Source: Candidatus Nomurabacteria bacterium (lineage in GTDB: Bacteria > Patescibacteriota > Saccharimonadia > Saccharimonadales > Saccharimonadaceae). From it: DNA of 54,814 nt. The notes below the pieces were generated by a model, which saw only the letters and a program-made list of their open reading frames with translations, was not told the origin of the DNA and searched no databases. This document shows positions 1 through 54,814 of this stretch, piece after piece. The stretch spans positions 1-54,814 of the forward strand of contig JAIROX010000002.1 in NCBI GenBank assembly GCA_031257295.1, written 5' to 3'. Every line of letters starts with the position of its first letter. Position 1 is the first letter of the stretch. The position numbers were made by a program, and so were the translations under genes.

Positions 1-2135
1 CAGTACTGAGTACCTAATGGTTCGTTGTCTAGGACTGTGGTAGAGTAAGCTGCTTCGCTAATAGAGTTAGTGCCTGGGTTGAGGCCGTTTGGTACACTGG
101 CAGTCTTAGGAGTGCTACAAGCATAGGCGCCAGCGTGGGTTGAATAGTAGGTACAGGGTTCGCTGTTGTTTAGAGCGTCTGAGATGGCGTTGTTGTCATT
201 ACCTGGGCTACGTTTGTAGAAGGCTACTCTCCATTCACCGGGTTTAGTCTTGGTTTCATAGGTGCCTAGTGTGGTACCAGAGTTGTACTTGTCGGTCTTG
301 ACTGTGCCGTTTTTAGCACCGATCACACTACCGGCTTCGATGAGGCCGCTGTGGGTGGCAGTGATGCTGGTGGAGGTGGTGTAGTTGTAAGGTACATAAA
401 CGCATTGTGGGGTGGAATCTTTAGTGGCGTACGAACCGCTGGTGATACGATTGGATTTATCTGATCGGACAAATTGGCAGATAGTCTTGCCTACGTGGGT
501 TTGGTCTATAGCTACGGTGTTGGCTTTGGCGTTGATAACGTAACCGCCCTCGTCAATGGCATCGTTACTACCGCCCGCGCCAGACACTGCGGTTAGAACC
601 GAATCGGCAGGCTTGGCGGTGCTGGTGCCGGCGTTGGTGTACTGATATACCGTGCCAGTTACTGCGACATTAGTGCCATCGTCGTCTTTAACAATGCGGT
701 TGGCGCTTTCCTTTAGAGTATGTTTGAACACTACGCTACAAGTGGGTCTGGTTTTTTTAACAGTGTCGCTTGTTAGGCAGTCAGTGGCGGAGGAGGTAGG
801 GGCTTCAGAAGTTGGGGTCATAACCCAAGGGGAATAGACGTCGACGCAAGCTTGGGTAGAGCTGCCCGTGCCCGAATCGGCGGCACTCTTTGGGCTAAAG
901 CTGATGCCCTGGCAGACCTTAGACTTTCCAACATCAGCTTTTGCCGTCGAAGCGCTCTTATAGGTGTTATTCGATACTGTAAAAGTGCCACCAGCCGCAA
1001 TACTACCAGCTGACACTTTGGTTGCGCTGCCCATTCTGCCTATATTCCAGTACTGCGGTGTGCCAGCTAAGCCACCACTGTTCTCAATTGTGTGCGTAAA
1101 GGTCGCGTTAGTACCATAAGCCACGGCAGCCCCAGCTGTACTGGCGGCTGAAAATACGTAATTAAGTTTCCAGCAAGCATAACGCGTCCTGTCGGCATTC
1201 ATATGAATATCAGCAGTGACAAGATTGCTTTCGCAGCTAGAGCTAGAAGATGTTGACCAGCCCCTAAAACTGTAACCGGATCGTGTGGCAGTGGGAAGGC
1301 TAGTTTTAGCCGCATAATCTCCATTCTTATATTCTCGAAGGAGGTTACTGGCGGCCGTGGCGCCACTAGACTTATGGCCCCATATGGAGTCCCCTGTGCT
1401 AGTACTAACATTGCCGCCATTTGGACCCAAGGTTAGAGTGTGATATGTAGAAGGAATTGAGTGCCAAACGGTCATACCGCCATTACTAGAGGATAGGTAG
1501 ACAGTCATGCCGAAGCTACTGTCTCTGATTAAGGCGACCGCATTGCATTTGCCTTCTCCATTATCACAGTTACCATTGTTGTTATTACTGAATTTACTGA
1601 TGGAACTATTGTAAGTATAGGTTGGGGAAGTACCAGCCGTATACACTCCACTGAGCGTAGTACTAGAGAACTGGATGGTCTGAGCACCGACACTGTTGCC
1701 ATCTATATCCGTCAATAACAAGGCTAAAGGTAAACTGTGGCCTAGATCCACTGTCACCGAACCACCAGTTCCTGATCTGCAATCATTAGCAACTCCAGTG
1801 TTCGACCGAAACTTAACATTAAATGTATACGTTGTTTCGTTAATTGTTACGCATGCACCCCCAGCTGTTTTCGAAACAGTACCATCTGATAAATAGCCAT
1901 TTCCAATACCCCATTTACCACTACTATTTTTATAGAGAAGGTTGGTGCCTTTGTGGTACGTCACAAAGCTTGAGCCATTATTCTCAAGATACGTCCAAAG
2001 GTTGGCATAGCTTTCTAGATAGGTATTGCTAATTGCCGCTGCATCTGCCTGACTAGAACTGAATGCCACGCCGCTTAACCCCACTAACACCAAATATAAT
2101 ACGCTGACATAAAGAAACCTAACTAGTCTTTTCAT
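1..2135 (-). CDS. Secreted repeat/surface protein, N-terminal part (runs off left edge)
   Basis: Open frame of 711 codons without a stop from an ATG at 2135 to the window edge; the C-terminus is missing. Residues 1-30 form a signal peptide (basic MKRLVR, hydrophobic core, then a small-residue stretch ending near QADAAA). The rest is Ser/Thr/Gly/Asn-rich with scattered Cys, typical of an exported beta-rich protein. Around residues 230-320 a segment ending GYSFRGWSTS and then ACWK fits the InlB B-repeat (Listeria-Bacteroides repeat, Flg_new). The start overlaps the stop of the upstream gene by 4 nt (ATGA), so the two are translationally coupled. Likely a cell-surface or secreted protein; a role in contact with the host bacterium is inference only. 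Confidence 0.75.
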   Translation of the reverse strand, partial: MKRLVRFLYVSVLYLVLVGLSGVAFSSSQADAAAISNTYLESYANLWTYLENNGSSFVTYHKGTNLLYKNSSGKWGIGNGYLSDGTVSKTAGGACVTINETTYTFNVKFRSNTGVANDCRSGTGGSVTVDLGHSLPLALLLTDIDGNSVGAQTIQFSSTTLSGVYTAGTSPTYTYNSSISKFSNNNNGNCDNGEGKCNAVALIRDSSFGMTVYLSSSNGGMTVWHSIPSTYHTLTLGPNGGNVSTSTGDSIWGHKSSGATAASNLLREYKNGDYAAKTSLPTATRSGYSFRGWSTSSSSSCESNLVTADIHMNADRTRYACWKLNYVFSAASTAGAAVAYGTNATFTHTIENSGGLAGTPQYWNIGRMGSATKVSAGSIAAGGTFTVSNNTYKSASTAKADVGKSKVCQGISFSPKSAADSGTGSSTQACVDVYSPWVMTPTSEAPTSSATDCLTSDTVKKTRPTCSVVFKHTLKESANRIVKDDDGTNVAVTGTVYQYTNAGTSTAKPADSVLTAVSGAGGSNDAIDEGGYVINAKANTVAIDQTHVGKTICQFVRSDKSNRITSGSYATKDSTPQCVYVPYNYTTSTSITATHSGLIEAGSVIGAKNGTVKTDKYNSGTTLGTYETKTKPGEWRVAFYKRSPGNDNNAISDALNNSEPCTYYSTHAGAYACSTPKTASVPNGLNPGTNSISEAAYSTTVLDNEPLGTQY

Positions 2136-2947
2136 TGATCACCCCCTGTTTGCTCTAGCTGTTGCCGCCATGCGACTATATGGTCCAAGTTTTTGTAGCT
2201 ATAAAGGTACCAGACGTGCCCATCTTCTTCACTAACCTGCGGCTCACCCCAGTTAGCCTTATTCTGAGCAATTGCAAGGTAAAGATCGAGGTATTTTAGC
2301 TGTTCTTGGATAGTATTACGAGGCTTACCGTCGGTCCCAAGGAGCTTTTTTTGCATTATGGACTGGTAGTTATAAGCAAGCTCAAGATAGAACCCAGCTT
2401 TCCAGTAGTTAACCCGTAGCTGGTCAGGGGTACCGTAGAAATCACTGGGCAGCCGCAATGCGTCTTCGTGTTCTTGCAGAAAATTTAATATGAAGTCCGG
2501 CAACTGTTCTTGGCGCTTAGCATTAGTAGTATCCGCCAAAACACCGGTAAGCTGTTGCACTGTATCTATAGGGTTCTCTCTGCCAGCAATCTGTTTGTTT
2601 ATTTTGATCTTAAGTTCTTTTACTATACTGTCCACTGAAGCATCGGATGTTTCAGGGTTTAATTCGGTGCCACTTCCACCGATGTTACTCGAGGGTTTAG
2701 GGGTGGTATCCTTACGATTCAGAACGGCAAAGCACACTGTTAGGATAACTGTGACTACCAGCAAGGCTATTATACAGATGATGACTATTTTCTTATGAGA
2801 AAGCTTCCGATATTTATGAGTTGGTTCGGTTTTGGCTGTTTGTTTTGGCTCAGCCTCATCAGTGCCTAAGTTACCCCCCCCCAGAACACCATCATCCATA
2901 GGCGCATCAGCTGGCGACTGAGTAGTACTTTGCTTGTTTTCTTCCAT
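2132..2947 (-). CDS. Single-span membrane protein with a G9 tract near its start
   Basis: 271 aa. Residues 1-50 are a cytoplasmic-looking tail rich in Gln, Thr, Pro and acids; one membrane helix lies at about 53-76 after a basic patch (HKYRKLSHKK); the remaining ~195 residues are a helical, probably external domain. No family recognised. An AGGTT-type Shine-Dalgarno (GGAGG) precedes the ATG. It overlaps the secreted protein downstream by 4 nt, suggesting the two work together, for instance as anchor and exported partner. Codons 22-25 contain nine consecutive G on the coding strand (2874-2882), a potential slippage site that would switch off this gene and polar-affect the next. Confidence 0.8.
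   Translation of the reverse strand: MEENKQSTTQSPADAPMDDGVLGGGNLGTDEAEPKQTAKTEPTHKYRKLSHKKIVIICIIALLVVTVILTVCFAVLNRKDTTPKPSSNIGGSGTELNPETSDASVDSIVKELKIKINKQIAGRENPIDTVQQLTGVLADTTNAKRQEQLPDFILNFLQEHEDALRLPSDFYGTPDQLRVNYWKAGFYLELAYNYQSIMQKKLLGTDGKPRNTIQEQLKYLDLYLAIAQNKANWGEPQVSEEDGHVWYLYSYKNLDHIVAWRQQLEQTGGDQ
2874..2882 (-). repeat. Homopolymeric G9 tract inside coding sequence
   Basis: Nine C on the plus strand, i.e. G9 on the coding strand, within codons for Leu-Gly-Gly-Gly at residues 22-25 of the membrane protein. A one-base gain or loss shifts the frame after about 25 codons. Gly could be encoded by GGT/GGC here as elsewhere, so the unbroken run is notable. Confidence 0.85.
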
Positions 2948-3014
2948 CTAACCTCCAAACGGGCTGAATTCAACTGGCAGCCACAAATTACGTAACTATT
3001 TAAGCATAAGTGCT

Positions 3015-3051
3015 AAAAAAAGAATACCCCCAACTTGGTAGTTGAGGGTAT
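3015..3051 (-). terminator. Intrinsic terminator after the Ig-like/FN3 gene
   Basis: On the minus strand a 12-bp stem (ATACCCTCAACT / AGTTGGGGGTAT, loop ACCA, with a G-U pair) is followed by TCTTTTTTT. It closes the transcript of the gene at 3079-4317 and isolates the 2947-1 operon. Confidence 0.85.
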
Positions 3052-3078
3052 CAATCGTTCATGCGGGGAAGCAAAGGC

Positions 3079-4317
3079 TTATTTCACCCTGGCGCTCGTC
3101 TTAGTCGCGCTCCACGGGGCGTAATAATTCGCCCCCGATACTGTTTTGTATGAGCGGATTTGAAATTGATACGCTTTGCCGGTTTTCAATTTCTTGATGA
3201 CCACGTTCAGTTTTTTCGAGGGAACATTCACTGTTTTCCATGCAGTTTTGCCTTTCAGCGCGTATCTGATTTGATACTTCGTGATACCTTGCGCTTTCGG
3301 CGCGGCTTTCCACGCCACTTTGACCTGCTTCTTGCCAGTAGTTAGCTTTGAGATTATTAACTTTGTGGGGTTAATCTTGAAGCTAACAGTCTTAGTGCCA
3401 TCGTAAGCACCTTTGCCCGTGATAGTCGCGGTACCCTTGCCTATGGCTTTATTAGTGCCGTAGGCTACAGTATAGTCTGTGCCAAGCTTTAGAAGCTTGC
3501 CGGCATACTTTACTGTCAGAGCGGGTTTAATCTGCGAGCCAGTGTAGGCTTTGTCTGGTACTGCTATGACCGTAGCCCCTGCAATGGATGCAGGTGGTAT
3601 CGGTTTGGCTACGACAGACAGTGCAGCGGTTTGTGTGGTGAAGCTGGCTGTTCCTGCTGTGGCGGTCAGCGTAACCTTCTGCCCGTGGTGAGCGGTGGTT
3701 AGCTTCGTGCTGTGTGCAAGACTCGTCGCGATTCCCTTCGCGGCAAAGCTCGCAAAAGGTACGTCTTCGCTCGTGCTGTCGTCGTAGGACAACGTTGCCA
3801 CTAAACCGCTCAAGTCGAGAGCGTCGCCCTCAGTGTAAGCAGTTTTGGGTTGGGTCTTGATGGAGACAGCCTGTGGTGGCTGAGACGAGTTGGTTATGGT
3901 CACATTAAAACGTATATAGTCATCTATTACTGGACCATAGTTTTCCGGATCGAAATTCCAAAACATTAGGTAGAATCCGTTTGCCCCAATCGGCAGTGTA
4001 TCTAATATATCTTTGCCTATTGATATTTTGGTACCAGACCTACCGCTTGAAGTAGTGGCACTAACAACGTTAATGTCTTCCAAACTTTCAGCACTACCAC
4101 CTGTTAGCCAAATTCCATCAAACTCAACCATTGGGGCGTCAACAACAGCATAAGGCTCTTCTGCCTCACTATCTTCAGGATTGTAGACCAACTGCGACTT
4201 CGCATAGTCGACAACATAGGTATATCCCTCTTCGGGTGTGGCGAATGCAGACATTGGCATTGACAGCGTAAAGACAAGAGCCAACGCTATCACGATAGCT
4301 ATAACTTTTCTTTTCAT
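3079..4317 (-). CDS. Exported protein with bacterial Ig-like and fibronectin type III domains
   Basis: 412 aa from the ATG at 4317, chosen because AGGAGG lies 8 nt upstream and it directly begins a signal peptide (MKRKVIAIVIALALVF, cleavage after ...MSAFA); an in-frame ATG at 4350 is a worse candidate. Residues ~27-135 are unassigned; ~140-230 fit a Big_3 Ig-like domain (TYTEGDALDLSGL-type motif, AYTEGDALDLSGLVATLSYD); ~240-310 fit the YTG...LTVKYAGK...DYTVAYGTNK...GKGAYDGT Ig-like unit common in Firmicutes/Coriobacteria surface proteins; ~315-410 are an FN3 domain ending WSATKTSARVK. No sortase or S-layer anchor is visible. Probably a secreted or loosely bound adhesin-like protein; the domain style suggests acquisition from Gram-positive neighbours (inference). 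Confidence 0.8.
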   Translation of the reverse strand: MKRKVIAIVIALALVFTLSMPMSAFATPEEGYTYVVDYAKSQLVYNPEDSEAEEPYAVVDAPMVEFDGIWLTGGSAESLEDINVVSATTSSGRSGTKISIGKDILDTLPIGANGFYLMFWNFDPENYGPVIDDYIRFNVTITNSSQPPQAVSIKTQPKTAYTEGDALDLSGLVATLSYDDSTSEDVPFASFAAKGIATSLAHSTKLTTAHHGQKVTLTATAGTASFTTQTAALSVVAKPIPPASIAGATVIAVPDKAYTGSQIKPALTVKYAGKLLKLGTDYTVAYGTNKAIGKGTATITGKGAYDGTKTVSFKINPTKLIISKLTTGKKQVKVAWKAAPKAQGITKYQIRYALKGKTAWKTVNVPSKKLNVVIKKLKTGKAYQFQIRSYKTVSGANYYAPWSATKTSARVK

Positions 4318-4458
4318 GATTATTTCCTCCTTCTCCTTCGGAAAACTCACTTACAAAAACTGAAAAACTGTATATAAAAAATCGATCATGAAAAAATCTC
4401 ACATGAACGATGTAAATGAACTAAGCACGCAAAACAAAAGCGTAGTGCGCGTAAGGTT

Positions 4459-4464
4459 ATTATA
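4459..4464 (-). promoter_or_regulatory. Extended -10 promoter for the Ig-like/FN3 gene
   Basis: TGG-TATAAT on the minus strand, giving a start near 4452 and a ~135-nt leader before the ATG at 4317. The gene-free stretch 4318-4667 holds this leader, the hairpin at 4600-4630 and the promoter of the nuclease gene; nothing else was seen there. Confidence 0.6.
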
Positions 4465-4599
4465 CCATAGTAGCCCAGATAATGGAATACTCTGACATTT
4501 GGCTTTAAGCCACCCGGTTATCGTATCTTTTTACGCACTGCCTAAGATAAGCAGCTATTGACCAGGTCCTCTGATTTATTATAATAGGCTATATAAACG

Positions 4600-4630
4600 C
4601 CTCGCCCTCGCGTTAGCTCGGCGAGGTTTT
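4600..4630 (+). terminator. Hairpin plus T4, possible terminator
   Basis: CCTCGCC (4600-4606) pairs with GGCGAGG (4620-4626), 13-nt loop, followed by TTTT. It lies just before the promoter of the nuclease gene, so it could stop plus-strand read-through into that gene. No transcript ending here is identified. Confidence 0.4.
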
Positions 4631-4652
4631 ATGATTTTCCAAGCATAAATGT

Positions 4653-4658
4653 TATAAT
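4653..4658 (+). promoter_or_regulatory. Extended -10 (TGT-TATAAT) 9 nt before the nuclease ATG
   Basis: TATAAT at 4653-4658 preceded by TG at 4650-4651. With a start 7-9 nt downstream the mRNA begins at or within two bases of the ATG at 4668, i.e. leaderless; no Shine-Dalgarno is present. Confidence 0.6.
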
Positions 4659-4667
4659 ATCCCGCAT

Positions 4668-5060
4668 ATGGTAAAACGCAAAAAGATTGACGTGCTTATC
4701 CCGCACGGCTATAAACCACCTAAGAAAGATATTGACGCGGCGTGGGTTCTGGCGCGTTACCATAAAACTGTTGTCGAAGTTTTGCGACCCGCCAACCTCT
4801 ATAAAGTCAGAACTCCCGATTTTTCGTTTAACGATCAAAACTACGAGTTAAAAGTTCTGACAAGCCCGCAAGTTCGCGAGTTACTCTGGCTACTAAATGA
4901 GGCAAAGGGCCAAGCCGAGAATATCATCGTCGATATACGCAAGACCAAGATGGCCAACAAACGCGCCATTGAAATATGCCAAGAGTTTATGAAAAAGCAC
5001 AAAAAATATCGCGTATCTCTAATAATTTCTGCAGAGAAAGTACTTGACATTAAAGTCTGA
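4668..5060 (+). CDS. Stand-alone CdiA-CT-like nuclease domain protein
   Basis: 130 aa, no signal peptide. The central pattern PDFSF-N-D-xx-YELK (residues ~50-60), then a helix and IIVDIRKTKM, then a C-terminal strand-rich RVSLIISAEK, resembles the tRNase-type C-terminal toxin domain of CdiA/contact-dependent inhibition proteins (PD/E..E.K core). Here it is a whole protein, not a tail of a large toxin, and no protein antitoxin is adjacent. Its last codons contain the -35 of the small RNA gene downstream. It may be an intracellular RNase, half of a toxin-antitoxin pair, or an exported effector. Family assignment is by motif recognition and moderate. Confidence 0.6.
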   Translation: MVKRKKIDVLIPHGYKPPKKDIDAAWVLARYHKTVVEVLRPANLYKVRTPDFSFNDQNYELKVLTSPQVRELLWLLNEAKGQAENIIVDIRKTKMANKRAIEICQEFMKKHKKYRVSLIISAEKVLDIKV

Positions 5061-5071
5061 TTTGCTACAAT
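5044..5071 (+). promoter_or_regulatory. Near-consensus sigma70-type promoter for a small RNA
   Basis: TTGACA (5044-5049), 16-nt spacer, extended -10 TGC-TACAAT (5063-5071). Predicted start at 5078-5079. The element lies over the last codons and stop of the nuclease gene. Confidence 0.8.
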
Positions 5072-5077
5072 GGAGTC

Positions 5078-5160
5078 ATAGAGAGGCCACGCGCCCGTAT
5101 CGGGAGCGGAAGGAGCACTCTACATCAAGACGAGATCCGAAAGGGTCTTGTTTTGTCTTT
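5078..5160 (+). ncRNA. Short structured RNA, family not recognised
   Basis: About 80 nt between a strong promoter and an intrinsic terminator, with no ORF. Predicted fold: outer stem UAGAG (5079-5083)/CUCUA (5118-5122), so the RNA begins almost exactly with its basal stem; inside it CGC/GCG and a CCCG-UAU-CGGG hairpin; a single-stranded GGAAGGAG follows, which resembles a Shine-Dalgarno. The 3' hairpin at 5126-5150 with GATCC-GAAA-GGGTC and TTTTGTCTTT ends it. I tested SRP RNA: the GGAA is not flanked by a pairing stem, so it does not fit. Could be a regulatory RNA or an RNA antitoxin for the preceding nuclease (speculation). Confidence 0.7.
5126..5160 (+). terminator. Intrinsic terminator of the 5078-5160 RNA
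   Basis: GATCC-GAAA-GGGTC hairpin (or CAAGAC/GTCTTG alternative) followed by TTTTGTCTTT. The 86 nt after it before the nusA stop show nothing. Confidence 0.8.
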
Positions 5161-5246
5161 AGTTAATGTAGACCGTGTTATGCCGGTAGCAATACTTTTC
5201 CCCATCAAACATGTTAACCGCCCACTCATTATTCGCTGCGCTATCC

Positions 5247-6368
5247 TTACTCGGCGCTTTCTTCAATCGCACTTAGCAGGCTGTCTTCGATGTTTTTGCG
5301 GGCTTTTGGTGCTGGCTTTTCAGCCACCTCAATATCTAACTTATAACCTGTCAAACGGCTAGCCAAGCGCACATTCTGGCCACTGCGACCGATGGCAATA
5401 GACTGCTGATCTTCGGCCACATACACCTTAGCGGCCTTGTCCTTTTCGTTAATATCTACCTTAATAATCTCGGCAGGACTAAGCGCGCCGCGGATAAACT
5501 CGCTTGGGTTATCACTATAGGTTACGATGTCGATCTTTTCACGATCGCCAACTTCGTTCATAACAGCCTGCACGCGCACACCACGGCCACCCACGAAAGT
5601 ACCCACAGGGTCAACACCTGGCACATTGCTGGCCACCGCAATCTTGGTGCGTCTGCCAGCTTCACGGGCGATATTCTTGATTTCCACCGTGTCGTTCTCA
5701 ATTTCTGGCACTTCTTGGCGGAATAGGTACTCAATAAACGCCTCATTGCCACGGCTCAAGATGAGCTGCGCACCACTACGGCCCTCACGGTCGATTTCTT
5801 TAATATAGACCTTAGTACGTGCACCAACCGAATAATACTCACCCTCAATTTGTTCACTTTTGGGCATAATACCAGTGGCCTTGCCAAGATCTATGCTCAC
5901 TAGGCGCGGCTCAACGCGCATTACAGTACCGGTTACCACTGTGCCGATCTTGTCCTCGTACTCTTCGAGCACAACTTCCTTTTCGGCTTCTTTGAGACGG
6001 TGAATCACCACCTGCTTAGCGGTTTGAGCTGCCACGCGGCCAAAGCTGGTCACGGTGTGAGAATCTTCAATCACATCACCAATTTTCACGCCTTTTTTGA
6101 GCTTCTTGGCCTCGGCTAGCGGGATCTCTGTGACGGGGTTGTAAGCTACATCATCTTCAATTACATCACGCATCACAAAAACTTCAGCCTCACCAGTGTT
6201 CACATTTAACTCAGCGCGAACATTTTGGTCCTTTTCACCGTTGTCGCGGCGCCAAGCAGCCGCAATAGCTTGCTCGATAACGCTAAAAACCGTGTCCTCG
6301 GGCAGGTTTTTCTCTTCAGCGATTACTTTGATACCTTCTACCATTTGTTTTAAATCTAAACTGTCCAT
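5247..6368 (-). CDS. nusA: Transcription elongation/termination factor NusA
   Basis: 373 aa from the ATG at 6368, preceded by AAGGAGAGG; an in-frame upstream ATG (6434) would add 22 unrelated residues. Domains: N-terminal RNAP-binding domain (1-130), S1 (~141-205, GTVVTGTVMRVE...), KH1 with GTFVGGRGVR (~276-285) and KH2 with IAIGRSGQNVR (~344-354). No acidic-repeat C-terminal extension as in E. coli. Binds RNAP and nascent RNA, modulating pausing and termination. Its leader holds a hairpin with a T-run that may be a self-regulating attenuator, and its promoter is divergent from RNase J. Confidence 0.95.
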   Translation of the reverse strand: MDSLDLKQMVEGIKVIAEEKNLPEDTVFSVIEQAIAAAWRRDNGEKDQNVRAELNVNTGEAEVFVMRDVIEDDVAYNPVTEIPLAEAKKLKKGVKIGDVIEDSHTVTSFGRVAAQTAKQVVIHRLKEAEKEVVLEEYEDKIGTVVTGTVMRVEPRLVSIDLGKATGIMPKSEQIEGEYYSVGARTKVYIKEIDREGRSGAQLILSRGNEAFIEYLFRQEVPEIENDTVEIKNIAREAGRRTKIAVASNVPGVDPVGTFVGGRGVRVQAVMNEVGDREKIDIVTYSDNPSEFIRGALSPAEIIKVDINEKDKAAKVYVAEDQQSIAIGRSGQNVRLASRLTGYKLDIEVAEKPAPKARKNIEDSLLSAIEESAE

Positions 6369-6384
6369 TTTTCCTCTCCTTATT

Positions 6385-6408
6385 AAAACAACCGACCTGC
6401 CGGCCGGT
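6385..6408 (-). promoter_or_regulatory. Terminator-like hairpin in the nusA leader
   Basis: On the minus strand ACCGGCC (6408-6402) pairs with GGTCGGT (6397-6391), loop GGCA, followed by TGTTTT and then the nusA Shine-Dalgarno. It lies 10-35 nt after the predicted start, between promoter and gene, the place expected of an attenuator. Confidence 0.5.
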
Positions 6409-6424
6409 AATGTACAATGCCTCA

Positions 6425-6475
6425 ATACTAGCAAACCGCTTAGGGCTTGTCAAGCCGGCTAAGATTTGCTATACT
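6425..6475. promoter_or_regulatory. Divergent promoter pair nusA / RNase J with overlapping -35 boxes
   Basis: Minus: TTGACA (complement of 6448-6453), 17 nt, TGC-TAGTAT (complement of 6425-6430) reads into nusA. Plus: TTGTCA (6447-6452), 17 nt, TGC-TATACT (6470-6475) reads into RNase J. The two -35 hexamers occupy the same palindrome CTTGTCAAG, so the promoters should compete. Confidence 0.7.
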
Positions 6476-6543
6476 AGAGGTACTAAAAAATACTTGTACA
6501 AACCAATATCCCAATTGTCTTTTGTATGTAATATGGAGAAAAT

Positions 6544-8565
6544 ATGTCAAAAATTTCTGAACAAGCTAGACGAGCTAAGCTCCTAGAACAGCGTGAGAAA
6601 AAGCTTAAAGAATTAAAACAACGGCAAACGGCCAAACCGAACGCCAAGCAGCGAGACGAAGCACCAGATGGCTCTAAGCGCAGGACCGTGCTGTCAACCA
6701 CCACTCGTCACGGCGAGATGGTGCGAGCTCAGCGCATGGTGGCCAGCGATGTTAACGCTCGTGCCACACAGCACATCATTAGCGAAACGCCAGTCAATAA
6801 GTCTGTCTACAACGGCTTTAAGGGCGACCAAGTTTCGCCCGCACAGCTCCGCGCTGCCCGTCCAACCAAAAACGCCGTACGCATTATTCACTTGGGCGGC
6901 ATGGGCGAAATGGGTATCGGCAAAAACATGGCCCTGATTGAATATGGCGACGAGGCCATCTTGATAGATATGGGCATAATGTTCGTCAACGAAGACTACC
7001 CTGGCGTTGACTACATGGTGCCAAGCATCGACTATCTAGAAAAGAAGATGAGCAATGTGAAGGCTATTTTATTCACGCACGCTCACCTCGATCATATCGG
7101 AGCCGTGCAACACCTGTTGCCTCGCTTCGCGCACACCACGCCGATTTATGGCACAGAATTTACGCTCAATATGGTGAAGAAGAGCATGAGTGAGTTAAGC
7201 GAAGTGCCCGAAATGAACTATATCAATGTCGACCCATTCCAGCATCAGCAAATCAAAGTTAGCTCGGCCTTTACGGTGGAGTTTGTGCACGTACTACACT
7301 CCATCCCAGGCAGTGCCTGCTTGGTAATCCGCACGCCTAACGGCACCATGCTCTACATGGGCGACTGGCGGTTCGAAGACAACCCGATCGACAAGCCGTT
7401 CGACATGGCACGCCTGAAAGAGGTTTCTGAAAAAGAGGGTATCGACGTGATGATTAACGAATCTACCGGCATCGATAACCCAGGCCGCCACGATTGGAGC
7501 GAAGTTGAAGTTGGCGATAACTTCGGCAAGGTTATGGACGAATACAAGAACGGCCGCATAATCATTAGCTCGTTCTCAAGCCAGATCTTACGCATTCAGC
7601 GCGCCCTTGAAGAAGCCAGCAAACGCGGCCGCAAAGTGGCTTTTGCGGGCTACAGCATGATCAACAACCTTGAGGTGGCTTTGCGCAGCCACCAAATTAA
7701 AGTGCCAAAAGACACGATCATAAAAATGGAAGATATTGTTAAGCTGCCCGACAACCGTGTGACGATTATCTGCACCGGCTCCCAGGGCGAGCTAAACGCC
7801 GTACTCAACCGCATGATAACCGGCGCCCATAAGTACATTAAAGTTAAGTCTAGCGACGTCATAGTGTTTAGCTCCAGCCCGGTGCCTGGCAACGAAGTTA
7901 GTGTGACCAACACCGAGAGCGGCCTGATGCGCGAAGGCGCTGAGGTGATTCGACACGGCAAGGCGCATATCCACGGCATGGGGCCGCTACACCTGTCTGG
8001 TCACGCCTATTTTGAAGATCACGTGGAGCTTGTTACCACATTGAAGCCGCGCAACTATGTGCCAAATCACGGTGAGTTTTACATGCTGCATCACAACGCC
8101 GAAATGGCCGAAAATATCGGCGGCATTCCACGCGAGCGCATTTTGGTATGCGATGACGGTGATGTGGTAGAATTCCTGCCCGACAAAACCATCAAGAAAA
8201 ATGGCCGCATTAGCGTGGGCAGCGAGCTCTACGATGGCACTGGTAACGAAGTACACGACGCCGTGGTTAAAGATCGCCTGCACATCAGCAACGAAGGTAT
8301 TTTCATCATCGTGCTAACGCTAAACAAAAAGACTGGTCGCCTAGTGAAGACGCCAGATGTAATTAGCCGCGCGTTTGTTTACCTGAATGATTCTGAAGAG
8401 CTAATCGGCAAGATTCGCCACTACCTGCGCACTAAAACCGACCATCTTAACCCAGCTGGCGACCTCGACACACTGAAGGCCGAGCTCAAAGATGACGTAT
8501 CTCACCTGTTGTACGATTCAACCGGCCACACGCCAATCGTTATCCCTGTTATAAATAAGGTCTAA
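6544..8565 (+). CDS. rnj: Ribonuclease J
   Basis: 673 aa. Residues 1-110 are a basic, low-complexity extension (RREKK/KQRQ type). Then the metallo-beta-lactamase core with H-x-H-x-D-H (H179, H181, D183, H184), a beta-CASP domain, the VPNHGEFYMLHH motif near 495 that supplies further metal/substrate contacts, and the C-terminal RNase J domain. Known role: 5'-3' exo- and endonuclease in mRNA decay and rRNA maturation. GGAGAAA 5 nt upstream sets the start; the ~60-nt leader begins in the promoter shared with nusA. The N-terminal extension is longer than in Bacillus RNase J (~555 aa), but such extensions are common in actinobacterial enzymes. Confidence 0.95.
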   Translation: MSKISEQARRAKLLEQREKKLKELKQRQTAKPNAKQRDEAPDGSKRRTVLSTTTRHGEMVRAQRMVASDVNARATQHIISETPVNKSVYNGFKGDQVSPAQLRAARPTKNAVRIIHLGGMGEMGIGKNMALIEYGDEAILIDMGIMFVNEDYPGVDYMVPSIDYLEKKMSNVKAILFTHAHLDHIGAVQHLLPRFAHTTPIYGTEFTLNMVKKSMSELSEVPEMNYINVDPFQHQQIKVSSAFTVEFVHVLHSIPGSACLVIRTPNGTMLYMGDWRFEDNPIDKPFDMARLKEVSEKEGIDVMINESTGIDNPGRHDWSEVEVGDNFGKVMDEYKNGRIIISSFSSQILRIQRALEEASKRGRKVAFAGYSMINNLEVALRSHQIKVPKDTIIKMEDIVKLPDNRVTIICTGSQGELNAVLNRMITGAHKYIKVKSSDVIVFSSSPVPGNEVSVTNTESGLMREGAEVIRHGKAHIHGMGPLHLSGHAYFEDHVELVTTLKPRNYVPNHGEFYMLHHNAEMAENIGGIPRERILVCDDGDVVEFLPDKTIKKNGRISVGSELYDGTGNEVHDAVVKDRLHISNEGIFIIVLTLNKKTGRLVKTPDVISRAFVYLNDSEELIGKIRHYLRTKTDHLNPAGDLDTLKAELKDDVSHLLYDSTGHTPIVIPVINKV

Positions 8566-8570
8566 GTTAA

Positions 8571-8596
8571 ATAGGGCAGCCTTTCGACTGCCCTAT
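8571..8596. terminator. Hairpin between convergent genes
   Basis: Perfect 9-bp stem ATAGGGCAG/CTGCCCTAT with an 8-nt loop, between the RNase J stop and the stop of the minus-strand gene. T-rich flanks are weak on both sides, so termination efficiency is uncertain. Confidence 0.6.
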
Positions 8597-8600
8597 CATT

Positions 8601-8999
8601 TCATCCGTCATCCCAATGGCTAGCCAGGTCGTCTGGGTCATAGCCGTTATCAACGAGAATTTCGTTGAAATCGTCTAGGATTCCAGCCCAACTCTCATCG
8701 CTAAGGTACCCCCTAACCACCTCGTCACCTTCAGCAATGAAATAAATTTTGCCGAATACGGACTGGCTACCGTCAGCCTGTGCCTGCACTAGGTCAGCGA
8801 CATTATCGCCAAGCTCAAGCGCGTCGGGCAGATGGAGAGAAAACCTAGTGCTAACGAAGACTACGCCGTCTTCGCCTTTGTTTTCTTCGAGTAAACCAAT
8901 CTTACTCTTGAAAACTTTCGAAGAAATGTATTTTCTTCTTATCATTTCGTCAACCAGTTGATAAGGCAGCGGAAACTTTGCGGTAAATTCTTTCTTCAT
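8601..8999 (-). CDS. Unknown small acidic protein
   Basis: 132 aa, soluble, no signal or membrane segment. N-terminal half mixed and basic (MKKEFTAKFPLPYQLVDEM), C-terminal half strongly acidic, ending DDLASHWDDG. No family recognised. AAGGAGG precedes the ATG by 8 nt. Driven by a TTGACA-17-TATAAT promoter 160 nt upstream whose leader encodes a possible 44-aa peptide, so it may be regulated post-transcriptionally. Confidence 0.75.
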   Translation of the reverse strand: MKKEFTAKFPLPYQLVDEMIRRKYISSKVFKSKIGLLEENKGEDGVVFVSTRFSLHLPDALELGDNVADLVQAQADGSQSVFGKIYFIAEGDEVVRGYLSDESWAGILDDFNEILVDNGYDPDDLASHWDDG

Positions 9000-9015
9000 T
9001 TGAGCCTCCTTCTAG

Positions 9016-9150
9016 CTACGCAAGAGAGGCCGATTTGCCTCCGATAGGCAAGTCCCGGGATAGGCCCGCGTATCGACGGCAAATCATGCAGATAACAGAT
9101 GTGAAGTTACAAATGCCAGGCAAGCCCGAATAGCCTGCTCTTACAAGCAT
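9016..9150 (-). CDS. Possible 44-aa leader peptide
   Basis: ATG at 9150 lies 7 nt after the TATAAT at 9158-9163, so it would be read leaderless, and the stop is 16 nt before the ATG of the 132-aa gene. The peptide MLVRAGYSGLPGICNF... contains a CMIC pair but matches nothing I know. Instead of coding, the segment may be a structured leader (TTGCC...GGCAA and CGGG...CCCG stems). Confidence 0.3.
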   Translation of the reverse strand: MLVRAGYSGLPGICNFTSVICMICRRYAGLSRDLPIGGKSASLA

Positions 9151-9157
9151 CTCATCC

Positions 9158-9186
9158 ATTATATCACGCTTGTGTTTATTTGTCAA
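9158..9186 (-). promoter_or_regulatory. Consensus promoter TTGACA-17-TGA-TATAAT
   Basis: -35 is the complement of 9181-9186, -10 of 9158-9163, spacer 17. A 21-bp block covering spacer and -10 is identical to the promoter at 23818-23846. Confidence 0.8.
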
Positions 9187-9201
9187 GCGTTTACCCACCG
9201 C

Positions 9202-9230
9202 CCCTTTGCAAGCTCCGTCCTTGCAAAGGG
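9202..9230. repeat. Perfect 11-bp inverted repeat upstream of pepF
   Basis: CCCTTTGCAAG (9202-9212) and CTTGCAAAGGG (9220-9230), 7-nt loop, without a T-run. It ends where a -35 box for the pepF promoter would start, so it may be an operator. It also matches the pattern CAAG-N6-CCTTGCA seen in gatA (28303) and trmD (51449). Confidence 0.7.
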
Positions 9231-9252
9231 TTCGCAAAGAGGTAGTTGGTGC

Positions 9253-9258
9253 TACAAT
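9253..9258 (+). promoter_or_regulatory. Extended -10 (TGC-TACAAT) 6 nt before pepF ATG
   Basis: TACAAT ends 6 nt before ATG 9265, so +1 should be the A of the start codon. This decides the pepF start against an in-frame ATG at 9172 that lies upstream of the promoter. Confidence 0.7.
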
Positions 9259-9264
9259 GGTGGT

Positions 9265-11037
9265 ATGAAGAAACGCTCTGAAATCCCGCAAAACTTAAAA
9301 TGGGACATCGAATCGATATACGCCAGCGACACGCTGTGGCAGAAAGACTGCAACAAAGCCGCCGACTTAGCCAGGCAGTTCACTAAGTTTGCCGGCAAGT
9401 TGGTAGATACCAAAACCTTACTATCCGCTCTGCAACTTCGCGATAGCATCTGGCGCATTTGGCAAAAAACCGCCAGCTACGCATACATGCGCCGCGACGA
9501 AGACAATACCAGCGCCAAGTACCAAGCAATGGTAGCCAAGGTGCAGGGGCTGGGCACGGATATTTCCACCAGAATGGCCTTTTTCCGCCCTGAGCTTATG
9601 GAGCTACTTGGCAACAACCTAGAATCACTGTTAAAAGCTGAGCCCGGCCTAGAGCTTTATCGCCATGAGCTTGAGGTGGCTTTACGCAAAAAGCCGCACA
9701 TCCTGTCTGCCGCTGAAGAAGCTGTCGTGGCTGCGCTAGACGACCTAACCGACGGTCCGAGCGAAATATTTGGTATGATAAATGACGCCGACATGGATTT
9801 CGGCAAGGTTAAAGATGAAGACGGCCGAGAGGTTCAGCTAACTCATGGCAATTATGGCCGTTTCTTAGAAAACCACGACCGCGCAGTTCGCCGCGGCGCT
9901 TATGAGCGAGTCTATGAAACTTACCAGCACCAAGCAAACACACTGGCCACTACATACTTTTACGACGTTAAGGGAGATGTTGCCACTAGCAAGCTGCGCC
10001 ACTATCCGTCGGCGTTAGAGCGAGCCTTGAGCGGTGACAACGTGCCGATTAGTGTTTACACAAACCTGGTCGACGCCGTGCATGCCAGTCTGCCAACCCT
10101 GCAAAGATACCTAGAGCTCAAGCGACGAGCCCTAGGGCCTAGTGAGCTTGCGATGTATGACGTATATATGCCACTCGCTAACAGCGAGACACGCAGCTAC
10201 ACTTACGATGAGGCTAAGGAGATCGTTCTTGACGCGTTAGCGCCACTGGGCGAAGAGTATGTTCGCAGTGCTAGGGCTGGGCTTGAATCCGGTTGGGTGG
10301 ATGTGCTAGAAAACGCCGGTAAAACTAGCGGCGCCTACTCTGGCGGATGTTACGACAGCAAACCTTTTATACTGCTCAATTTCAGCGGCCGCCTAAACGA
10401 TGTTTTCACCTTGGCGCATGAGCTAGGCCATTCAATGCACGCATTTTATACGCGCCGCAAGCAGCCGTTTGCCTATGGCGGACATTCAATTTTTACCGCT
10501 GAAGTGGCTTCAACTGTCAATGAGCTACTACTTATGGACCACTTAACCAAGCAAGCTAAGCCAGAGCAAAAGGCCTACTTGCTGGCTCAGCACATTGACG
10601 ACTTTCGCACAACGCTAATTCGCCAAACTATGTTTGCCGAATTCGAGAAACTAACTCACGAGCGAGTCTGGCAAGGCGAAGCCCTAACGGCCGAGTGGCT
10701 CTGCACTGAATATGGACGGCTAAATGATCGTTACTACGGGCCGGTCGTCAAGCCGGATAACTTCATCAAATACGAATGGTCGCGCATTCCACATTTTTAT
10801 CGAGCTTTTTACGTTTATAAATACGCTACTGGCTATTCAGCGGCTACAGCTATTTCTGACTTGGTGTTGCATCACAGTGGTGCTGGTGGTTATATAGAAT
10901 TTTTGAAGTCGGGTGAGTCCGATGACCCGATTGAGCTACTAAAGATTGCTGGTGTCGACATGAGCCAACCCGAACCCGTCACGGATGCTTTGAGGGTCTT
11001 TGCTGGCTTGGTTGATCAGCTAGAAGAACTCCTGTGA
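9265..11037 (+). CDS. pepF: Oligoendopeptidase F (M3B zinc peptidase)
   Basis: 590 aa, the usual family length of ~600. N-terminus MKKRSEIPQNLKWDIESIYAS is the typical PepF start. Zinc motif HELGH at residues 385-389 (catalytic Glu386); the third ligand Glu lies ~28 residues later in FTAEVASTVNE. Cytoplasmic enzyme that cleaves peptides of about 7-17 residues, here likely feeding on imported peptides. The start follows from a -10 box 6 nt upstream. The stop overlaps the next gene's GTG by 4 nt (GTGA). Confidence 0.95.
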   Translation: MKKRSEIPQNLKWDIESIYASDTLWQKDCNKAADLARQFTKFAGKLVDTKTLLSALQLRDSIWRIWQKTASYAYMRRDEDNTSAKYQAMVAKVQGLGTDISTRMAFFRPELMELLGNNLESLLKAEPGLELYRHELEVALRKKPHILSAAEEAVVAALDDLTDGPSEIFGMINDADMDFGKVKDEDGREVQLTHGNYGRFLENHDRAVRRGAYERVYETYQHQANTLATTYFYDVKGDVATSKLRHYPSALERALSGDNVPISVYTNLVDAVHASLPTLQRYLELKRRALGPSELAMYDVYMPLANSETRSYTYDEAKEIVLDALAPLGEEYVRSARAGLESGWVDVLENAGKTSGAYSGGCYDSKPFILLNFSGRLNDVFTLAHELGHSMHAFYTRRKQPFAYGGHSIFTAEVASTVNELLLMDHLTKQAKPEQKAYLLAQHIDDFRTTLIRQTMFAEFEKLTHERVWQGEALTAEWLCTEYGRLNDRYYGPVVKPDNFIKYEWSRIPHFYRAFYVYKYATGYSAATAISDLVLHHSGAGGYIEFLKSGESDDPIELLKIAGVDMSQPEPVTDALRVFAGLVDQLEELL

Positions 11038-11735
11038 GCAAGGTGAAACGCCGTCGCCTAATCGCTGCTTGCGTGGTTCTTGTCGCCGCTGGGTTGTTTA
11101 TATTCCTCCACCCTGCCAACTACCAGCCCGAACCCGAGCCAGCTGCACCAGTAACCACTGCAACAGACGAAAATCTGGCCATCAATGCCCTAAAAAAACT
11201 GCTGGTCAAGCCAAATTCGGCCAAAGAAAAGTATGTTCGTAAAAACTTCGGCAATGGCTGGGGCCAAATTAACGGCTGCGATACGCGCAATGTGATTCTG
11301 CAACGCGATATGACAGATACAAAATTAAACAACTGCCTAGTAATGAGTGGCGTGCTCAACGATCCATACACTGGTAAAGTGATTAGTTTCGTGCGCGGTG
11401 CCGGCACCAGCAGTGCCGTGCAGATTGACCACGTAGTAGCGCTTAGCAACGCCTGGCAAACTGGCGCCTCCGAGTGGGACACAGCAAAACGCGTCGCTCT
11501 AGCCAACGACCCGTTAGAATTATTGGCCGTTGATGGGCCGGCCAATCAACAAAAGAGTGATAAAGACGCCAGCGCTTGGCTACCCAGCAACAAGGGCTTC
11601 ATTTGCCATTACGTAGCAAGGCAAATTACAGTTAAAGCCAAATACCACTTATGGGTAACTCAGCCTGAGCACGATACTATGAGCAGCACGCTTGCTGGTT
11701 GTCCTGGTCAAAAAACTATCAGCTTTGAAAAATGA
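11034..11735 (+). CDS. Membrane-anchored or secreted HNH nuclease (DUF1524/GmrSD-C type)
   Basis: 233 aa, GTG start overlapping the pepF stop. Residues 8-26 form a hydrophobic N-terminal segment (signal peptide or anchor) after KVKRRR, followed by a Pro/Glu linker (YQPEPEPAAP). The catalytic part has VQIDHVVALSNAWQTGA (~130-146), then ANDPLELLAVDGPANQQKSD and DASAWLP, which is the DUF1524 HNH pattern (His-Asn ligand set). Extracytoplasmic DNA/RNA degradation for nucleotide scavenging, or processing of incoming DNA for T4P-driven uptake, are plausible. Co-transcribed with a peptidase. Confidence 0.85.
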   Translation: MSKVKRRRLIAACVVLVAAGLFIFLHPANYQPEPEPAAPVTTATDENLAINALKKLLVKPNSAKEKYVRKNFGNGWGQINGCDTRNVILQRDMTDTKLNNCLVMSGVLNDPYTGKVISFVRGAGTSSAVQIDHVVALSNAWQTGASEWDTAKRVALANDPLELLAVDGPANQQKSDKDASAWLPSNKGFICHYVARQITVKAKYHLWVTQPEHDTMSSTLAGCPGQKTISFEK

Positions 11736-11763
11736 AAATAACGCCACAAGGACGTTACTTTCA
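11728..11763 (-). terminator. Intrinsic terminator of the 11728-11927 RNA
   Basis: Minus-strand stem TGAAAGTAACG/CGTTATTTTCA (11 bp with one G-U) followed by TTTTT. On the plus strand the G-U becomes an A-C mismatch, so it is a minus-strand terminator. It overlaps the 3' end of the plus-strand nuclease gene. Confidence 0.8.
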
Positions 11764-11927
11764 TTCCTGCCGTGAAGACATACTCGCGAACGAGCACACC
11801 TTCCCGAACAGGGTGCTAGGAATAAGTACGCGAACGTAAGTACACCTAGCACGCTGTCCGTGAAGATTTTCACCTTACACTGACAAGCATATTATATAAA
11901 ACTTAAGGTGCCGACCCGAGGGTCAAT
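11728..11927 (-). ncRNA. ~200-nt highly structured RNA, family not recognised
   Basis: No ORF. Promoter TTGACA-17-TAAACT just upstream, terminator at the end. Predicted stems on the minus strand: CACCUUA (11910-11904)/UAAGGUG (11877-11871); a ~25-position hairpin 11859-11806 capped by UUCG with a few mismatches; a 13-bp hairpin 11803-11774, GAAGGUGUGCUCG-UUCG-CGAGUAUGUCUUC split about the loop, fully paired thanks to five G-U or U-G pairs; then the terminator. The G-U pairs are C-A mismatches on the other strand, which fixes the strand. Not matched to RNase P, tmRNA, SRP or 6S signatures that I know. The duplicate UCUUCACGG boxes are a further landmark. Confidence 0.75.
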
Positions 11928-11933
11928 GGGTCT

Positions 11934-11962
11934 AGTTTACAGACTATCCAGCACGCTGTCAA
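11934..11962 (-). promoter_or_regulatory. Promoter TTGACA-17-TAAACT for the structured RNA
   Basis: -35 is the complement of 11957-11962 and -10 of 11934-11939. A second -10-like TATAAT (complement of 11891-11896) lies inside the RNA and could give a shorter form. Confidence 0.65.
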
Positions 11963-11969
11963 CACTTTT

Positions 11970-12905
11970 TTAGTCCAAAACTACAAAGTTATCCACAACT
12001 AGTGCGTTACCTGATACCGAAGCTACGGCTAGGCGCATATCCACCCCTGTTGACTTGTTCGCGTGCGCAAACATCCGTGCCGCCAATTTCATTTTATCTA
12101 ACTTCTTTTTTGTGACCGCCGCCAGGCCGTCGCCTCGCTCGCAGTCTTTTCGGTATTTTACTTCTACAAAAAATAGCGTGGCGTCTTTCTGGGCCACGAT
12201 GTCGATCTCGCAAGCCTTAGTCTTCCAATTGCGCGCCACCACTTCGTAGCCGTGTGCTCCTAGATACTCACAAACCTTCGTTTCTGCCACATCACCTGTC
12301 TGTTTCGTGGTCGGCTTGGCTTTGACACTGGTTCGGGGCTGTTCTTGCAGGCAGGAAAGCGGCTTAAAACTCATTCTGTGCTCACAGCATGGCCCAAGTT
12401 TTTCGATGGCCGCCCGGTGTGCCGCCGTGCCATAGCCAACGTGGCTAGCAAACCCATACCCTGGATACTTTGCGTCTAGCTCGGCCATATAAGCATCCCT
12501 AGCAACTTTTGCCACGATCGAAGCTGCGCTAACAGCCGGAATCAGCTGGTCGGCCTTTTTGAGCGTCGTGGCGAATCTGCCTTTGCTGGTACCCGCTAAG
12601 AAATTAACCGTGCCGTCTATCACGACCTCGTGGTATGGTGCTTTTATCTGCTCCACCGCTCGCCTAGTCGCCAATCTTAAAGCCTCGGAAAGGCCTATAT
12701 CGTCAATTTCTGCCGCCGACACCCAACCAAGCCCCACGCTGGCACCACTATTAAGGATGGCTTGGTTTAGCTCTTCGCGACGCTTTTTAGTTAAAAGCTT
12801 ACTATCAGCCAGACCGTCAACTGTTCCATTCAGAACAACAGCACCTATAACCAACGGACCGGCCCAAGGCCCGCGACCTACTTCGTCAATGCCCAGGATT
12901 GCCAC
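11970..12905 (-). CDS. rnhB: Ribonuclease HII fused to YraN-type (UPF0102) nuclease domain
   Basis: 311 aa. Residues 1-~190 are RNase HII: IDEVGRGPWAGP (catalytic Asp7/Glu8), DSKLLT, VVIDG with a further Asp, and SIVAKVARD. Residues ~205-311 are YraN/UPF0102: GDVAETKVCEYL, EIDIVAQ, FFVEVKYR, i.e. the E/D..EVK core of a PD-(D/E)XK fold. In many bacteria rnhB and yraN are neighbouring separate genes, so this is a fusion of neighbours. RNase HII removes RNA from DNA hybrids and misincorporated ribonucleotides; YraN's role is not established. Lies 4 nt after rplS, as in many genomes. Confidence 0.93.
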   Translation of the reverse strand: MAILGIDEVGRGPWAGPLVIGAVVLNGTVDGLADSKLLTKKRREELNQAILNSGASVGLGWVSAAEIDDIGLSEALRLATRRAVEQIKAPYHEVVIDGTVNFLAGTSKGRFATTLKKADQLIPAVSAASIVAKVARDAYMAELDAKYPGYGFASHVGYGTAAHRAAIEKLGPCCEHRMSFKPLSCLQEQPRTSVKAKPTTKQTGDVAETKVCEYLGAHGYEVVARNWKTKACEIDIVAQKDATLFFVEVKYRKDCERGDGLAAVTKKKLDKMKLAARMFAHANKSTGVDMRLAVASVSGNALVVDNFVVLD

Positions 12906-12909
12906 GGCT

Positions 12910-13362
12910 TTAAGCCTCGGCAGGAGTTTCTTCTGTAGGGGTTTCTTTAGCTTCTTCTTTTGGTTCTTCCGGCTTTGGTGCTTCTGGCAACTCGTTTACG
13001 GCCTTGCGGTCAAAATCGACAGCCTTCAAGCGTGCGCTCTTACCACTGCGCTCGCGCAAGTAGCTTAGGTAGTTGCGGCGTACCTTAGCACGGCGCACAA
13101 CCTCGACTTTTTCAACCAGTGGGCTATGCAGCAAAAAGCTCTTTTCAACACCAACGCCACTAGCCACTTTACGCACCGTAATACGGGCAGTGTGTGAATC
13201 CTTGCGATCAACCCGAATCACTACACCTTCAAAAATCTGAATACGCTCTTTGTTTTCCTCTTTGATTTTCTGGTGGACTCGGACCGTGTCACCGCTGCAA
13301 ACATCAACCACAGCATGTTTCTTTTGCTGATCATTGACTTTTTTGATCAATTCAAAACTCAT
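12910..13362 (-). CDS. rplS: Ribosomal protein L19 with acidic tail
   Basis: 150 aa. Residues 1-115 are canonical bL19 (GDTVRVHQKI, RIQIFEGVVI, VEKSFLLHSPLVEKVEVV, RAKVRRNYLSYLRER). Residues ~120-150 add a Pro/Glu/Ala/Thr tail (EAPKPEEPKEEAKE...) absent from most L19. Located at the 30S-50S interface. AGAGGATTAAAG Shine-Dalgarno; promoter TTGTGA-17-TAGTAT at 13406-13434. First gene of the rplS-rnhB operon. Confidence 0.95.
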   Translation of the reverse strand: MSFELIKKVNDQQKKHAVVDVCSGDTVRVHQKIKEENKERIQIFEGVVIRVDRKDSHTARITVRKVASGVGVEKSFLLHSPLVEKVEVVRRAKVRRNYLSYLRERSGKSARLKAVDFDRKAVNELPEAPKPEEPKEEAKETPTEETPAEA

Positions 13363-13405
13363 CTTTAATCCTCTTCTCGGTAGTTTACTTAAAAATTCTT
13401 AAACA

Positions 13406-13434
13406 ATACTATCATAAAACCAGCCTGATCACAA
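13406..13434 (-). promoter_or_regulatory. Promoter of rplS-rnhB
   Basis: TTGTGA (complement of 13429-13434), 17 nt, TGA-TAGTAT (complement of 13406-13411). Confidence 0.55.
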
Positions 13435-13465
13435 GGGTTAGTTTTGATACCGAAATCGCTAGAAA

Positions 13466-15088
13466 TCAGAGAACGCGGTTGACTTCTTCGAGCGTGGTTT
13501 CACCGCGCAGGGCCGCCAGAACGCCTTGCTCCAAAAGTGTCAACATGCCATCCTTGCGAGCCTGTTTTTCGATAGCCTCAGTATGTGTGTCAACCGCGTC
13601 ACCACGGATAAACTTCTGCACGGCTTCGTTAACCACCATCTGCTCCATAATGACGATGCGGCCCGTATAGCCGAAGGGCGAATCGCCGCTTGCCACAGGG
13701 CGATATAGCTTAAAGTGTTCAAGGTCTGGCTTTTTAACACCACTTGGCAGGTGGGCCAAAGCTTCTTTCACCCACTTTTTCGTAGCTTCATCTGGCTCGT
13801 AGGCTTTTTTGGTCTTATCATCAAGCCTGCGCAACAGCCTCTGCGCCACCAACAGGCGAATAGCTGAGCTAAATATCGGGTTAACGCCGATCAAGTCGAT
13901 CATGCGTGAAAATGCCGCCGCCGTAGAATTAGCGTGAAAACTTGAGAGCACCAAGTGCCCAGTAATTGAAGCTTGAATAGCGGTTTTGGCAGTATCTTGA
14001 TCGCGAATCTCACCAATCATCACCACGTCCGGGTCTAGGCGTAGTACGCTGCGCAAACCTTCAGCAAAGCTGCCGCCATCACCAGTGGCAATCGGGATTT
14101 GTGTAATACCTGGCAAGCTAAACTCAATCGGATCTTCAAGCGTGATAATTTTGCGCTCGGTGCTATTTAGGGCGTTGAGTATGCTATATAGGGTTGTGGA
14201 CTTACCCGAACCAGTTGGGCCCACCATCAGCACCATGCCGCGCGGGTGGCTAATTACCTCATCGACAGTTTCGCGGTCTTTTTTATCCAGCCCTAACATG
14301 TCCATATTGAGCATATCTTCGGTAAAGTTGAATAAGCGCAGCACCGCATCTTGACCGTAAAGCGTCGGCACCGTTTCAACACGAATGTTTAGCATATGTG
14401 TTTCATCGCCGCGCGTGATGTCTGTCTGGATATGCGACGATTGCGGCTTGTTAGAAGCGATAGACACATTAGCTCGCGAGCTCAGTTCACCGATGAAGAT
14501 ACGGTATTTGTCCTTACTAAGTTCGGCAATCGGATGCAGAATCCCATCTACGCGCATGCGCACCCGAATGCTGCCGCGTTGGTTTTCGATGTGGATATCG
14601 CTAGCACCTAGTTTGTCGGCTTGATCGATTAAAAAGTCAAAAACCTTGTCCGTGGCCACAGACTCAAGTAACTGGCTAACCTCTTTGATGGCGTCTTGGT
14701 CATCTGATTTAGAGATTTTTATGTCGTCGTACACGATTTCTTTCGGCGGGTCATAACGCATCATCCACGCACGATAAGCGCTGTCCGAGATAAGATAGAA
14801 CTCTGTATTGACAGCATCACGCTTGTATCTATCGCGTATGCTTTCTATCAGTGTACGTGGCGTTTGACTAGTGACCATAAGCTTGACTGGTTCTGAGCTG
14901 CCACCTTTAGATAGTGGCACAACATGTCCGCTATACATTTCAGGCACCTCTAGAACGCCATCGACCAACGGCGAAGTCTTCTCAAATTCACGAGTGTCTA
15001 AGTATGGTATGCCAATAATTTGCGCCCGCTGCTTGGCTGCGTCTTCGTCTCTTACGCGACGTCTCTCCTGAATTTCATCTTCATTCAC
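13466..15088 (-). CDS. pilB: Type IV pilus assembly / secretion ATPase PilB (GspE family)
   Basis: 540 aa. N-terminal GspE-N-like part (1-150), then the ATPase: Walker A GPTGSGKST near residue 289, Asp box IITLEDPIEF, Walker B LRLDPDVVMIGEIRD, His box GHLVLSSFHANSTA. GTG start at 15088, set by TGT-TAGAAT ending 6 nt upstream. The tetracysteine zinc motif of many PilB proteins is not visible (DKTKKAYEPDEATKK in its place). Powers pilus extension on the inner face of the membrane; in Saccharibacteria-like cells pili serve attachment, motility and DNA uptake. Other pilus genes are not in this window. Confidence 0.9.
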   Translation of the reverse strand: MNEDEIQERRRVRDEDAAKQRAQIIGIPYLDTREFEKTSPLVDGVLEVPEMYSGHVVPLSKGGSSEPVKLMVTSQTPRTLIESIRDRYKRDAVNTEFYLISDSAYRAWMMRYDPPKEIVYDDIKISKSDDQDAIKEVSQLLESVATDKVFDFLIDQADKLGASDIHIENQRGSIRVRMRVDGILHPIAELSKDKYRIFIGELSSRANVSIASNKPQSSHIQTDITRGDETHMLNIRVETVPTLYGQDAVLRLFNFTEDMLNMDMLGLDKKDRETVDEVISHPRGMVLMVGPTGSGKSTTLYSILNALNSTERKIITLEDPIEFSLPGITQIPIATGDGGSFAEGLRSVLRLDPDVVMIGEIRDQDTAKTAIQASITGHLVLSSFHANSTAAAFSRMIDLIGVNPIFSSAIRLLVAQRLLRRLDDKTKKAYEPDEATKKWVKEALAHLPSGVKKPDLEHFKLYRPVASGDSPFGYTGRIVIMEQMVVNEAVQKFIRGDAVDTHTEAIEKQARKDGMLTLLEQGVLAALRGETTLEEVNRVL

Positions 15089-15127
15089 ACGACTATTCTA
15101 ACAGAAAGAATAAGCATTTTAAAGTGG

Positions 15128-15133
15128 TACAAT
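15128..15133 (+). promoter_or_regulatory. Extended -10 (TGG-TACAAT) 6 nt before the TrmH-like ATG
   Basis: Divergent from the pilB -10 at 15095-15100; both lie 6 nt from their start codons, so the 51-nt gap holds two leaderless promoters back to back. Confidence 0.65.
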
Positions 15134-15139
15134 TGATGC

Positions 15140-15634
15140 ATGACAGAAATAATAGTGGTTGCGCACAATATTAGGTCGATACACAACATCGGCTCTATCT
15201 TTAGAACCTGCGAAGGCTTTGGTGTAAAGCAGCTTGTTTTGAGTGGCTACAGCCCATATCCGACAACTAGCGAGGATACTCGCCTGCCGCATATTAGCGA
15301 CAAAGTGAGTAAGCAGATAGCTAAAACCGCCCTTGGGGCTGAGAGTATGGTGCCTTTTCGTCACTGCGAGGATATCTTCGATACGATCAAACAGTATAAG
15401 AGTCAAGGATATTCTGTTCTAGCGCTTGAGCAAGATAAGCATAGTATCGAATTACCCAAGTTTCGCCCACCAGCTAAGGTCATTCTGGTGTTAGGTGAAG
15501 AGGTGGACGGTGTTGAGCCAACGTTGCTTAAACTTTGCGATGATATAATCGAAATTCCAATGTTCGGGCAGAAAGAATCATTCAATGTTTCGGTTGCAGC
15601 CGGCATAGCGCTTTACCAATTACGTTGCAGATAA
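15140..15634 (+). CDS. TrmH/SpoU-family RNA 2'-O-methyltransferase
   Basis: 164 aa, SPOUT domain only. Motifs: HNIRSIHNIGSIFRTCEGFG (motif 1, Asn and Arg), LVLGEEVDGVEP (motif 2), IPMFGQKESFNVSVAAGIALYQLR (motif 3 with the SAM-binding knot). No N-terminal substrate-binding domain, so it resembles TrmL-like or small SpoU enzymes; whether it acts on tRNA or rRNA cannot be told. Leaderless start. Converges tail to tail with dnaE (3-nt gap). Confidence 0.88.
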   Translation: MTEIIVVAHNIRSIHNIGSIFRTCEGFGVKQLVLSGYSPYPTTSEDTRLPHISDKVSKQIAKTALGAESMVPFRHCEDIFDTIKQYKSQGYSVLALEQDKHSIELPKFRPPAKVILVLGEEVDGVEPTLLKLCDDIIEIPMFGQKESFNVSVAAGIALYQLRCR

Positions 15635-15637
15635 GTT

Positions 15638-18600
15638 TTATCCTAATTTGACGCAATCATCACCAAGCAATTGCGACAATAAACCAATTAGACCATCTGT
15701 GGTATCAACTCTGAACGGCATCTTTATAGCTTTTTTACCGTCACCGTCGCCCAGGACCAATACCATATCTTCCAGCCCTAGATGGGACGAACAGTGCTTC
15801 TTCAGCTCCTTTAGCGTTTCATGGTCATCGGGGTTCTTAACGTGGACATAGAGTTTCTTGGCTTTTGGCGTAGTGTAATCGCGCAACTTTTCGGTCTCTA
15901 TGGTAGGCGGCTTAGCGCTAACCTCCATGGCCATATTCTTAACGGCCGGACGCTTTTTGAAAACTTTCTTACCGACAGGTGCTTTCATGGCTACGCCAGT
16001 CTTATGATAACCATCCAGTTCCTCGTCAGTCAGTATTACGATATCATTAGCCGTTACCTTAGCCTCAGTAGTATTGCCGTTTTGATCGTGTGCGCTAACC
16101 CTACCGTCAACTCGAATTACAGCATCTTGTGTGAGTTGTGCACCAACTTTTTCGTAAGTGCTTGGAAACACTATAACCTCCAGCTCGCTAATTTTACTTT
16201 CTAGTTTTACAAAAGCCATCTTGGATCCAGACTTAGTAACAATCGTCCGCACGGCCGATATAATGCCGCCCACCGTCACGCTCTGTCCATCGATCTCGGC
16301 TGTGATGGCGTCAAACGGCAGGGTCTGCTCGGCAAAATACTCATCATATCCATCAAGCGGATGCGAGCTAACATATAAGCCCATTAGCTCGCGCTCCCAC
16401 ATAAGCTTTTCTTTTTCGGTGTACTTAGCTGGCGCTGGAGTGACCTCAATACCAGGTTGTTCCATGATAGGAGAATCGCCACTTACCATGCTAAACAAGT
16501 CGGTTTGGCCGCTTAGTTGCTCCTTCTGAATCTTGCTACCATAAGCCTGAATCTTATCGAGATTAAATAGTAGGTCTGAACGGTCGCCAAACTCGTCAAA
16601 AGCACCGGTTTTAATGAGTGAATCCCAGGCTTTTTTATTAAACTTGGTAGCGCTTACGCGCTTGGCAAAATCGTCGACACTAGCAAAACTACCATGAGCA
16701 TCACGTTCTTCTATAACCGCTTCGGCCACTGAAGTTCCGACGCCCTTCACGGCCGGTAAAGCAAAACGAATCTTATTCTCATTTGGCACTACGGCAAACT
16801 CCACGTAGCTTTGGTTGATACTTGGCGGCAAAACGGCTAAGCCCATATGTTTGCACTCGGCAATCTCAATGGCCAGGCGGTCGGTGTTACCAGCGTCACT
16901 TGTCATTAACGCCGCCATAAACGCATCGGGGTAGTGGGCTTTCAGGTACGCCGTCCAGTAAGCAATTAAGCCGTAGCATGCAGCGTGGCTCTTGTTAAAG
17001 CAGTAATTAGCAAACTCTTCCAGCTGGTCCCAAAACTTTTCGGCGATCTCTTTAGTTGCACCACCAACCTTCACAGCGCCTTCAACAAACTCTGGTTTTA
17101 CTTTTTTCATCATGTCGATCTTCTTTTTACCAACAGCCTTGCGCAGTGTATCTGCCTGGCCACCAGTAAAACCGCACCATTCCTTAGAAATTTGCATAAA
17201 CTGTTCCTGGTAAACTAAGATACCGTAAGTGTTCTTGAGCGAGTTCTCCATGCCAGAGTGCAAGTAAGTTATCGGCTCTTTGCCGTGCTTGCGCCTAATA
17301 AAGCTCTCTATAAACTGCATCGGCCCAGGACGATACAGCGCCACCATAGCAATGATATCCTCAAAGCTAGTTGGCTTTAGATCGCGCAAGTAACGCTTCA
17401 TGCCAGCAGATTCAAGCTGAAATACACCAGTGGTATCACCGCGCTGGAACAACTTATAGGTTTCTTTGTCGTCTAGCGGGAGCTTACCGATATCAATCGG
17501 GTTGTTGTAGACTTTTTTAATAATACGCAGCGCGTTGTTAATAATCGACAAGTTAGACAGCCCCAAAAAGTCCATTTTGAGTAGGCCCATATCCTCTACT
17601 GGTCCCATAGGGAACTGTGTAGCCACTACGCCTTTTTGCGCCAGTTCGAGAGGGATATACTTAACAACGTCGTCTGGGGCAATCACCACACCAGCTGCAT
17701 GCACACCGTGCGAGCGGATCGTGCCCTCGAGACGCATAGCATAATCAAGCACTTCCTTACTGGTTGGGTTGGTCTCATATTCTTGGCGCAGATCAGCATC
17801 TTCGGCTACGCTCTTGGCTAGCGGCGTATGGCGACCCTGCACCGGGTCGGGCACAAGCTTACTTAGGCGGTCCGCCTCAGCATAAGGCACTTCTAGCACG
17901 CGCGCCACATCACGCACGGCGTTTTTAGCCATCATTTTACCAAACGTACCTATATTGCTCACCCTGGCCTCACCATATTTGCCAGCGCAATATTCAATCA
18001 CCTCATCACGGCGCGTATCTTGAATGTCAATGTCAATATCAGGCATAGATATACGATCGGGATTCAAAAAGCGCTCAAACAGCAGCTCATACTTGAGCGG
18101 GTCTAGGTCGGTGATATTCAGCGCATAGGCAATGATTGAGCCCGCTGCCGAGCCGCGCCCGGGGCCGAAAACAATACCATTATCTTTGCCCCAGTTGATG
18201 AAGTCTTGCACAATCAGGAAGTAGCCGTTATAGCCCATGCGGTCGAGTACCTCAGATTCCATCTCGTAGCGTGCAACGATATCATCTGATAAAACCTTGC
18301 GAATCTCTTTGGCGGTCATCTTGTCGGCTTCTTCGCGAGTTTTGCCACCATAGCGATAGGCTAGTCCCTTAAGTATTAGTTCGTGCAGATAAGATTTTTC
18401 ATCTTGCCCTTCTGGCACTGGGAACTCAGGAATCAATATCTTGCCAAACTCCAGTTCCACATTACAACGATCGGCAATCGCCTTTGTGTTGCGCACAGCT
18501 TCTGGAAAGTCTTTACCCCAACGCGCTATGATGTCCTTGGGGTCGGTTACGTGCAACTCAAACTTATCAAAACTCATGCGATTCGTGTCGCTAAGATACG

Positions 18601-19333
18601 AGCCCGTGCCCACGCATAGTAAAATCTCGTGAGCGTCTTTGTCTTCGGCCTTCAAGTAGTGCGCATCACAGGTCACCACTAGAGGCAAGTTAAGCTCTTT
18701 AGCCAGTTTCTGCAGGCCAGCGTTTACTTTTGTTTGCGTTTCCCAGCAAAGTGGTGAGTCTGGATGGCCATGATCTTGCATTTCTAGGTAGAAGCGATCA
18801 CCAAACACGCCGTGATACCACTCAGTTAGCTCCCTGGCCGCCGCATAGTCATCATCGCGCAGTTTCATGCTAATTTCAGAACCAGCGCAGCCAGATAAGC
18901 AGATAATCCCCTCGTTGTGCGCCTCTAAAATCTGGTGGTCAATCCTCGGCTTGTAATAAAAACCATGCAAGTTGGCCTCGCTAGTTAGCAACATGAGGTT
19001 GCGATACCCAACGTCGTTCATAGCCAGGAGCGTGATATGGAAGCGCTCTTTATCCTTGGCCGGGTCTTTATCGGCCATGCCGCGCGCGGCCATGTATAGC
19101 TCCGCACCCATCACCGGCTTTACGCCAGCGCCGGTGGCGTTTTTATACAGCTCAATAATCCCCGACATCGTGCCATGATCTGTCACCGCCACGGCTTCCA
19201 TGCCAAGGTCTTTAACTCGCTCAACTAGGTCTTCAACCTTAGTTAAACCATCTAGTAAGCTGTGGTGCGTGTGATTATGCAAGTGCACAAAATCAGACGG
19301 GCCAAGCGCCACTTTTTCTTTTACACCTCCCAT
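15638..19333 (-). CDS. dnaE: DNA polymerase III alpha subunit (DnaE)
   Basis: 1231 aa. PHP domain at the N-terminus (FVHLHNHTHHSLLDG, VTDHGTMSG), polymerase palm with PDIDIDIQD near residue 430 (catalytic Asp pair), tau/beta-binding finger region, then an OB fold near 990-1080 (VTVGGIISAVRTIVTKSGSKMAF). DnaE1-type replicative polymerase of normal length. A TGG-TATAAT ends 9 nt before ATG 19333, implying a leader of at most 2-3 nt. No intein or split is visible. Confidence 0.96.
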   Translation of the reverse strand: MGGVKEKVALGPSDFVHLHNHTHHSLLDGLTKVEDLVERVKDLGMEAVAVTDHGTMSGIIELYKNATGAGVKPVMGAELYMAARGMADKDPAKDKERFHITLLAMNDVGYRNLMLLTSEANLHGFYYKPRIDHQILEAHNEGIICLSGCAGSEISMKLRDDDYAAARELTEWYHGVFGDRFYLEMQDHGHPDSPLCWETQTKVNAGLQKLAKELNLPLVVTCDAHYLKAEDKDAHEILLCVGTGSYLSDTNRMSFDKFELHVTDPKDIIARWGKDFPEAVRNTKAIADRCNVELEFGKILIPEFPVPEGQDEKSYLHELILKGLAYRYGGKTREEADKMTAKEIRKVLSDDIVARYEMESEVLDRMGYNGYFLIVQDFINWGKDNGIVFGPGRGSAAGSIIAYALNITDLDPLKYELLFERFLNPDRISMPDIDIDIQDTRRDEVIEYCAGKYGEARVSNIGTFGKMMAKNAVRDVARVLEVPYAEADRLSKLVPDPVQGRHTPLAKSVAEDADLRQEYETNPTSKEVLDYAMRLEGTIRSHGVHAAGVVIAPDDVVKYIPLELAQKGVVATQFPMGPVEDMGLLKMDFLGLSNLSIINNALRIIKKVYNNPIDIGKLPLDDKETYKLFQRGDTTGVFQLESAGMKRYLRDLKPTSFEDIIAMVALYRPGPMQFIESFIRRKHGKEPITYLHSGMENSLKNTYGILVYQEQFMQISKEWCGFTGGQADTLRKAVGKKKIDMMKKVKPEFVEGAVKVGGATKEIAEKFWDQLEEFANYCFNKSHAACYGLIAYWTAYLKAHYPDAFMAALMTSDAGNTDRLAIEIAECKHMGLAVLPPSINQSYVEFAVVPNENKIRFALPAVKGVGTSVAEAVIEERDAHGSFASVDDFAKRVSATKFNKKAWDSLIKTGAFDEFGDRSDLLFNLDKIQAYGSKIQKEQLSGQTDLFSMVSGDSPIMEQPGIEVTPAPAKYTEKEKLMWERELMGLYVSSHPLDGYDEYFAEQTLPFDAITAEIDGQSVTVGGIISAVRTIVTKSGSKMAFVKLESKISELEVIVFPSTYEKVGAQLTQDAVIRVDGRVSAHDQNGNTTEAKVTANDIVILTDEELDGYHKTGVAMKAPVGKKVFKKRPAVKNMAMEVSAKPPTIETEKLRDYTTPKAKKLYVHVKNPDDHETLKELKKHCSSHLGLEDMVLVLGDGDGKKAIKMPFRVDTTDGLIGLLSQLLGDDCVKLG

Positions 19334-19342
19334 GTCACCACT

Positions 19343-19348
19343 ATTATA
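19343..19348 (-). promoter_or_regulatory. Extended -10 (TGG-TATAAT) of dnaE
   Basis: Complement of 19343-19348; 9 nt to the dnaE ATG. Confidence 0.6.
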
Positions 19349-19359
19349 CCACCAGCTTT

Positions 19360-19389
19360 AAACAAAATCGCCCTATTAGGACGGTTTTG
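19360..19389 (-). terminator. Hairpin closing the 23755-19410 operon
   Basis: CAAAACCG (complement of 19389-19382) pairs with CGATTTTG (complement of 19370-19363) around CCT/AGG, one mismatch and one wobble, followed by TTTAAA. It separates the secretion-like operon from dnaE. Confidence 0.55.
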
Positions 19390-19409
19390 TAGCGTGATAT
19401 TTACAACAG

Positions 19410-19670
19410 CTACTTTCTATTTATTGTGTCAATGACTGCTTTGACGAAATCGCCTACGCCACCAGGGATGTCGGTGAATACACTCAGCAACCATATTACT
19501 AGCGCTACCACAATAGTGCCGCCAACAAATGTACCCATGCCGAAAAACACACCACGTATGAAGTTTTGCTTATAAACACGGCGGCGGTTGGTGTAGTAGT
19601 TTTCCAGCAGATCCCTAACGACTTCCTGTTCTGCGGGGTTAGGCTTGGTTTCGGGTTTTTGTTTGTTCAT
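19410..19670 (-). CDS. DUF5665 membrane protein
   Basis: 86 aa. Pattern ENYYTNRRRVYKQNF-RGVFFGMGTFVGGT then a hydrophobic helix (VVALVIWLLSVF) and DIPGGVGDFVKAVID fits DUF5665. One or two membrane passes with a basic cytoplasmic stretch before them. Function unknown in the family. Its ATG overlaps the stop of the VirB6/TrbL-like gene by 1 nt (TAATG), so the two are coupled. Confidence 0.8.
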   Translation of the reverse strand: MNKQKPETKPNPAEQEVVRDLLENYYTNRRRVYKQNFIRGVFFGMGTFVGGTIVVALVIWLLSVFTDIPGGVGDFVKAVIDTINRK

Positions 19671-22642
19671 TATGCGGACCCATTACCGTGAGGCACGTTA
19701 AAGGCGCTATCATCAGGCCCTTTGGGCGCACCCGGGCCACCATAAGGCCTACCGCTAGCATCCGGAGGTAACCATGTCGATGTCGGTGTTGTACTTTGGT
19801 TTTTGCCACTAGTAAATTGCCCAAGCGCTTCATTAATAGCACCCTCCTTACTATCATCATAACCACCGTTCTTTTTGGCATATTCCCTATACTCTTCTAC
19901 ATTCTCAGCAGTTACCTGGCCCCCATTGATCATAGCCTTAATAGTGTCACCAGACTGACTATAGAAGTCTGAACCGTTATTTATGTGTTTGTCCTTTACG
20001 GTGCCGAGGAAGCTGCTGTCTTCACTAAGTGCCCCACCGCCAGCTGCCTTAGCCTGCCCGAAGCTGCTAGCCAAGTTGCCCAGTGAATCACCTTCCTTAA
20101 CACCATTAACCATACTGGCGTACTCAAAACTCGTAGCATCAGCAGCCCTATAGTTCTTAGACCCACTACCAGACGCCATCTGCTTAGACACTGTGCGCAG
20201 AGTTTTATCATCTATATCACTAGAATCTTTAAACGTTTTAGCAATCTGTTTTGCCTTAAACTTATCCTGTCCCGCTATTTCCACGATAGCCTTAGCCCTG
20301 TCAGAGTCTCCGCTAGCAAGGGCTTTTCTAAATTCGGAATCAAGCTGTCCAACCTCACCTTTATTCGTACTATTCAGTATACTAGTCTGCAGGTTCCCAA
20401 ATTCTTCGTCCTTAATTTTTTGTTGTGCAGCCTCAATCCCAGAAAGTTTTCTCTCAGCCGCACGACCACCGAGCCCTTGTGCAAAACCGCTGTCATAGAA
20501 TCTTTGCTGAGCCCTAAGACTTCTATCCCTGTAGGACATTTGTGCTCGCTTACCGAGCAGTGAATTTCCTGGCGCCGCCTTTGTTTTAGCTAGGCCCTTA
20601 GCACGTAAGCCACGCCCTGCGTTTTGTAAGCCAGAGATCTTAGCCCCCAACGCACCAAGCGCTGCCATGGAGCCCTTAATTAAGTATGGTAACGCGAAAA
20701 GCGGCAAGATTGTGCAAGCCACACCGATTAGCGTAAATAAGGTGCCCGTTTGCTTCTGTATAATGGAACCTGCAAGTAAGCCAGCCCCCATAGCCACCCC
20801 AATTATCGGATACAGCAGCAGCATAGCCTTAAAAATATCTTTCCACTTCTTAAATAGCCCCTCGGTATTCGGCAACATATAACAAATAAATGCCACCGGG
20901 GCAACAACGACTAGCAATATAACCGCAGCCTGCCTGACAATCAATATGACAAACGTCATCAAAATAGCCAACAAACAACCAAGAAGCAGTATCAACAGCC
21001 CGCCCAAGGCGCCAAACAGCACTACCCCTACAGCAGCTCCACCAAGTATGAGGGCGATTACCCCTCCGCTTGGGCCACCAGTAAAGGTTTCTACTGTAAC
21101 ACCATTCGACAATAGCTTGTAGGCCTGATCACCAACAATGTTTGACAGGTCGACGCATATCTGGCATATGAAATATGATAGGTTGACCAGTAGCGCTGTT
21201 ATAATAATTTTTGGTAACAGTTTCTTGATCCCGTAATTCGTTATGCCAACACCGGTAAGTTGCGAGAAAATTACCACTATGAATAATATGATAAAACCGA
21301 CATTGGCTATGTTCCTGAACGTTTTCCAGGCATCTGATGTAGCACTGTTCGTAAAAACATCAGCCTTAATTACAATAAAATTATCTGCTATCCATTCATA
21401 AATGCCGTCGACTATGCCACCCAGAAGCTCTGATGCTGGGCAAATGATCCATCCTAATGCACTACCTATGTTGCAGGATGAGGGCTCGTCGGCAGGAACG
21501 GTGCCAGTAGTAGTGGTAGTAACAGCAATAGTTTTCCCAGTTGCCTTGAGTATAGCGGCTGCCTCACCCGCCGCACTACTCATGCGGCCTGCTATTGTTT
21601 TACAGGTTTGCTTACCATTGGTTAGTGCCCCGCTACCACTAACAAGCGTGTATTCTTCGCTATCTTTATTTTTGGTGGCAGAGGCGACACCTTTCTTTAC
21701 AGTATCACCATCAATATAACTAACTGCATACTCAGATACACTCGACTTGCTTGGATCTTTTTCGCCAAGCGTCATTCCGCAGTTAACAGTTAGTAGTTTT
21801 TCGTAGAATGTATAATTCCCAAGTTTATCGACCGCGGGTGTACCGCTAGTCGGATATACACCTCCTAGCATTGTGCTCAGTGTAGACAAAGTGATACTAC
21901 TCTTTATGGTCCTAGTCGCTTTGCTGGACCCCGCGGGTAGCGTTTTATAATTCTTGATATTAGCGGTGCCCGCTTTTATGTTTTTGTTTACAGGACCATC
22001 CGTACAGGCCTTTTTTGCACCATTAGCAGAACTATCTTTATAACTACCATCTCCTACTACTTTTGTGCTACCGGATTTGACAACAGGAGGGTCAGAATTG
22101 AGTGAGCTAATGCCTGTGTTATAGTTCCATTTTCCACCGACAAACGTCATATACGTCGTTGCGCTACTTATACCAGGTTTTTTTTCTTTTCCTGCTCCAC
22201 TCACCTTGGTATCATACACACATACGGCCTCGGCAGTGACGCCACCACCTTTCTCTTTAGTTTCTGCACCATACACAGCTTTTACAAAATCGCTCACGGT
22301 CAGACCCCAAAGCTTCAGTGCGTCTGTTATTAGGTTTTGACAGCTTATTGTGCTTGATTTGTAATAATCTGATATGTTCGCATTATAACCAGCGCCATCA
22401 ATTAGGTCTCTTACGGTCAAGCCTGACAGTCCTGCATAACTAATAGTCTTTTTTAAGGTGACCTTGCCAGATTTATTAGCACAATCGCTGACAGTTGTCT
22501 TGGCATAGATATACGACTTGAGTTGATCCTCCGTGGACATACTGCTAGCAGGATTAGCTGCATAGGCGACCTGGCTTAAGGTCGTGCAGCAAGCAGACAC
22601 AGTGAGTGTCAACAACATTAACCCGGCAATAATTCTCTTCAT
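19670..22642 (-). CDS. Large polytopic membrane protein, VirB6/TrbL-like
   Basis: 990 aa from ATG 22642 (an upstream in-frame ATG at 22675 would hide the signal peptide). Residues 1-27 signal peptide (MKRIIAGLMLLTLTV...); ~30-400 a Ser/Thr/Lys-rich external region with several Cys; ~400-670 six to eight membrane helices including NIANVGFIILFIVVIF, IIITALLVNLSYFICQIC, and a long Gly/Leu-rich stretch ending VAPVAFICYMLP; ~680-990 a hydrophilic, Ala/Gly/Ser-rich cytoplasmic tail ending in a Pro/Gly cluster. The helix block matches TrbL/VirB6-like proteins widespread in Patescibacteria. Probably a channel component of a T4SS-like or pilus-related machine; VirB4/VirD4 partners are not in the window. 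Confidence 0.7.
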   Translation of the reverse strand: MKRIIAGLMLLTLTVSACCTTLSQVAYAANPASSMSTEDQLKSYIYAKTTVSDCANKSGKVTLKKTISYAGLSGLTVRDLIDGAGYNANISDYYKSSTISCQNLITDALKLWGLTVSDFVKAVYGAETKEKGGGVTAEAVCVYDTKVSGAGKEKKPGISSATTYMTFVGGKWNYNTGISSLNSDPPVVKSGSTKVVGDGSYKDSSANGAKKACTDGPVNKNIKAGTANIKNYKTLPAGSSKATRTIKSSITLSTLSTMLGGVYPTSGTPAVDKLGNYTFYEKLLTVNCGMTLGEKDPSKSSVSEYAVSYIDGDTVKKGVASATKNKDSEEYTLVSGSGALTNGKQTCKTIAGRMSSAAGEAAAILKATGKTIAVTTTTTGTVPADEPSSCNIGSALGWIICPASELLGGIVDGIYEWIADNFIVIKADVFTNSATSDAWKTFRNIANVGFIILFIVVIFSQLTGVGITNYGIKKLLPKIIITALLVNLSYFICQICVDLSNIVGDQAYKLLSNGVTVETFTGGPSGGVIALILGGAAVGVVLFGALGGLLILLLGCLLAILMTFVILIVRQAAVILLVVVAPVAFICYMLPNTEGLFKKWKDIFKAMLLLYPIIGVAMGAGLLAGSIIQKQTGTLFTLIGVACTILPLFALPYLIKGSMAALGALGAKISGLQNAGRGLRAKGLAKTKAAPGNSLLGKRAQMSYRDRSLRAQQRFYDSGFAQGLGGRAAERKLSGIEAAQQKIKDEEFGNLQTSILNSTNKGEVGQLDSEFRKALASGDSDRAKAIVEIAGQDKFKAKQIAKTFKDSSDIDDKTLRTVSKQMASGSGSKNYRAADATSFEYASMVNGVKEGDSLGNLASSFGQAKAAGGGALSEDSSFLGTVKDKHINNGSDFYSQSGDTIKAMINGGQVTAENVEEYREYAKKNGGYDDSKEGAINEALGQFTSGKNQSTTPTSTWLPPDASGRPYGGPGAPKGPDDSAFNVPHGNGSA

Positions 22643-22714
22643 GCTTATGTTTATGATAACACTCTCGCCAAACATTTACCAGCAGAAAATACTAGCCGAT
22701 TGATTGGGTATATG

Positions 22715-23755
22715 TTACTCAGACGGAAATGGAGTGTCGGCTGGAATATTGTTTTCGCGTGACACAATCTGCGCCAATGGTATAGTCTTTTCGCCATCGC
22801 CGGTACTAAAAGTCACATTCACCCACTCATACACGGCACGCGTCTTCGTCTCCCCTGACTGGCTATATGTGTCTATTATCATAGCTCTACGACCGTTCTT
22901 CTCACCACCATCCGCCCATTGGATTTCACCGTCTTCGATGAAGCTATTAGCCCCATAGGCCTTGTTATCTATATTCTCAGGAAACTCATCTATCAAATTA
23001 ATATTCTCACCATCAACGGACGTCACTCCACGACGTTTATTTGCTTGATTTACGTCTGTAACCATATCATCAGGCGTCTCTATTAGGCTAGTCATTACAT
23101 AAACTAACCCTTCGCACTGATTATAGTATTGCGCAAGTGTGTCAATGTCACAGGTCAGCACGTCTATCGTGGTTGGGTCAACAATATCCGTTTCTCCCCA
23201 GCCCTCGGCAGCATGTGCGCCTGCGCCGTACTCAACAGATTTATTTTTAATAACCACTTCGTAAGTGTCCATTACGCTTTTTGTGCGTATATACACATCA
23301 TAAGCTTTGTCTTCAGGTGAGGATGCCATGAACGTTTCGTAGTCCATATTGATAATTTCGTTTTCTTTCTCAGTTAGGGTATAGGGGTTTATCGACCAGA
23401 ATATATAGTGCTTAAAGATTGCATCCTTTTCTTCTTGTGAGACTTTTTCTTTTTCGGGTTGCTCTTGTCCCACTGGTGCTTTCTCTGCACCCGCATCAGC
23501 ACAGCCAGCTACAGATACGGCCATGAGAGCCGTTAGGACGGCCACTGCTAGTTTCTTTTTGCCTTTTCCGTGGTTTAGATGCTCGTTTTTGGACTTTTCC
23601 TGCTCAATTATTTGCTGGATCGCGCCAACATCAATCACATCCTCATCTATCAAATCACCATAACCAGCGTCAACAAGATATCTTTGATACTCTTCTGTAA
23701 GTTCTATTTTTTGATCTTTTTTTGTTTCCGCTGGTTCAAAGCTAGTTTTTTCCAT
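22715..23755 (-). CDS. Predicted membrane-anchored protein with internal lipobox
   Basis: 346 aa. Residues 1-66 are hydrophilic (acidic, then KGKKK), followed by hydrophobic LAVAVLTALMAVSVAGC, whose VAGC is a perfect lipobox, at about residue 85; the following ~260 residues are acidic and soluble. A normal lipoprotein signal is N-terminal, and no alternative start codon sits before KGKKK in a sensible place, so the protein may either keep its N-terminal domain inside as a type II anchor or be processed after an unusual long leader. GGAG lies 5 nt before the ATG. Upstream promoter TTGACT-17-TATAAT. Co-directional with the VirB6/TrbL-like gene, so possibly part of the same machine. Confidence 0.75.
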   Translation of the reverse strand: MEKTSFEPAETKKDQKIELTEEYQRYLVDAGYGDLIDEDVIDVGAIQQIIEQEKSKNEHLNHGKGKKKLAVAVLTALMAVSVAGCADAGAEKAPVGQEQPEKEKVSQEEKDAIFKHYIFWSINPYTLTEKENEIINMDYETFMASSPEDKAYDVYIRTKSVMDTYEVVIKNKSVEYGAGAHAAEGWGETDIVDPTTIDVLTCDIDTLAQYYNQCEGLVYVMTSLIETPDDMVTDVNQANKRRGVTSVDGENINLIDEFPENIDNKAYGANSFIEDGEIQWADGGEKNGRRAMIIDTYSQSGETKTRAVYEWVNVTFSTGDGEKTIPLAQIVSRENNIPADTPFPSE

Positions 23756-23817
23756 CGCTCCATCCTTGTCGTCAAGACACTAGTTAATAAAGCGCTAAGT
23801 GTTTAGCGTATGTATCC

Positions 23818-23846
23818 ATTATATCACGCTTGTGGTTAAAAGTCAA
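23818..23846 (-). promoter_or_regulatory. Promoter TTGACT-17-TGA-TATAAT of the secretion-like operon
   Basis: -35 is the complement of 23841-23846, -10 of 23818-23823. Shares a 21-bp identical block with 9158-9186. The -35 overlaps the last codon of fic. Leader ~55 nt, containing TAAACACTTAGCGCTTTA (partial dyad). Confidence 0.75.
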
Positions 23847-24397
23847 GAAGAATGTGGTTTATCATATCCTTCGTAATAATACGATTGCTCAATACCCTTG
23901 AAAATCACCTTGCGGTTGTCAACGTCATCTGTTAAGTTGGAGCCCAGAAGCGTGCGTATTTCTAGGTCGTTAACGGGGCTACGCTCCATCGCTTGCAGAT
24001 ACAGTTCCTTGTCGACCTTTTGCCAATCCACCACTTTGTGCAAGTTCTTTTTCAGCACCAGATCAAGCCAAATCCGCGTGGCGCGGCCGTTGCCCTCCAT
24101 AAAGGGGTGAGCGATATTCATCTCGACATATTTGGCAACTATATCGTCAAACGTAGCTTCTGGCATTTGCTCAATCTTAGCCAGCACCTCTGTTAGGTAT
24201 AGGCTATTAGCAAAAGCAAACCCGCCCTTACTTATATTCTTATCGCGAATTTCACCAGCAAAATCGTAAAGCCCGCCGAATAGATACTCGTGGATCTGCT
24301 GCAGGCCCCTAACGGTGCCCGCCTCAATTTTATCTATATCGCCAGACTCAAACAGATTTTTAGCTTTTTTTAAGCTTTTTGCGTCAATCTCGTGCAT
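23843..24397 (-). CDS. Fic family protein, class III (C-terminal inhibitory helix)
   Basis: 184 aa. Active-site [12 protein letters not shown] (catalytic His ~97) is the exact Fic motif HPFx(D/E)GNGRxxR. Near the C-terminus SYYYEGY contains (S/T)xxxE(G/N), the autoinhibitory alpha-helix motif at the position expected for class III Fic proteins such as NmFic. Predicted to AMPylate a protein target and to be self-inhibited. Last gene of the gatCAB operon, 6 nt after the YtxH gene. No separate antitoxin is needed. Target unknown. Confidence 0.92.
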
Positions 24398-24403
24398 GTT
24401 TAA

Positions 24404-24685
24404 CTATTTTTCTTGCTTGGTGAATTCTTTTCTGGCGGCTTTGGCGGCAGCAACGGAGCGTTTTTTAACGTCTTTAGCCTTAGTTTCGGCCTTTTTCATA
24501 GTTTTTTTAGCAGCTTTTTTGACTTCTTCTACCTTTTTTTCAGTATCGGCTTTCACTTCGTCGGCCTTGTTTTTGATGCCTTCGCGCGTTTCCTTACCGC
24601 TTTTTGGTGCAGTTAAAACGCCCGCAATCGCCCCACCGATGGCGCCCAGCGCTAAGCCTAGTGCAAATTTACCTTTTTTAGTCAT
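24404..24685 (-). CDS. YtxH-like protein
   Basis: 93 aa. Residues 8-25 GLALGAIGGAIAGVLTAP are the Gly-rich single helix of YtxH proteins, followed by KSGKETREG and a long Lys/Glu/Ala helix predicted to be a coiled coil. The family is membrane-anchored and stress-linked in Firmicutes, function unclear. ATG overlaps the upstream stop by 4 nt. Confidence 0.85.
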   Translation of the reverse strand: MTKKGKFALGLALGAIGGAIAGVLTAPKSGKETREGIKNKADEVKADTEKKVEEVKKAAKKTMKKAETKAKDVKKRSVAAAKAARKEFTKQEK

Positions 24686-24954
24686 CTTTTTTTCTCCTTT
24701 TTATTGGTTTTACCTGGTTTGAACTTGTCGAAAACTTCTTTAATTGATTTGGCCACAATCGCCGGTGATACGATCTTGGCAATGTTGGTGACCAAACCTT
24801 CTACTGATTCAGTGGTGTGAGCAATGGATGTGGCGGTTTTTTTGATCTGTTTGCTAAGCCTGATTAGCATGACCAACAGCATGATGCCAAGCACCAAGAA
24901 CACGGCCAGCGCAGCCGATAGAATAATTACCAATATTTGTGATGCTTCGTTCAT
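24682..24954 (-). CDS. DUF948-like membrane protein
   Basis: 90 aa. Membrane helix at 8-32 (VIILSAALAVFLVLGIMLLV), then an amphipathic helix (LSKQIKKTATSIAHTTESVEGLV) and a Lys-rich end. DUF948 and YtxH genes are often adjacent, as here, supporting both calls. Overlaps the previous gene by 1 nt. Confidence 0.7.
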   Translation of the reverse strand: MNEASQILVIILSAALAVFLVLGIMLLVMLIRLSKQIKKTATSIAHTTESVEGLVTNIAKIVSPAIVAKSIKEVFDKFKPGKTNKKEKKR

Positions 24955-25199
24955 TATACTGTTCTCTTTTCTAGCTTAGTTATTCGCACCTCGTGCCTGT
25001 CAACCTTATCGGCCAAGCGATCAGCTTGGTGACCCATAACTAGGCGCTCAGATTCATCTATATCCAAAGTTTTTTCGATGCTGTCTAGGTGATCATAAAC
25101 CTTATCAACCTTTTCATCTACGATATCAAGACGCTCGTCTAACTTGTCAAAACGCTTTTCTATATATTTAAACAATTTCTCAAATTCATCATTCTTCAT
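24954..25199 (-). CDS. Small coiled-coil protein
   Basis: 81 aa made almost wholly of charged heptads (RFDKLDERLDIVDEKVDKVY...), a parallel coiled coil. No catalytic motif. The ATG overlaps the NUDIX stop (ATGA); an extra TGG-TACAAT 6 nt upstream (25206-25211) lies inside the NUDIX 3' end and could start an internal transcript. Confidence 0.75.
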   Translation of the reverse strand: MKNDEFEKLFKYIEKRFDKLDERLDIVDEKVDKVYDHLDSIEKTLDIDESERLVMGHQADRLADKVDRHEVRITKLEKRTV

Positions 25200-25786
25200 G
25201 ACTTTATTGTACCACGTTTTCCGGTCTTACTAGCAGCTTGCTTTTTGTACCTTTCTAAGTGGTCGCGTGCGAGCAGAACCCCTACGGCCTCTGTTGTTCT
25301 CCCATCAGCAGCACTAGCCAGCAACTCGGCTGGCTCTGTGAGCTTAACATCAATATACTCGCCATCATCAAGCCGCTGATCGCTAGTAAGTCGCACTTTA
25401 GGGGCAAAATAATAGTGGCTGACGAACTTTTGATACGGCCCGCGGTAATAGCGGCCCAGGTAAACCATCTGATCAGGGTCAGCGGTGTAGCCAGTTTCTT
25501 CTTGTAATTCACGCATAGCGGCAGTTTTGGGATCCTCACCGGGGTCTACCATACCAGCCACGATCTCCTGCATGACTATTCCCGGGCCGGGCCTAAACTG
25601 CTCGGCGATAACCGCCTGGCCGTCTTCGGTCACTGCTACCACGCCCACCGATGCATCATTAGTTTTAGATTCTACAATGTCAAAAGCCTTTTCGTGGCCG
25701 CTGGGCAAACGGTACATTCTCTGGACAACTTTATGCCAATCGCCATCAAATAGCACCTTATCGGGCTCGGTTTGCTGCCAGGTCAT
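25196..25786 (-). CDS. NUDIX hydrolase, ADP-ribose pyrophosphatase-like
   Basis: 196 aa. Perfect Nudix box G-x5-E-x7-REUxEExGU around residues 87-109 (GMVDPGEDP...MRELQEETGY). Upstream AEQFRPGPG and downstream YYRGPYQKF fit the ADP-ribose/sugar nucleotide branch. Probably sanitises nucleoside diphosphate derivatives in the cytoplasm. ATG overlaps the gatB stop by 4 nt. Confidence 0.88.
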   Translation of the reverse strand: MTWQQTEPDKVLFDGDWHKVVQRMYRLPSGHEKAFDIVESKTNDASVGVVAVTEDGQAVIAEQFRPGPGIVMQEIVAGMVDPGEDPKTAAMRELQEETGYTADPDQMVYLGRYYRGPYQKFVSHYYFAPKVRLTSDQRLDDGEYIDVKLTEPAELLASAADGRTTEAVGVLLARDHLERYKKQAASKTGKRGTIKS

Positions 25787-27231
25787 TGCAGCTTACTCCG
25801 AATAGCTTTTTGCGCCACACCGGGGTTAGCTTTACCTTTTGAGGTTTTCATAACTAGCCCGACCAGAAAACCGATAGCTTTATCTTGGCCAGCCTTAATA
25901 TCTGCCACAGCCTGGGCAGCTTCTGGCAAAGCAAGTACCTCTTCGACAACTCTGTCTATCTCGCCGCTATCACTAACCTGAAGTAAGTTCATTTCTTTGG
26001 CCAGCTCGCGCGGTGATTTTTCATCGTTTAACTTTAAGAAGACCTCTTTGGCACCAGTAGAACTTAGTTCGCTCCGTTCAACCATCTGCGACAACTCAAT
26101 CAAGTGCTGTGCAGAAACTTGCTCCGTTCGTGCTTCTTGCTCGCCATCGCCCGCCGCACTCAGCGTAAACCAGTGCGCCACACGCGCGGCAGTTTTGGAA
26201 TCTGACTTTTCTAGCACTTCGGTTAGCTTTTTAGCCAAGTCTTGATCATCTAGAACCGACTCTACAACTGAACCATCTAGCTTCAACCCTGCCCACCCGG
26301 TGCGGTACTCACGCGGCATGGTCGGCAACCCAGCGCCAACTTTAGCAATATACTCATCTGTCAAAACAACCGGCGGAATGTCTGGGTCGGGCATATAGCG
26401 ATAGTCCTGAGCGTGCTCTTTGCTGCGCTGCGAAGTAGTTTTTTGCTTAGCCTCGTCCCAGCCGCGAGTTTCTTGATGCACCTTCTCGCCCTTTTCAACT
26501 AATTCTACCTGGCGCTTAAACTCATATTCAGCGCAACGCTCTACACTACGAAATGAGTTGAGATTTTTTATCTCGGCACGTGTGCCTAGCTTTTTACTAT
26601 CCTTTGGCGCCACCGAAATGTTAACATCAAAACGCATATTGCCATGGTATAGGTCGCCGTTTGTCACGCCAGCGTAAACCATCAGACGGTGCAGCGTAGC
26701 CACGTAATTTTTGGCTTGAACAGCCGAGTGGATATCGGGCTGTGACACAATCTCAATCAGTGGAGTACCGCAGCGATTAAGGTCAACTAGGCTGTAGTCG
26801 CCGTGGTGGGTTAACTTGCCAGCATCCTCCTCAAGATGAGCGTGCTCAATCCGCACTCGCGATTCTTCGCCTGTAGCAGGGTCATACACATCCACATGCC
26901 CTGCGCCGATAATCGGCTGGTACATTTGGCTAATTTGATAGCCTTTAGGCAAATCTGGATAAAAATAGTGTTTGCGGTCGAACCGGCTAACATTAGCGAT
27001 TTTCGAGTTTAGCGCCAGCCCAGCCAAAATCGCCTTGTCTACCGCCGCTTTGTTCAAAACTGGCAACATGCCGGGCAGCGCGTAGTCAATCGGGCTAACC
27101 ACTGCGTTTGGCTCTTTGTCGCGAGCGTCATTATCTACACCGCTAAACAGCTTAGTGCGTGTATTAAGCTGCACGTGACACTCAATACCTATTGTCATCT
27201 CGTACTTATCGAGTTGTTCGCGTGTCAACAT
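25783..27231 (-). CDS. gatB: Asp/Glu-tRNA amidotransferase subunit B
   Basis: 482 aa, standard length. YEMTIGIECHVQLNT at the start, cradle domain with RFDVNISV and TRAEIKNLNSFRSVERC, then the helical and YqeY-like tail that grips the tRNA elbow (KSKGKANPGVAQKAIRSKL). With GatA and GatC converts Glu-tRNA(Gln) to Gln-tRNA(Gln). Separated from gatA only by the HEPN-like gene. Confidence 0.97.
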   Translation of the reverse strand: MLTREQLDKYEMTIGIECHVQLNTRTKLFSGVDNDARDKEPNAVVSPIDYALPGMLPVLNKAAVDKAILAGLALNSKIANVSRFDRKHYFYPDLPKGYQISQMYQPIIGAGHVDVYDPATGEESRVRIEHAHLEEDAGKLTHHGDYSLVDLNRCGTPLIEIVSQPDIHSAVQAKNYVATLHRLMVYAGVTNGDLYHGNMRFDVNISVAPKDSKKLGTRAEIKNLNSFRSVERCAEYEFKRQVELVEKGEKVHQETRGWDEAKQKTTSQRSKEHAQDYRYMPDPDIPPVVLTDEYIAKVGAGLPTMPREYRTGWAGLKLDGSVVESVLDDQDLAKKLTEVLEKSDSKTAARVAHWFTLSAAGDGEQEARTEQVSAQHLIELSQMVERSELSSTGAKEVFLKLNDEKSPRELAKEMNLLQVSDSGEIDRVVEEVLALPEAAQAVADIKAGQDKAIGFLVGLVMKTSKGKANPGVAQKAIRSKLQ

Positions 27232-27232
27232 A

Positions 27233-27652
27233 TCAGACCGCCCCCAGATCTTTCAAAGCCTGTTTAAAACTAGCCAAAGCGCGGCGAGCTTGGTCGTAAT
27301 TCACCTTAAATCCGTGCTCATGGGCAATGCAATTGCGCAATTTATGAGCGTGCCACAACGAATTAAGCGCCGAGAACCTGCCGCCCGACTTTTTAAGCCG
27401 CTCTCCAAAAGTGCCGCCTGGTGCACCAAGTTCACTCATGGCCTTGTCAACCAATTTATCAGCCTCCAGGATCACCATATTATAGCTAGCCTCGTCGTCC
27501 TTCTTGAGACTTTGCTCAATCTTCAGCCAGTTAGTCTGGTATTCTTCTTGGTCCAAAGCCACGGGCTTGTTTTTCGTAACCGAAACCATGAAGAATAATA
27601 TCGCCCCGACAACAATAACGGCTACCACAAAGAATATTAACGACACGCTCAT
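27233..27652 (-). CDS. Membrane-anchored HEPN-like protein in the gatCAB operon
   Basis: 139 aa. One helix at residues 4-25 (LIFFVVAVIVVGAILFF), then a helical cytoplasmic domain. Residues ~108-114 RNCIAHE match the RxxxxH signature of HEPN RNases, within a helical context (LNSLWHAHKLRNCIAHEHG). Assignment to HEPN is by that motif and alpha-helical make-up. Lies between gatA and gatB with 4-nt and 1-nt junctions, so it is co-produced with the amidotransferase. It might act on tRNA, or have lost activity and be structural. Confidence 0.6.
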   Translation of the reverse strand: MSVSLIFFVVAVIVVGAILFFMVSVTKNKPVALDQEEYQTNWLKIEQSLKKDDEASYNMVILEADKLVDKAMSELGAPGGTFGERLKKSGGRFSALNSLWHAHKLRNCIAHEHGFKVNYDQARRALASFKQALKDLGAV

Positions 27653-29040
27653 TTTTCCGTCTCCTTAGCTAAGCTAAATAGTTTCGCATCATCTTGGCAC
27701 TTGCCAATCAACTGCACGCCCACCGGCAAACCGGCTTTAGTTTTACCAGCTGGCACGCTTAGCGCCGGTAATCCAGCTAAGCTTGGCGGCACCGTCATAA
27801 CATCTGCCATATACATTTTAAGCGGGTCACTAGTGTTTTCGCCCAACTTAAACGCTGGCGTTGGTGCCACTGGGCTAACAAGTACGTCAAAGTCCTTAAA
27901 AGCTGCGTTGTATTCGTTGATAAGTAATGTGCGCGCCTTCTCGGCTTGCATATAATATGCATCAAAGAATCCACTACTTAGCACGTAGTTGCCGATCATG
28001 ATACGCCGCTTGTTTTCGGGCATAAAACCACCGTCGCGGCTTTTGCCGTAAACGTCGCTCAAACTTTTGCCGGCGCGGTAACCATAACGGATACCGTCAT
28101 AGCGTGCTAAGTTAGAGCAAGTCTCCGCTGGAATGACTATGTAATATATAGCCAATGCGTACTGGTACATCGGCAGGCTAATTTCTTCAACTTCGTGCCC
28201 AGCCTGCTTAAGCTGCTCGATATACTGCTCAATCAGTTCGCGCACCTCTGAGTCAACGCCCTCGCCCATGCATTCTTTAATCACCCCCACTCGTTGCTTT
28301 TGCAAGGCCACTCCTTGCAAAGTGGGGTTTGGTAAGGTGGTGCCGTCGCGTTCATCGCGGCCCGCCATGATACTGAGTACCAGCTCAATATCTTCAACTT
28401 CTTTAGTAAAACAGCCGATCACGTCGGTGCTGCTGGCCATTGCCACCACACCAAAACGGCTAACCGTGCCGTAAGTCGGCTTTATGCCAACTACACCGTT
28501 GAAGCTAGCCGGTTGACGAATTGATCCGCCCGTATCAGTGCCGAGCGCAAAGGGCACAATTCCAAGTGCAACAGCTACAGCCGATCCGCCGCTTGAACCG
28601 CCAGCTACTCTTTCCTTATCACAGGCGTTCAAGGTGGGCCCAAAGTATGAGTTTTCGGTGCTGCCACCATGCGCAAAAGCGTCAAGGTTGGTCTTACCGA
28701 TGCAAATAGCCCCCTGTTCTTCCAGCTTGCGCACCGCCGTAGCCTGCATCGGTGTCTCAAAGCCTTCAAGCATCTTAGCTGCCGCAGTTGTCGCCCCGTC
28801 AAACGCCAGGAAGTTATCCTTCACTACAAACGGCACGCCAGCCAACGCGCCTACCACCCTACCAGCCGCCACCTGCTCGTCAATATCCTTGGCACGTTCT
28901 AGCGCACGTTTTTCGGTTAAGCTAATGAAAACATGGTGATCGGTGTGGCTTTCGGCCCGCTCTAGGGCTGCCTTTACCTCTGCTACAGCCGAACTTTTGC
29001 CCGACCTAACACTATCCACAATCTTAGTAACTTCACTCAT
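27649..29040 (-). CDS. gatA: Asp/Glu-tRNA amidotransferase subunit A
   Basis: 463 aa. Amidase signature with Lys (PFVVKDNF), GGSSGGSAVAVALG (cis-Ser) and DTGGSIRQPAS (nucleophile Ser). Supplies ammonia from Gln. A CAAG-N6-CCTTGCA palindrome at 28299-28321 encodes the loop LQGVALQKQ after TLPNPT, a place where GatA sequences vary. Starts 4 nt after gatC. Confidence 0.97.
   Translation of the reverse strand: MSEVTKIVDSVRSGKSSAVAEVKAALERAESHTDHHVFISLTEKRALERAKDIDEQVAAGRVVGALAGVPFVVKDNFLAFDGATTAAAKMLEGFETPMQATAVRKLEEQGAICIGKTNLDAFAHGGSTENSYFGPTLNACDKERVAGGSSGGSAVAVALGIVPFALGTDTGGSIRQPASFNGVVGIKPTYGTVSRFGVVAMASSTDVIGCFTKEVEDIELVLSIMAGRDERDGTTLPNPTLQGVALQKQRVGVIKECMGEGVDSEVRELIEQYIEQLKQAGHEVEEISLPMYQYALAIYYIVIPAETCSNLARYDGIRYGYRAGKSLSDVYGKSRDGGFMPENKRRIMIGNYVLSSGFFDAYYMQAEKARTLLINEYNAAFKDFDVLVSPVAPTPAFKLGENTSDPLKMYMADVMTVPPSLAGLPALSVPAGKTKAGLPVGVQLIGKCQDDAKLFSLAKETEK
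28299..28321. repeat. Short palindrome inside gatA
   Basis: TTTGCAAGG (28299-28307) and CCTTGCAAA (28313-28321), 5-nt loop, in frame within a variable loop of GatA. Same core as the repeat at 9202-9230. Confidence 0.6.
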
Positions 29041-29043
29041 CAG

Positions 29044-29334
29044 TTATAATACCTTCGGCACTTTTATCTGGTCATCAGCTTGATCGGGGGCCAAGGCCAA
29101 TAGGTTTTCCCGCGTAAGACCGTAATCGATGACCTCATCGTCGCGCCACACATCTTCAAGGTCTACAGTCATATAAGTTGGCTCTACACCTTCAGTATTT
29201 AACTCGCTGAGTTGTTCGATATACGCCACTATATCATTTAGGTCACCGCCCAAGCTATCGACCTCTTCATCACTCAAAGTTAAGTTAGCCAACTCAGCTA
29301 GATGCTTAATCTCATCTTTAGTAATTTTTGCCAT
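29044..29334 (-). CDS. gatC: Asp/Glu-tRNA amidotransferase subunit C
   Basis: 96 aa, typical small subunit that clamps GatA to GatB (KHLAELANLTLSDEEV..., LNDIVAYIEQLSELNTEGV, VWRDDEV). First gene of the nine-gene operon down to fic. TGG-TATAAT at 29347-29352 ends 12 nt before the ATG. Confidence 0.95.
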   Translation of the reverse strand: MAKITKDEIKHLAELANLTLSDEEVDSLGGDLNDIVAYIEQLSELNTEGVEPTYMTVDLEDVWRDDEVIDYGLTRENLLALAPDQADDQIKVPKVL

Positions 29335-29346
29335 ATCTAAGTGTTA

Positions 29347-29352
29347 ATTATA
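29347..29352 (-). promoter_or_regulatory. Extended -10 (TGG-TATAAT) of the gatCAB operon
   Basis: Start predicted ~5 nt before the gatC ATG: very short or no leader. Confidence 0.6.
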
Positions 29353-29420
29353 CCACACTTGATATGCGCCAAAAACTACCATCACCACGAGAAATAGCAG
29401 CTTTAAGCAAATGTACGGGT

Positions 29421-29639
29421 TTAATCGTCAGCCTCTTCAATACCGCCGTCATATTTGAGCATCATCTCAGCCAGGCGATGAGCGTGCTCTTTTTCATCAC
29501 TAATGATCTCTTGAACTTGTGCAATATCGATTGGGTCCTCTAATAGCTCCAACAATTTCAGGTAGCCTTCAATGGCTTCATTTTCGTCTTGCGCATTAGC
29601 TGCTATTGATATAGCTATTGGATAGTTTGATTTGCTCAT
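29421..29639 (-). CDS. Hemi-ferritin-like small protein
   Basis: 72 aa, two helices: DENEAIEGYLKLLELL and QEIISDEKEHAHRLAEMML. The second carries ExxH (EKEH), the first Glu residues, as one half of a rubrerythrin/ferritin four-helix bundle; it would need to dimerise, as EncFtn-type proteins do. No encapsulin gene is adjacent. Possibly iron/oxygen handling. GAGATATC with AAGGAG precedes the ATG. Rubrerythrin-like fragment is an alternative. Confidence 0.6.
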   Translation of the reverse strand: MSKSNYPIAISIAANAQDENEAIEGYLKLLELLEDPIDIAQVQEIISDEKEHAHRLAEMMLKYDGGIEEADD

Positions 29640-29675
29640 GATATCTCCTTATTAACCAACCCTATTTTATCACTC

Positions 29676-31637
29676 TTAGAGCTTTTCTTTAACTTCACCT
29701 ATAAGGTCGCGTAGTTCGGCGGCCTTCTCAAATTCTAAGTTGGCGGCGGCTAATTCCATCTGGCTAGTTAGGTCTTTAATCAATCCCGGGTATTCATCTT
29801 TCGGGATCTTTTTTAGATCGAGTTTGTGCTGCTGTTTGGCCGGGATGATGGCCCGCAGCCCTTCTTTTACTCCAGTTTTGACACTGCGCGGTGTGATGCC
29901 GTACTTCTGGTTGTAAGCTTCTTGAACATTGCGGCGGCGGTTGGTTTCGTCAATGGCACGCTGCATGGATCCCGTCACCACGTCAGCGTACATGATGACT
30001 TTACCTTCCACGTGGCGGGCGGCGCGGCCAATGGTTTGCACTAAAGCACTTTCTGATCGTAAAAAGCCTTCTTTGTCAGCATCGAGAATAGCCACTAGGC
30101 TGACTTCGGGCAAGTCTAGGCCTTCGCGTAGCAGGTTGATACCGACCAAAACGTCATAAACGCCTTCGCGCAGGTCGCGCAGAATGTCGCTGCGCTCTAA
30201 TGTGTCGACATCGCTATGCAAGTAGGCAGTTTTGATACCCAAATCCTTAAGGTAGGTACTCAAGTCTTCGGCCATGCGTTTGGTGAGAGTAGTGACCAGC
30301 ACACGCTGATGTTTTTGCACACGCTCTTGAATCTCGTCCACTAAATTATCCACCTGGTGCTTAATGGGCCGCACTTCTACCTCAGGGTCCAGTAAGCCAG
30401 TTGGGCGGATAACTTGCTCGACCGGTGAGCCGCTGCGCTGCAATTCGTAGTCGCCGGGCGTGGCCGACACATAAATCACTTGGTTGATGTGATGGCTAAA
30501 CTCGTCGAAGGTCAGCGGGCGGTTGTCGAGCGCGCTAGGCAAGCGAAAACCGTACTCTACCAATATGTCTTTGCGGGCGCGGTCGCCGTTATACATGCCG
30601 CGCACCTGCGGCAAGCTCATGTGCGATTCGTCAACCAACAGCAAGAAATCGTCGGGGAAATAATCCAGTAGAGTGGCCGGTTGCTCGCCGGCTTCACGGT
30701 TAGTTAGGTAGCGACTGTAGTTTTCGATGCCTTTTACGAAGCCAGTTTCTTCGAGCATTTCGATATCATACTTGGTGCGCTGCGCCAGGCGCTGAGCCTC
30801 GAGTAGTTTACCGTTTTTTTCGAAATAGTCTTTGCGGTCGTCGAACTCATTTTTGATGTTTTCGATGGCCTGCTCGAGTTTTTCTTTGGGCGTCACATAG
30901 TGGCTACCCGGGAAGATGGTCAGGCTGTGCGGTTTTTCTAAAATCTCACCGGTTAGAGCGTCGATAACGGTTAGGCGCTCCACCGTGTCGAAGTTAAACT
31001 CAATGCGATAACCCACGTCGCCGCTGGCCGGGATAACGTCGACCGTGTCGCCGCGCACCCGGAATGTGCCGCGCGCGAAGTCAATATCGTTGCGGTGATA
31101 TTGAATGTCGGTTAGGTGGCGTAGGAACTTGTCGCGCTGGCGGCGCTCGCCGGTTTTGAGCTGGGTAGACATAGTTTCGTAACTTTCGGGGCTGCCGATG
31201 CCGTAAATGCAAGACACGCTGGCTACCACGATCACGTCGCGGCGGCTCAGCAGCGCGTCGGTGGCAGCATGGCGCAGGCGGTCGATTTCTTCGTTAATGG
31301 CGCTGTCTTTTTCTATATAGGTGTCACTGCTAGCGATATAGGCTTCGGGCTGATAATAATCAAAATAAGACACAAAATAATGGACTTCGTTATCTGGGAA
31401 AAACTCTTTAAACTCGGCATAAAGCTGGGCGGCCAAGGTTTTGTTGTGAGCCAGCACCAGCGTGGGCGCGCCTTTTGCCGCAATGATATTAGCCATGGTG
31501 AAAGTTTTACCGCTGCCGGTTACGCCCTTTAACACTTGCTCACGTTTGCCGTTTTTTAGGCCACCCAAAAGTTGGCGAATCGCCTCGGGCTGATCGCCAG
31601 TCGGTTGATACTTGCTAACAAGCTTAAAATCGGTCAT
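29676..31637 (-). CDS. uvrB: Excinuclease ABC subunit B
   Basis: 653 aa, normal length. Walker A GVTGSGKT (~40), [19 protein letters not shown] hairpin (the beta-hairpin that pries DNA), [10 protein letters not shown], helicase motif [19 protein letters not shown]-terminal UVR domain ([22 protein letters not shown]) that binds UvrC. Nucleotide excision repair damage verification. -10 TATAAT (complement of 31644-31649) ends 6 nt before the ATG, so likely leaderless. Confidence 0.97.
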
Positions 31638-31643
31638 CTAATA

Positions 31644-31649
31644 ATTATA
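31644..31649 (-). promoter_or_regulatory. -10 TATAAT 6 nt before uvrB
   Basis: Predicted +1 at the A of the uvrB ATG; no Shine-Dalgarno fits between. Confidence 0.6.
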
Positions 31650-31662
31650 CTACGTATAATAT

Positions 31663-32271
31663 CTAACCTAAACCGGCGCGCTCTTTGCTAACATGCGCAT
31701 CGTTGGCGCGTGGGTGAAAATCCTTATAATGCTCGTTAAGCTTGCGAATGACTTTTTTAACCAACTTTTCAGGGTCGGACTCAAAAATCACATTGTCCAT
31801 ATTTGGCGCCCAAATGTTCTCAAACAAGGTCTTCGCATAATCCGCCAAACCGCCCGAACCGGTTAAAATACCACAAACTTTTTTAGATTCAAGTGCAGTC
31901 GATAGCTCGTGCAGGCTGCCCATGCGGCCGCCCACCGTAATCACGGCGTCAGAGCTGCGCACCAAGTGCACATCACGCCCCACGTAAGCCATACCCGTAA
32001 AATTGATATAGTCAAACTCAACCGTTGGCAGGCGGTAAACCGAAATATGCTCACGGATGCTTGAGGCCGGCGAAAAACCAACCGACACGCCCTTAGGGTT
32101 TTTTACACTCTTAAAACCTTTGGCTGCAAAATGTGGCAGGCCAACCGTGGCGCCAGTAGTTAAAGTTTCACCATGTTCAGCAACAGCCTTGCCAAGTGCA
32201 TAGGCCAACTCATGGGACTGTTGAACAGTATCACCACTAGCGGCACCGGATATACAAATTTGGTATTTCAT
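31663..32271 (-). CDS. SLOG/LOG-family Rossmann protein (lysine decarboxylase-like)
   Basis: 202 aa. ICISGAASGDT near the start, LTTGATVGLPHFAAKG, SDAVITVGGRMGSLHEL: the Gly-rich nucleotide site and the GGRMGSLHE variant of PGGxGTxxE. SLOG domains bind nucleotides; LOG enzymes hydrolyse nucleoside monophosphates to base and ribose 5-phosphate. That would feed the pentose genes upstream (inference). Overlaps the preceding gene by 1 nt. Confidence 0.8.
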   Translation of the reverse strand: MKYQICISGAASGDTVQQSHELAYALGKAVAEHGETLTTGATVGLPHFAAKGFKSVKNPKGVSVGFSPASSIREHISVYRLPTVEFDYINFTGMAYVGRDVHLVRSSDAVITVGGRMGSLHELSTALESKKVCGILTGSGGLADYAKTLFENIWAPNMDNVIFESDPEKLVKKVIRKLNEHYKDFHPRANDAHVSKERAGLG

Positions 32272-32825
32272 CAGTTATTTTCCTTTTTTGATTTAGAATT
32301 ACTTGCAACCATCATATCATGCTTGAGCTTAGTTGTTAAGATATCCTTGGCACCAAACTGCCGCTCATACCGCGCCACAAGCTCAGCGCCCAAAGCTTCT
32401 TTGAACTCGGCCACAGCCTGTGATCCATACGGGGCACCCGACCGATGGTTGCTCAACGCATCATAAACATTAAACGAAATCACGCCCCCGTCATGCGCCA
32501 CACCCACAAAAAGACTATTTTGCCAAAACTTTGGGAACTCTGGCTTGTCGAATAGCTTCTCAAGAGCCGACTTGTCAAACTTGGCTGTTTTGAGCAGCTG
32601 TTCGAAATCACTGGCAAAACGGTTGTTTAGGGCCTTATATAGTTCTGAGCCAGTAGTGTTAGCTGGATCAAGGCCCAGCTCGAGCATCAACATAGCCATG
32701 CGTTCGTGAATCTCACCGACCAAGCGAGCATCAATCGCCGTGCCACCGCCGCGCTCCTCGAGCATTGACACGGTCAGCTCTAGTGGATGAGCCTCAACGC
32801 CCAATAGCTTTGCTAGGTAGCTCAT
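32271..32825 (-). CDS. Unknown protein of the sugar-phosphate operon
   Basis: 184 aa, soluble, mostly helical, Lys-rich end (SNSKSKKENN). Contains EERGGGTAIDARLVGEIHERM and GVAHDGGVISFNVYDAL. Not recognised. ATG overlaps the pfkB stop by 4 nt and its own stop overlaps the LOG gene by 1 nt, so it is made with them. Confidence 0.75.
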   Translation of the reverse strand: MSYLAKLLGVEAHPLELTVSMLEERGGGTAIDARLVGEIHERMAMLMLELGLDPANTTGSELYKALNNRFASDFEQLLKTAKFDKSALEKLFDKPEFPKFWQNSLFVGVAHDGGVISFNVYDALSNHRSGAPYGSQAVAEFKEALGAELVARYERQFGAKDILTTKLKHDMMVASNSKSKKENN

Positions 32826-33793
32826 CGTAGTTTAGTTTCCTTGGTTGGCATATCATGAAGTTGGACGCCATTCCTCAATATGCCGCTTTGAGCCCCTACG
32901 TGCGATATCACCGATGCGGCGTTAGCGCTAGCAAACAGCACAGCATCTTTTAGGGCTTTACCCTCTACTAACCCAGTCAGCAAGCCCGACCCAAAAGCAT
33001 CACCTGCGCCAGTTCGGTCAACAACTTTCACATCTTCATACAACCCAGCCCGAACCACCGTCTTACCATCCGACACAATCGAACCGTTAGCGCCTGCAGT
33101 TATAGAAATCACCTTGACTAGGTTTAATGCGTGGAAAGCCAGTTCATCCAACGAAGTACCGGCCACAACCTGCTTAGCCTCGTCCATATCACAAATTAAC
33201 ACCTCGACATCTTCAAGCAAGGGCTTGAGCTTGTTTGGATTTTTTAGTTCTAATTCTCCAGGGTTAAACACAACCCTAGCGCCAATCTTGGCACACCTAG
33301 CAAACAGCCGTCTTAGCGTGTCAAGGTCTCCAGACAATGTCGTCACATACACCCAGTCCGGCGATAGGCCGCTAAGTGCATCAATATCTAGGTTCTTAAA
33401 TTCGCCAGCCGCACCGTGATGCACCAAAGCTGCACGCTCGCCTTCGGGCGACAACAATATAACCGAGTGCCCCGTGTGGTGTTCGTGCGAGTATTGCACC
33501 AACTCGCGACTAATGCCTTCACGATCAAGCAAGTCCAGCACGGCCTGGCCAGCCAAGTCGTGACCAATTTCGCCCATATAGCTAACATCCAAGCCGTGCC
33601 TAGCGAAAGTCACAGCGGCGTTCAAAGCACCGCCGCCAATCCCAATGTCGACCCGCTCAACTTCAACCATACTGTCCATTTTAATCTCGGCAAAATCGCC
33701 CTGGTGCCTATCCCGCACTGGCTTAAAAACCGGGCTGTTACTTAAGTATACTTCCTGCAAAGCCGCGCCGACACAAACCACCCGCGCTGGCAT
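32822..33793 (-). CDS. PfkB-family carbohydrate/nucleoside kinase
   Basis: 323 aa. N-terminal IGGGALNAAVTFARHG, C-terminal VDRTGAGDAFGSGLLTGL with catalytic Asp in GAGD. Ribokinase-like fold; substrate could be ribose, a nucleoside or a hexose. In an operon with rpiB and an RPE-like gene, ribose or nucleoside use is the most natural guess. Confidence 0.9.
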   Translation of the reverse strand: MPARVVCVGAALQEVYLSNSPVFKPVRDRHQGDFAEIKMDSMVEVERVDIGIGGGALNAAVTFARHGLDVSYMGEIGHDLAGQAVLDLLDREGISRELVQYSHEHHTGHSVILLSPEGERAALVHHGAAGEFKNLDIDALSGLSPDWVYVTTLSGDLDTLRRLFARCAKIGARVVFNPGELELKNPNKLKPLLEDVEVLICDMDEAKQVVAGTSLDELAFHALNLVKVISITAGANGSIVSDGKTVVRAGLYEDVKVVDRTGAGDAFGSGLLTGLVEGKALKDAVLFASANAASVISHVGAQSGILRNGVQLHDMPTKETKLR

Positions 33794-34437
33794 TAGACAA
33801 CTCCGCGCTTATTAGCCGTTTCGACCAGCGCCTTATACACAGCCGCCGGATCAGATGCGCCATCTATAGCGCTGCCAATATTTATCACGTCAACACCAGC
33901 ACTAGCAATGTTAAACACATTGTCTATTCTAGCACCGCCGTCCCAGCCGATCTCTACAGCCTGATTAATGTTCCTAATCAGGTGCACTTTCTCAAGTTGC
34001 AACAGGCTAGCATGTCCGCCCTGATGTCCTAGGTCACCGCTGAAAATCATAACGTGGTCAACTTGTTCAATATAGTTGCTGTAATTCGCCGGAAAAGTGG
34101 GCTTAAGGATAGCAATGCCAGCTTTAATGCCACCATCCTGAAGCTTTTTGATGGTCGGCAATAGATCCTCTTCTACCTCAGCGTGGAATATGACTAAGCT
34201 TGGTTTAATCTTAAGCAGAGCGTCAATGTGCTTGCTCGGCTCTTTCACCATCATATGTACGTCAGTTTGCCATTCTGTCGGCCACCAAACCTGGCTCTCA
34301 TCGATAGTTTTTACCGGAGCAAACTCACCGTCCGCTATATCAACTTGCACTCGCTCGGCAAACTCGTGCAAGCGCACGACTTTTTCCTTATAAGCCTCGG
34401 CGCTCTCAACTAAAATTGTTGGTGCAATAACCGCCAT
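33793..34437 (-). CDS. Ribulose-phosphate 3-epimerase-like TIM barrel
   Basis: 214 aa, family length. Recognisable VDIADGEFAP, DVHMMVKEP, HAEVEEDL and IGWDGGARIDN. The usual LHxDxMDGxF metal motif reads VQVDIADGEF, so the first His ligand is Gln and Met is Ala; the second His (DVHMMV) and Asp (WDGGA) are kept. Altered metal site means altered substrate or weaker activity is possible; an alternative is hexulose-phosphate synthase or another OMP-decarboxylase-superfamily enzyme. Abuts rpiB. Confidence 0.8.
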   Translation of the reverse strand: MAVIAPTILVESAEAYKEKVVRLHEFAERVQVDIADGEFAPVKTIDESQVWWPTEWQTDVHMMVKEPSKHIDALLKIKPSLVIFHAEVEEDLLPTIKKLQDGGIKAGIAILKPTFPANYSNYIEQVDHVMIFSGDLGHQGGHASLLQLEKVHLIRNINQAVEIGWDGGARIDNVFNIASAGVDVINIGSAIDGASDPAAVYKALVETANKRGVV

Positions 34438-34890
34438 TTAACCTCCCATCTCATCTAACTGATGATTGCGCCTAACAAAACGCGCTGCTGCTGCAAATGG
34501 CGTGGTTAGCCAAGTGTCAACAATATCTTTCCAGGTTGCCTCGTCGTCCTCTAGCACCCGTGCCGGCATACATAACACATTGCTGTCATTATCATTACGC
34601 GTCATACGTGCCTCAACACTATTCCAAACCACCGAAGCACGAATCCCCTTGTAGCGGTTAGCTGCCATGCACATTCCCTGAGCACCGCCGCAAAGCAAGA
34701 CGGCCCGTGTATCGCCGCCTTCAGCCAAAACCGCCAAAGCCGCTTTCCGAGCAAACTGCGGAAAATCATCTTCTGGATTGAGCTCTTTATCACCGACATC
34801 CTTAGCGTCATAACCACGCCCGCGTAGATACCTTAAAACTTCCGCTTTCATCTTAAAGCCGTTATGATCAGCGCCAACAAAAACTTTCAC
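34438..34890 (-). CDS. rpiB: Ribose-5-phosphate isomerase B (RpiB/LacA family)
   Basis: 150 aa. GADHNGFKMK at the N-terminus, LLCGGAQGMCMAANRYKGIRA holding the catalytic Cys (in CGGAQG, usually CGTGxG), and RNDNDSNVLCMPARVL where EHNDANVL is usual. Converts ribose 5-P and ribulose 5-P. The departures in the anion-hole loop and after the phosphate-binding Arg suggest a divergent member; LacAB-like substrate cannot be excluded. 2 nt after gap. Confidence 0.85.
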   Translation of the reverse strand: MKVFVGADHNGFKMKAEVLRYLRGRGYDAKDVGDKELNPEDDFPQFARKAALAVLAEGGDTRAVLLCGGAQGMCMAANRYKGIRASVVWNSVEARMTRNDNDSNVLCMPARVLEDDEATWKDIVDTWLTTPFAAAARFVRRNHQLDEMGG

Positions 34891-34892
34891 TG

Positions 34893-35912
34893 TTATTTAT
34901 CTCCCTTCAGCTTGCCGAAGTCGCTGGCCAATTCCACCAAGCGGCTAGAGTAGCCCCATTCGTTGTCATACCAAGCCACCACTTTTACAAGGTTGTCGCC
35001 CACTACATCTGTTAGGTTCAAGTCAACAATCGCTGAATAGCTATTACCCCGAAAGTCCGAGCTAACTAGTTCATCTTCGGCCACAGCTAGAATTCCCTGG
35101 TAGTAGGACTCGGCTGCCGATTCTTTGAAAACCTTGTTGACATCTTCTTTTGTGACATCTTTTTTAATAAGCGCCGTGATATCCGCCAAGCTCACCACTG
35201 GTGTCGGCACGCGTACACTCAGGCCGTTAAACTTACCTTTCAAAACTGGCAAGGTTAGTGCTGCGGCTTTACTAGCGCCCGTGCTGGTCGGCACGATATT
35301 CTCGGCTGCCGCCCTAGCTTCACGCAGGTCTTTGGCTGGCGCATCTTGCAGGCGCTGGCTAGCTGTGTAGCTGTGCACGGTGGTCATCATGGCTTTTTCA
35401 ATGCCAAAGTTATTCTCTAGCACCGCCATAACTGGCGCAATACAGTTAGTAGTGCAGCTAGCGTTGCTAACTACTTCGTCATCGGCCGTGAGTGCATCTT
35501 CATTCACGCCAAGCACGATGGTTTTAGCACCATCACCCTTGGCCGGTGCCGAAATCACCACTTTTTTAGCGCCAGCCTCAATATGCGCCCTAGCTTTAGC
35601 CGGGTCGGTAAAGGCGCCAGTGCATTCTAGCACTACATCTACACCCAACTCGCCCCACGGCAGTGCCAGCGGATCGGTTTCGGCCAAGCATTTGACAGCT
35701 TTACCATCAATCACCAGCTCATCAAGCGTGTCACTCACACTGACTTCGCGGCCATAAGTACCATAAGACGAATCATATTTAAGCAAGTGAGCAAGTGTCG
35801 CCACGTCCGTTAGATCGTTAATCGCCACCACCTCAACGTCCGAGCGTTGACAAGCAATCTTAAAGCTGCACCGGCCAATCCGTCCGAAGCCATTAATCGC
35901 GATTTTTATCAT
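34893..35912 (-). CDS. gap: Glyceraldehyde-3-phosphate dehydrogenase
   Basis: 339 aa. INGFGRIGR NAD-binding loop, SNASCTTNCIAPV with catalytic Cys, HSYTASQRLQDA with catalytic His, WYDNEWGYSSRLVEL at the end. Glycolytic, NAD-type by the Asp/Leu pattern after the first loop (INDLTD). Heads the six-gene operon gap-rpiB-rpe-like-pfkB-unknown-LOG. TAAAAT at 35944-35949 and GGGGG before the ATG are the likely promoter and Shine-Dalgarno. Confidence 0.97.
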   Translation of the reverse strand: MIKIAINGFGRIGRCSFKIACQRSDVEVVAINDLTDVATLAHLLKYDSSYGTYGREVSVSDTLDELVIDGKAVKCLAETDPLALPWGELGVDVVLECTGAFTDPAKARAHIEAGAKKVVISAPAKGDGAKTIVLGVNEDALTADDEVVSNASCTTNCIAPVMAVLENNFGIEKAMMTTVHSYTASQRLQDAPAKDLREARAAAENIVPTSTGASKAAALTLPVLKGKFNGLSVRVPTPVVSLADITALIKKDVTKEDVNKVFKESAAESYYQGILAVAEDELVSSDFRGNSYSAIVDLNLTDVVGDNLVKVVAWYDNEWGYSSRLVELASDFGKLKGDK

Positions 35913-35970
35913 AAGCTTAAGCCCCCTAATTACCCTTACGTTTATTTTAGACGTTTTTTGGTAAAAAGTA

Positions 35971-36006
35971 AAATAAAAAGAGCCCCCAGCGTATAGCCGA
36001 GGGCTC
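35971..36006 (-). terminator. Intrinsic terminator after the small membrane protein
   Basis: GAGCCC...GGGCTC stem with inner CGGC/GCTG pairing, followed on the minus strand by TTTTTATTT. Confidence 0.85.
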
Positions 36007-36027
36007 AGGTACCATCACCTATTAACT

Positions 36028-36330
36028 TTATCGAAACCTTATGTAATCGATAAGGCTTGACACGGCGAACACTACAAGCATCGCGAGTGCCACCACACCA
36101 CATCCGATAGCAATTGCTATCATAATCAGTAGGGGCAATAATGTAATAACTAGTGTAGCTATTGCAATTGTCCATAATAGCGTAAACCTAACGTCATCGG
36201 AAATCGTCGGTGCGAACAATACAGCTATAAAAACAGCAGCCATAGCCACATAAAACAGTCCGCCTATATTTACGGTTGTTCCTGTCTTTTTTTCATCACT
36301 GTCACCAGCCTTAACCTTTATATCAAACAT
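36028..36330 (-). CDS. Small hydrophobic membrane protein
   Basis: 100 aa. After a hydrophilic N-terminus (MFDIKVKAGDSDEKKTG) come three or four tightly spaced membrane helices (LFYVAMAAVFIAVLF, FTLLWTIAIATLVITLL, IAIGCGVVALAMLVVFAV). Not recognised. GAAGGAGG precedes the ATG. Preceded by a ~270-nt leader with attenuator-like hairpins, so its expression is probably conditional. Confidence 0.75.
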   Translation of the reverse strand: MFDIKVKAGDSDEKKTGTTVNIGGLFYVAMAAVFIAVLFAPTISDDVRFTLLWTIAIATLVITLLPLLIMIAIAIGCGVVALAMLVVFAVSSLIDYIRFR

Positions 36331-36515
36331 GCTGCCTCCTTCGCCCAGAATCTGGGCAATAAAACTAAATATCAGACTGAAAAACTCAGTCCAACCCTAG
36401 TCTTAGTGACCAGAACACCAGGCGAAGCTATGCATAAAGTAACAAAAAAACCGCAAATCTATAGATAGATGGTACCACTAAAGTACTCCTGACACTTCTA
36501 AGCCATAGAGCTTTT

Positions 36516-36555
36516 TGTGAAAACAAAAAGCCTACATATGTAGGCGCTAGCCTAC
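36516..36555 (-). promoter_or_regulatory. Terminator/antiterminator-like switch in the leader
   Basis: On the minus strand GTAGGC (36555-36550), GCCTAC (36545-36540) and GTAGGC (36535-36530) occur in order. Segments 1-2 pair with a TAGC loop, segments 2-3 pair with an ATAT loop and are followed by TTTTTGTTTT, i.e. a terminator. The two hairpins share segment 2 and are mutually exclusive, the design of an attenuator. A further hairpin (GCTTTTTGT/ACAAAAAGC) follows. The gene-free stretch 36331-36677 is this leader plus the promoter. Confidence 0.65.
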
Positions 36556-36602
36556 CCTTAGAATAGCCAATTACTGCACGACATTTTCTGCCGTACACTG
36601 AC

Positions 36603-36631
36603 ATTGTAGCATAAGTGCCTTAAAAAGTCAA
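36603..36631 (-). promoter_or_regulatory. Promoter TTGACT-17-TGC-TACAAT
   Basis: -35 complement of 36626-36631, -10 complement of 36603-36608; nearly the same sequence as the promoter at 45388-45416 over -35, spacer ends and -10. Start ~36596. Confidence 0.8.
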
Positions 36632-36677
36632 TAGCTAAACGCTATTCCGCGCTTTTTACGGCAAACTTCATCTGTAA

Positions 36678-37208
36678 TTATTGCTCGTCCCAGCGACGGA
36701 TAGCCTCGGCAATTACCTTCTTGGCTTCGTCTAGGCCCTCAAAACCCTTAACGGTCGTGCTGCCGGGCTTTTTGAGGTCTTTGTAATGGTTAAAGTGGAA
36801 CTCAAGTTGCTTGATCAACTGGCTAGGCAGGTCTTCCAACTTTTCGTACGGATTACCCGTGCTGCGGTCGTCGGCTGGCACAGCAATAATCTTATCGTCA
36901 ACCTCGCCGTCATCCTCAAACTTCATCACACCAAGCACCTTAGCCTCCAAGAACACCCCTGTGGTTAGCTTTTCCGGTGCCACCAGTAGTACATCCAGTT
37001 CATCGCCATCTTCGTCTAGCGTCTGCGGAATGAAGCCATAATTTGTTAACTTCGGGAAAGCGCTCGGTTCAATGCGATCAACCATAAAACAAGCCAAGTC
37101 GCGTCGCCATTCAATTTTTTGGATACTCCCAGCCGGAATCTCAATCACTACGTTAATATCACCATTTTCATAGTCGCCAGGTTTCAGAATCTTATTAAAA
37201 TCTGCCAT
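36678..37208 (-). CDS. ppa: Inorganic pyrophosphatase (family I)
   Basis: 176 aa from the ATG at 37208, after AAGGGAGAT; the ATG at 37283 lies beyond the promoter and is rejected. Motifs ENGDINVVIEIPAGS, RIEPSAFPKLTNYGFIPQTLDEDGDELDVLL (with the metal-binding DEDGDELD, usually DGDxxDxxV), VPADDRS. Hydrolyses PPi in the cytoplasm. Confidence 0.95.
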   Translation of the reverse strand: MADFNKILKPGDYENGDINVVIEIPAGSIQKIEWRRDLACFMVDRIEPSAFPKLTNYGFIPQTLDEDGDELDVLLVAPEKLTTGVFLEAKVLGVMKFEDDGEVDDKIIAVPADDRSTGNPYEKLEDLPSQLIKQLEFHFNHYKDLKKPGSTTVKGFEGLDEAKKVIAEAIRRWDEQ

Positions 37209-37232
37209 ATTATCTCCCTTAGTTATTGCACC

Positions 37233-37256
37233 CATTTTATCACAAGCTGGTACAAT
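37233..37256. promoter_or_regulatory. Compact divergent promoter ppa / alpha-beta hydrolase
   Basis: Minus: TGA-TAAAAT (complement of 37233-37241) for ppa. Plus: TGG-TACAAT (37248-37256) ending 6 nt before the hydrolase ATG at 37263. The two extended -10 elements lie within 24 bp. Confidence 0.65.
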
Positions 37257-37262
37257 GGAACT

Positions 37263-38063
37263 ATGTTGGGTAGGTTTATTCACAAGACTTTGGGCGTGCC
37301 GTACAAACTGGCGGTGCCGATTGATGTGCGCCGCAAAACTGAAGACGCCACGGTGTTGTTTCTACACGGCATTGCGGCCACTAGCAGCACTTGGCGCGAG
37401 TTGGTTGGCGAACTAAAGAAGGATCCGGCCTTTGACGCAGTGCGTCTAACCAGCGTCGACCTGCTTGGTTTTGGCAAGTCGCCAGCGCCAGGTTGGCTAG
37501 GCTACACCGTTAACGACTACCTACGCGCTCTGCGTCGTACCACCAGGAGCTTGAAGATAACCGGCCCAATTTATATTGTCGGGCACTCAATGGGCTCGCT
37601 ACTAGCCACCGACTATGCTGCTCGGTATGGCGATGCTAGCGCATTACTTTTAATTTCTCCACCGTTCATGCGGCCCGAAGAGCAGCGTGTCCCAGCTGAT
37701 AAGCTCTACGCAATGGCACTTGATAATCTCAAAAAAGCTGCCCAAACTAACAGCGGCAAAAAAGCCGGTAAAGTTGTTGAAAAGTTCACTAGCTTTGAAG
37801 TTAAGTACACTAGTACGCCAGCTTTTAGGCGCAGCATGGACCAAGTGGTGCTGAAAGGTCACGCATGGCAGGAAGCAAAAAAACTAGAGGTCCCCGTGGT
37901 GTTAGTTCATGGCAGGTTCGATTCGGTGGTTAGCCGCTCGAACCTGGTGAAACTAGCTAAGCTGCCGCATATTAGTTTAGCTGAAAGCGCTAATGGGCAC
38001 AGTATTAGCCAGCGACGACGACCATTCGTCGTTAAGCAGCTGAAAAAGTTAATTGCTCATTAG
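37263..38063 (+). CDS. Alpha/beta hydrolase
   Basis: 266 aa from ATG 37263 (leaderless, 6 nt after TACAAT); an in-frame ATG at 37119 lies in ppa and upstream of the promoter. FLHGIAATSSTW oxyanion region, nucleophile elbow GHSMGS, acid Asp in VHGRFDSVV, His in ANGHSIS: a complete triad. Substrate unknown; ester or epoxide hydrolase or esterase. Its 3' end overlaps trxB, transcribed from the other strand, by 15 nt. Confidence 0.9.
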   Translation: MLGRFIHKTLGVPYKLAVPIDVRRKTEDATVLFLHGIAATSSTWRELVGELKKDPAFDAVRLTSVDLLGFGKSPAPGWLGYTVNDYLRALRRTTRSLKITGPIYIVGHSMGSLLATDYAARYGDASALLLISPPFMRPEEQRVPADKLYAMALDNLKKAAQTNSGKKAGKVVEKFTSFEVKYTSTPAFRRSMDQVVLKGHAWQEAKKLEVPVVLVHGRFDSVVSRSNLVKLAKLPHISLAESANGHSISQRRRPFVVKQLKKLIAH

Positions 38064-38957
38064 GTATCTGTTGATGGCCCTAGCAGCCGTGGCGCCCTCA
38101 CCGGCGGCCGCCACTACCTGCTTGGTTGATCCAGCCCGGATGTCACCAGCCAAGAACACTCCCGGGAGGCTGGTTTGCAAGCTATCATCTGCCTGGATAT
38201 AACCAAACTTATCTAGCTCCACACCGGAATCTTTTAGGAATTCACTAGCCGGGTGAATGCCAGCAAAGATAAACACTCCGTCAACTGGCACAACCTCACC
38301 GTTCACCTTTAGGCCCGTTACATGGCCATTTTCGCCAACAATCTCTTCGGTTACGGCTTGCTCATGCACGGTGATCTCACCTTTAGCTACATAGTCTTGC
38401 AGCTTTTCCTGTAATATCTTCTCGGCCCGCACCTGGCTGCGCGCAAAAATCTCTACCGGCCCGGCCGCAAAACGGGTCAGAAAGACCGCTTCTTGCACAG
38501 CCGAATTAGCTCCGCCCACCACGGCAATTTTCTTGCCTTCGTAAAATGCACCGTCACAAGTGGCGCAATAGTGCACGCCTTTTCCCTTGTATTCGTCTTC
38601 ACCCGGCACACCAAGCTTGTTGTACGTCCAGCCTGTTGCTAGCAGCACGGCTTTAGTTTCAACCTTTTCACCGTCAACGGTCAAGGTCTTCTTATCGCCA
38701 CCTACTGCTAGTTTAGTAACCTCGCCATATTCGAGCTTAGCGCCAAACCTTTCAGCTTGCTCGCGCATGCGCCTTGATAGCTCCACGCCCGATATACCCT
38801 CTGGAAAACCCGGAAAATTATCTATCTGGTCGATGGTAGCAACCTGGCCGCCAAAATTGGTCTTTTCGTAAACAGTAGTGTCTACACCGTCGCGGGCCGC
38901 ATAGATCGCCGCGCTAAGCGCCGCTGGCCCAGAACCGACTATAACTAATTCTTTCAC
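38049..38957 (-). CDS. trxB: Thioredoxin reductase
   Basis: 302 aa from a GTG at 38957 that shares one base with the TAG of the FKBP gene; this start begins VKELVIVGSGPAALSAAIYAARDG, the FAD motif. CATC redox pair near residue 131 and GGANSAVQEAVFL (NADPH motif), C-terminal GVFLAGDIRAGSTKQVV. Reduces thioredoxin with NADPH. Thioredoxin itself is not in the window. Confidence 0.93.
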   Translation of the reverse strand: MKELVIVGSGPAALSAAIYAARDGVDTTVYEKTNFGGQVATIDQIDNFPGFPEGISGVELSRRMREQAERFGAKLEYGEVTKLAVGGDKKTLTVDGEKVETKAVLLATGWTYNKLGVPGEDEYKGKGVHYCATCDGAFYEGKKIAVVGGANSAVQEAVFLTRFAAGPVEIFARSQVRAEKILQEKLQDYVAKGEITVHEQAVTEEIVGENGHVTGLKVNGEVVPVDGVFIFAGIHPASEFLKDSGVELDKFGYIQADDSLQTSLPGVFLAGDIRAGSTKQVVAAAGEGATAARAINRYLMSN

Positions 38958-39700
38958 TACTTTTCCTCGTTTTGGTAGCCCATCATTTCGCAAATGCTCT
39001 GGGCTGTCATGTTGTATTGCGCCGCGCTAGATTCATAAGCCTTCAGACAAAGCGCCATGGTGCCCTTGGGGAATGGAATGTCGGCAACTTTAGGGATGGC
39101 CATCACGATAAACCTAAGTGGAGTGTTTGGCGGGATATAGCCGTCCTTGCCCTTTTCGCCCTGGCCGCTTGCACCGTAGCCCTTATCGGCCGGCATAGTT
39201 ATTTCACGCACGCCGCCAACCTTCATGCCAATCACGCCTTCGTTCCAGCCAGTGATATAACTGCCACTACCCGGCAAGGGCAACTTCAGCGACTCACCCT
39301 CAAATGATGAATCAAAGACTTTTTCATCCGGTAGCCAGCCGATATAGTACATGCTGTAATCTTTAAATTCTTTCGTAACTTCCGTGCCATCGCCAGTTTT
39401 CAAGTCGCGGGTTTTGAGCTCGGTTACAGCCGCAGCATTAAACGATTTTGCTTCGTCTTTATAAGCTTTGAATTCTTCGTAGTACTTGGCAGAAAGCTCG
39501 GCGGCTTGCTTCTTTTCTTTATCCTGGCGCTCGCTAACTTTGGCGTTTAGGTCAGCTTGGTATTTTTCAGCCAGTGCCGCCTCTTCAGTGCTATTTTTGT
39601 TACCTAAAATCATCACCACATACAGCCCGATAGTGCTCACCACCATCAAAAATGCTATAAGCCCCACTGCTATTCTTGTACTTGTTTTTGTTGTACTCAC
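38957..39700 (-). CDS. FKBP-type peptidyl-prolyl isomerase, membrane-anchored
   Basis: 247 aa, GTG start 39700 with AGGAG. One helix at 12-32 (VGLIAFLMVVSTIGLYVV), coiled-coil linker rich in Lys/Glu, then an FKBP domain (~105-220: MYYIGWLPDEKVFDSSF, ITGWNEGVIGMKVGGVREITMPADKGYG, PPNTPLRFIVMAIPKV). Anchored outside, likely helping exported proteins fold. Sits between pheT and trxB. Confidence 0.9.
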   Translation of the reverse strand: MSTTKTSTRIAVGLIAFLMVVSTIGLYVVMILGNKNSTEEAALAEKYQADLNAKVSERQDKEKKQAAELSAKYYEEFKAYKDEAKSFNAAAVTELKTRDLKTGDGTEVTKEFKDYSMYYIGWLPDEKVFDSSFEGESLKLPLPGSGSYITGWNEGVIGMKVGGVREITMPADKGYGASGQGEKGKDGYIPPNTPLRFIVMAIPKVADIPFPKGTMALCLKAYESSAAQYNMTAQSICEMMGYQNEEK

Positions 39701-39708
39701 ACTTACTC

Positions 39709-42120
39709 CTATATAATTTCTGCGTTTAGTTCTTTTCTTGCTGCGCTTGCGACCTTATTGACAATACCAGCTATCTCTTGCCCATTGAGGGTTTTATCGT
39801 AGCTAGCAAATTTTATCCTAAAAGTGATATTCTTCGTAGCTGAGTCGTCACCCTGATAAATGTCCAGGGGCGCTATCTCACTTTGCAGGCCATCAGCTTG
39901 CAAAGTCTTCTTGACGGTAGTTTCCAGTTTGGCAAAAGCCATGTCGACAGCAACCTTAAACGTCATATCGCGCTCAACACCCTGGAATCCGCTTTGGTTC
40001 TTGTAGCCAGCGCCAACCTTAACCTTACCTAGCAGCAAACCCAACTCAATTTCAAATGCCGAGGTGTCGACTGCCAGCTTGAAGTTATTCTTTACACCTG
40101 CCGCGACCCCTCCAACTATCCCCACCTGAAGATCATCAACAAACACACCAGCCGAGTGCTTCGGTTCATAAAATGTTTCGGTGGTGCCAAGCTCTGTGTT
40201 TCGATAGTCCAACTTGATGCCAAACTTATCAGTCAAGTTATTCAAAAATAGCTTAGCTAGATAAAAATCACCCTGCACCGCTAGCGCCAAGTTATCGTGC
40301 TGGATCGGCACATTCTCGCCGTTCATCCCCTCATTCTTAACAAATACTTGGTTCATTTCGAACAGGGCGATACCGCTATATCCGGCCTTGGTGTTTTTAT
40401 AAACTTTCTCGAGCAAGCTCGGGGCCAATTGCTGACGCACATATTGCAGCTCGGGGCTGGTTGAGTTGATAATCTTATACGAATTAGCTGGGTCTTGGCC
40501 CACCTTTTTGAGTAACCTTTCGCCGACGAAGCTATAGGTTAGCACTTCGTTGGCGCTCATATCTGATAACACACGACGAATCTTGGCTTTCATATCGCCC
40601 AGATCGTCTGGCGTGGGCATCTCAAAGCTGCGCATCGGTAGCTTGGCTAGAATGTTGTCAAAGCCAGTTAGCCGCCCAACCTCTTCAATCACATCTTCTT
40701 CAATATGGATATCGGTGCGCCACCACGGAGCGGTCACTTTAAACTCGCCGTGCACTGCAAAACCAACGTTTTCGAGCGTGGCCCTAACCTGTTTGATGTC
40801 AAACCCACTGCCAAGTAGCTTATTCACATCATCGACCGTCAACTGAATAGGCTGGTTGACGATCTCGACCGGATAAGCGTCGAAAACTTTTGAAACCGCC
40901 TTAAGGCCAAATATCTTACTAGTCATTTCGGCAAATTTACAGATCACGAAGTTGGTTAGCGCTGGCGGCTGGCCCTTTGTAAAGCGCGTAATAGCTTCAC
41001 TGAAAATACCGTGGCGGAACTGCGTGCCACGCATGCTATACAAGTTGAATGTGGCTGATTCTACTAAAATCCGCTTGGTAGACTTGTCAATCGCGGTGTT
41101 TGCGCCGCCCATCGCGCCGGCTAGCGCCACTGGCACGTCATTACTAGTAATTACTATGTCTTTAGAATCTAGCTCGATGGTCTTGCCGTCTAACAACTCT
41201 AGTTTTTCGCCTTCCTTAGCTGCCCGCACAATCACTTTAGCTGCGCCAAGCCCGCCAACCTTAACGAACTTGTCGTAGTCAAAAGTGTGCAACGGCTGGC
41301 CGGTAAGTAACATTAGCAAGTTCGCCGAATCTACCACCGGGTCAATCGCACGCATGCCAACTCGCGCCACATCAACCGCAATGGGCGTTAAATACCTCGG
41401 ATAACTTTCTGGTAGCTCCATGATGACCGCCTGATAGCGTGGGCAAAGCTCAGCGTCAGCAATCTCGATCTCTATCTTCTCTTGATCATCGTGGCTAAAT
41501 TTCGACAGTTCGGCAAAATACGGCGGCTCGTTGAACTTACTGCCCAAAATCCCCGCCACCTCGCGGGCAAAACCAACATTACCAAAGCAATCTGGGCGGT
41601 GAGTTAGGCTTTTGTTTTCAATATCCAGCAACGTGTCGTTTAAAGCAAACTTTTCCGCAAAACTGTCGCCAGGCTTAGCGCTTTCTGGGTCAATCTCTAC
41701 GATCCCGTCATGGTCATCACCCAGGCCCAGCTCACGCATGCTTGCTAGCATGCCGTTACTCACCTGGCCCATGAGCTTGCGTGATTCCAACACAAATTCA
41801 TCACCCGTGCCGTAAGTTTCGGGCACCACCGATTTCGGTGGCAACCATACCGCCAGCATGCCAGCATAAACGTTGTTGGCGCCACACACAACTTGGACTA
41901 AGTCGCCACTGCCAGCATTAACTTGGCACAGCGATAAGTGGTCGGATCCTTCAACTTTGTCGCACTGCTCAACTTTTACTATCACACAATCTTTATACCT
42001 TGGCGCCAAGTCGATCACTTCTTCAACTTCCACCAGCCGCGAGCCAATTAACTCCACTAGTTCATCAGTCGGCACACCAATATCAGCATATTTTTTAAGC
42101 CAATTTAGCGAAATAATCAT
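39709..42120 (-). CDS. pheT: Phenylalanyl-tRNA synthetase beta subunit
   Basis: 803 aa. Starts with MIISLNWLKKYADIGV, then the EMAP/tRNA-binding OB domain, B3/B4 editing, B5 and the C-terminal FDX-ACB (anticodon-binding) domain (GFQGVERDMTFKVAVD). Full length. 1 nt after pheS. Confidence 0.97.
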   Translation of the reverse strand: MIISLNWLKKYADIGVPTDELVELIGSRLVEVEEVIDLAPRYKDCVIVKVEQCDKVEGSDHLSLCQVNAGSGDLVQVVCGANNVYAGMLAVWLPPKSVVPETYGTGDEFVLESRKLMGQVSNGMLASMRELGLGDDHDGIVEIDPESAKPGDSFAEKFALNDTLLDIENKSLTHRPDCFGNVGFAREVAGILGSKFNEPPYFAELSKFSHDDQEKIEIEIADAELCPRYQAVIMELPESYPRYLTPIAVDVARVGMRAIDPVVDSANLLMLLTGQPLHTFDYDKFVKVGGLGAAKVIVRAAKEGEKLELLDGKTIELDSKDIVITSNDVPVALAGAMGGANTAIDKSTKRILVESATFNLYSMRGTQFRHGIFSEAITRFTKGQPPALTNFVICKFAEMTSKIFGLKAVSKVFDAYPVEIVNQPIQLTVDDVNKLLGSGFDIKQVRATLENVGFAVHGEFKVTAPWWRTDIHIEEDVIEEVGRLTGFDNILAKLPMRSFEMPTPDDLGDMKAKIRRVLSDMSANEVLTYSFVGERLLKKVGQDPANSYKIINSTSPELQYVRQQLAPSLLEKVYKNTKAGYSGIALFEMNQVFVKNEGMNGENVPIQHDNLALAVQGDFYLAKLFLNNLTDKFGIKLDYRNTELGTTETFYEPKHSAGVFVDDLQVGIVGGVAAGVKNNFKLAVDTSAFEIELGLLLGKVKVGAGYKNQSGFQGVERDMTFKVAVDMAFAKLETTVKKTLQADGLQSEIAPLDIYQGDDSATKNITFRIKFASYDKTLNGQEIAGIVNKVASAARKELNAEII

Positions 42121-42121
42121 C

Positions 42122-43129
42122 TTATTTAAACTCCTTCAAAAACGCCAGTTTGCCGCTTTCAAAATATCGAATATCATCTATGCCGTACTTTAGCATCACC
42201 AGGCGATCGATGCCGCCGCCCCAGGCGAAACCACGGTACTTGGTTGGGTCGATGCCGGCCGCGCTGAGCACATTCGGGTGGATCATACCGCAGCCCATAA
42301 CTTCCATCCAACCGCTACCGCCCAGACTCTTCGGTTTTTCAATCAAAAACTCTAGCCCAGGTTCTACGAACGGAAAGTAGGCCGGCTGAGTCTTGATATT
42401 CAATTTTTGCGAATAATAAGCCTCGAAGAACTTTTGCAACACACCGAGCATTTGCCCTAGCGTGACTTCAGCACTCACAAACACGCCCTCACACTGATAA
42501 AACGTGTGTTCATGTGTGGCGTCGAGGTCTTCGTTGCGGAAACACCGGCCGTAACTGACCGCCGCAATCTGCCCACCAGCCGCCAGCTTATCGCGGCCTG
42601 CCACCAAAATGCGGTTCTGCATGGTGCTGGTGTGCGCCGGCGGGATAAAGCCTTCCTCGGTGCGAAAAGTATCAAAACTATCACGCGCCGGGTGCCCAGC
42701 CGGAAAGTTCAGCGATTCAAACATGTGATAGTCATCGTCTAGCTGGCGCGACTCCACGGCGTCAAAGCCCATCTTCTGATAGATATCTACCACGCGCTCA
42801 AGCTCGGTCATCAGCGGATGCCGCGAGCCGCGGCCAGTCGCCACGATTTGCGGCCTATCAGCAGGTTCAACATTCACTCCCCACGGCGCCGTCACATCAA
42901 TTGGCTCAACAGCCGCACTCAGCGCTTCGGCCTCGCGCGCCGCCACCACAGCCTCAAGCTCAACTTTCAAAGCATTGATTTTTTGTCCAAATTCTGCGCG
43001 TTTTTCATCTGTTAAAGTCGGAATTAGTTTATAAAGTTCCCTAAGCTCAGGAGCCTTAAGAACCTCACGTGGCGCGTCTAGCTCGCGGGCACGCTTTAAC
43101 AACTCGCTTTTGGTTTTCTCCAGATCCAT
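42122..43129 (-). CDS. pheS: Phenylalanyl-tRNA synthetase alpha subunit
   Basis: 335 aa from ATG 43129; the longer reading from 43144 would begin inside the -10 region. Motif 2 and 3 of class II synthetases: YGRCFRNEDLDATHEHTFYQCEGV, GLEFLIEKPKS, GFAWGGGIDRLVMLKYGI. TATACT (complement of 43136-43141) ends 6 nt before the ATG, so leaderless. Operon pheS-pheT-FKBP-trxB. Confidence 0.95.
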   Translation of the reverse strand: MDLEKTKSELLKRARELDAPREVLKAPELRELYKLIPTLTDEKRAEFGQKINALKVELEAVVAAREAEALSAAVEPIDVTAPWGVNVEPADRPQIVATGRGSRHPLMTELERVVDIYQKMGFDAVESRQLDDDYHMFESLNFPAGHPARDSFDTFRTEEGFIPPAHTSTMQNRILVAGRDKLAAGGQIAAVSYGRCFRNEDLDATHEHTFYQCEGVFVSAEVTLGQMLGVLQKFFEAYYSQKLNIKTQPAYFPFVEPGLEFLIEKPKSLGGSGWMEVMGCGMIHPNVLSAAGIDPTKYRGFAWGGGIDRLVMLKYGIDDIRYFESGKLAFLKEFK

Positions 43130-43154
43130 ATTATAAGTATACACTATCCGGCGC

Positions 43155-43391
43155 TTAGTGCATCACAATCACAACCAGCACAATGGTAAGAATCACCACG
43201 CCCAGTACCGCCATCCAGGCCCAAAACGCCACGTTAGTTCCAGACGTATTTTCTTGATAAACCGAATCATCTACCATATCTGGCGCCTCGGCATCAGTTA
43301 GCCCAGTCCGCGCCGCCTTCTCACGCAGCTCGGCCGCAATCTTTTCTTGCAGCTTACTGCGTTCGTGCTCCTGTTTCATCAATAATCCCAT
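43155..43391 (-). CDS. Small tail-anchored membrane protein
   Basis: 78 aa. Charged helical N-terminus (KQEHERSKLQEKIAAELREK), then a membrane helix at the C-terminus (AFWAWMAVLGVVILTIVLVVIVM), so it points into the cytoplasm. Not recognised. TGG-TACAAT (43398-43403) ends 6 nt before the ATG, so leaderless. Confidence 0.7.
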   Translation of the reverse strand: MGLLMKQEHERSKLQEKIAAELREKAARTGLTDAEAPDMVDDSVYQENTSGTNVAFWAWMAVLGVVILTIVLVVIVMH

Positions 43392-43397
43392 GGAGTA

Positions 43398-43429
43398 ATT
43401 GTACCATTTTTCAGCTTTTGTGTTATCAT
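43398..43429. promoter_or_regulatory. Divergent extended -10 pair (tail-anchored protein / aquaporin-like)
   Basis: Minus: TGG-TACAAT (complement of 43398-43403), 6 nt to ATG 43391. Plus: TGT-TATCAT (43424-43429), followed by a ~23-nt leader with AAGGAGG for the aquaporin-like gene. Confidence 0.6.
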
Positions 43430-43458
43430 TTAACTATAACAACTTTTAAGGAGGTTAA

Positions 43459-44307
43459 ATGGCAACAGCTAAGAAGGCTGCTACAAAAAAACCAGCAGCC
43501 AAGAAAAGTAGCGTGAAGGTGGCCGCTGCTAAAACAACAAAACCTAAAAACGTGGGATTCTTTAGCAAAAAATACGATGGCGACGAAAATATTCTGAATT
43601 TCTTCAAAAGCCCAGCCTTTGTTGGCTCGTTAGTAGCGGAAATTATCGGTGTGTTCTTGCTAACCATCGTGATATTAACAACTCAAGCCTCACCGCTTTA
43701 TGCGCTGTTTGGCCTGCTTGGCATTTCGCTAGCAGTTTATGCGTTTTCAGGCGCTCACATCAACCCAGTTATCACAGTTGGTGCGTTGGTGACTCGCCGC
43801 ATTTCTAGCATCCGTGCGATATTCTATCTTATCGCTCAGGTGTTAGGTGCCCTGCTTGGTTATGTTGTACTAAGCGCGTTCATTGGTGGTGCAGCATCAG
43901 TTAGCCCGGAAGCAGCCGCTTACGGTCAAGCTGCTCCAGAGCTCTGGAAAATAGCCGTTCTACCAGAAGGCAAAGAATGGTTCATCTTCTTCGTTGAGCT
44001 GCTCGGTGCTGGCATCATCGGCTTGTTCTTCGCTCGGGCGTTGAAATATAAGAAAAGCGTGTTCACCTTTGCTATCACAGCCGGGGCTGGCTTGTTTATC
44101 GCCTTGCTTTTGGCACTAACAGTCGCTCAGTGGATTGGTGGTGGCTTTGCCTTGAACCCTGCTCTAGCAATCGCCTTGCAAGCTTTCAGCGGTGATGCTC
44201 ACCTTGGTTGGGCATTGCTCGTCTACGTAGTTGCTCCACTAGTTGGTGGTATCGTTGGCTTCTGGATCAACGATCTAATCGTGCTATCTGGCGCCGACCA
44301 AGACTAA
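43459..44307 (+). CDS. Aquaporin/glycerol facilitator (MIP family) with basic N-terminal tail
   Basis: 282 aa. Residues 1-45 are a Lys/Ala-rich tail (TAKKAATKKPAAKKS, histone H1-like). Six membrane helices follow. First NPA box is SGAHINPVITVG (NPV), second is GGGFALNPALAIAL (NPA), with the two half-helix pores. Conducts water or small solutes; channel selectivity cannot be decided from these residues. Clear AAGGAGG before the ATG, unlike most neighbours. Confidence 0.93.
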   Translation: MATAKKAATKKPAAKKSSVKVAAAKTTKPKNVGFFSKKYDGDENILNFFKSPAFVGSLVAEIIGVFLLTIVILTTQASPLYALFGLLGISLAVYAFSGAHINPVITVGALVTRRISSIRAIFYLIAQVLGALLGYVVLSAFIGGAASVSPEAAAYGQAAPELWKIAVLPEGKEWFIFFVELLGAGIIGLFFARALKYKKSVFTFAITAGAGLFIALLLALTVAQWIGGGFALNPALAIALQAFSGDAHLGWALLVYVVAPLVGGIVGFWINDLIVLSGADQD

Positions 44308-44327
44308 TCAAAAAGCTAAAGAAAAGA

Positions 44328-44359
44328 AATACTCCGTCGTTATGACGGAGTATTTTGGT
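44328..44359 (+). terminator. Intrinsic terminator of the aquaporin-like gene
   Basis: 11-bp perfect stem AATACTCCGTC/GACGGAGTATT, loop GTTAT, followed by TTGGTTT. Confidence 0.85.
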
Positions 44360-44360
44360 T

Positions 44361-44393
44361 TACAAAGCAAAACCACCCCAAAAGGGGTGGTTT
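44361..44393 (-). terminator. Intrinsic terminator of the 44409-45107 gene
   Basis: Perfect 10-bp stem AAACCACCCC/GGGGTGGTTT, then TTGCTTTG on the minus strand. Confidence 0.75.
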
Positions 44394-44408
44394 CAACCAG
44401 ATTACAGA

Positions 44409-45107
44409 TTAGATTTCCCTAAAGCCCGGGCAAGCCCAGACGTCGCTGCTGCTGTCGACGTTATCAGCGCTCAAGTGCAGACCATGGCCATGGCCGTCAT
44501 CCCACAAGTTCAAGCTCAGCACGCTGGACCAGTCGGTCCCTCCGAGCACGTTGGCTCTTAGGCTAGCTAGACGAGGTCGGGGTGATTTCACTCCGTCCCA
44601 GCTTTTAGGCCACTGCCTAAACTGATAGACAGCGGCAAGCACTTCTACGCCAGCCAGCGCACACTCGCTGTCACGAGAGGCTTCTAAAGCCCGGTTGGGA
44701 GACCTGCCTTGATACGTGTCGGGGTTAAAGGTCACCCAGCGAATGCCGGGTTGCCATTCGTAGCCATCCACCTGCTTGAGGTGTCTGGCATCGAACTTTG
44801 CCTCATCCCATTTAGTTTTGGGATAACCCTCAGGTGGCTCCATGGCGTCAAAATAAGCCGTCATGGTCCGTTCTAGTTCACCTTTTCTGCCTTTTTTAGG
44901 CAGATAGCATATCAAAAGGTATACCTCACCATCTCTGAGATCAGCCGTTGGGGGTGGTGGTATATCCCTGGCACTGAATGCGTCCTTGGAGTACTTCTTG
45001 ATGAATTGCTTCATCTTCTCAATCTGAGCCTCGGGAGACTCGTACCACTCTGGCAAATTAGCCTTCACCTGGGAAGCCTCGCTCCCCGTTGTTATCTTTG
45101 GATTCAT
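44409..45107 (-). CDS. Unknown conserved-looking protein behind a long leader
   Basis: 232 aa from ATG 45107, set by GAAGGAGAG; the reading frame extends 60 codons upstream but these lie in the structured leader. Soluble, no signal. Notable motifs: PNRALEASRDSECALAGVEVLAAV and WVTFNPDTYQG, FLWDDGHGHGL near the end (SLNLWDDGHGHGLHLSADNVD). Not recognised. Promoter at 45388-45416 is almost a copy of that at 36603-36631. Confidence 0.75.
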   Translation of the reverse strand: MNPKITTGSEASQVKANLPEWYESPEAQIEKMKQFIKKYSKDAFSARDIPPPPTADLRDGEVYLLICYLPKKGRKGELERTMTAYFDAMEPPEGYPKTKWDEAKFDARHLKQVDGYEWQPGIRWVTFNPDTYQGRSPNRALEASRDSECALAGVEVLAAVYQFRQWPKSWDGVKSPRPRLASLRANVLGGTDWSSVLSLNLWDDGHGHGLHLSADNVDSSSDVWACPGFREI

Positions 45108-45387
45108 TTTTAACTCTCCTTCCCAAAACAACAGTCTACACACCTTATGTGTGTATGGTCCCCAGGAACACCCTGAGAACAGCATGGCACACTCTACATA
45201 TTGCAAAGCGCACCACGCTATCCTCAGGGATAGGATTGTAATCTGGTTGTGAAAGTGCTTACCAGAATTAACACTAAACCTTGGCATATTTTGTTATTAA
45301 CAAAATATGCGTGTATACACGCACTTAGCGTGATACTTGGTAGTTGGCATCTGGTATTTGCATGGGGGTATTAGCCCCATGTGTTAC
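45108..45387 (-). promoter_or_regulatory. ~270-nt structured 5' leader
   Basis: Minus-strand hairpins in order: CATGGGG/CCCCATG near the start; GCGTGTATACACGC, a perfect palindrome followed by ATATTTTGTT (terminator-like); then a 27-bp perfect palindrome of the type GCATATTTTGTT...; CTATCC-CTGA-GGATAG; ACACAC/GTGTGT just before the Shine-Dalgarno. The last two palindromes overlap in the ATATTTTG part and cannot both form. Suggests regulated read-through; ligand or factor unknown. This is the content of the 342-nt gene-free stretch 45108-45449. Confidence 0.55.
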
Positions 45388-45416
45388 ATTGTAGCATAAG
45401 TAGTTTAAAAAGTCAA
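45388..45416 (-). promoter_or_regulatory. Promoter TTGACT-17-TGC-TACAAT
   Basis: -35 complement of 45411-45416, -10 complement of 45388-45393. ACTTATGCTACAATGT is shared with the promoter at 36603-36631. Confidence 0.8.
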
Positions 45417-45449
45417 TACTTTTTACGCTTTTTGTGGGTTTTTACAAGG

Positions 45450-46475
45450 CTAGTCGGTTTGGGGTTTGTCGAGGGCTAGCGGCTCAACAGACTCTTCGCC
45501 ACCCGAAATTTTAACTATGTCTTTGTCAATCTTTTTGAGCTCTTTGTGAGCATTGTTGTAATGGTTAATAGTGGTGCCAAGCGAGTTACCCAGGCGTTGC
45601 ATTAGGTCGTCGTACTTTTCGATGTGCTGGCCAAGCTGGCCGACCCGCTTTTGGATCTCTTTAGCCTGCTCTTCAATCTGCAGACTACGCAGGCCCTGCA
45701 AGACAGTTTGCAGGTAAGCTGTAAATGTTGTAGGGCTTACAACAATCACGTGCTTGTCGCGCATGGCGTATTCCATCAGGTCGCGCTGAGCGGTGCTATC
45801 GCCGACTTTCACCAGGAACATGTCGTAGTACAGCGCCTCGCTGGGCACGAACATAAAGGCAAAATCCATGGTGTTTTCAGCTGGGCGGATGTACTTACTG
45901 GTTTCGTCGATGCGCAGTTTTAAGTCTTTATAAACTTCTTTGGCCAGCGCCTCGCGCCTGTCCTTACTCTTTTCACCCACCATGCGATTGTAGTTTTCCA
46001 GGCTAAATTTACTGTCGATTGGCAATATCTTGTCGTCTTTCAAGAACAGTGCAGCATCAACGATGTCGCCGTTTTTGAATTTATACTGCGCCTGCCACTG
46101 ATTGGGCGGGAAAAAGTTTTCTAACAGCGAGTTTAGCTGAAACTCACCAAAATTGCCGCGGTGCTTGGGGTTGAGCAGGATGTTTTGCAGATCTTCTAGC
46201 TTGTCGGTGGCATTGAGCACGTTTTTGTTGGTTGCTTCAAACTTAGTCATGCGCTCGGTAATGTCGCGCACCAGTTTTTGGCTGGCTTCGAACTGCTTGT
46301 GCAGGCTGGCGTTGGCTTTGAGGTTGTTGTCGTTCAAGTTTTTGGCCATGTCGTCGATGCGACGGCTAATATCACTCAACTGGCCGTCGGGCTTACCACC
46401 GCCGATACTTTTAACTATCAGAGCGGCGCCCAGGCCCAACAATGCCACTCCCATCACCACTAATGCTATTTCCAT
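45450..46475 (-). CDS. rmuC: DNA recombination protein RmuC
   Basis: 341 aa. N-terminal membrane helix (VVMGVALLGLGAALIV), coiled coil ~30-110, then RmuC nuclease-like core (KHRGNFGEFQLNSLLENFF, YNRMVGE, VVSPTTFTAYLQTVLQGLR). PD-(D/E)XK-type, limits inversions at repeats. TAAAAT (46482-46487) ends 6 nt before the ATG, so leaderless. Confidence 0.93.
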   Translation of the reverse strand: MEIALVVMGVALLGLGAALIVKSIGGGKPDGQLSDISRRIDDMAKNLNDNNLKANASLHKQFEASQKLVRDITERMTKFEATNKNVLNATDKLEDLQNILLNPKHRGNFGEFQLNSLLENFFPPNQWQAQYKFKNGDIVDAALFLKDDKILPIDSKFSLENYNRMVGEKSKDRREALAKEVYKDLKLRIDETSKYIRPAENTMDFAFMFVPSEALYYDMFLVKVGDSTAQRDLMEYAMRDKHVIVVSPTTFTAYLQTVLQGLRSLQIEEQAKEIQKRVGQLGQHIEKYDDLMQRLGNSLGTTINHYNNAHKELKKIDKDIVKISGGEESVEPLALDKPQTD

Positions 46476-46484
46476 AAGGGTATT

Positions 46485-46919
46485 TTACACCAAGTGCGGC
46501 AAAACCACTAGTGGTAAACAGAGTAAAACAGCTAGCCAAACTTTGCGCAAGCGAAATATCTGCAAAAAAAGCAGGCTAAGCGCCGCAAAGCTTAGCCCAA
46601 ACACCGGACAACTAATGGGCTGCAAGGGCTGAACGGTCAAAAATCCCCAAAAAGCCAGCAGGTTGGCGGCAAAAATCAAAGCGCCACTACGAACCCTAAG
46701 CCGAGCATAGATCACCAAGGTGACAATTGATACAACCAGCAGACAGATGCTAAAAACCTGCTCGGTCGCCAGGCCGGTCAAAGGCTGCAGGAACAACGTA
46801 CCGCCGGCTATCAAAAGCCCCGCCAGCAAGCTAGTAGCTAAAACGTCCTTAACCTCACCGCGTCCTAGATCTCTGAGGAACGGATCTTCGCTCACACTTC
46901 GCTGATGATATTCCGCCAT
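46485..46919 (-). CDS. Small four-helix membrane protein
   Basis: 144 aa. Cytoplasmic start with DPFLRDLGRGEV, then four or five helices (LLIAGGTLFLQPL, VFSICLLVVSIVTLVIY, LIFAANLLAFWGFLTV, FAALSLLFLQIF, WLAVLLCLPLVVL). Not recognised. TATAAT (46929-46934) lies 9 nt before the ATG. Confidence 0.65.
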   Translation of the reverse strand: MAEYHQRSVSEDPFLRDLGRGEVKDVLATSLLAGLLIAGGTLFLQPLTGLATEQVFSICLLVVSIVTLVIYARLRVRSGALIFAANLLAFWGFLTVQPLQPISCPVFGLSFAALSLLFLQIFRLRKVWLAVLLCLPLVVLPHLV

Positions 46920-46938
46920 TTGTAAACTATTATACTAC

Positions 46939-48321
46939 CTAAATGCGCCGGCCGAAGTAAAACAATCCCATCAACATCCAAAACAGCACGATGCCACCAC
47001 AAATAGCCGTAAATATCGGCAGCCCAATTGCCATGATAAGCGGCATAGACACCGCCGTAATTAGTCCGCCGCCCATAAACGGCTCAAATAACATCTGTTT
47101 GTAGCCAAAAGCATCAACCGCACCAGTGCGATTCTTCGGGTCAACCATCTGAGCGAAAAGTAGACCAGTGGCTGTCATACCCATAGCCTGGCCAAAGCTA
47201 ACCACTGCATTTTGGAACCAGTAGCGATGGAACATGCGTCGCGCTAAAATCAACACAGATGAGATAATCCAGATTGAACCAGCCGCATACAAGATCCAGA
47301 AAGTGCCAGCGTTGCCGTTGAAGAACCCAAGGCTCATGGTGCCAACCGCCGTCATAATCAGCACGCCCAGTGCCAAGTCGCTTATCATGCTGTTAGCCGT
47401 AGACGAGACACGGATATTCAGCTTTATACAAGCGTAGTTGACAATCAAGCCGCCAAACATACAGATCGAAAACAGCGGCACATAGCTAAAGAACTTCAGC
47501 CCGTGCGGCACCAAGAACACTTGGTCGATCAGCACCAACCCTTCGCGCAGCAGCCAGCCAACAAAAATCGATATAGCAACGAGAGCAATCTGTTTTATCA
47601 GCTTCCAAACAGTCATATGCTTATCAACCAGCCTAAGAGCCTTCTTTCGGATGTCGTGCACTAACGTGTAGTTGTAAAAGCTTTTTTTATACTGATGCGC
47701 AGGGTTGACATCTGGGCGCATTAGGCCACGATGGCGCCCCCACTGGATGAGAATCACGCCAAGAATCAAGGTGGTTACTAAGCTAGCCGTGGCTAAACCG
47801 TAGGCTATTTCCTGGCCAATTTGGTAATTCAGGTCGTTAAACACCGGCCCCAGTCCCACAACCGTACCGTGTCCACCCTCAAAGCTGACCTCCAAGAGCG
47901 AGGCCGTAACAGGCACGACGTTAAATAATGGTATCAAAACCAACAGGGTAACCAAGCCACCCACTAGGTATTGCCCCCAGGCGATCATTTGGCCAAAGGC
48001 TATCTGTGAGCCAGACAGTTTCCAAATTTTCTTGATAGATAGCGGTGGATGTCCCAGGAAAAGACAAGCAAACACCACGTTGATGAGAATTCCCGGCAAC
48101 GGCGCCCAAACGTCGTAAAAGAATTGCGATATCTGAAAATCTGAGAAATACTTGCCCGCTACTTGGGGGCCAAGCACCAATAGCAACACACCCGCCACAA
48201 GTGAAGCCGGTAGGTAAAATCGCCTAATTGTTGGTGCCCTTGAGATGGTATAAGCCACCACAAATACAACTGCCAACATCAAGGCCGAATAAACATGGCT
48301 AATAAACTGCGCCCAATCCAC
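46939..48321 (-). CDS. gltS: Sodium/glutamate symporter-like (GltS/ESS family)
   Basis: 460 aa, GTG start at 48321. About 12 helices; diagnostic GltS features: LPASLVAGVLLLVLGP and FEGGHGTVVGLGP in the first half, and the repeat copy FGQAMGMTATGLLFAQMVDP in the second. Such transporters import glutamate with Na+; the exact substrate is uncertain for a CPR cell. TGG-TAAAAT (48328-48333) ends 6 nt before the GTG, which supports the GTG as the start. Confidence 0.85.
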   Translation of the reverse strand: MDWAQFISHVYSALMLAVVFVVAYTISRAPTIRRFYLPASLVAGVLLLVLGPQVAGKYFSDFQISQFFYDVWAPLPGILINVVFACLFLGHPPLSIKKIWKLSGSQIAFGQMIAWGQYLVGGLVTLLVLIPLFNVVPVTASLLEVSFEGGHGTVVGLGPVFNDLNYQIGQEIAYGLATASLVTTLILGVILIQWGRHRGLMRPDVNPAHQYKKSFYNYTLVHDIRKKALRLVDKHMTVWKLIKQIALVAISIFVGWLLREGLVLIDQVFLVPHGLKFFSYVPLFSICMFGGLIVNYACIKLNIRVSSTANSMISDLALGVLIMTAVGTMSLGFFNGNAGTFWILYAAGSIWIISSVLILARRMFHRYWFQNAVVSFGQAMGMTATGLLFAQMVDPKNRTGAVDAFGYKQMLFEPFMGGGLITAVSMPLIMAIGLPIFTAICGGIVLFWMLMGLFYFGRRI

Positions 48322-48389
48322 ATTTCAATTTTACCAGGTTTTATAAAAAAGCTTAAGGATATTAAATTGTAGATTCAGCCGCAAAATGA

Positions 48390-48395
48390 TACAAT
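48390..48395 (+). promoter_or_regulatory. Extended -10 (TGA-TACAAT) of the LtaS-like gene
   Basis: Divergent from the gltS -10 at 48328-48333. Two starts are possible downstream: ATG 48406 (10 nt) or ATG 48421 with AAGGTGAG. Confidence 0.6.
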
Positions 48396-48420
48396 TGTGC
48401 AGTAAATGAAGGTGAGAGGA

Positions 48421-50373
48421 ATGGCCAAAAAGCCTTTTAGTGGTGCTAAAAAGGCTTGGCGAAAATTTAAGAAAGACTTTAAAAAGTCTTTCTATCAAGC
48501 CAAACAAGATCCTAAGCAAGCTTGGAAAGATATATGCAAGGGATTTGTAGAGTTTTGGACACCTAAAAGAGTTTACTTTGCGGTGTCGGCTTTAGCAGCC
48601 TGGCTACTTGCTCCAGCCCTGGTGATTTTTTTAGAATACCGCCAGCGCATCTATAACATAGAGTCAACCTTCAAGTTTGCCACCGAGCATCCTGAAATAT
48701 TTCACTACACCTGCACCATCATGCTACTTCTAGGATTAACTTCCATAGCTATATTCAAGAGTGTCCTAAAAGGCGAAGCCGTACTAGTCGCGCTGATTAC
48801 TGCCATCACCTTCGTGCATATCAACAAGTTCCAGGCCCGAGATTTTCCACTACTGCCAGAAGACCTTCAAATGGCAACCGAAGCCCAATCTCTCAGCCAA
48901 ATGGTGAATATCTGGGACGTGGTTATCACGGTAGCAGCGATGGTCGCTGTGCTAGTAGGCGCTTGGTGCTTACAGCGTTTTATTGATCGCAAGCTTGCTC
49001 TCAAATACAAGACAAAAAAAGTTGCCACTTTTAGGCTACTGTTAGGTTTTGTCAGTGTTTTCTTATTGCTCACAACTATAGCACCTATCAGGTCCATCAA
49101 CGATCGTCGTACATATGTTGAGTTTCTAGATACAGAGATTGTCGCCTGGAACCAAGTTGAAAACTATCAGCGCAACGGCTTTTTGGTCGGTTTTATATAC
49201 AATATCGGCAGCAAGAAAATGGCCGAGCCCACCTTTGCCAAATATAATTCGGAAAATATTAAAAAAATTGTTGATAAGTATAAGAAAGTTGCCGATGAAC
49301 ACAACAAAAGTAAAAAATCTCTGGCCGACGAGAACGTCAATATCCTGTACGTCATGAACGAATCATTCTCAGACCCAAACAGGTTTAAGGATACATACCC
49401 GTTCACCGGTGAAAACCCGGTGCCAAACTTGAACGCTCTGCAGACTAACACACATACCTCTTTCGGATATATTCAAGGGGCCGAATATGGCGGTGGCACG
49501 GCCAATGTTGAGTTCGAAGCGCTAACCGGGCTATCAAATTACTTCTTGGGCGTAGTGCCCTATGTCCAAATCATGTCCAAGAAGACTAACTTTCCAGCCC
49601 TGCCATCGTTCCTAAACTCCCAGGGATACACCAGCACTGGCCTGCACCCTTATTCCGGCAATATGTACAAACGCAATATTGTGTATAAAAATCTTGGCTT
49701 CAAGACATTTATCGACAGAGATGGCTTCACCTTTAGGGACGTCGAACCAAACACCAACAACTATATATCCGACGAATCAGCCTATAAACAAGCGCTTCAG
49801 CAACTTGGTTCGGGTGACAAGCAGTTCGTTACACTTATAACCATGCAAAATCATATGCCCTATACGGACATTTATAAAAAACTAGCCTACAAGTCTACCG
49901 CTACAGATGTTAGCAAATCTGCTAATGATGCCATAGCTAACTATCTGCAGACTTTGCACAGCGCCGATGAAGCTCTCGGTAAGCTAGTTAAACAGATTGA
50001 TGAGACTAAGCAGAAAACTGTCCTGGTTTTTTGGGGAGATCATCTACCAGGCCTCTACAGCAACCTTGAGGGCTCTGACTTAAAATACCAAACACCGATC
50101 CTGGTCTACTCCAACTTCGGTGATGGCAAAAAGCTTGGAGTGATCAGCTCAAACTATATCAGCCTAGAGTTATTAAACTATATAGATGTCAAGATGCCAG
50201 CCTACTACTACCTGCTAGCTGATACAAAGAAAGCCGATCCAGTGCTAGCCAAATCCTATTTCGAAAACAAGTCGCCAAAAGAAACCGACGAACTTAAAGA
50301 TTACGAGATGATAGAATACGACCTGTTAAGCGGTAAGCAGTATAGTAAGAAGTTCGGCCTGTTTGACCTGTAG
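48421..50373 (+). CDS. Lipoteichoic acid synthase-like sulfatase-fold enzyme
   Basis: 650 aa. Lys-rich cytoplasmic N-terminus, then five membrane helices (~50-245), then an external sulfatase/alkaline phosphatase domain. VNILYVMNESFSDPNRF (metal Glu), GAEYGGGTANVEFEALTG with the catalytic Thr, TLITMQNHMPYTD and VLVFWGDHLPG: the LtaS motif set. LtaS transfers glycerol phosphate from phosphatidylglycerol onto a growing chain. Acceptor polymer in this organism unknown. Start chosen at 48421 for its AAGGTGAG; 48406 adds 5 residues. Confidence 0.9.
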   Translation: MAKKPFSGAKKAWRKFKKDFKKSFYQAKQDPKQAWKDICKGFVEFWTPKRVYFAVSALAAWLLAPALVIFLEYRQRIYNIESTFKFATEHPEIFHYTCTIMLLLGLTSIAIFKSVLKGEAVLVALITAITFVHINKFQARDFPLLPEDLQMATEAQSLSQMVNIWDVVITVAAMVAVLVGAWCLQRFIDRKLALKYKTKKVATFRLLLGFVSVFLLLTTIAPIRSINDRRTYVEFLDTEIVAWNQVENYQRNGFLVGFIYNIGSKKMAEPTFAKYNSENIKKIVDKYKKVADEHNKSKKSLADENVNILYVMNESFSDPNRFKDTYPFTGENPVPNLNALQTNTHTSFGYIQGAEYGGGTANVEFEALTGLSNYFLGVVPYVQIMSKKTNFPALPSFLNSQGYTSTGLHPYSGNMYKRNIVYKNLGFKTFIDRDGFTFRDVEPNTNNYISDESAYKQALQQLGSGDKQFVTLITMQNHMPYTDIYKKLAYKSTATDVSKSANDAIANYLQTLHSADEALGKLVKQIDETKQKTVLVFWGDHLPGLYSNLEGSDLKYQTPILVYSNFGDGKKLGVISSNYISLELLNYIDVKMPAYYYLLADTKKADPVLAKSYFENKSPKETDELKDYEMIEYDLLSGKQYSKKFGLFDL

Positions 50374-50394
50374 ATAGCATTTTTATGCTTTATC

Positions 50395-50403
50395 TGGTAT
50401 CAT
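50395..50403 (+). promoter_or_regulatory. Extended -10 (TGG-TATCAT) upstream of tRNA-Gln
   Basis: TATCAT at 50398-50403 preceded by TGG; leaves ~30 nt of 5' leader to remove by RNase P. Confidence 0.5.
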
Positions 50404-50438
50404 TATCTACAGCTAAATTAGCATATGAAGCTTTATAT

Positions 50439-50512
50439 TGGGGCGTGGCCAAGTGGTAAGGCAGCGGGTTCTGGTCCCGTGATCGTGGGTTCAAATCCTA
50501 CCGCCCCAGCCA
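50439..50512 (+). tRNA. tRNA-Gln (anticodon CUG)
   Basis: 74 nt. Acceptor TGGGGCG/CGCCCCA, discriminator G, encoded CCA (50510-50512). Anticodon arm GCGGG-TTCTGGT-CCCGT gives CUG after U33, reading CAG. T arm GTGGG-TTCAAAT-CCTAC. Its aminoacylation here would be through Glu-tRNA(Gln) and GatCAB, encoded at 25783-29334. Confidence 0.95.
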
Positions 50513-50546
50513 AATTAAAAACACCATATATGGTGTTTTTAATTTG
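50511..50546. terminator. Perfect 18-bp palindromic terminator
   Basis: CAAATTAAAAACACCATA and its exact complement, centred between 50528 and 50529, with T5 after the stem on both strands. Serves tRNA-Gln and the convergent minus-strand gene. Overlaps the tRNA CCA end. Confidence 0.85.
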
Positions 50547-50560
50547 CAAATACACTACAT

Positions 50561-51010
50561 CTAGTGTTTAGGTGTTTTGCTCACCTTCTTAGTTTTCTTA
50601 GTCTTTTTCGGGTTAGTTCCACGAAAAGGCCAGTAGCCCCAAGTAACAATCAGCATCAAAACAGCAAAAGATATCTGTGCCAGGTCACCAACTATACCGC
50701 CGCTGGAAGCTTGCATGACTGCCATCACAAATAACAGTGCCGCCATCATCCAGCCGAATGCCATACTCATAAAACGCATCAGTTTACTAACCTTCATACC
50801 AGACAAAAACGGAATAGCAAATACTGCTATAAATGCTAGCGCGCCTATCTCACCTTTTGTAGCATAATCCAACACACTTTCAGCAGACTTAGCAGCTTGG
50901 GCAAACTGGCTGATACATATAAATGCCAAGTAAGCCGACATTACCCAGCCAACGTATTTGATGAACCAGATTTTCGGGGCACCGGCTGGTGTTGCCATTA
51001 TTTTCTTCAT
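50561..51010 (-). CDS. Small four-helix membrane protein
   Basis: 149 aa from ATG 51010; TGG-TATGGT (complement of 51017-51022) ends 6 nt upstream, and a longer frame from 51067 would overlap trmD. Four helices (WFIKYVGWVMSAYLAFICI, ALAFIAVFAIPFLSGM, FMSMAFGWMMAALLFVMAVM, SFAVLMLIVTWGYWPF) and a Lys-rich end (NPKKTKKTKKVSKTPKH). Not recognised. Confidence 0.7.
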   Translation of the reverse strand: MKKIMATPAGAPKIWFIKYVGWVMSAYLAFICISQFAQAAKSAESVLDYATKGEIGALAFIAVFAIPFLSGMKVSKLMRFMSMAFGWMMAALLFVMAVMQASSGGIVGDLAQISFAVLMLIVTWGYWPFRGTNPKKTKKTKKVSKTPKH

Positions 51011-51032
51011 ATAACTACCATACCACTTATTT

Positions 51033-51695
51033 TCACTTTTGTGAATTATCTTGGCGCCATTTAGCAATTTCTGCGTGATTACCGCTCAGTAACACCTCTG
51101 GCACCTTCATGCTTCGAAACTCTTCAGGCCGGGTATATTGCGGAAACTCTAGGTTATCGCCGTCGCTGTAGCTCTCAATCGCTGCCGAATTCTCACCGCC
51201 CAGCACGCCCGGGATCAACCGTACAATCGAATCAATCACTGTCATAGCAGGCAGCTCGCCGCCAGTTAAAACATACTGCCCCACACTAATTTTGGTATCT
51301 ATAAACTTCTCCAGCCGCGCATCAAAACCTTCGTAGCGCCCGCAAATTATGATATAGTCATCATCGCTCGCCGCATACTCGGCTGCCATTTGTTGGTTCC
51401 AAACCGTCTTCGATGGTGACATCAATATAACTTTCGGCTTTTTTGCTACAAGGTCCGACCTTGCAGTACTTATAGCGAACTCCAGCGCTGCCACTAGCGG
51501 TTCTATCATTAGCAACATACCATCGCCGCCGCCATATGGCGTATCATCCACCTGCCTGCGCGGCCCGAGCCCGAAGTCTCTCAAGTTAATCAACTCAAAC
51601 TGCGCTAGGCCCTCTTTTTGGGCCTTCCACATCATGCTGGACCCCAGAACTCCTTCAAACATTTCGGGAAAAAGTGTAACCACCTGAAACTTCAT
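51033..51695 (-). CDS. trmD: tRNA (guanine-N1)-methyltransferase TrmD
   Basis: 220 aa. SPOUT knot signature ICGRYEGFDARLEKFIDTKISVGQYVLTGGELPAMTVID with the catalytic Asp region; start MKFQVVTLFPEMFEGVL typical. Methylates G37 of tRNAs to keep frame. Contains a CAAG-N6-CCTTGCA palindrome encoding ARSDL in a variable loop. TGG-TAAAAT (51702-51707) ends 6 nt before the ATG. Confidence 0.96.
   Translation of the reverse strand: MKFQVVTLFPEMFEGVLGSSMMWKAQKEGLAQFELINLRDFGLGPRRQVDDTPYGGGDGMLLMIEPLVAALEFAISTARSDLVAKKPKVILMSPSKTVWNQQMAAEYAASDDDYIIICGRYEGFDARLEKFIDTKISVGQYVLTGGELPAMTVIDSIVRLIPGVLGGENSAAIESYSDGDNLEFPQYTRPEEFRSMKVPEVLLSGNHAEIAKWRQDNSQK
51449..51463. repeat. Short palindrome inside trmD
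   Basis: CAAGGTC-C-GACCTTG, third copy of the CAAG-N6-CCTTGCA pattern. Confidence 0.5.
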
Positions 51696-51715
51696 ACCAC
51701 CATTTTACCACTAAA

Positions 51716-51748
51716 CCACAAAACCACCCCAAAGGAGTGGTTTTGTGG
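51716..51748 (-). terminator. Intrinsic terminator of khpA
   Basis: 15-bp stem on the minus strand (CCACAAAACCACTCC/GGGGTGGTTTTGTGG with a U-G pair), on the plus strand the same pair is C-A. The T-run lies inside the stem rather than after it. Confidence 0.6.
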
Positions 51749-51816
51749 ACATATAAGCTCTCAACTTTTAGTTGCTCTCGCAGAGCCATGTTCACTTTTA
51801 CTTGAACTGTTAACGA

Positions 51817-52242
51817 TTATATATCTAAATCGTCTAAGTCTTCAAGCTCTTTTTTAGTTTTCTCTGTAAACTCTGACTCGTTTTCCACAGATTCTTCAGC
51901 TTCTGGCTCTTCTACCTCTGTTGCTGGTTCGTCATCTGTTTCCACAGCTGGAGTGTCGTCTTCTACCTCTTCAACCCTCTCTGGCTTCTCGTAGCCATCA
52001 TTGTTGACAATCTTAAGGTTATAACGAGCGTCATTTTTAGTACCAAGTGCGCGTAGCAGGGTGCGCAAGCTTTGGGCAGTTACACCACGGCGACCGATCA
52101 CACGGCCTAGGTCATCTGGTGCAACAGTCAATGTTAAAAGCACGCCTTTTTCATCAATATCGCGTTGGACCTCTACCTTGTCTGGGTCGGACACAAGGGT
52201 TTTTACAATGTATTCTATAAATTGCTGATCTATACTGGACAT
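51817..52242 (-). CDS. khpA: KH-domain RNA-binding protein KhpA with acidic tail
   Basis: 141 aa. Residues 1-75 are a KhpA/YlqC domain (FIEYIVKTLVSDPDKVEV, DDLGRVIGRRGVTAQSLRTLLRALG with GRRG loop). Residues 80-141 are a strongly acidic tail (EEVEDDTPAVETDDEPATEV...). rpsP-khpA-trmD is a common bacterial order; here rpsP lies beyond a plus-strand insertion. TGC-TAAAAT at 52279-52284, Shine-Dalgarno AGGAGGAG. Confidence 0.92.
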   Translation of the reverse strand: MSSIDQQFIEYIVKTLVSDPDKVEVQRDIDEKGVLLTLTVAPDDLGRVIGRRGVTAQSLRTLLRALGTKNDARYNLKIVNNDGYEKPERVEEVEDDTPAVETDDEPATEVEEPEAEESVENESEFTEKTKKELEDLDDLDI

Positions 52243-52334
52243 TTCTCCTCCTTCAGTATATTTGGTATTACAACTTCTATTTTAGCACAATGCACCACCC
52301 AAAAAACATAGTGCTTACCATATCTGGTATACTA

Positions 52335-52363
52335 TTGACAAATACTGATAAATAGCGTACAAT
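52335..52363 (+). promoter_or_regulatory. Promoter TTGACA-17-TACAAT
   Basis: -35 52335-52340, -10 52358-52363. Leader ~65 nt with a GTGCGGGCT/AGCTCGCAC hairpin (52400-52420 region) followed by ATTTT and AGGAGGTGG. Confidence 0.75.
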
Positions 52364-52436
52364 GTAGTATGTTTAGCTAAGTCTTGCATAAGTTATAGGT
52401 GCGGGCTCTAGCTCGCACATTTTAGGAGGTGGAAGT

Positions 52437-52772
52437 ATGTATATTCTAAAGCAAAGTAACCAGCTAGATAGCTGCGAACCTATCGAAAGCATTTCGATAG
52501 ACACGAGAATTCTCGTGCATTCGCACGCCGGGAACAAAAAAGGGTGCCGTTTGGTTATAGCATTATACCCAAGCAAATTCCATGATCATTATCCAAGGAT
52601 AGTTCCCCATACAATTGGGCCTAGCGGTAACATAGTATCCCAACAGATCCACGGTGCGAAAGCCATAAAGCTCTTTCTTAACCGTTACCTGGTAGTGTAT
52701 CGAAACAGTGGCCACCACTCAATCGTTGACGCACTACTTGAGCGTGAGGTTCAGGCACGCCACCTTGGGTAA
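52437..52772 (+). CDS. Unknown 111-aa protein between khpA and rpsP
   Basis: ATG 52437 with strong AGGAGGTGG 5 nt upstream and its own promoter. Soluble, basic. Segments KGCRLVIALYPSKFHDHYPRI and HGAKAIKLFLNRYLVVYRN suggest a globular fold but match no family I know. The frame stays open for 31 codons after its TAA with sense-like codons (to 52868), so it may be a shortened gene or have a coupled tail. Confidence 0.7.
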   Translation: MYILKQSNQLDSCEPIESISIDTRILVHSHAGNKKGCRLVIALYPSKFHDHYPRIVPHTIGPSGNIVSQQIHGAKAIKLFLNRYLVVYRNSGHHSIVDALLEREVQARHLG

Positions 52773-52868
52773 TACCCAACGGTGATTACGGGTAAACTGT
52801 ATGACCTGCGTACGTTCAAGCGCAAGTTCGGCAACAAGCCGGACTTTGAATGGGTCGACCAGATCTAA
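52773..52868 (+). other. In-frame open tail after the stop of the 111-aa gene
   Basis: Same frame as 52437-52772; encodes YPTVITGKLYDLRTFKRKF and on to a second TAA at 52866. A GTG at 52782 could start it. The composition looks coding. Either a nonsense mutation at 52770 truncated the gene, or a small separate peptide is coded. Confidence 0.35.
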
Positions 52869-52880
52869 CAATCACCATCA

Positions 52881-52914
52881 AATACGAGGCCCTTAGGCCT
52901 CGTATTAAAATTTT
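52881..52914. terminator. Bidirectional terminator
   Basis: Perfect 11-bp stem AATACGAGGCC/GGCCTCGTATT, loop CTTA, flanked by AAAATTTT towards rpsP. Ends the 52437 transcript and rpsP. Confidence 0.75.
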
Positions 52915-52926
52915 AGGCTGGGTTTA

Positions 52927-53370
52927 TTATCCAGCCGTGGCCGCTTCTGCAGCTGGCTCCTCAGTTGGGGCAGCTTCAGCGTCTGGATTTTCAACCGGTG
53001 CGGCCTCTTCGGCTGGCACCTCTTCGGTGACAGGCTCTTCAGCTGGGGTCTCCTCTACTGGGCGGTTTTTGCGCAGTTTTTCCAGATTGCGTACCGCACG
53101 GGTTTTTGGAGCTGGTTCCTTCACCCACTTAGGCATAGTCACGCCCTGGCTCTTCAACACTCGCACCACACGCGAACTTGGCTGGGCGCCATTACTTAGG
53201 TATTTTTCAGCTAATTCTTTATTTATGGCCGTTTCTTTAGTGTGCGGGTTGTAGCTGCCAAGATAGGCGACAACACGTCCGCTTAAAGGGTGGCGATTAG
53301 CTTCTTGCACGATCACGCGATACACTGGATAGCCGCTACGACCGTTGCGTTGCAAACGAATTGCTAGCAT
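52927..53370 (-). CDS. rpsP: Ribosomal protein S16 with long acidic tail
   Basis: 147 aa. Residues 1-85 are bS16 (MLAIRLQRNGRSGYPVYRVI, GRVVAYLGSYNPHTKE, YLSNGAQPSSRVVRVL). Residues ~100-147 are an added Glu/Ala/Pro tail (VEETPAEEPVTEEVPAEEAA...). AAAGGAAG Shine-Dalgarno; promoter TTGACC-17-TAAACT at 53403-53431. Confidence 0.96.
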   Translation of the reverse strand: MLAIRLQRNGRSGYPVYRVIVQEANRHPLSGRVVAYLGSYNPHTKETAINKELAEKYLSNGAQPSSRVVRVLKSQGVTMPKWVKEPAPKTRAVRNLEKLRKNRPVEETPAEEPVTEEVPAEEAAPVENPDAEAAPTEEPAAEAATAG

Positions 53371-53402
53371 TTACGTTTCTTCCTTTCGTTAATAACCTTG
53401 CC

Positions 53403-53431
53403 AGTTTACACTATTTTGCCAGATAGGTCAA
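53403..53431 (-). promoter_or_regulatory. Promoter of rpsP
   Basis: TTGACC (complement of 53426-53431), 17 nt, TAAACT (complement of 53403-53408). Confidence 0.6.
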
Positions 53432-53458
53432 CGATAGTAATAGCAGGCATATATGTAT

Positions 53459-53464
53459 TATAAT
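53459..53464 (+). promoter_or_regulatory. -10 TATAAT 7 nt before the GDPD-like ATG
   Basis: Start expected at or next to the ATG 53472. Confidence 0.6.
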
Positions 53465-53471
53465 AGCGCTT

Positions 53472-54575
53472 ATGATAACCGACACGGTAAACCGGGCGCG
53501 TCTTTACGTGCTATTTCGCAACATGGCTAGCCTGCTTCAGAAGTATGATGCGACTAAAGACCACGACCGCAAACAGTACCTAGCAACCCGCTTAGAGGCT
53601 GAACTGAAACTGGTCGACAAGTCGCTAGCTAACCAGATAACTCACAAAATTGTGGCGCACAGGCATATCAACGATATCGACTCACTCAAAGCCGAATTGC
53701 AGGGAGCCACTGCCACGCCAGAGCTAGACGTTCGATTCGATAAGAATGGCAAAGGCTGGGTATCGCACTCGCCACGCACCGGGCTGCCATGGGTATCACC
53801 CATGTTGCACAAGTTAACTTCTCAGCAGATCACTCAGCGCGGCAAGCGCCTTAGCCTAGATGACGCGTTGCACCTGATCGCTAAGTACAAGCGCGATAAC
53901 AAGCATCACCGCGTAGTGATTGAGCTAAAAGAGCTTGGCCCAAACGCCAGGTTTGACAACAGGTGCCTAGAAGGAGTCAAGCAATCACTCGAAAGCAGCC
54001 GGCTGACTGGGTCGGTATCTATAGCCACCTTGTCGCCATATATCTTAACCCTGGCGCACGCTAAGATGCCCGGTGTGCCATTATTTTTGAATGGTGGTGT
54101 GACACCGGTTTTTTCACGACACTTAGCGTATAATGCCAACTCCAGTAAGGGCAAAGGGCGAACGCTGACAGTCTTAAAACTTCCCAACATCGAGCTACTG
54201 GCCGCATCTTCGTCGCAGGTATCGCAGCGGGCTGATGGTTACGGCAAGCATACAGCCTATCTCTATACTCGGTACCCCAACAAAGTGGTAGATATCATGC
54301 GCGAGCATCATCGTAACGAATCTGGCGGAGCGGTGTTTTTAACAGTGGTAAACATCATGGCACAGTTGCTTGACAAATTCAGCACCCACCAAGGAAAAAA
54401 GTTACGCCAATATTACGCTGATCAGTTTGACGAACTTGGTGTAGCAAAGGGCTCTGGTATATCCAGGCGCGACAGTTTACAAAGCTATAAGAAGGTCAAG
54501 TCGCAGTTTGGCGCCGACACCGTGATTTACGCTAACGACAACCCCGGCCAGTGGGCTTACGAGATTTCAAGCTAA
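53472..54575 (+). CDS. Glycerophosphodiester phosphodiesterase-like protein
   Basis: 367 aa, no signal peptide. IVAHRHINDIDSLKAEL, then PELDVRFDKNGKGWVSHSP: the HR...E.D...H pattern of GDPD active sites, with RVVIELKEL in place of the usual xExK strand. TIM-barrel-like up to ~230; residues 230-367 form an extra, unassigned region. Would release glycerol-3-phosphate or cleave lipid head groups. Calling is by motif only, and the extension is unusual. Confidence 0.65.
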   Translation: MITDTVNRARLYVLFRNMASLLQKYDATKDHDRKQYLATRLEAELKLVDKSLANQITHKIVAHRHINDIDSLKAELQGATATPELDVRFDKNGKGWVSHSPRTGLPWVSPMLHKLTSQQITQRGKRLSLDDALHLIAKYKRDNKHHRVVIELKELGPNARFDNRCLEGVKQSLESSRLTGSVSIATLSPYILTLAHAKMPGVPLFLNGGVTPVFSRHLAYNANSSKGKGRTLTVLKLPNIELLAASSSQVSQRADGYGKHTAYLYTRYPNKVVDIMREHHRNESGGAVFLTVVNIMAQLLDKFSTHQGKKLRQYYADQFDELGVAKGSGISRRDSLQSYKKVKSQFGADTVIYANDNPGQWAYEISS

Positions 54576-54609
54576 CTCCAAACAACCCCGATCCTCATCG
54601 ATTACCCCC

Positions 54610-54638
54610 ATTATATCATACCGCTTATATTTTGTCAA
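54610..54638 (-). promoter_or_regulatory. Consensus promoter TTGACA-17-TGA-TATAAT pointing antisense to the GDPD-like gene
   Basis: -35 complement of 54633-54638, -10 complement of 54610-54615. Start near 54603. No minus-strand gene follows; only an 8-codon ORF. May drive an antisense or small RNA. Confidence 0.65.
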
Positions 54639-54640
54639 TA

Positions 54641-54814
54641 CTATGGGTTGGTTGTGGCCGTGAAGACTATAGTTTGCTTATAGCTATTGCACGCCGGTAC
54701 AGCCAGATTTACCTTAGTACCAAACCAGACTCTATTGTTGATAGTGCCACTGCTGCCGCCATAGGTTACTAGTGAAGGTGTACCAGTTGGTATGGGAAGA
54801 TATGTTGCGGGTGG
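54641..54814 (-). CDS. C-terminal end of a probable secreted protein (runs in from right edge)
   Basis: Open from the window edge for 57 codons to TAG at 54641-54643. Gly/Ser/Thr-rich, beta-like: PTGTPSLVTYGGSSGTINN, then VWFGTKVNLAVPACNSYKQT. Composition resembles the surface protein at the left edge. The N-terminus is outside, so neither family nor length can be given. Confidence 0.5.
   Translation of the reverse strand, partial: PPATYLPIPTGTPSLVTYGGSSGTINNRVWFGTKVNLAVPACNSYKQTIVFTATTNP

Follow-up and report, generated by a model that had tools for sequence, protein, structure and literature searches.

A standalone CdiA_C-like nuclease and the small structured RNA behind it: a candidate toxin/RNA-antitoxin cassette of Saccharibacteria

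The window analysed here is the whole stretch of 54,814 nucleotides that opens contig JAIROX010000002.1 of a Saccharimonadaceae genome of ~0.75 Mb (assembly GCA_031257295.1). Near its start we find a gene for a putative toxin and, following it on the same strand, a small RNA whose promoter straddles the end of the coding sequence:

4653-4658, + strand: TATAAT, probable -10 box of the nuclease gene, ~9 nt before the ATG
4668-5060, + strand: CdiA_C-like PD-(D/E)XK nuclease of 130 aa, putative toxin (Pfam PF18451, E 1e-8)
5044-5049, + strand: -35 box of the small RNA, TTGACA, within the C-terminal L-D-I codons of the nuclease; position and codon phase are kept in homologues
5066-5071, + strand: -10 box of the small RNA, TACAAT, extended (TGC before it)
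~5078-5158 (to 5160 with the tail), + strand: small RNA, class 1; ends approximate, transcription start predicted
5079-5122, + strand: conserved hairpin (basal stem, asymmetric internal loop GGCCR / GRAAGGAGYR, and apical hairpin), from folding and covariation
5126-5160, + strand: intrinsic terminator (13-bp stem, GAAA-type loop and T-rich tail), kept in close homologues

The neighbours of the pair are nusA, which is the next gene downstream and lies on the opposite strand, and a gene for a secreted Ig/Fn3 protein. None of the nuclease's neighbours in the window resembles a protein antitoxin, which fits an earlier sequence-only reading of this DNA that had described the nuclease as lacking one. 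The same nusA site is without the nuclease/RNA module in one genome of the same genus. Just upstream of the nuclease, positions 4558-4636 (+ strand) hold a second promoter (TTGACC-16-TATAAT, 11/12) and a 40-nt hairpin with a U-tail. This unit may represent an orphan RNA built on the same plan, or else a terminator serving as insulation. Elsewhere in the window, an ORF at 11034-11735 (+ strand) perhaps encodes a secreted nuclease, judging from its sequence: the N-terminus is signal-like and there is an HNH-like motif (DHVVALSNAW...N).

The nuclease is a standalone ORF, and its Pfam assignment to CdiA_C bears out the initial description of it as CdiA-CT-like. The catalytic residues D51, E60, and K62 are invariant in 82 homologues, and the median dN/dS of close pairs is 0.057. 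An AlphaFold model (pLDDT 95.6) matches the CdiA-CT of B. pseudomallei 1026b (4G6V_A) with Z 12.4 over 117 residues (Foldseek E 3e-5), and the sequence profile matches the same structure (E 1e-5); 4G6V is the sole significant PDB match in both the profile and the Foldseek search, with other PDB folds below Z 8, while NCBIfam and PADLOC provide no convincing name. The toxin of strain 1026b (4G6V) cleaves the acceptor stem of tRNA-Ala, and its relative from E479 the T-loop of a tRNA-Arg (PMC9086364). On the strength of this homology to the B. pseudomallei toxin, the nuclease is probably a tRNase. The position of its TATAAT, ~9 nt before the ATG, indicates that its mRNA is probably leaderless, and the nuclease genes mostly look leaderless across the family: a -10-like box ends at most 14 nt from the start in 72 of 99 homologues, and an SD-like AGGA is present in 3.

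The promoter of the small RNA, TTGACA-16-TACAAT with a spacer ending in TGC, has 11 of 12 sigma-70 matches, and so is as near to consensus as first reported. It had been placed within the last codons of the nuclease, which is correct for the -35 box and not for the -10 box, which lies just past the stop. The RNA at 5078-5160 has a folding energy of -34.5 kcal/mol, against -21.5 for shuffles (z -4.15; 0/200 shuffles equally stable), and the basal stem and clear terminator seen by the sequence-only reading are both recovered, as stems 5079-5083/5118-5122 and 5126-5138/5143-5155, respectively. The segment GGAAGGAG, at ~5108-5115, does lie in the internal loop, but it is not fully free, as had been thought, since in all homologues an invariant CC is base-paired to two of these Gs. 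The RNA had also been called unrecognised, and Rfam indeed yields no match, whether at the gathering score or with E relaxed to 10.

Strong homologues of the small RNA were identified in four other genomes by a DNA search of 100 relatives, some of them in multiple copies, and all lie directly behind a nuclease of the same kind or a decayed remnant of one; homologues in other genera retain the promoter, the hairpin, and the terminator. Covariation, which had been proposed as a check, is strong. In an alignment of 8 sequences, 94.9% of cells are paired and 11 of 27 pairs have changed on both sides (at most 5 in slid controls), and among 17 divergent class-1 RNAs 94.9% are paired, 10 of 13 pairs have changed on both sides, and 0/500 shuffles reach the score. 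Comparison across genomes thus establishes the small RNA, its fold, and its promoter, and reveals the asymmetric internal loop (GRCCR opposite RAAGGAGYR) as the most conserved part of class-1 RNAs.

The RNAs fall into classes, defined from the same loci that were later used for class counts, which differ in sequence and have a common plan of outer stem, internal loop, inner hairpin, and T-run; 93 loci were assigned to classes by profiles and the remainder, including c7-c9 and some variants, by eye. Covariation is also found in class 5, class 3, and class 2, as well as in the phage RNAs described below, and neither the other classes nor the phage RNAs have a credible Rfam match at gathering score or relaxed E-values. 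Some CM matches of ~31-37 bits without a nuclease (L164, L166, and L167) look false, being a tRNA or other sequence followed by a terminator. Sequence mimicry of tRNA was considered and rejected: in comparisons with 34 host-genome tRNAs, the mean z ranges from -0.28 to 0.29 for classes 1, 2, 3, and 5, and is 0.8 for class 6, with three RNAs only.

The RNA is a transcription unit of its own. Where it shares the strand of the nuclease, a promoter scoring at least 9/12 lies across the end of the nuclease gene at 91 of 95 loci, with a mean score of 10.76 compared to 7.56 at 245 control ORF ends; the -35 box is mostly TTGACA or TTGAAA in a fixed codon phase, and the spacing is 17 in 74 cases. At seven loci the RNA is convergent on the opposite strand, where a near-consensus promoter is present in all six that could be scored, and the same-strand promoter is weaker (8.07). 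With a promoter of its own, which one clade has on the opposite strand, the RNA cannot be a read-through product or the terminator of the nuclease gene. We also observe that in the window (5044-5057) and in homologues the C-terminal [LVI]-D-I codons of the nuclease spell the TTGACA of the RNA promoter, and that at loci with an opposite-strand RNA the nuclease mostly ends in other residues (VEVIK-like). With the -35 box inside the last codons of the toxin, part of the protein C-terminus may be conserved for the sake of the RNA.

A profile search with six nucleases returned matches in 170 of 394 sampled genomes of the Saccharibacteria family, with up to ten per genome. With 80 further stretches added, we examined linkage at 107 distinct nuclease ORF matches, 104 of them near-full-length. 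A structured RNA with a -10-like box comes immediately after the stop codon in 102 of the 104 near-full-length nucleases, and the two that lack one (L134 and L148) run into contig ends within ~150 nt. The DNA around the pairs is otherwise unlike between loci, with only 2/378 and 2/351 flank pairs alike. On the nuclease tree, RNA class changes 16 times, compared to 64 times with shuffled labels, and 0/200 shuffles are as low. This matching of class to clade is weaker evidence than the cassette exchange and the orphan RNAs described next, since close linkage alone gives co-inheritance.

Exchange is seen at one site in four sister species, where the flanks are alike and the neighbouring gene was read by eye as a cysteine desulfurase. 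In two of the species it is occupied by a nuclease and an RNA of matching class (class 5 in one, class 2 in the other), in a third by a divergent CdiA_C nuclease accompanied by a hairpin RNA of its own, and in the fourth by a PemK/MazF-like toxin. Comparison of these sites shows nuclease and RNA swapped as one unit between sister species, and the alternative occupant is a toxin of the toxin-antitoxin type. The PemK/MazF-like toxin at L291 (genome G219, ~860-1390, reverse strand; Pfam E 2e-6) also has a TATAAT in convergent orientation and hairpins behind it, so RNA partners may exist for other toxins as well.

The pairing is not equally constant from both sides. The expectation that the RNA travels with the nuclease holds for the nucleases, where the only loci without an RNA are the 2/104 at contig ends, but about half of the loci found through the RNA have no intact nuclease. 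In counts drawn from the best-scoring RNA matches and not from a random sample, 7 of 14 strong class-1 matches are without an intact nuclease (four beside remnants and three with none detected), as are 14 of 30 class-5 loci, 12 of which have no detectable nuclease and still score 54-71 bits. The sequence-only reading had counted the presence of the RNA in many relatives without the nuclease against its proposal, and this objection applies in part; yet a number of these RNAs have nuclease remnants or further RNAs of the family next to them, as would be expected of orphan antitoxins. Some orphan RNAs have lost the promoter (e.g., L160 and L283), a point against the antitoxin reading. Extra RNAs of another class stand in tandem at L129, L149, and L169, and L268 has a pair of RNAs and no nuclease that we could find. 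Taken more broadly, L129, L133, L145, L146, L149, L150, L165, L169, and L268 hold RNAs in tandem, whether of one class or of several, next to a single nuclease or without any, in groups resembling antitoxin arrays. The constant pairing, the class-to-clade matching, and the asymmetry of loss all emerge from comparison between loci, and the retention of the RNA where the nuclease is lost is, by analogy, the pattern of antitoxin versus toxin genes in decaying modules.

Beyond this family, the nuclease extends to several families of the same order and, more distantly within the phylum, to one further genus; there a promoter-hairpin unit, read by eye, adjoins the nuclease and is convergent in the distant ones. 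Searches of viral contigs for three nucleases, and of plasmids, found none. In a phage collection, the CdiA_C domain occurs in Streptococcus phages, as the C-terminal part of MuF-type capsid proteins. Directly behind the toxin come a TATAAT in convergent orientation and a structured RNA, whose core is almost constant and whose outer stem covaries (loci L320-L332 in Streptococcus phages and satellites, e.g., L320:1544-1627, reverse strand). The phage RNA is present in 38 records, 14 of which are satellite phages, and none of the 14 has an intact toxin; the satellite Javan620 keeps just the last 28 toxin codons before the RNA. A possible role of the RNA in satellite phages is immunity against the toxin of the helper phage.

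Linkage, the matching of classes to clades, orphan RNAs, cassette exchange, and the phage layout are best accommodated by the RNA antitoxin that the sequence-only reading had listed among possible roles, and we consider it likely that the RNA is an antitoxin, or immunity RNA, acting on the nuclease protein. Nuclease and RNA would then form a two-gene toxin/RNA-antitoxin cassette, in which the nuclease, a CdiA-CT-type PD-(D/E)XK protein and probable tRNase, would be made at a low level from a leaderless mRNA, and the near-consensus promoter that the RNA has at the end of the nuclease gene would supply it in excess. The RNA, a hairpin whose asymmetric internal loop is conserved, would most likely bind its cognate nuclease and block its activity. 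We infer, in this model, the toxicity of the nuclease in the cell, its tRNA target, and the relative expression levels, as well as the neutralisation itself and its working through binding of the protein instead of control of expression. We also lean towards a wider proposal, in which RNA immunity is a general partner of the CdiA_C domain, the pairs circulate as swappable cassettes in Patescibacteria and Streptococcus phages, and genomes and satellites collect orphan RNAs against toxins that they do not carry.

The strongest rival to an antitoxin is a positive cofactor or scaffold, in which the RNA would not inhibit the nuclease but form part of an RNP enzyme or act as a TnpB/IscB-like guide. 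Constant pairing and class matching fit any dedicated RNP, but it would be odd for a cofactor to outlast the intact nuclease at about half of the RNA-found loci and in satellite phages. In systems of the TnpB/IscB type a variable guide lies at the RNA end, whereas no guide is evident here, since the RNAs vary mainly in covarying stems and end in terminators, and we regard a cofactor as unlikely. It is quite improbable that the RNA has a housekeeping or regulatory role of its own, or is a mere terminator, and lies next to the nuclease by chance or shared mobility: orphan copies do exist, but no class matches Rfam, strong matches are confined to few relatives, and the pairing persists across unrelated flanks, in both orientations, and through cassette exchange.

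A further alternative is an RNA that base-pairs with the nuclease mRNA and blocks translation, as in type I systems. A small RNA adjoining a toxin gene whose mRNA is mostly leaderless would suit this arrangement, but the RNA is not antisense to the nuclease gene in most loci, we find no antisense complementarity to the toxin mRNA, and duplex energies are the same for cognate and non-cognate combinations (mean z -0.01 for the start region and -0.05 for the whole ORF). Type I toxins are small hydrophobic peptides, whereas the toxin here is a folded nuclease, and we judge this alternative very improbable. The other role raised by the sequence-only reading, that of an anti-Shine-Dalgarno decoy in which the AAGGAG segment would tie up ribosomes to the benefit of leaderless mRNAs, draws on the conservation of a GGAAGGAG-like sequence in class 1 and on the leaderless look of most nuclease genes, but it is scarcely credible and is rejected as a general role because AAGGAG/GGAGG is confined to class 1 (17/17 RNAs, compared to 0/64 RNAs of classes 2, 3, and 5 at the same position, in classes defined as above), and two Gs of the segment are paired with the invariant CC.

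Returning to the RNA antitoxin, the pair is like type III systems (ToxIN, CptIN, and TenpIN) in that a nuclease toxin adjoins a small structured RNA, its plausible neutraliser, and a protein antitoxin is absent. Type III systems are defined by a repeat RNA antitoxin upstream of the toxin, under one promoter and with a terminator between the two (PMC5086642). Here the RNA is downstream, has its own promoter, is a single repeat-less unit in nearly all loci, and is sometimes convergent; the toxin has the CdiA-CT PD-(D/E)XK fold (Pfam CdiA_C, 4G6V) and is not of the ToxN/CptN/TenpN family. The nuclease/RNA pair is type III-like in logic, but its genes, fold, and order place it outside type III. 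Type III RNAs fold as an H-type pseudoknot; here covariation, analysed for nested pairs, supports nested hairpins.

With the CdiA-CT/CdiI systems of B. pseudomallei (1026b and E479; PMC9086364) the pair shares a homologous toxin domain and a catalytic core of the same acidic/lysine kind, but here the toxin is a standalone 130-aa protein without a large CdiA or CdiB, and the gene downstream is an RNA in place of that for the CdiI protein. Some MuF polymorphic toxins of temperate phages share the C-terminal toxin domain (PMC5576092). In the passages of that study consulted here, small ORFs downstream of the toxins are proposed as immunity genes and an RNA behind the toxin is not described, whereas in the Streptococcus phages that we inspected a convergent structured RNA is what comes next after the stop. 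The open-access literature, which excludes preprints and most subscription papers, yielded no earlier report of an RNA partner of CdiA-type or MuF toxins, or of an RNA antitoxin in Saccharibacteria.

To our knowledge, RNA antitoxins that act on the toxin protein have so far been described mainly for ToxN-type families, and the toxins and small RNAs of the tiny parasitic bacteria that host this pair have been little studied. Here diverse small RNAs partner a different nuclease fold, one shared with a secreted CDI tRNase. The finding offers a candidate answer to why a non-coding gap follows the MuF-CdiA_C toxins of phages, and in satellite phages it points to an RNA directed at the toxin of the helper phage. 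The nuclease/RNA classes are also a testable source of orthogonal toxin/RNA pairs. If the antidote role is true, this would be an undescribed kind of toxin with an RNA, not a protein, as its antidote, and, on the wider proposal above, a new class of RNA-based toxin immunity, unrelated to type III by toxin fold, gene order, and promoter layout.

Follow-up and report, generated by a model that had tools for sequence, protein, structure and literature searches.

Architecture of the rnhB–nuclease interval

The window, a 54,814-nucleotide stretch from a Candidatus Nomurabacteria bacterium, carries an RNA element between rnhB and a convergent nuclease gene (Table 1). The order rplS-rnhB-RNA-nuclease is common to the window and to the one genome used for comparison, that of a congener (G001) whose RNA locus also appears in GenBank as JAIRRY010000021.1. 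The GenBank record, a MAG, is labelled Nomurabacteria, yet it groups with the window's genus, and the label may be wrong. Gene content and genome size would put the window's genome in Saccharibacteria (TM7). The nuclease is putatively membrane-anchored or secreted, judging from its N-terminal sequence, and its gene (HNH-type, with a GmrSD C-terminal domain) occurs almost throughout the family, in 350 of 384 genomes. The sequence-only reading had placed here a structured RNA of about 200 nt with a promoter and terminator of its own. The present analysis supports this, and the RNA has no Rfam match. Of the outcomes that the sequence-only reading said would refute it, two, an Rfam match and a lack of compensatory changes in relatives, were checked and did not arise.

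Table 1. Features of the rnhB–nuclease interval and its flanks, in window positions.
Feature	Position	Strand	Basis or remark
HNH-type nuclease, GmrSD C-terminal domain	11034..11735	+	PF07510, E 2.2e-15; convergent with the RNA
Small RNA gene (predicted), ~200 nt	11729..11928	-	Promoter position and terminator; start near 11928 predicted from the promoter, 3' end within the U-run near 11729
Intrinsic terminator hairpin, then UUUUUC	11731..11765	-	Inverted repeat, fold, one compensatory pair
P3 hairpin, UUCG loop	11766..11812	-	Predicted fold; 5' arm CUGUUCGGGAAG invariant
P2 hairpin, UUCG loop	11813..11852	-	Three of five compensatory pairs
P1 hairpin	11853..11888	-	Predicted fold; 3' arm UCUUCACGGACAG invariant
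Single-stranded leader	11889..11911	-	Begins with invariant GCACCUUAA (11911-11903), AU-rich thereafter; putative region for pairing
P0, small 5' hairpin UUGACC-CUCG-GGUCGG	11911..11926	-	Fold from the predicted start
-10 element TAAACT (relative: TATATT)	11934..11939	-	17-nt spacer in both species
-35 element TTGACA	11957..11962	-	Within the 13-nt invariant run AAAAGTGTTGACA, just past the rnhB stop
rnhB fused to UPF0102 (YraN-like) domain	11970..12905	-	PF01351 and PF02021; upstream of the RNA, same strand

The promoter suggested in that reading recurs at the aligned place in the relative (TTGACA-17-TAAACT in the window, TTGACA-17-TATATT in the congener), and sequence-level evidence points to a sigma-70-type promoter conserved between the species. 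The terminator is likewise conserved; its 13-bp arms are 92% complementary and U-rich sequence lies 3' of the hairpin. A simple terminator scan did not list this terminator. A second candidate promoter, TATAAT at 11896-11891, is less likely, having no -35 element and showing only TATATA in the relative. The predicted transcript of the relative is 201 nt long, and its parts match those of the window RNA.

Predicted fold and transcribed strand

The minus strand of 11728-11962 folds at -89.1 kcal/mol (z = -6.07), a stability reached by none of 200 shuffled sequences; the plus strand folds at -69.9 kcal/mol (z = -4.88), and the fold of the relative has z = -8.25. Each species has eight G-U pairs that are compatible with the minus strand only and no A-C pair, and the RNA is therefore the minus strand, in agreement with the strand first proposed. 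The two long UUCG-capped hairpins noticed at the outset are both present on this strand as P2 and P3. Folding from the predicted start gives the relative a small hairpin, GGCCA-AUGC-UGGCC, at the place of P0.

In the window the 3' arm of P1 nearly repeats that of P3 (CCGTGAAGA occurs twice), and the arms can therefore pair in two ways: the 5' arm of P3, CUGUUCGGGAAG, can pair with the 3' arm of P1 or with that of P3. A further element of the sequence-only reading, a basal stem CACCUUA/UAAGGUG, did not survive. The window does contain the two complementary sequences, yet the predicted folds do not pair them; between the species CACCTTAA stays invariant, and its partner changes from GTGTAAGGTG to GTGATAGAT in the relative. 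The stem was rejected on these grounds, the CACCUUAA side being invariant and the partner side lost in the relative; in the folding model the invariant side is instead unpaired leader.

Conservation and covariation

The RNA of the relative is 74% identical to that of the window (E 7e-21); for the whole RNA interval the figure is 67%, with 228 bases aligned. At conserved residues, identity of fourfold-degenerate sites is only 32% in rplS, 30% in rnhB and 31% in the nuclease gene, so that silent sites are essentially random, that is, saturated. Against this background the interval retains invariant runs of 13, 13, 18 and 13 nt, namely AAAAGTGTTGACA in the -35 region, TCTTCACGGACAG, AGCACCCTGTTCGGGAAG and GGCAGGAATGAAA.

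We tested covariation by taking the minimum-energy fold from each species alone and checking it on the other, with a null in which substitutions were permuted among paired positions in 20,000 trials. Changed pairs number 17 (or 15), of which 12 remain standard; five of these are altered on both sides with pairing kept, compared with a null mean of 0.8 (P about 1.5e-4). Broken pairs number five (or three) against 11.6-11.7 expected, and none of the 20,000 permutations gave as few. Differences between the species fall at 22 of 120 paired positions versus 18 of 35 unpaired ones. Three of the five compensatory pairs lie in P2, one lies in the terminator and none lies in P1; the family is known from these two sequences, and what the test supports is the overall fold. 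Conservation of the gene anatomy, the strand and the fold, selection at the nucleotide level and the lack of a shared reading frame are thus computational results of this comparison.

Searches for homologues

No Rfam family fits the RNA. At gathering thresholds the one hit was a tRNA in another part of the window, and at E<=10 the sole overlap with the RNA region was a meaningless match to a miRNA model. A covariance model, R1, was built from the two sequences (window and relative). It found no convincing homologue outside the genus in 394 genomes of the family and 393 of the order (overlapping draws, stricter filters), and when run unfiltered on the rnhB and nuclease loci of relatives it yielded no full-length match with a meaningful score. 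Apart from the two known loci, the genome searches with R1 gave two matches, both discarded, one running across coding sequence (G197) and the other covering the terminator only (G039). Among pattern hits, CAIYLG010000030.1 lies inside a cytochrome-type gene at 16.5 bits, and the viral ones have no model match; BLAST against phage and plasmid sequences found none. The RNA is not simply a companion of the nuclease gene, because that gene is present in 350 of the 384 family genomes.

The claim that the RNA resembles no known class thus holds for its family and fails for its layout, which matches ordinary standalone small RNAs (sRNAs) of bacteria. It appears, from its sequence, to belong to a new, previously uncatalogued RNA family of an already known type. 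A limited search of the open-access literature found no dedicated study on regulatory RNAs of the ultra-small Patescibacteria.

The unpaired leader and a proposed mode of action

Between P0 and P1 the predicted transcript has an unpaired leader, GCACCUUAAGUUUUAUAUAAUAU. It opens with GCACCUUAA, identical between the two species, in which bases 2-9 have unpaired values of 0.75-1.0 in either species; for the first G, on the border of P0, the values are 0.49-0.63. Alternatively, the stretch could be conserved as a DNA site or as a protein site.

The sequence UAAGGUG stands before start codons at 21 and 25 places, versus 11 and 10 for reversed-pattern controls. No orthologous gene pair with a UAAGGUG-ATG place was common to both species in the one narrow pattern scanned. 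As a separate observation, ACCTCAAGTTTTATATA, nearly the leader box, occurs at L031:1517-1533 (G000:C1:181317-181333, minus) upstream of a gene for a Fur-type regulator, beside genes for rubrerythrin-like and rubredoxin-like proteins (names read from the sequences). No counterpart of this box was found in the relative's genome (86% complete).

Taken together, we read the locus from its sequence as probably, though far from certainly, encoding a standalone regulatory sRNA that has a sigma-70-type promoter and a terminator to itself. Transcription would run leftwards from the promoter just downstream of rnhB and stop at the RNA's own terminator, against the 3' end of the nuclease gene that converges on it. 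The leader box GCACCUUAA would pair with mRNAs bearing a UUAAGGUGC-like sequence, for example AAGGUG-type Shine-Dalgarno sites, and this pairing would block their translation, while the row of stable hairpins and the terminator would stabilize the RNA. We infer the start site, expression, action in trans and use of the leader; as mechanism we consider it most likely, again by inference, that the leader pairs with ribosome-binding sites of the AAGGUG type.

Alternative explanations

The main rival to a base-pairing sRNA is a protein-binding RNA, which, like CsrB or 6S, would use its repeated hairpins to bind or sequester a protein, with no base pairing to mRNAs. We regard it as unlikely but worth serious consideration. 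In its favour, the RNA is mostly paired, P1 and P3 have nearly repeated arms and the hairpin arms hold the longest invariant runs. It has no repeated loop motif, however, the UUCG caps being stability loops; Rfam gives no 6S or CsrB-type match, and the genome's 6S-like RNA lies elsewhere. The likeness to RNAs of the CsrB/RsmY type is one of outline, a chain of hairpins with partly repeated arms. In those RNAs GGA is repeated in the hairpin loops, whereas the loops of the window RNA are UUCG/UUGC, and no Rfam match links them.

The near-repeat arms also bear on a two-state switch, in which a ligand, protein or mRNA would pick the fold and the invariant arms would be frozen by having two partners each. 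The four arms pair either as 0:1 and 2:3, a chain of hairpins, or as 1:2 inside and 0:3 outside, a Y-shape. Chain and Y-shape lie within 2.4 kcal/mol in the window (-73.3 vs -70.9 kcal/mol) and within 5.4 kcal/mol in the relative (-79.1 vs -73.7 kcal/mol), and covariation in two sequences does not discriminate between them. A duplicated hairpin would give both folds automatically. A switch is possible, and we judge it somewhat less plausible still than protein binding.

More doubtful is that the element serves as a terminator or insulator, forming the 3' untranslated end of rnhB with hairpins that prevent collision of convergent rnhB and nuclease transcription. Its location between convergent genes and the terminator at the nuclease end fit such a role, for which a single hairpin would suffice. 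Nor would an insulator call for runs of 13-18 nt that are invariant, for a -35/-10 pair conserved past the rnhB stop, for a conserved unpaired leader or for strand-specific G-U pairs. Cis-acting antisense regulation of the adjoining nuclease gene is more improbable again: the RNA is convergent with that gene and, in each species, extends as far as its stop codon, but overlap is possible for the last few bases alone, and the nuclease gene is near-universal in the family while the RNA was found in the genus only.

A small protein gene in place of an RNA gene is hardly credible, since a 74-codon minus-strand frame (11649-11873) and a stretch APCSG...GRNE common to both species in one frame are set against a 4-nt length difference that shifts the frame, the lack of any frame open throughout the element in both species, and substitutions that track base pairing, not codon position.

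No more tenable is the idea that this is the lineage's 6S RNA, too divergent for Rfam. The length of 200 nt, the long paired rod and the standalone gene would suit it, and Rfam 6S has no match in this genome: the RF00013 covariance model matched neither the RNA region nor the rest of the genome at E<=10. Synteny contradicts the idea. Three relatives give RF00013 matches, at 28.8-35.4 bits and hence below the cut-off of 46.4, and in every case the match is flanked by an M50 protease gene on one side and a NUDIX-RNase H gene on the other; alignable sequence sits at that place in this genome and the congener. The window RNA also has no large central bubble, its fold being P1-P2-P3 or a rod with small mismatches. 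An identity as RNase P RNA was rejected, that RNA being located elsewhere in this genome.

The M50/NUDIX-RNase H interval is an observation in its own right. In this genome and the congener the alignable sequence there contains conserved blocks such as CACCCACCT; the divergent 6S-like RNA loci are L173:1334-1490 (G000:C4), L172:2335-2545, L090, L091 and L092. RNase P RNA lies on the far side of the NUDIX gene, near the 6S-like RNA, and this proximity of a divergent 6S-like RNA to the RNase P RNA gene may be more general.

Comparison with known RNAs

As a standalone sRNA, the window RNA would be a well-supported case, its sequence kept where silent sites have reached saturation, and so a concrete target in a genome of 0.75 Mb, with a possible entry to that genome's sRNA regulon. 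Among known systems, 6S RNA (RF00013) is likewise standalone, about 200 nt long and mostly paired; it differs in its large central bubble, which the window RNA does not have. The window RNA has no sequence relation to any Rfam family. In layout it is like the standalone intergenic sRNAs of bacteria, which have their own promoter, a length of 100-250 nt, a single-stranded leader, stable hairpins, an intrinsic terminator and no reading frame.
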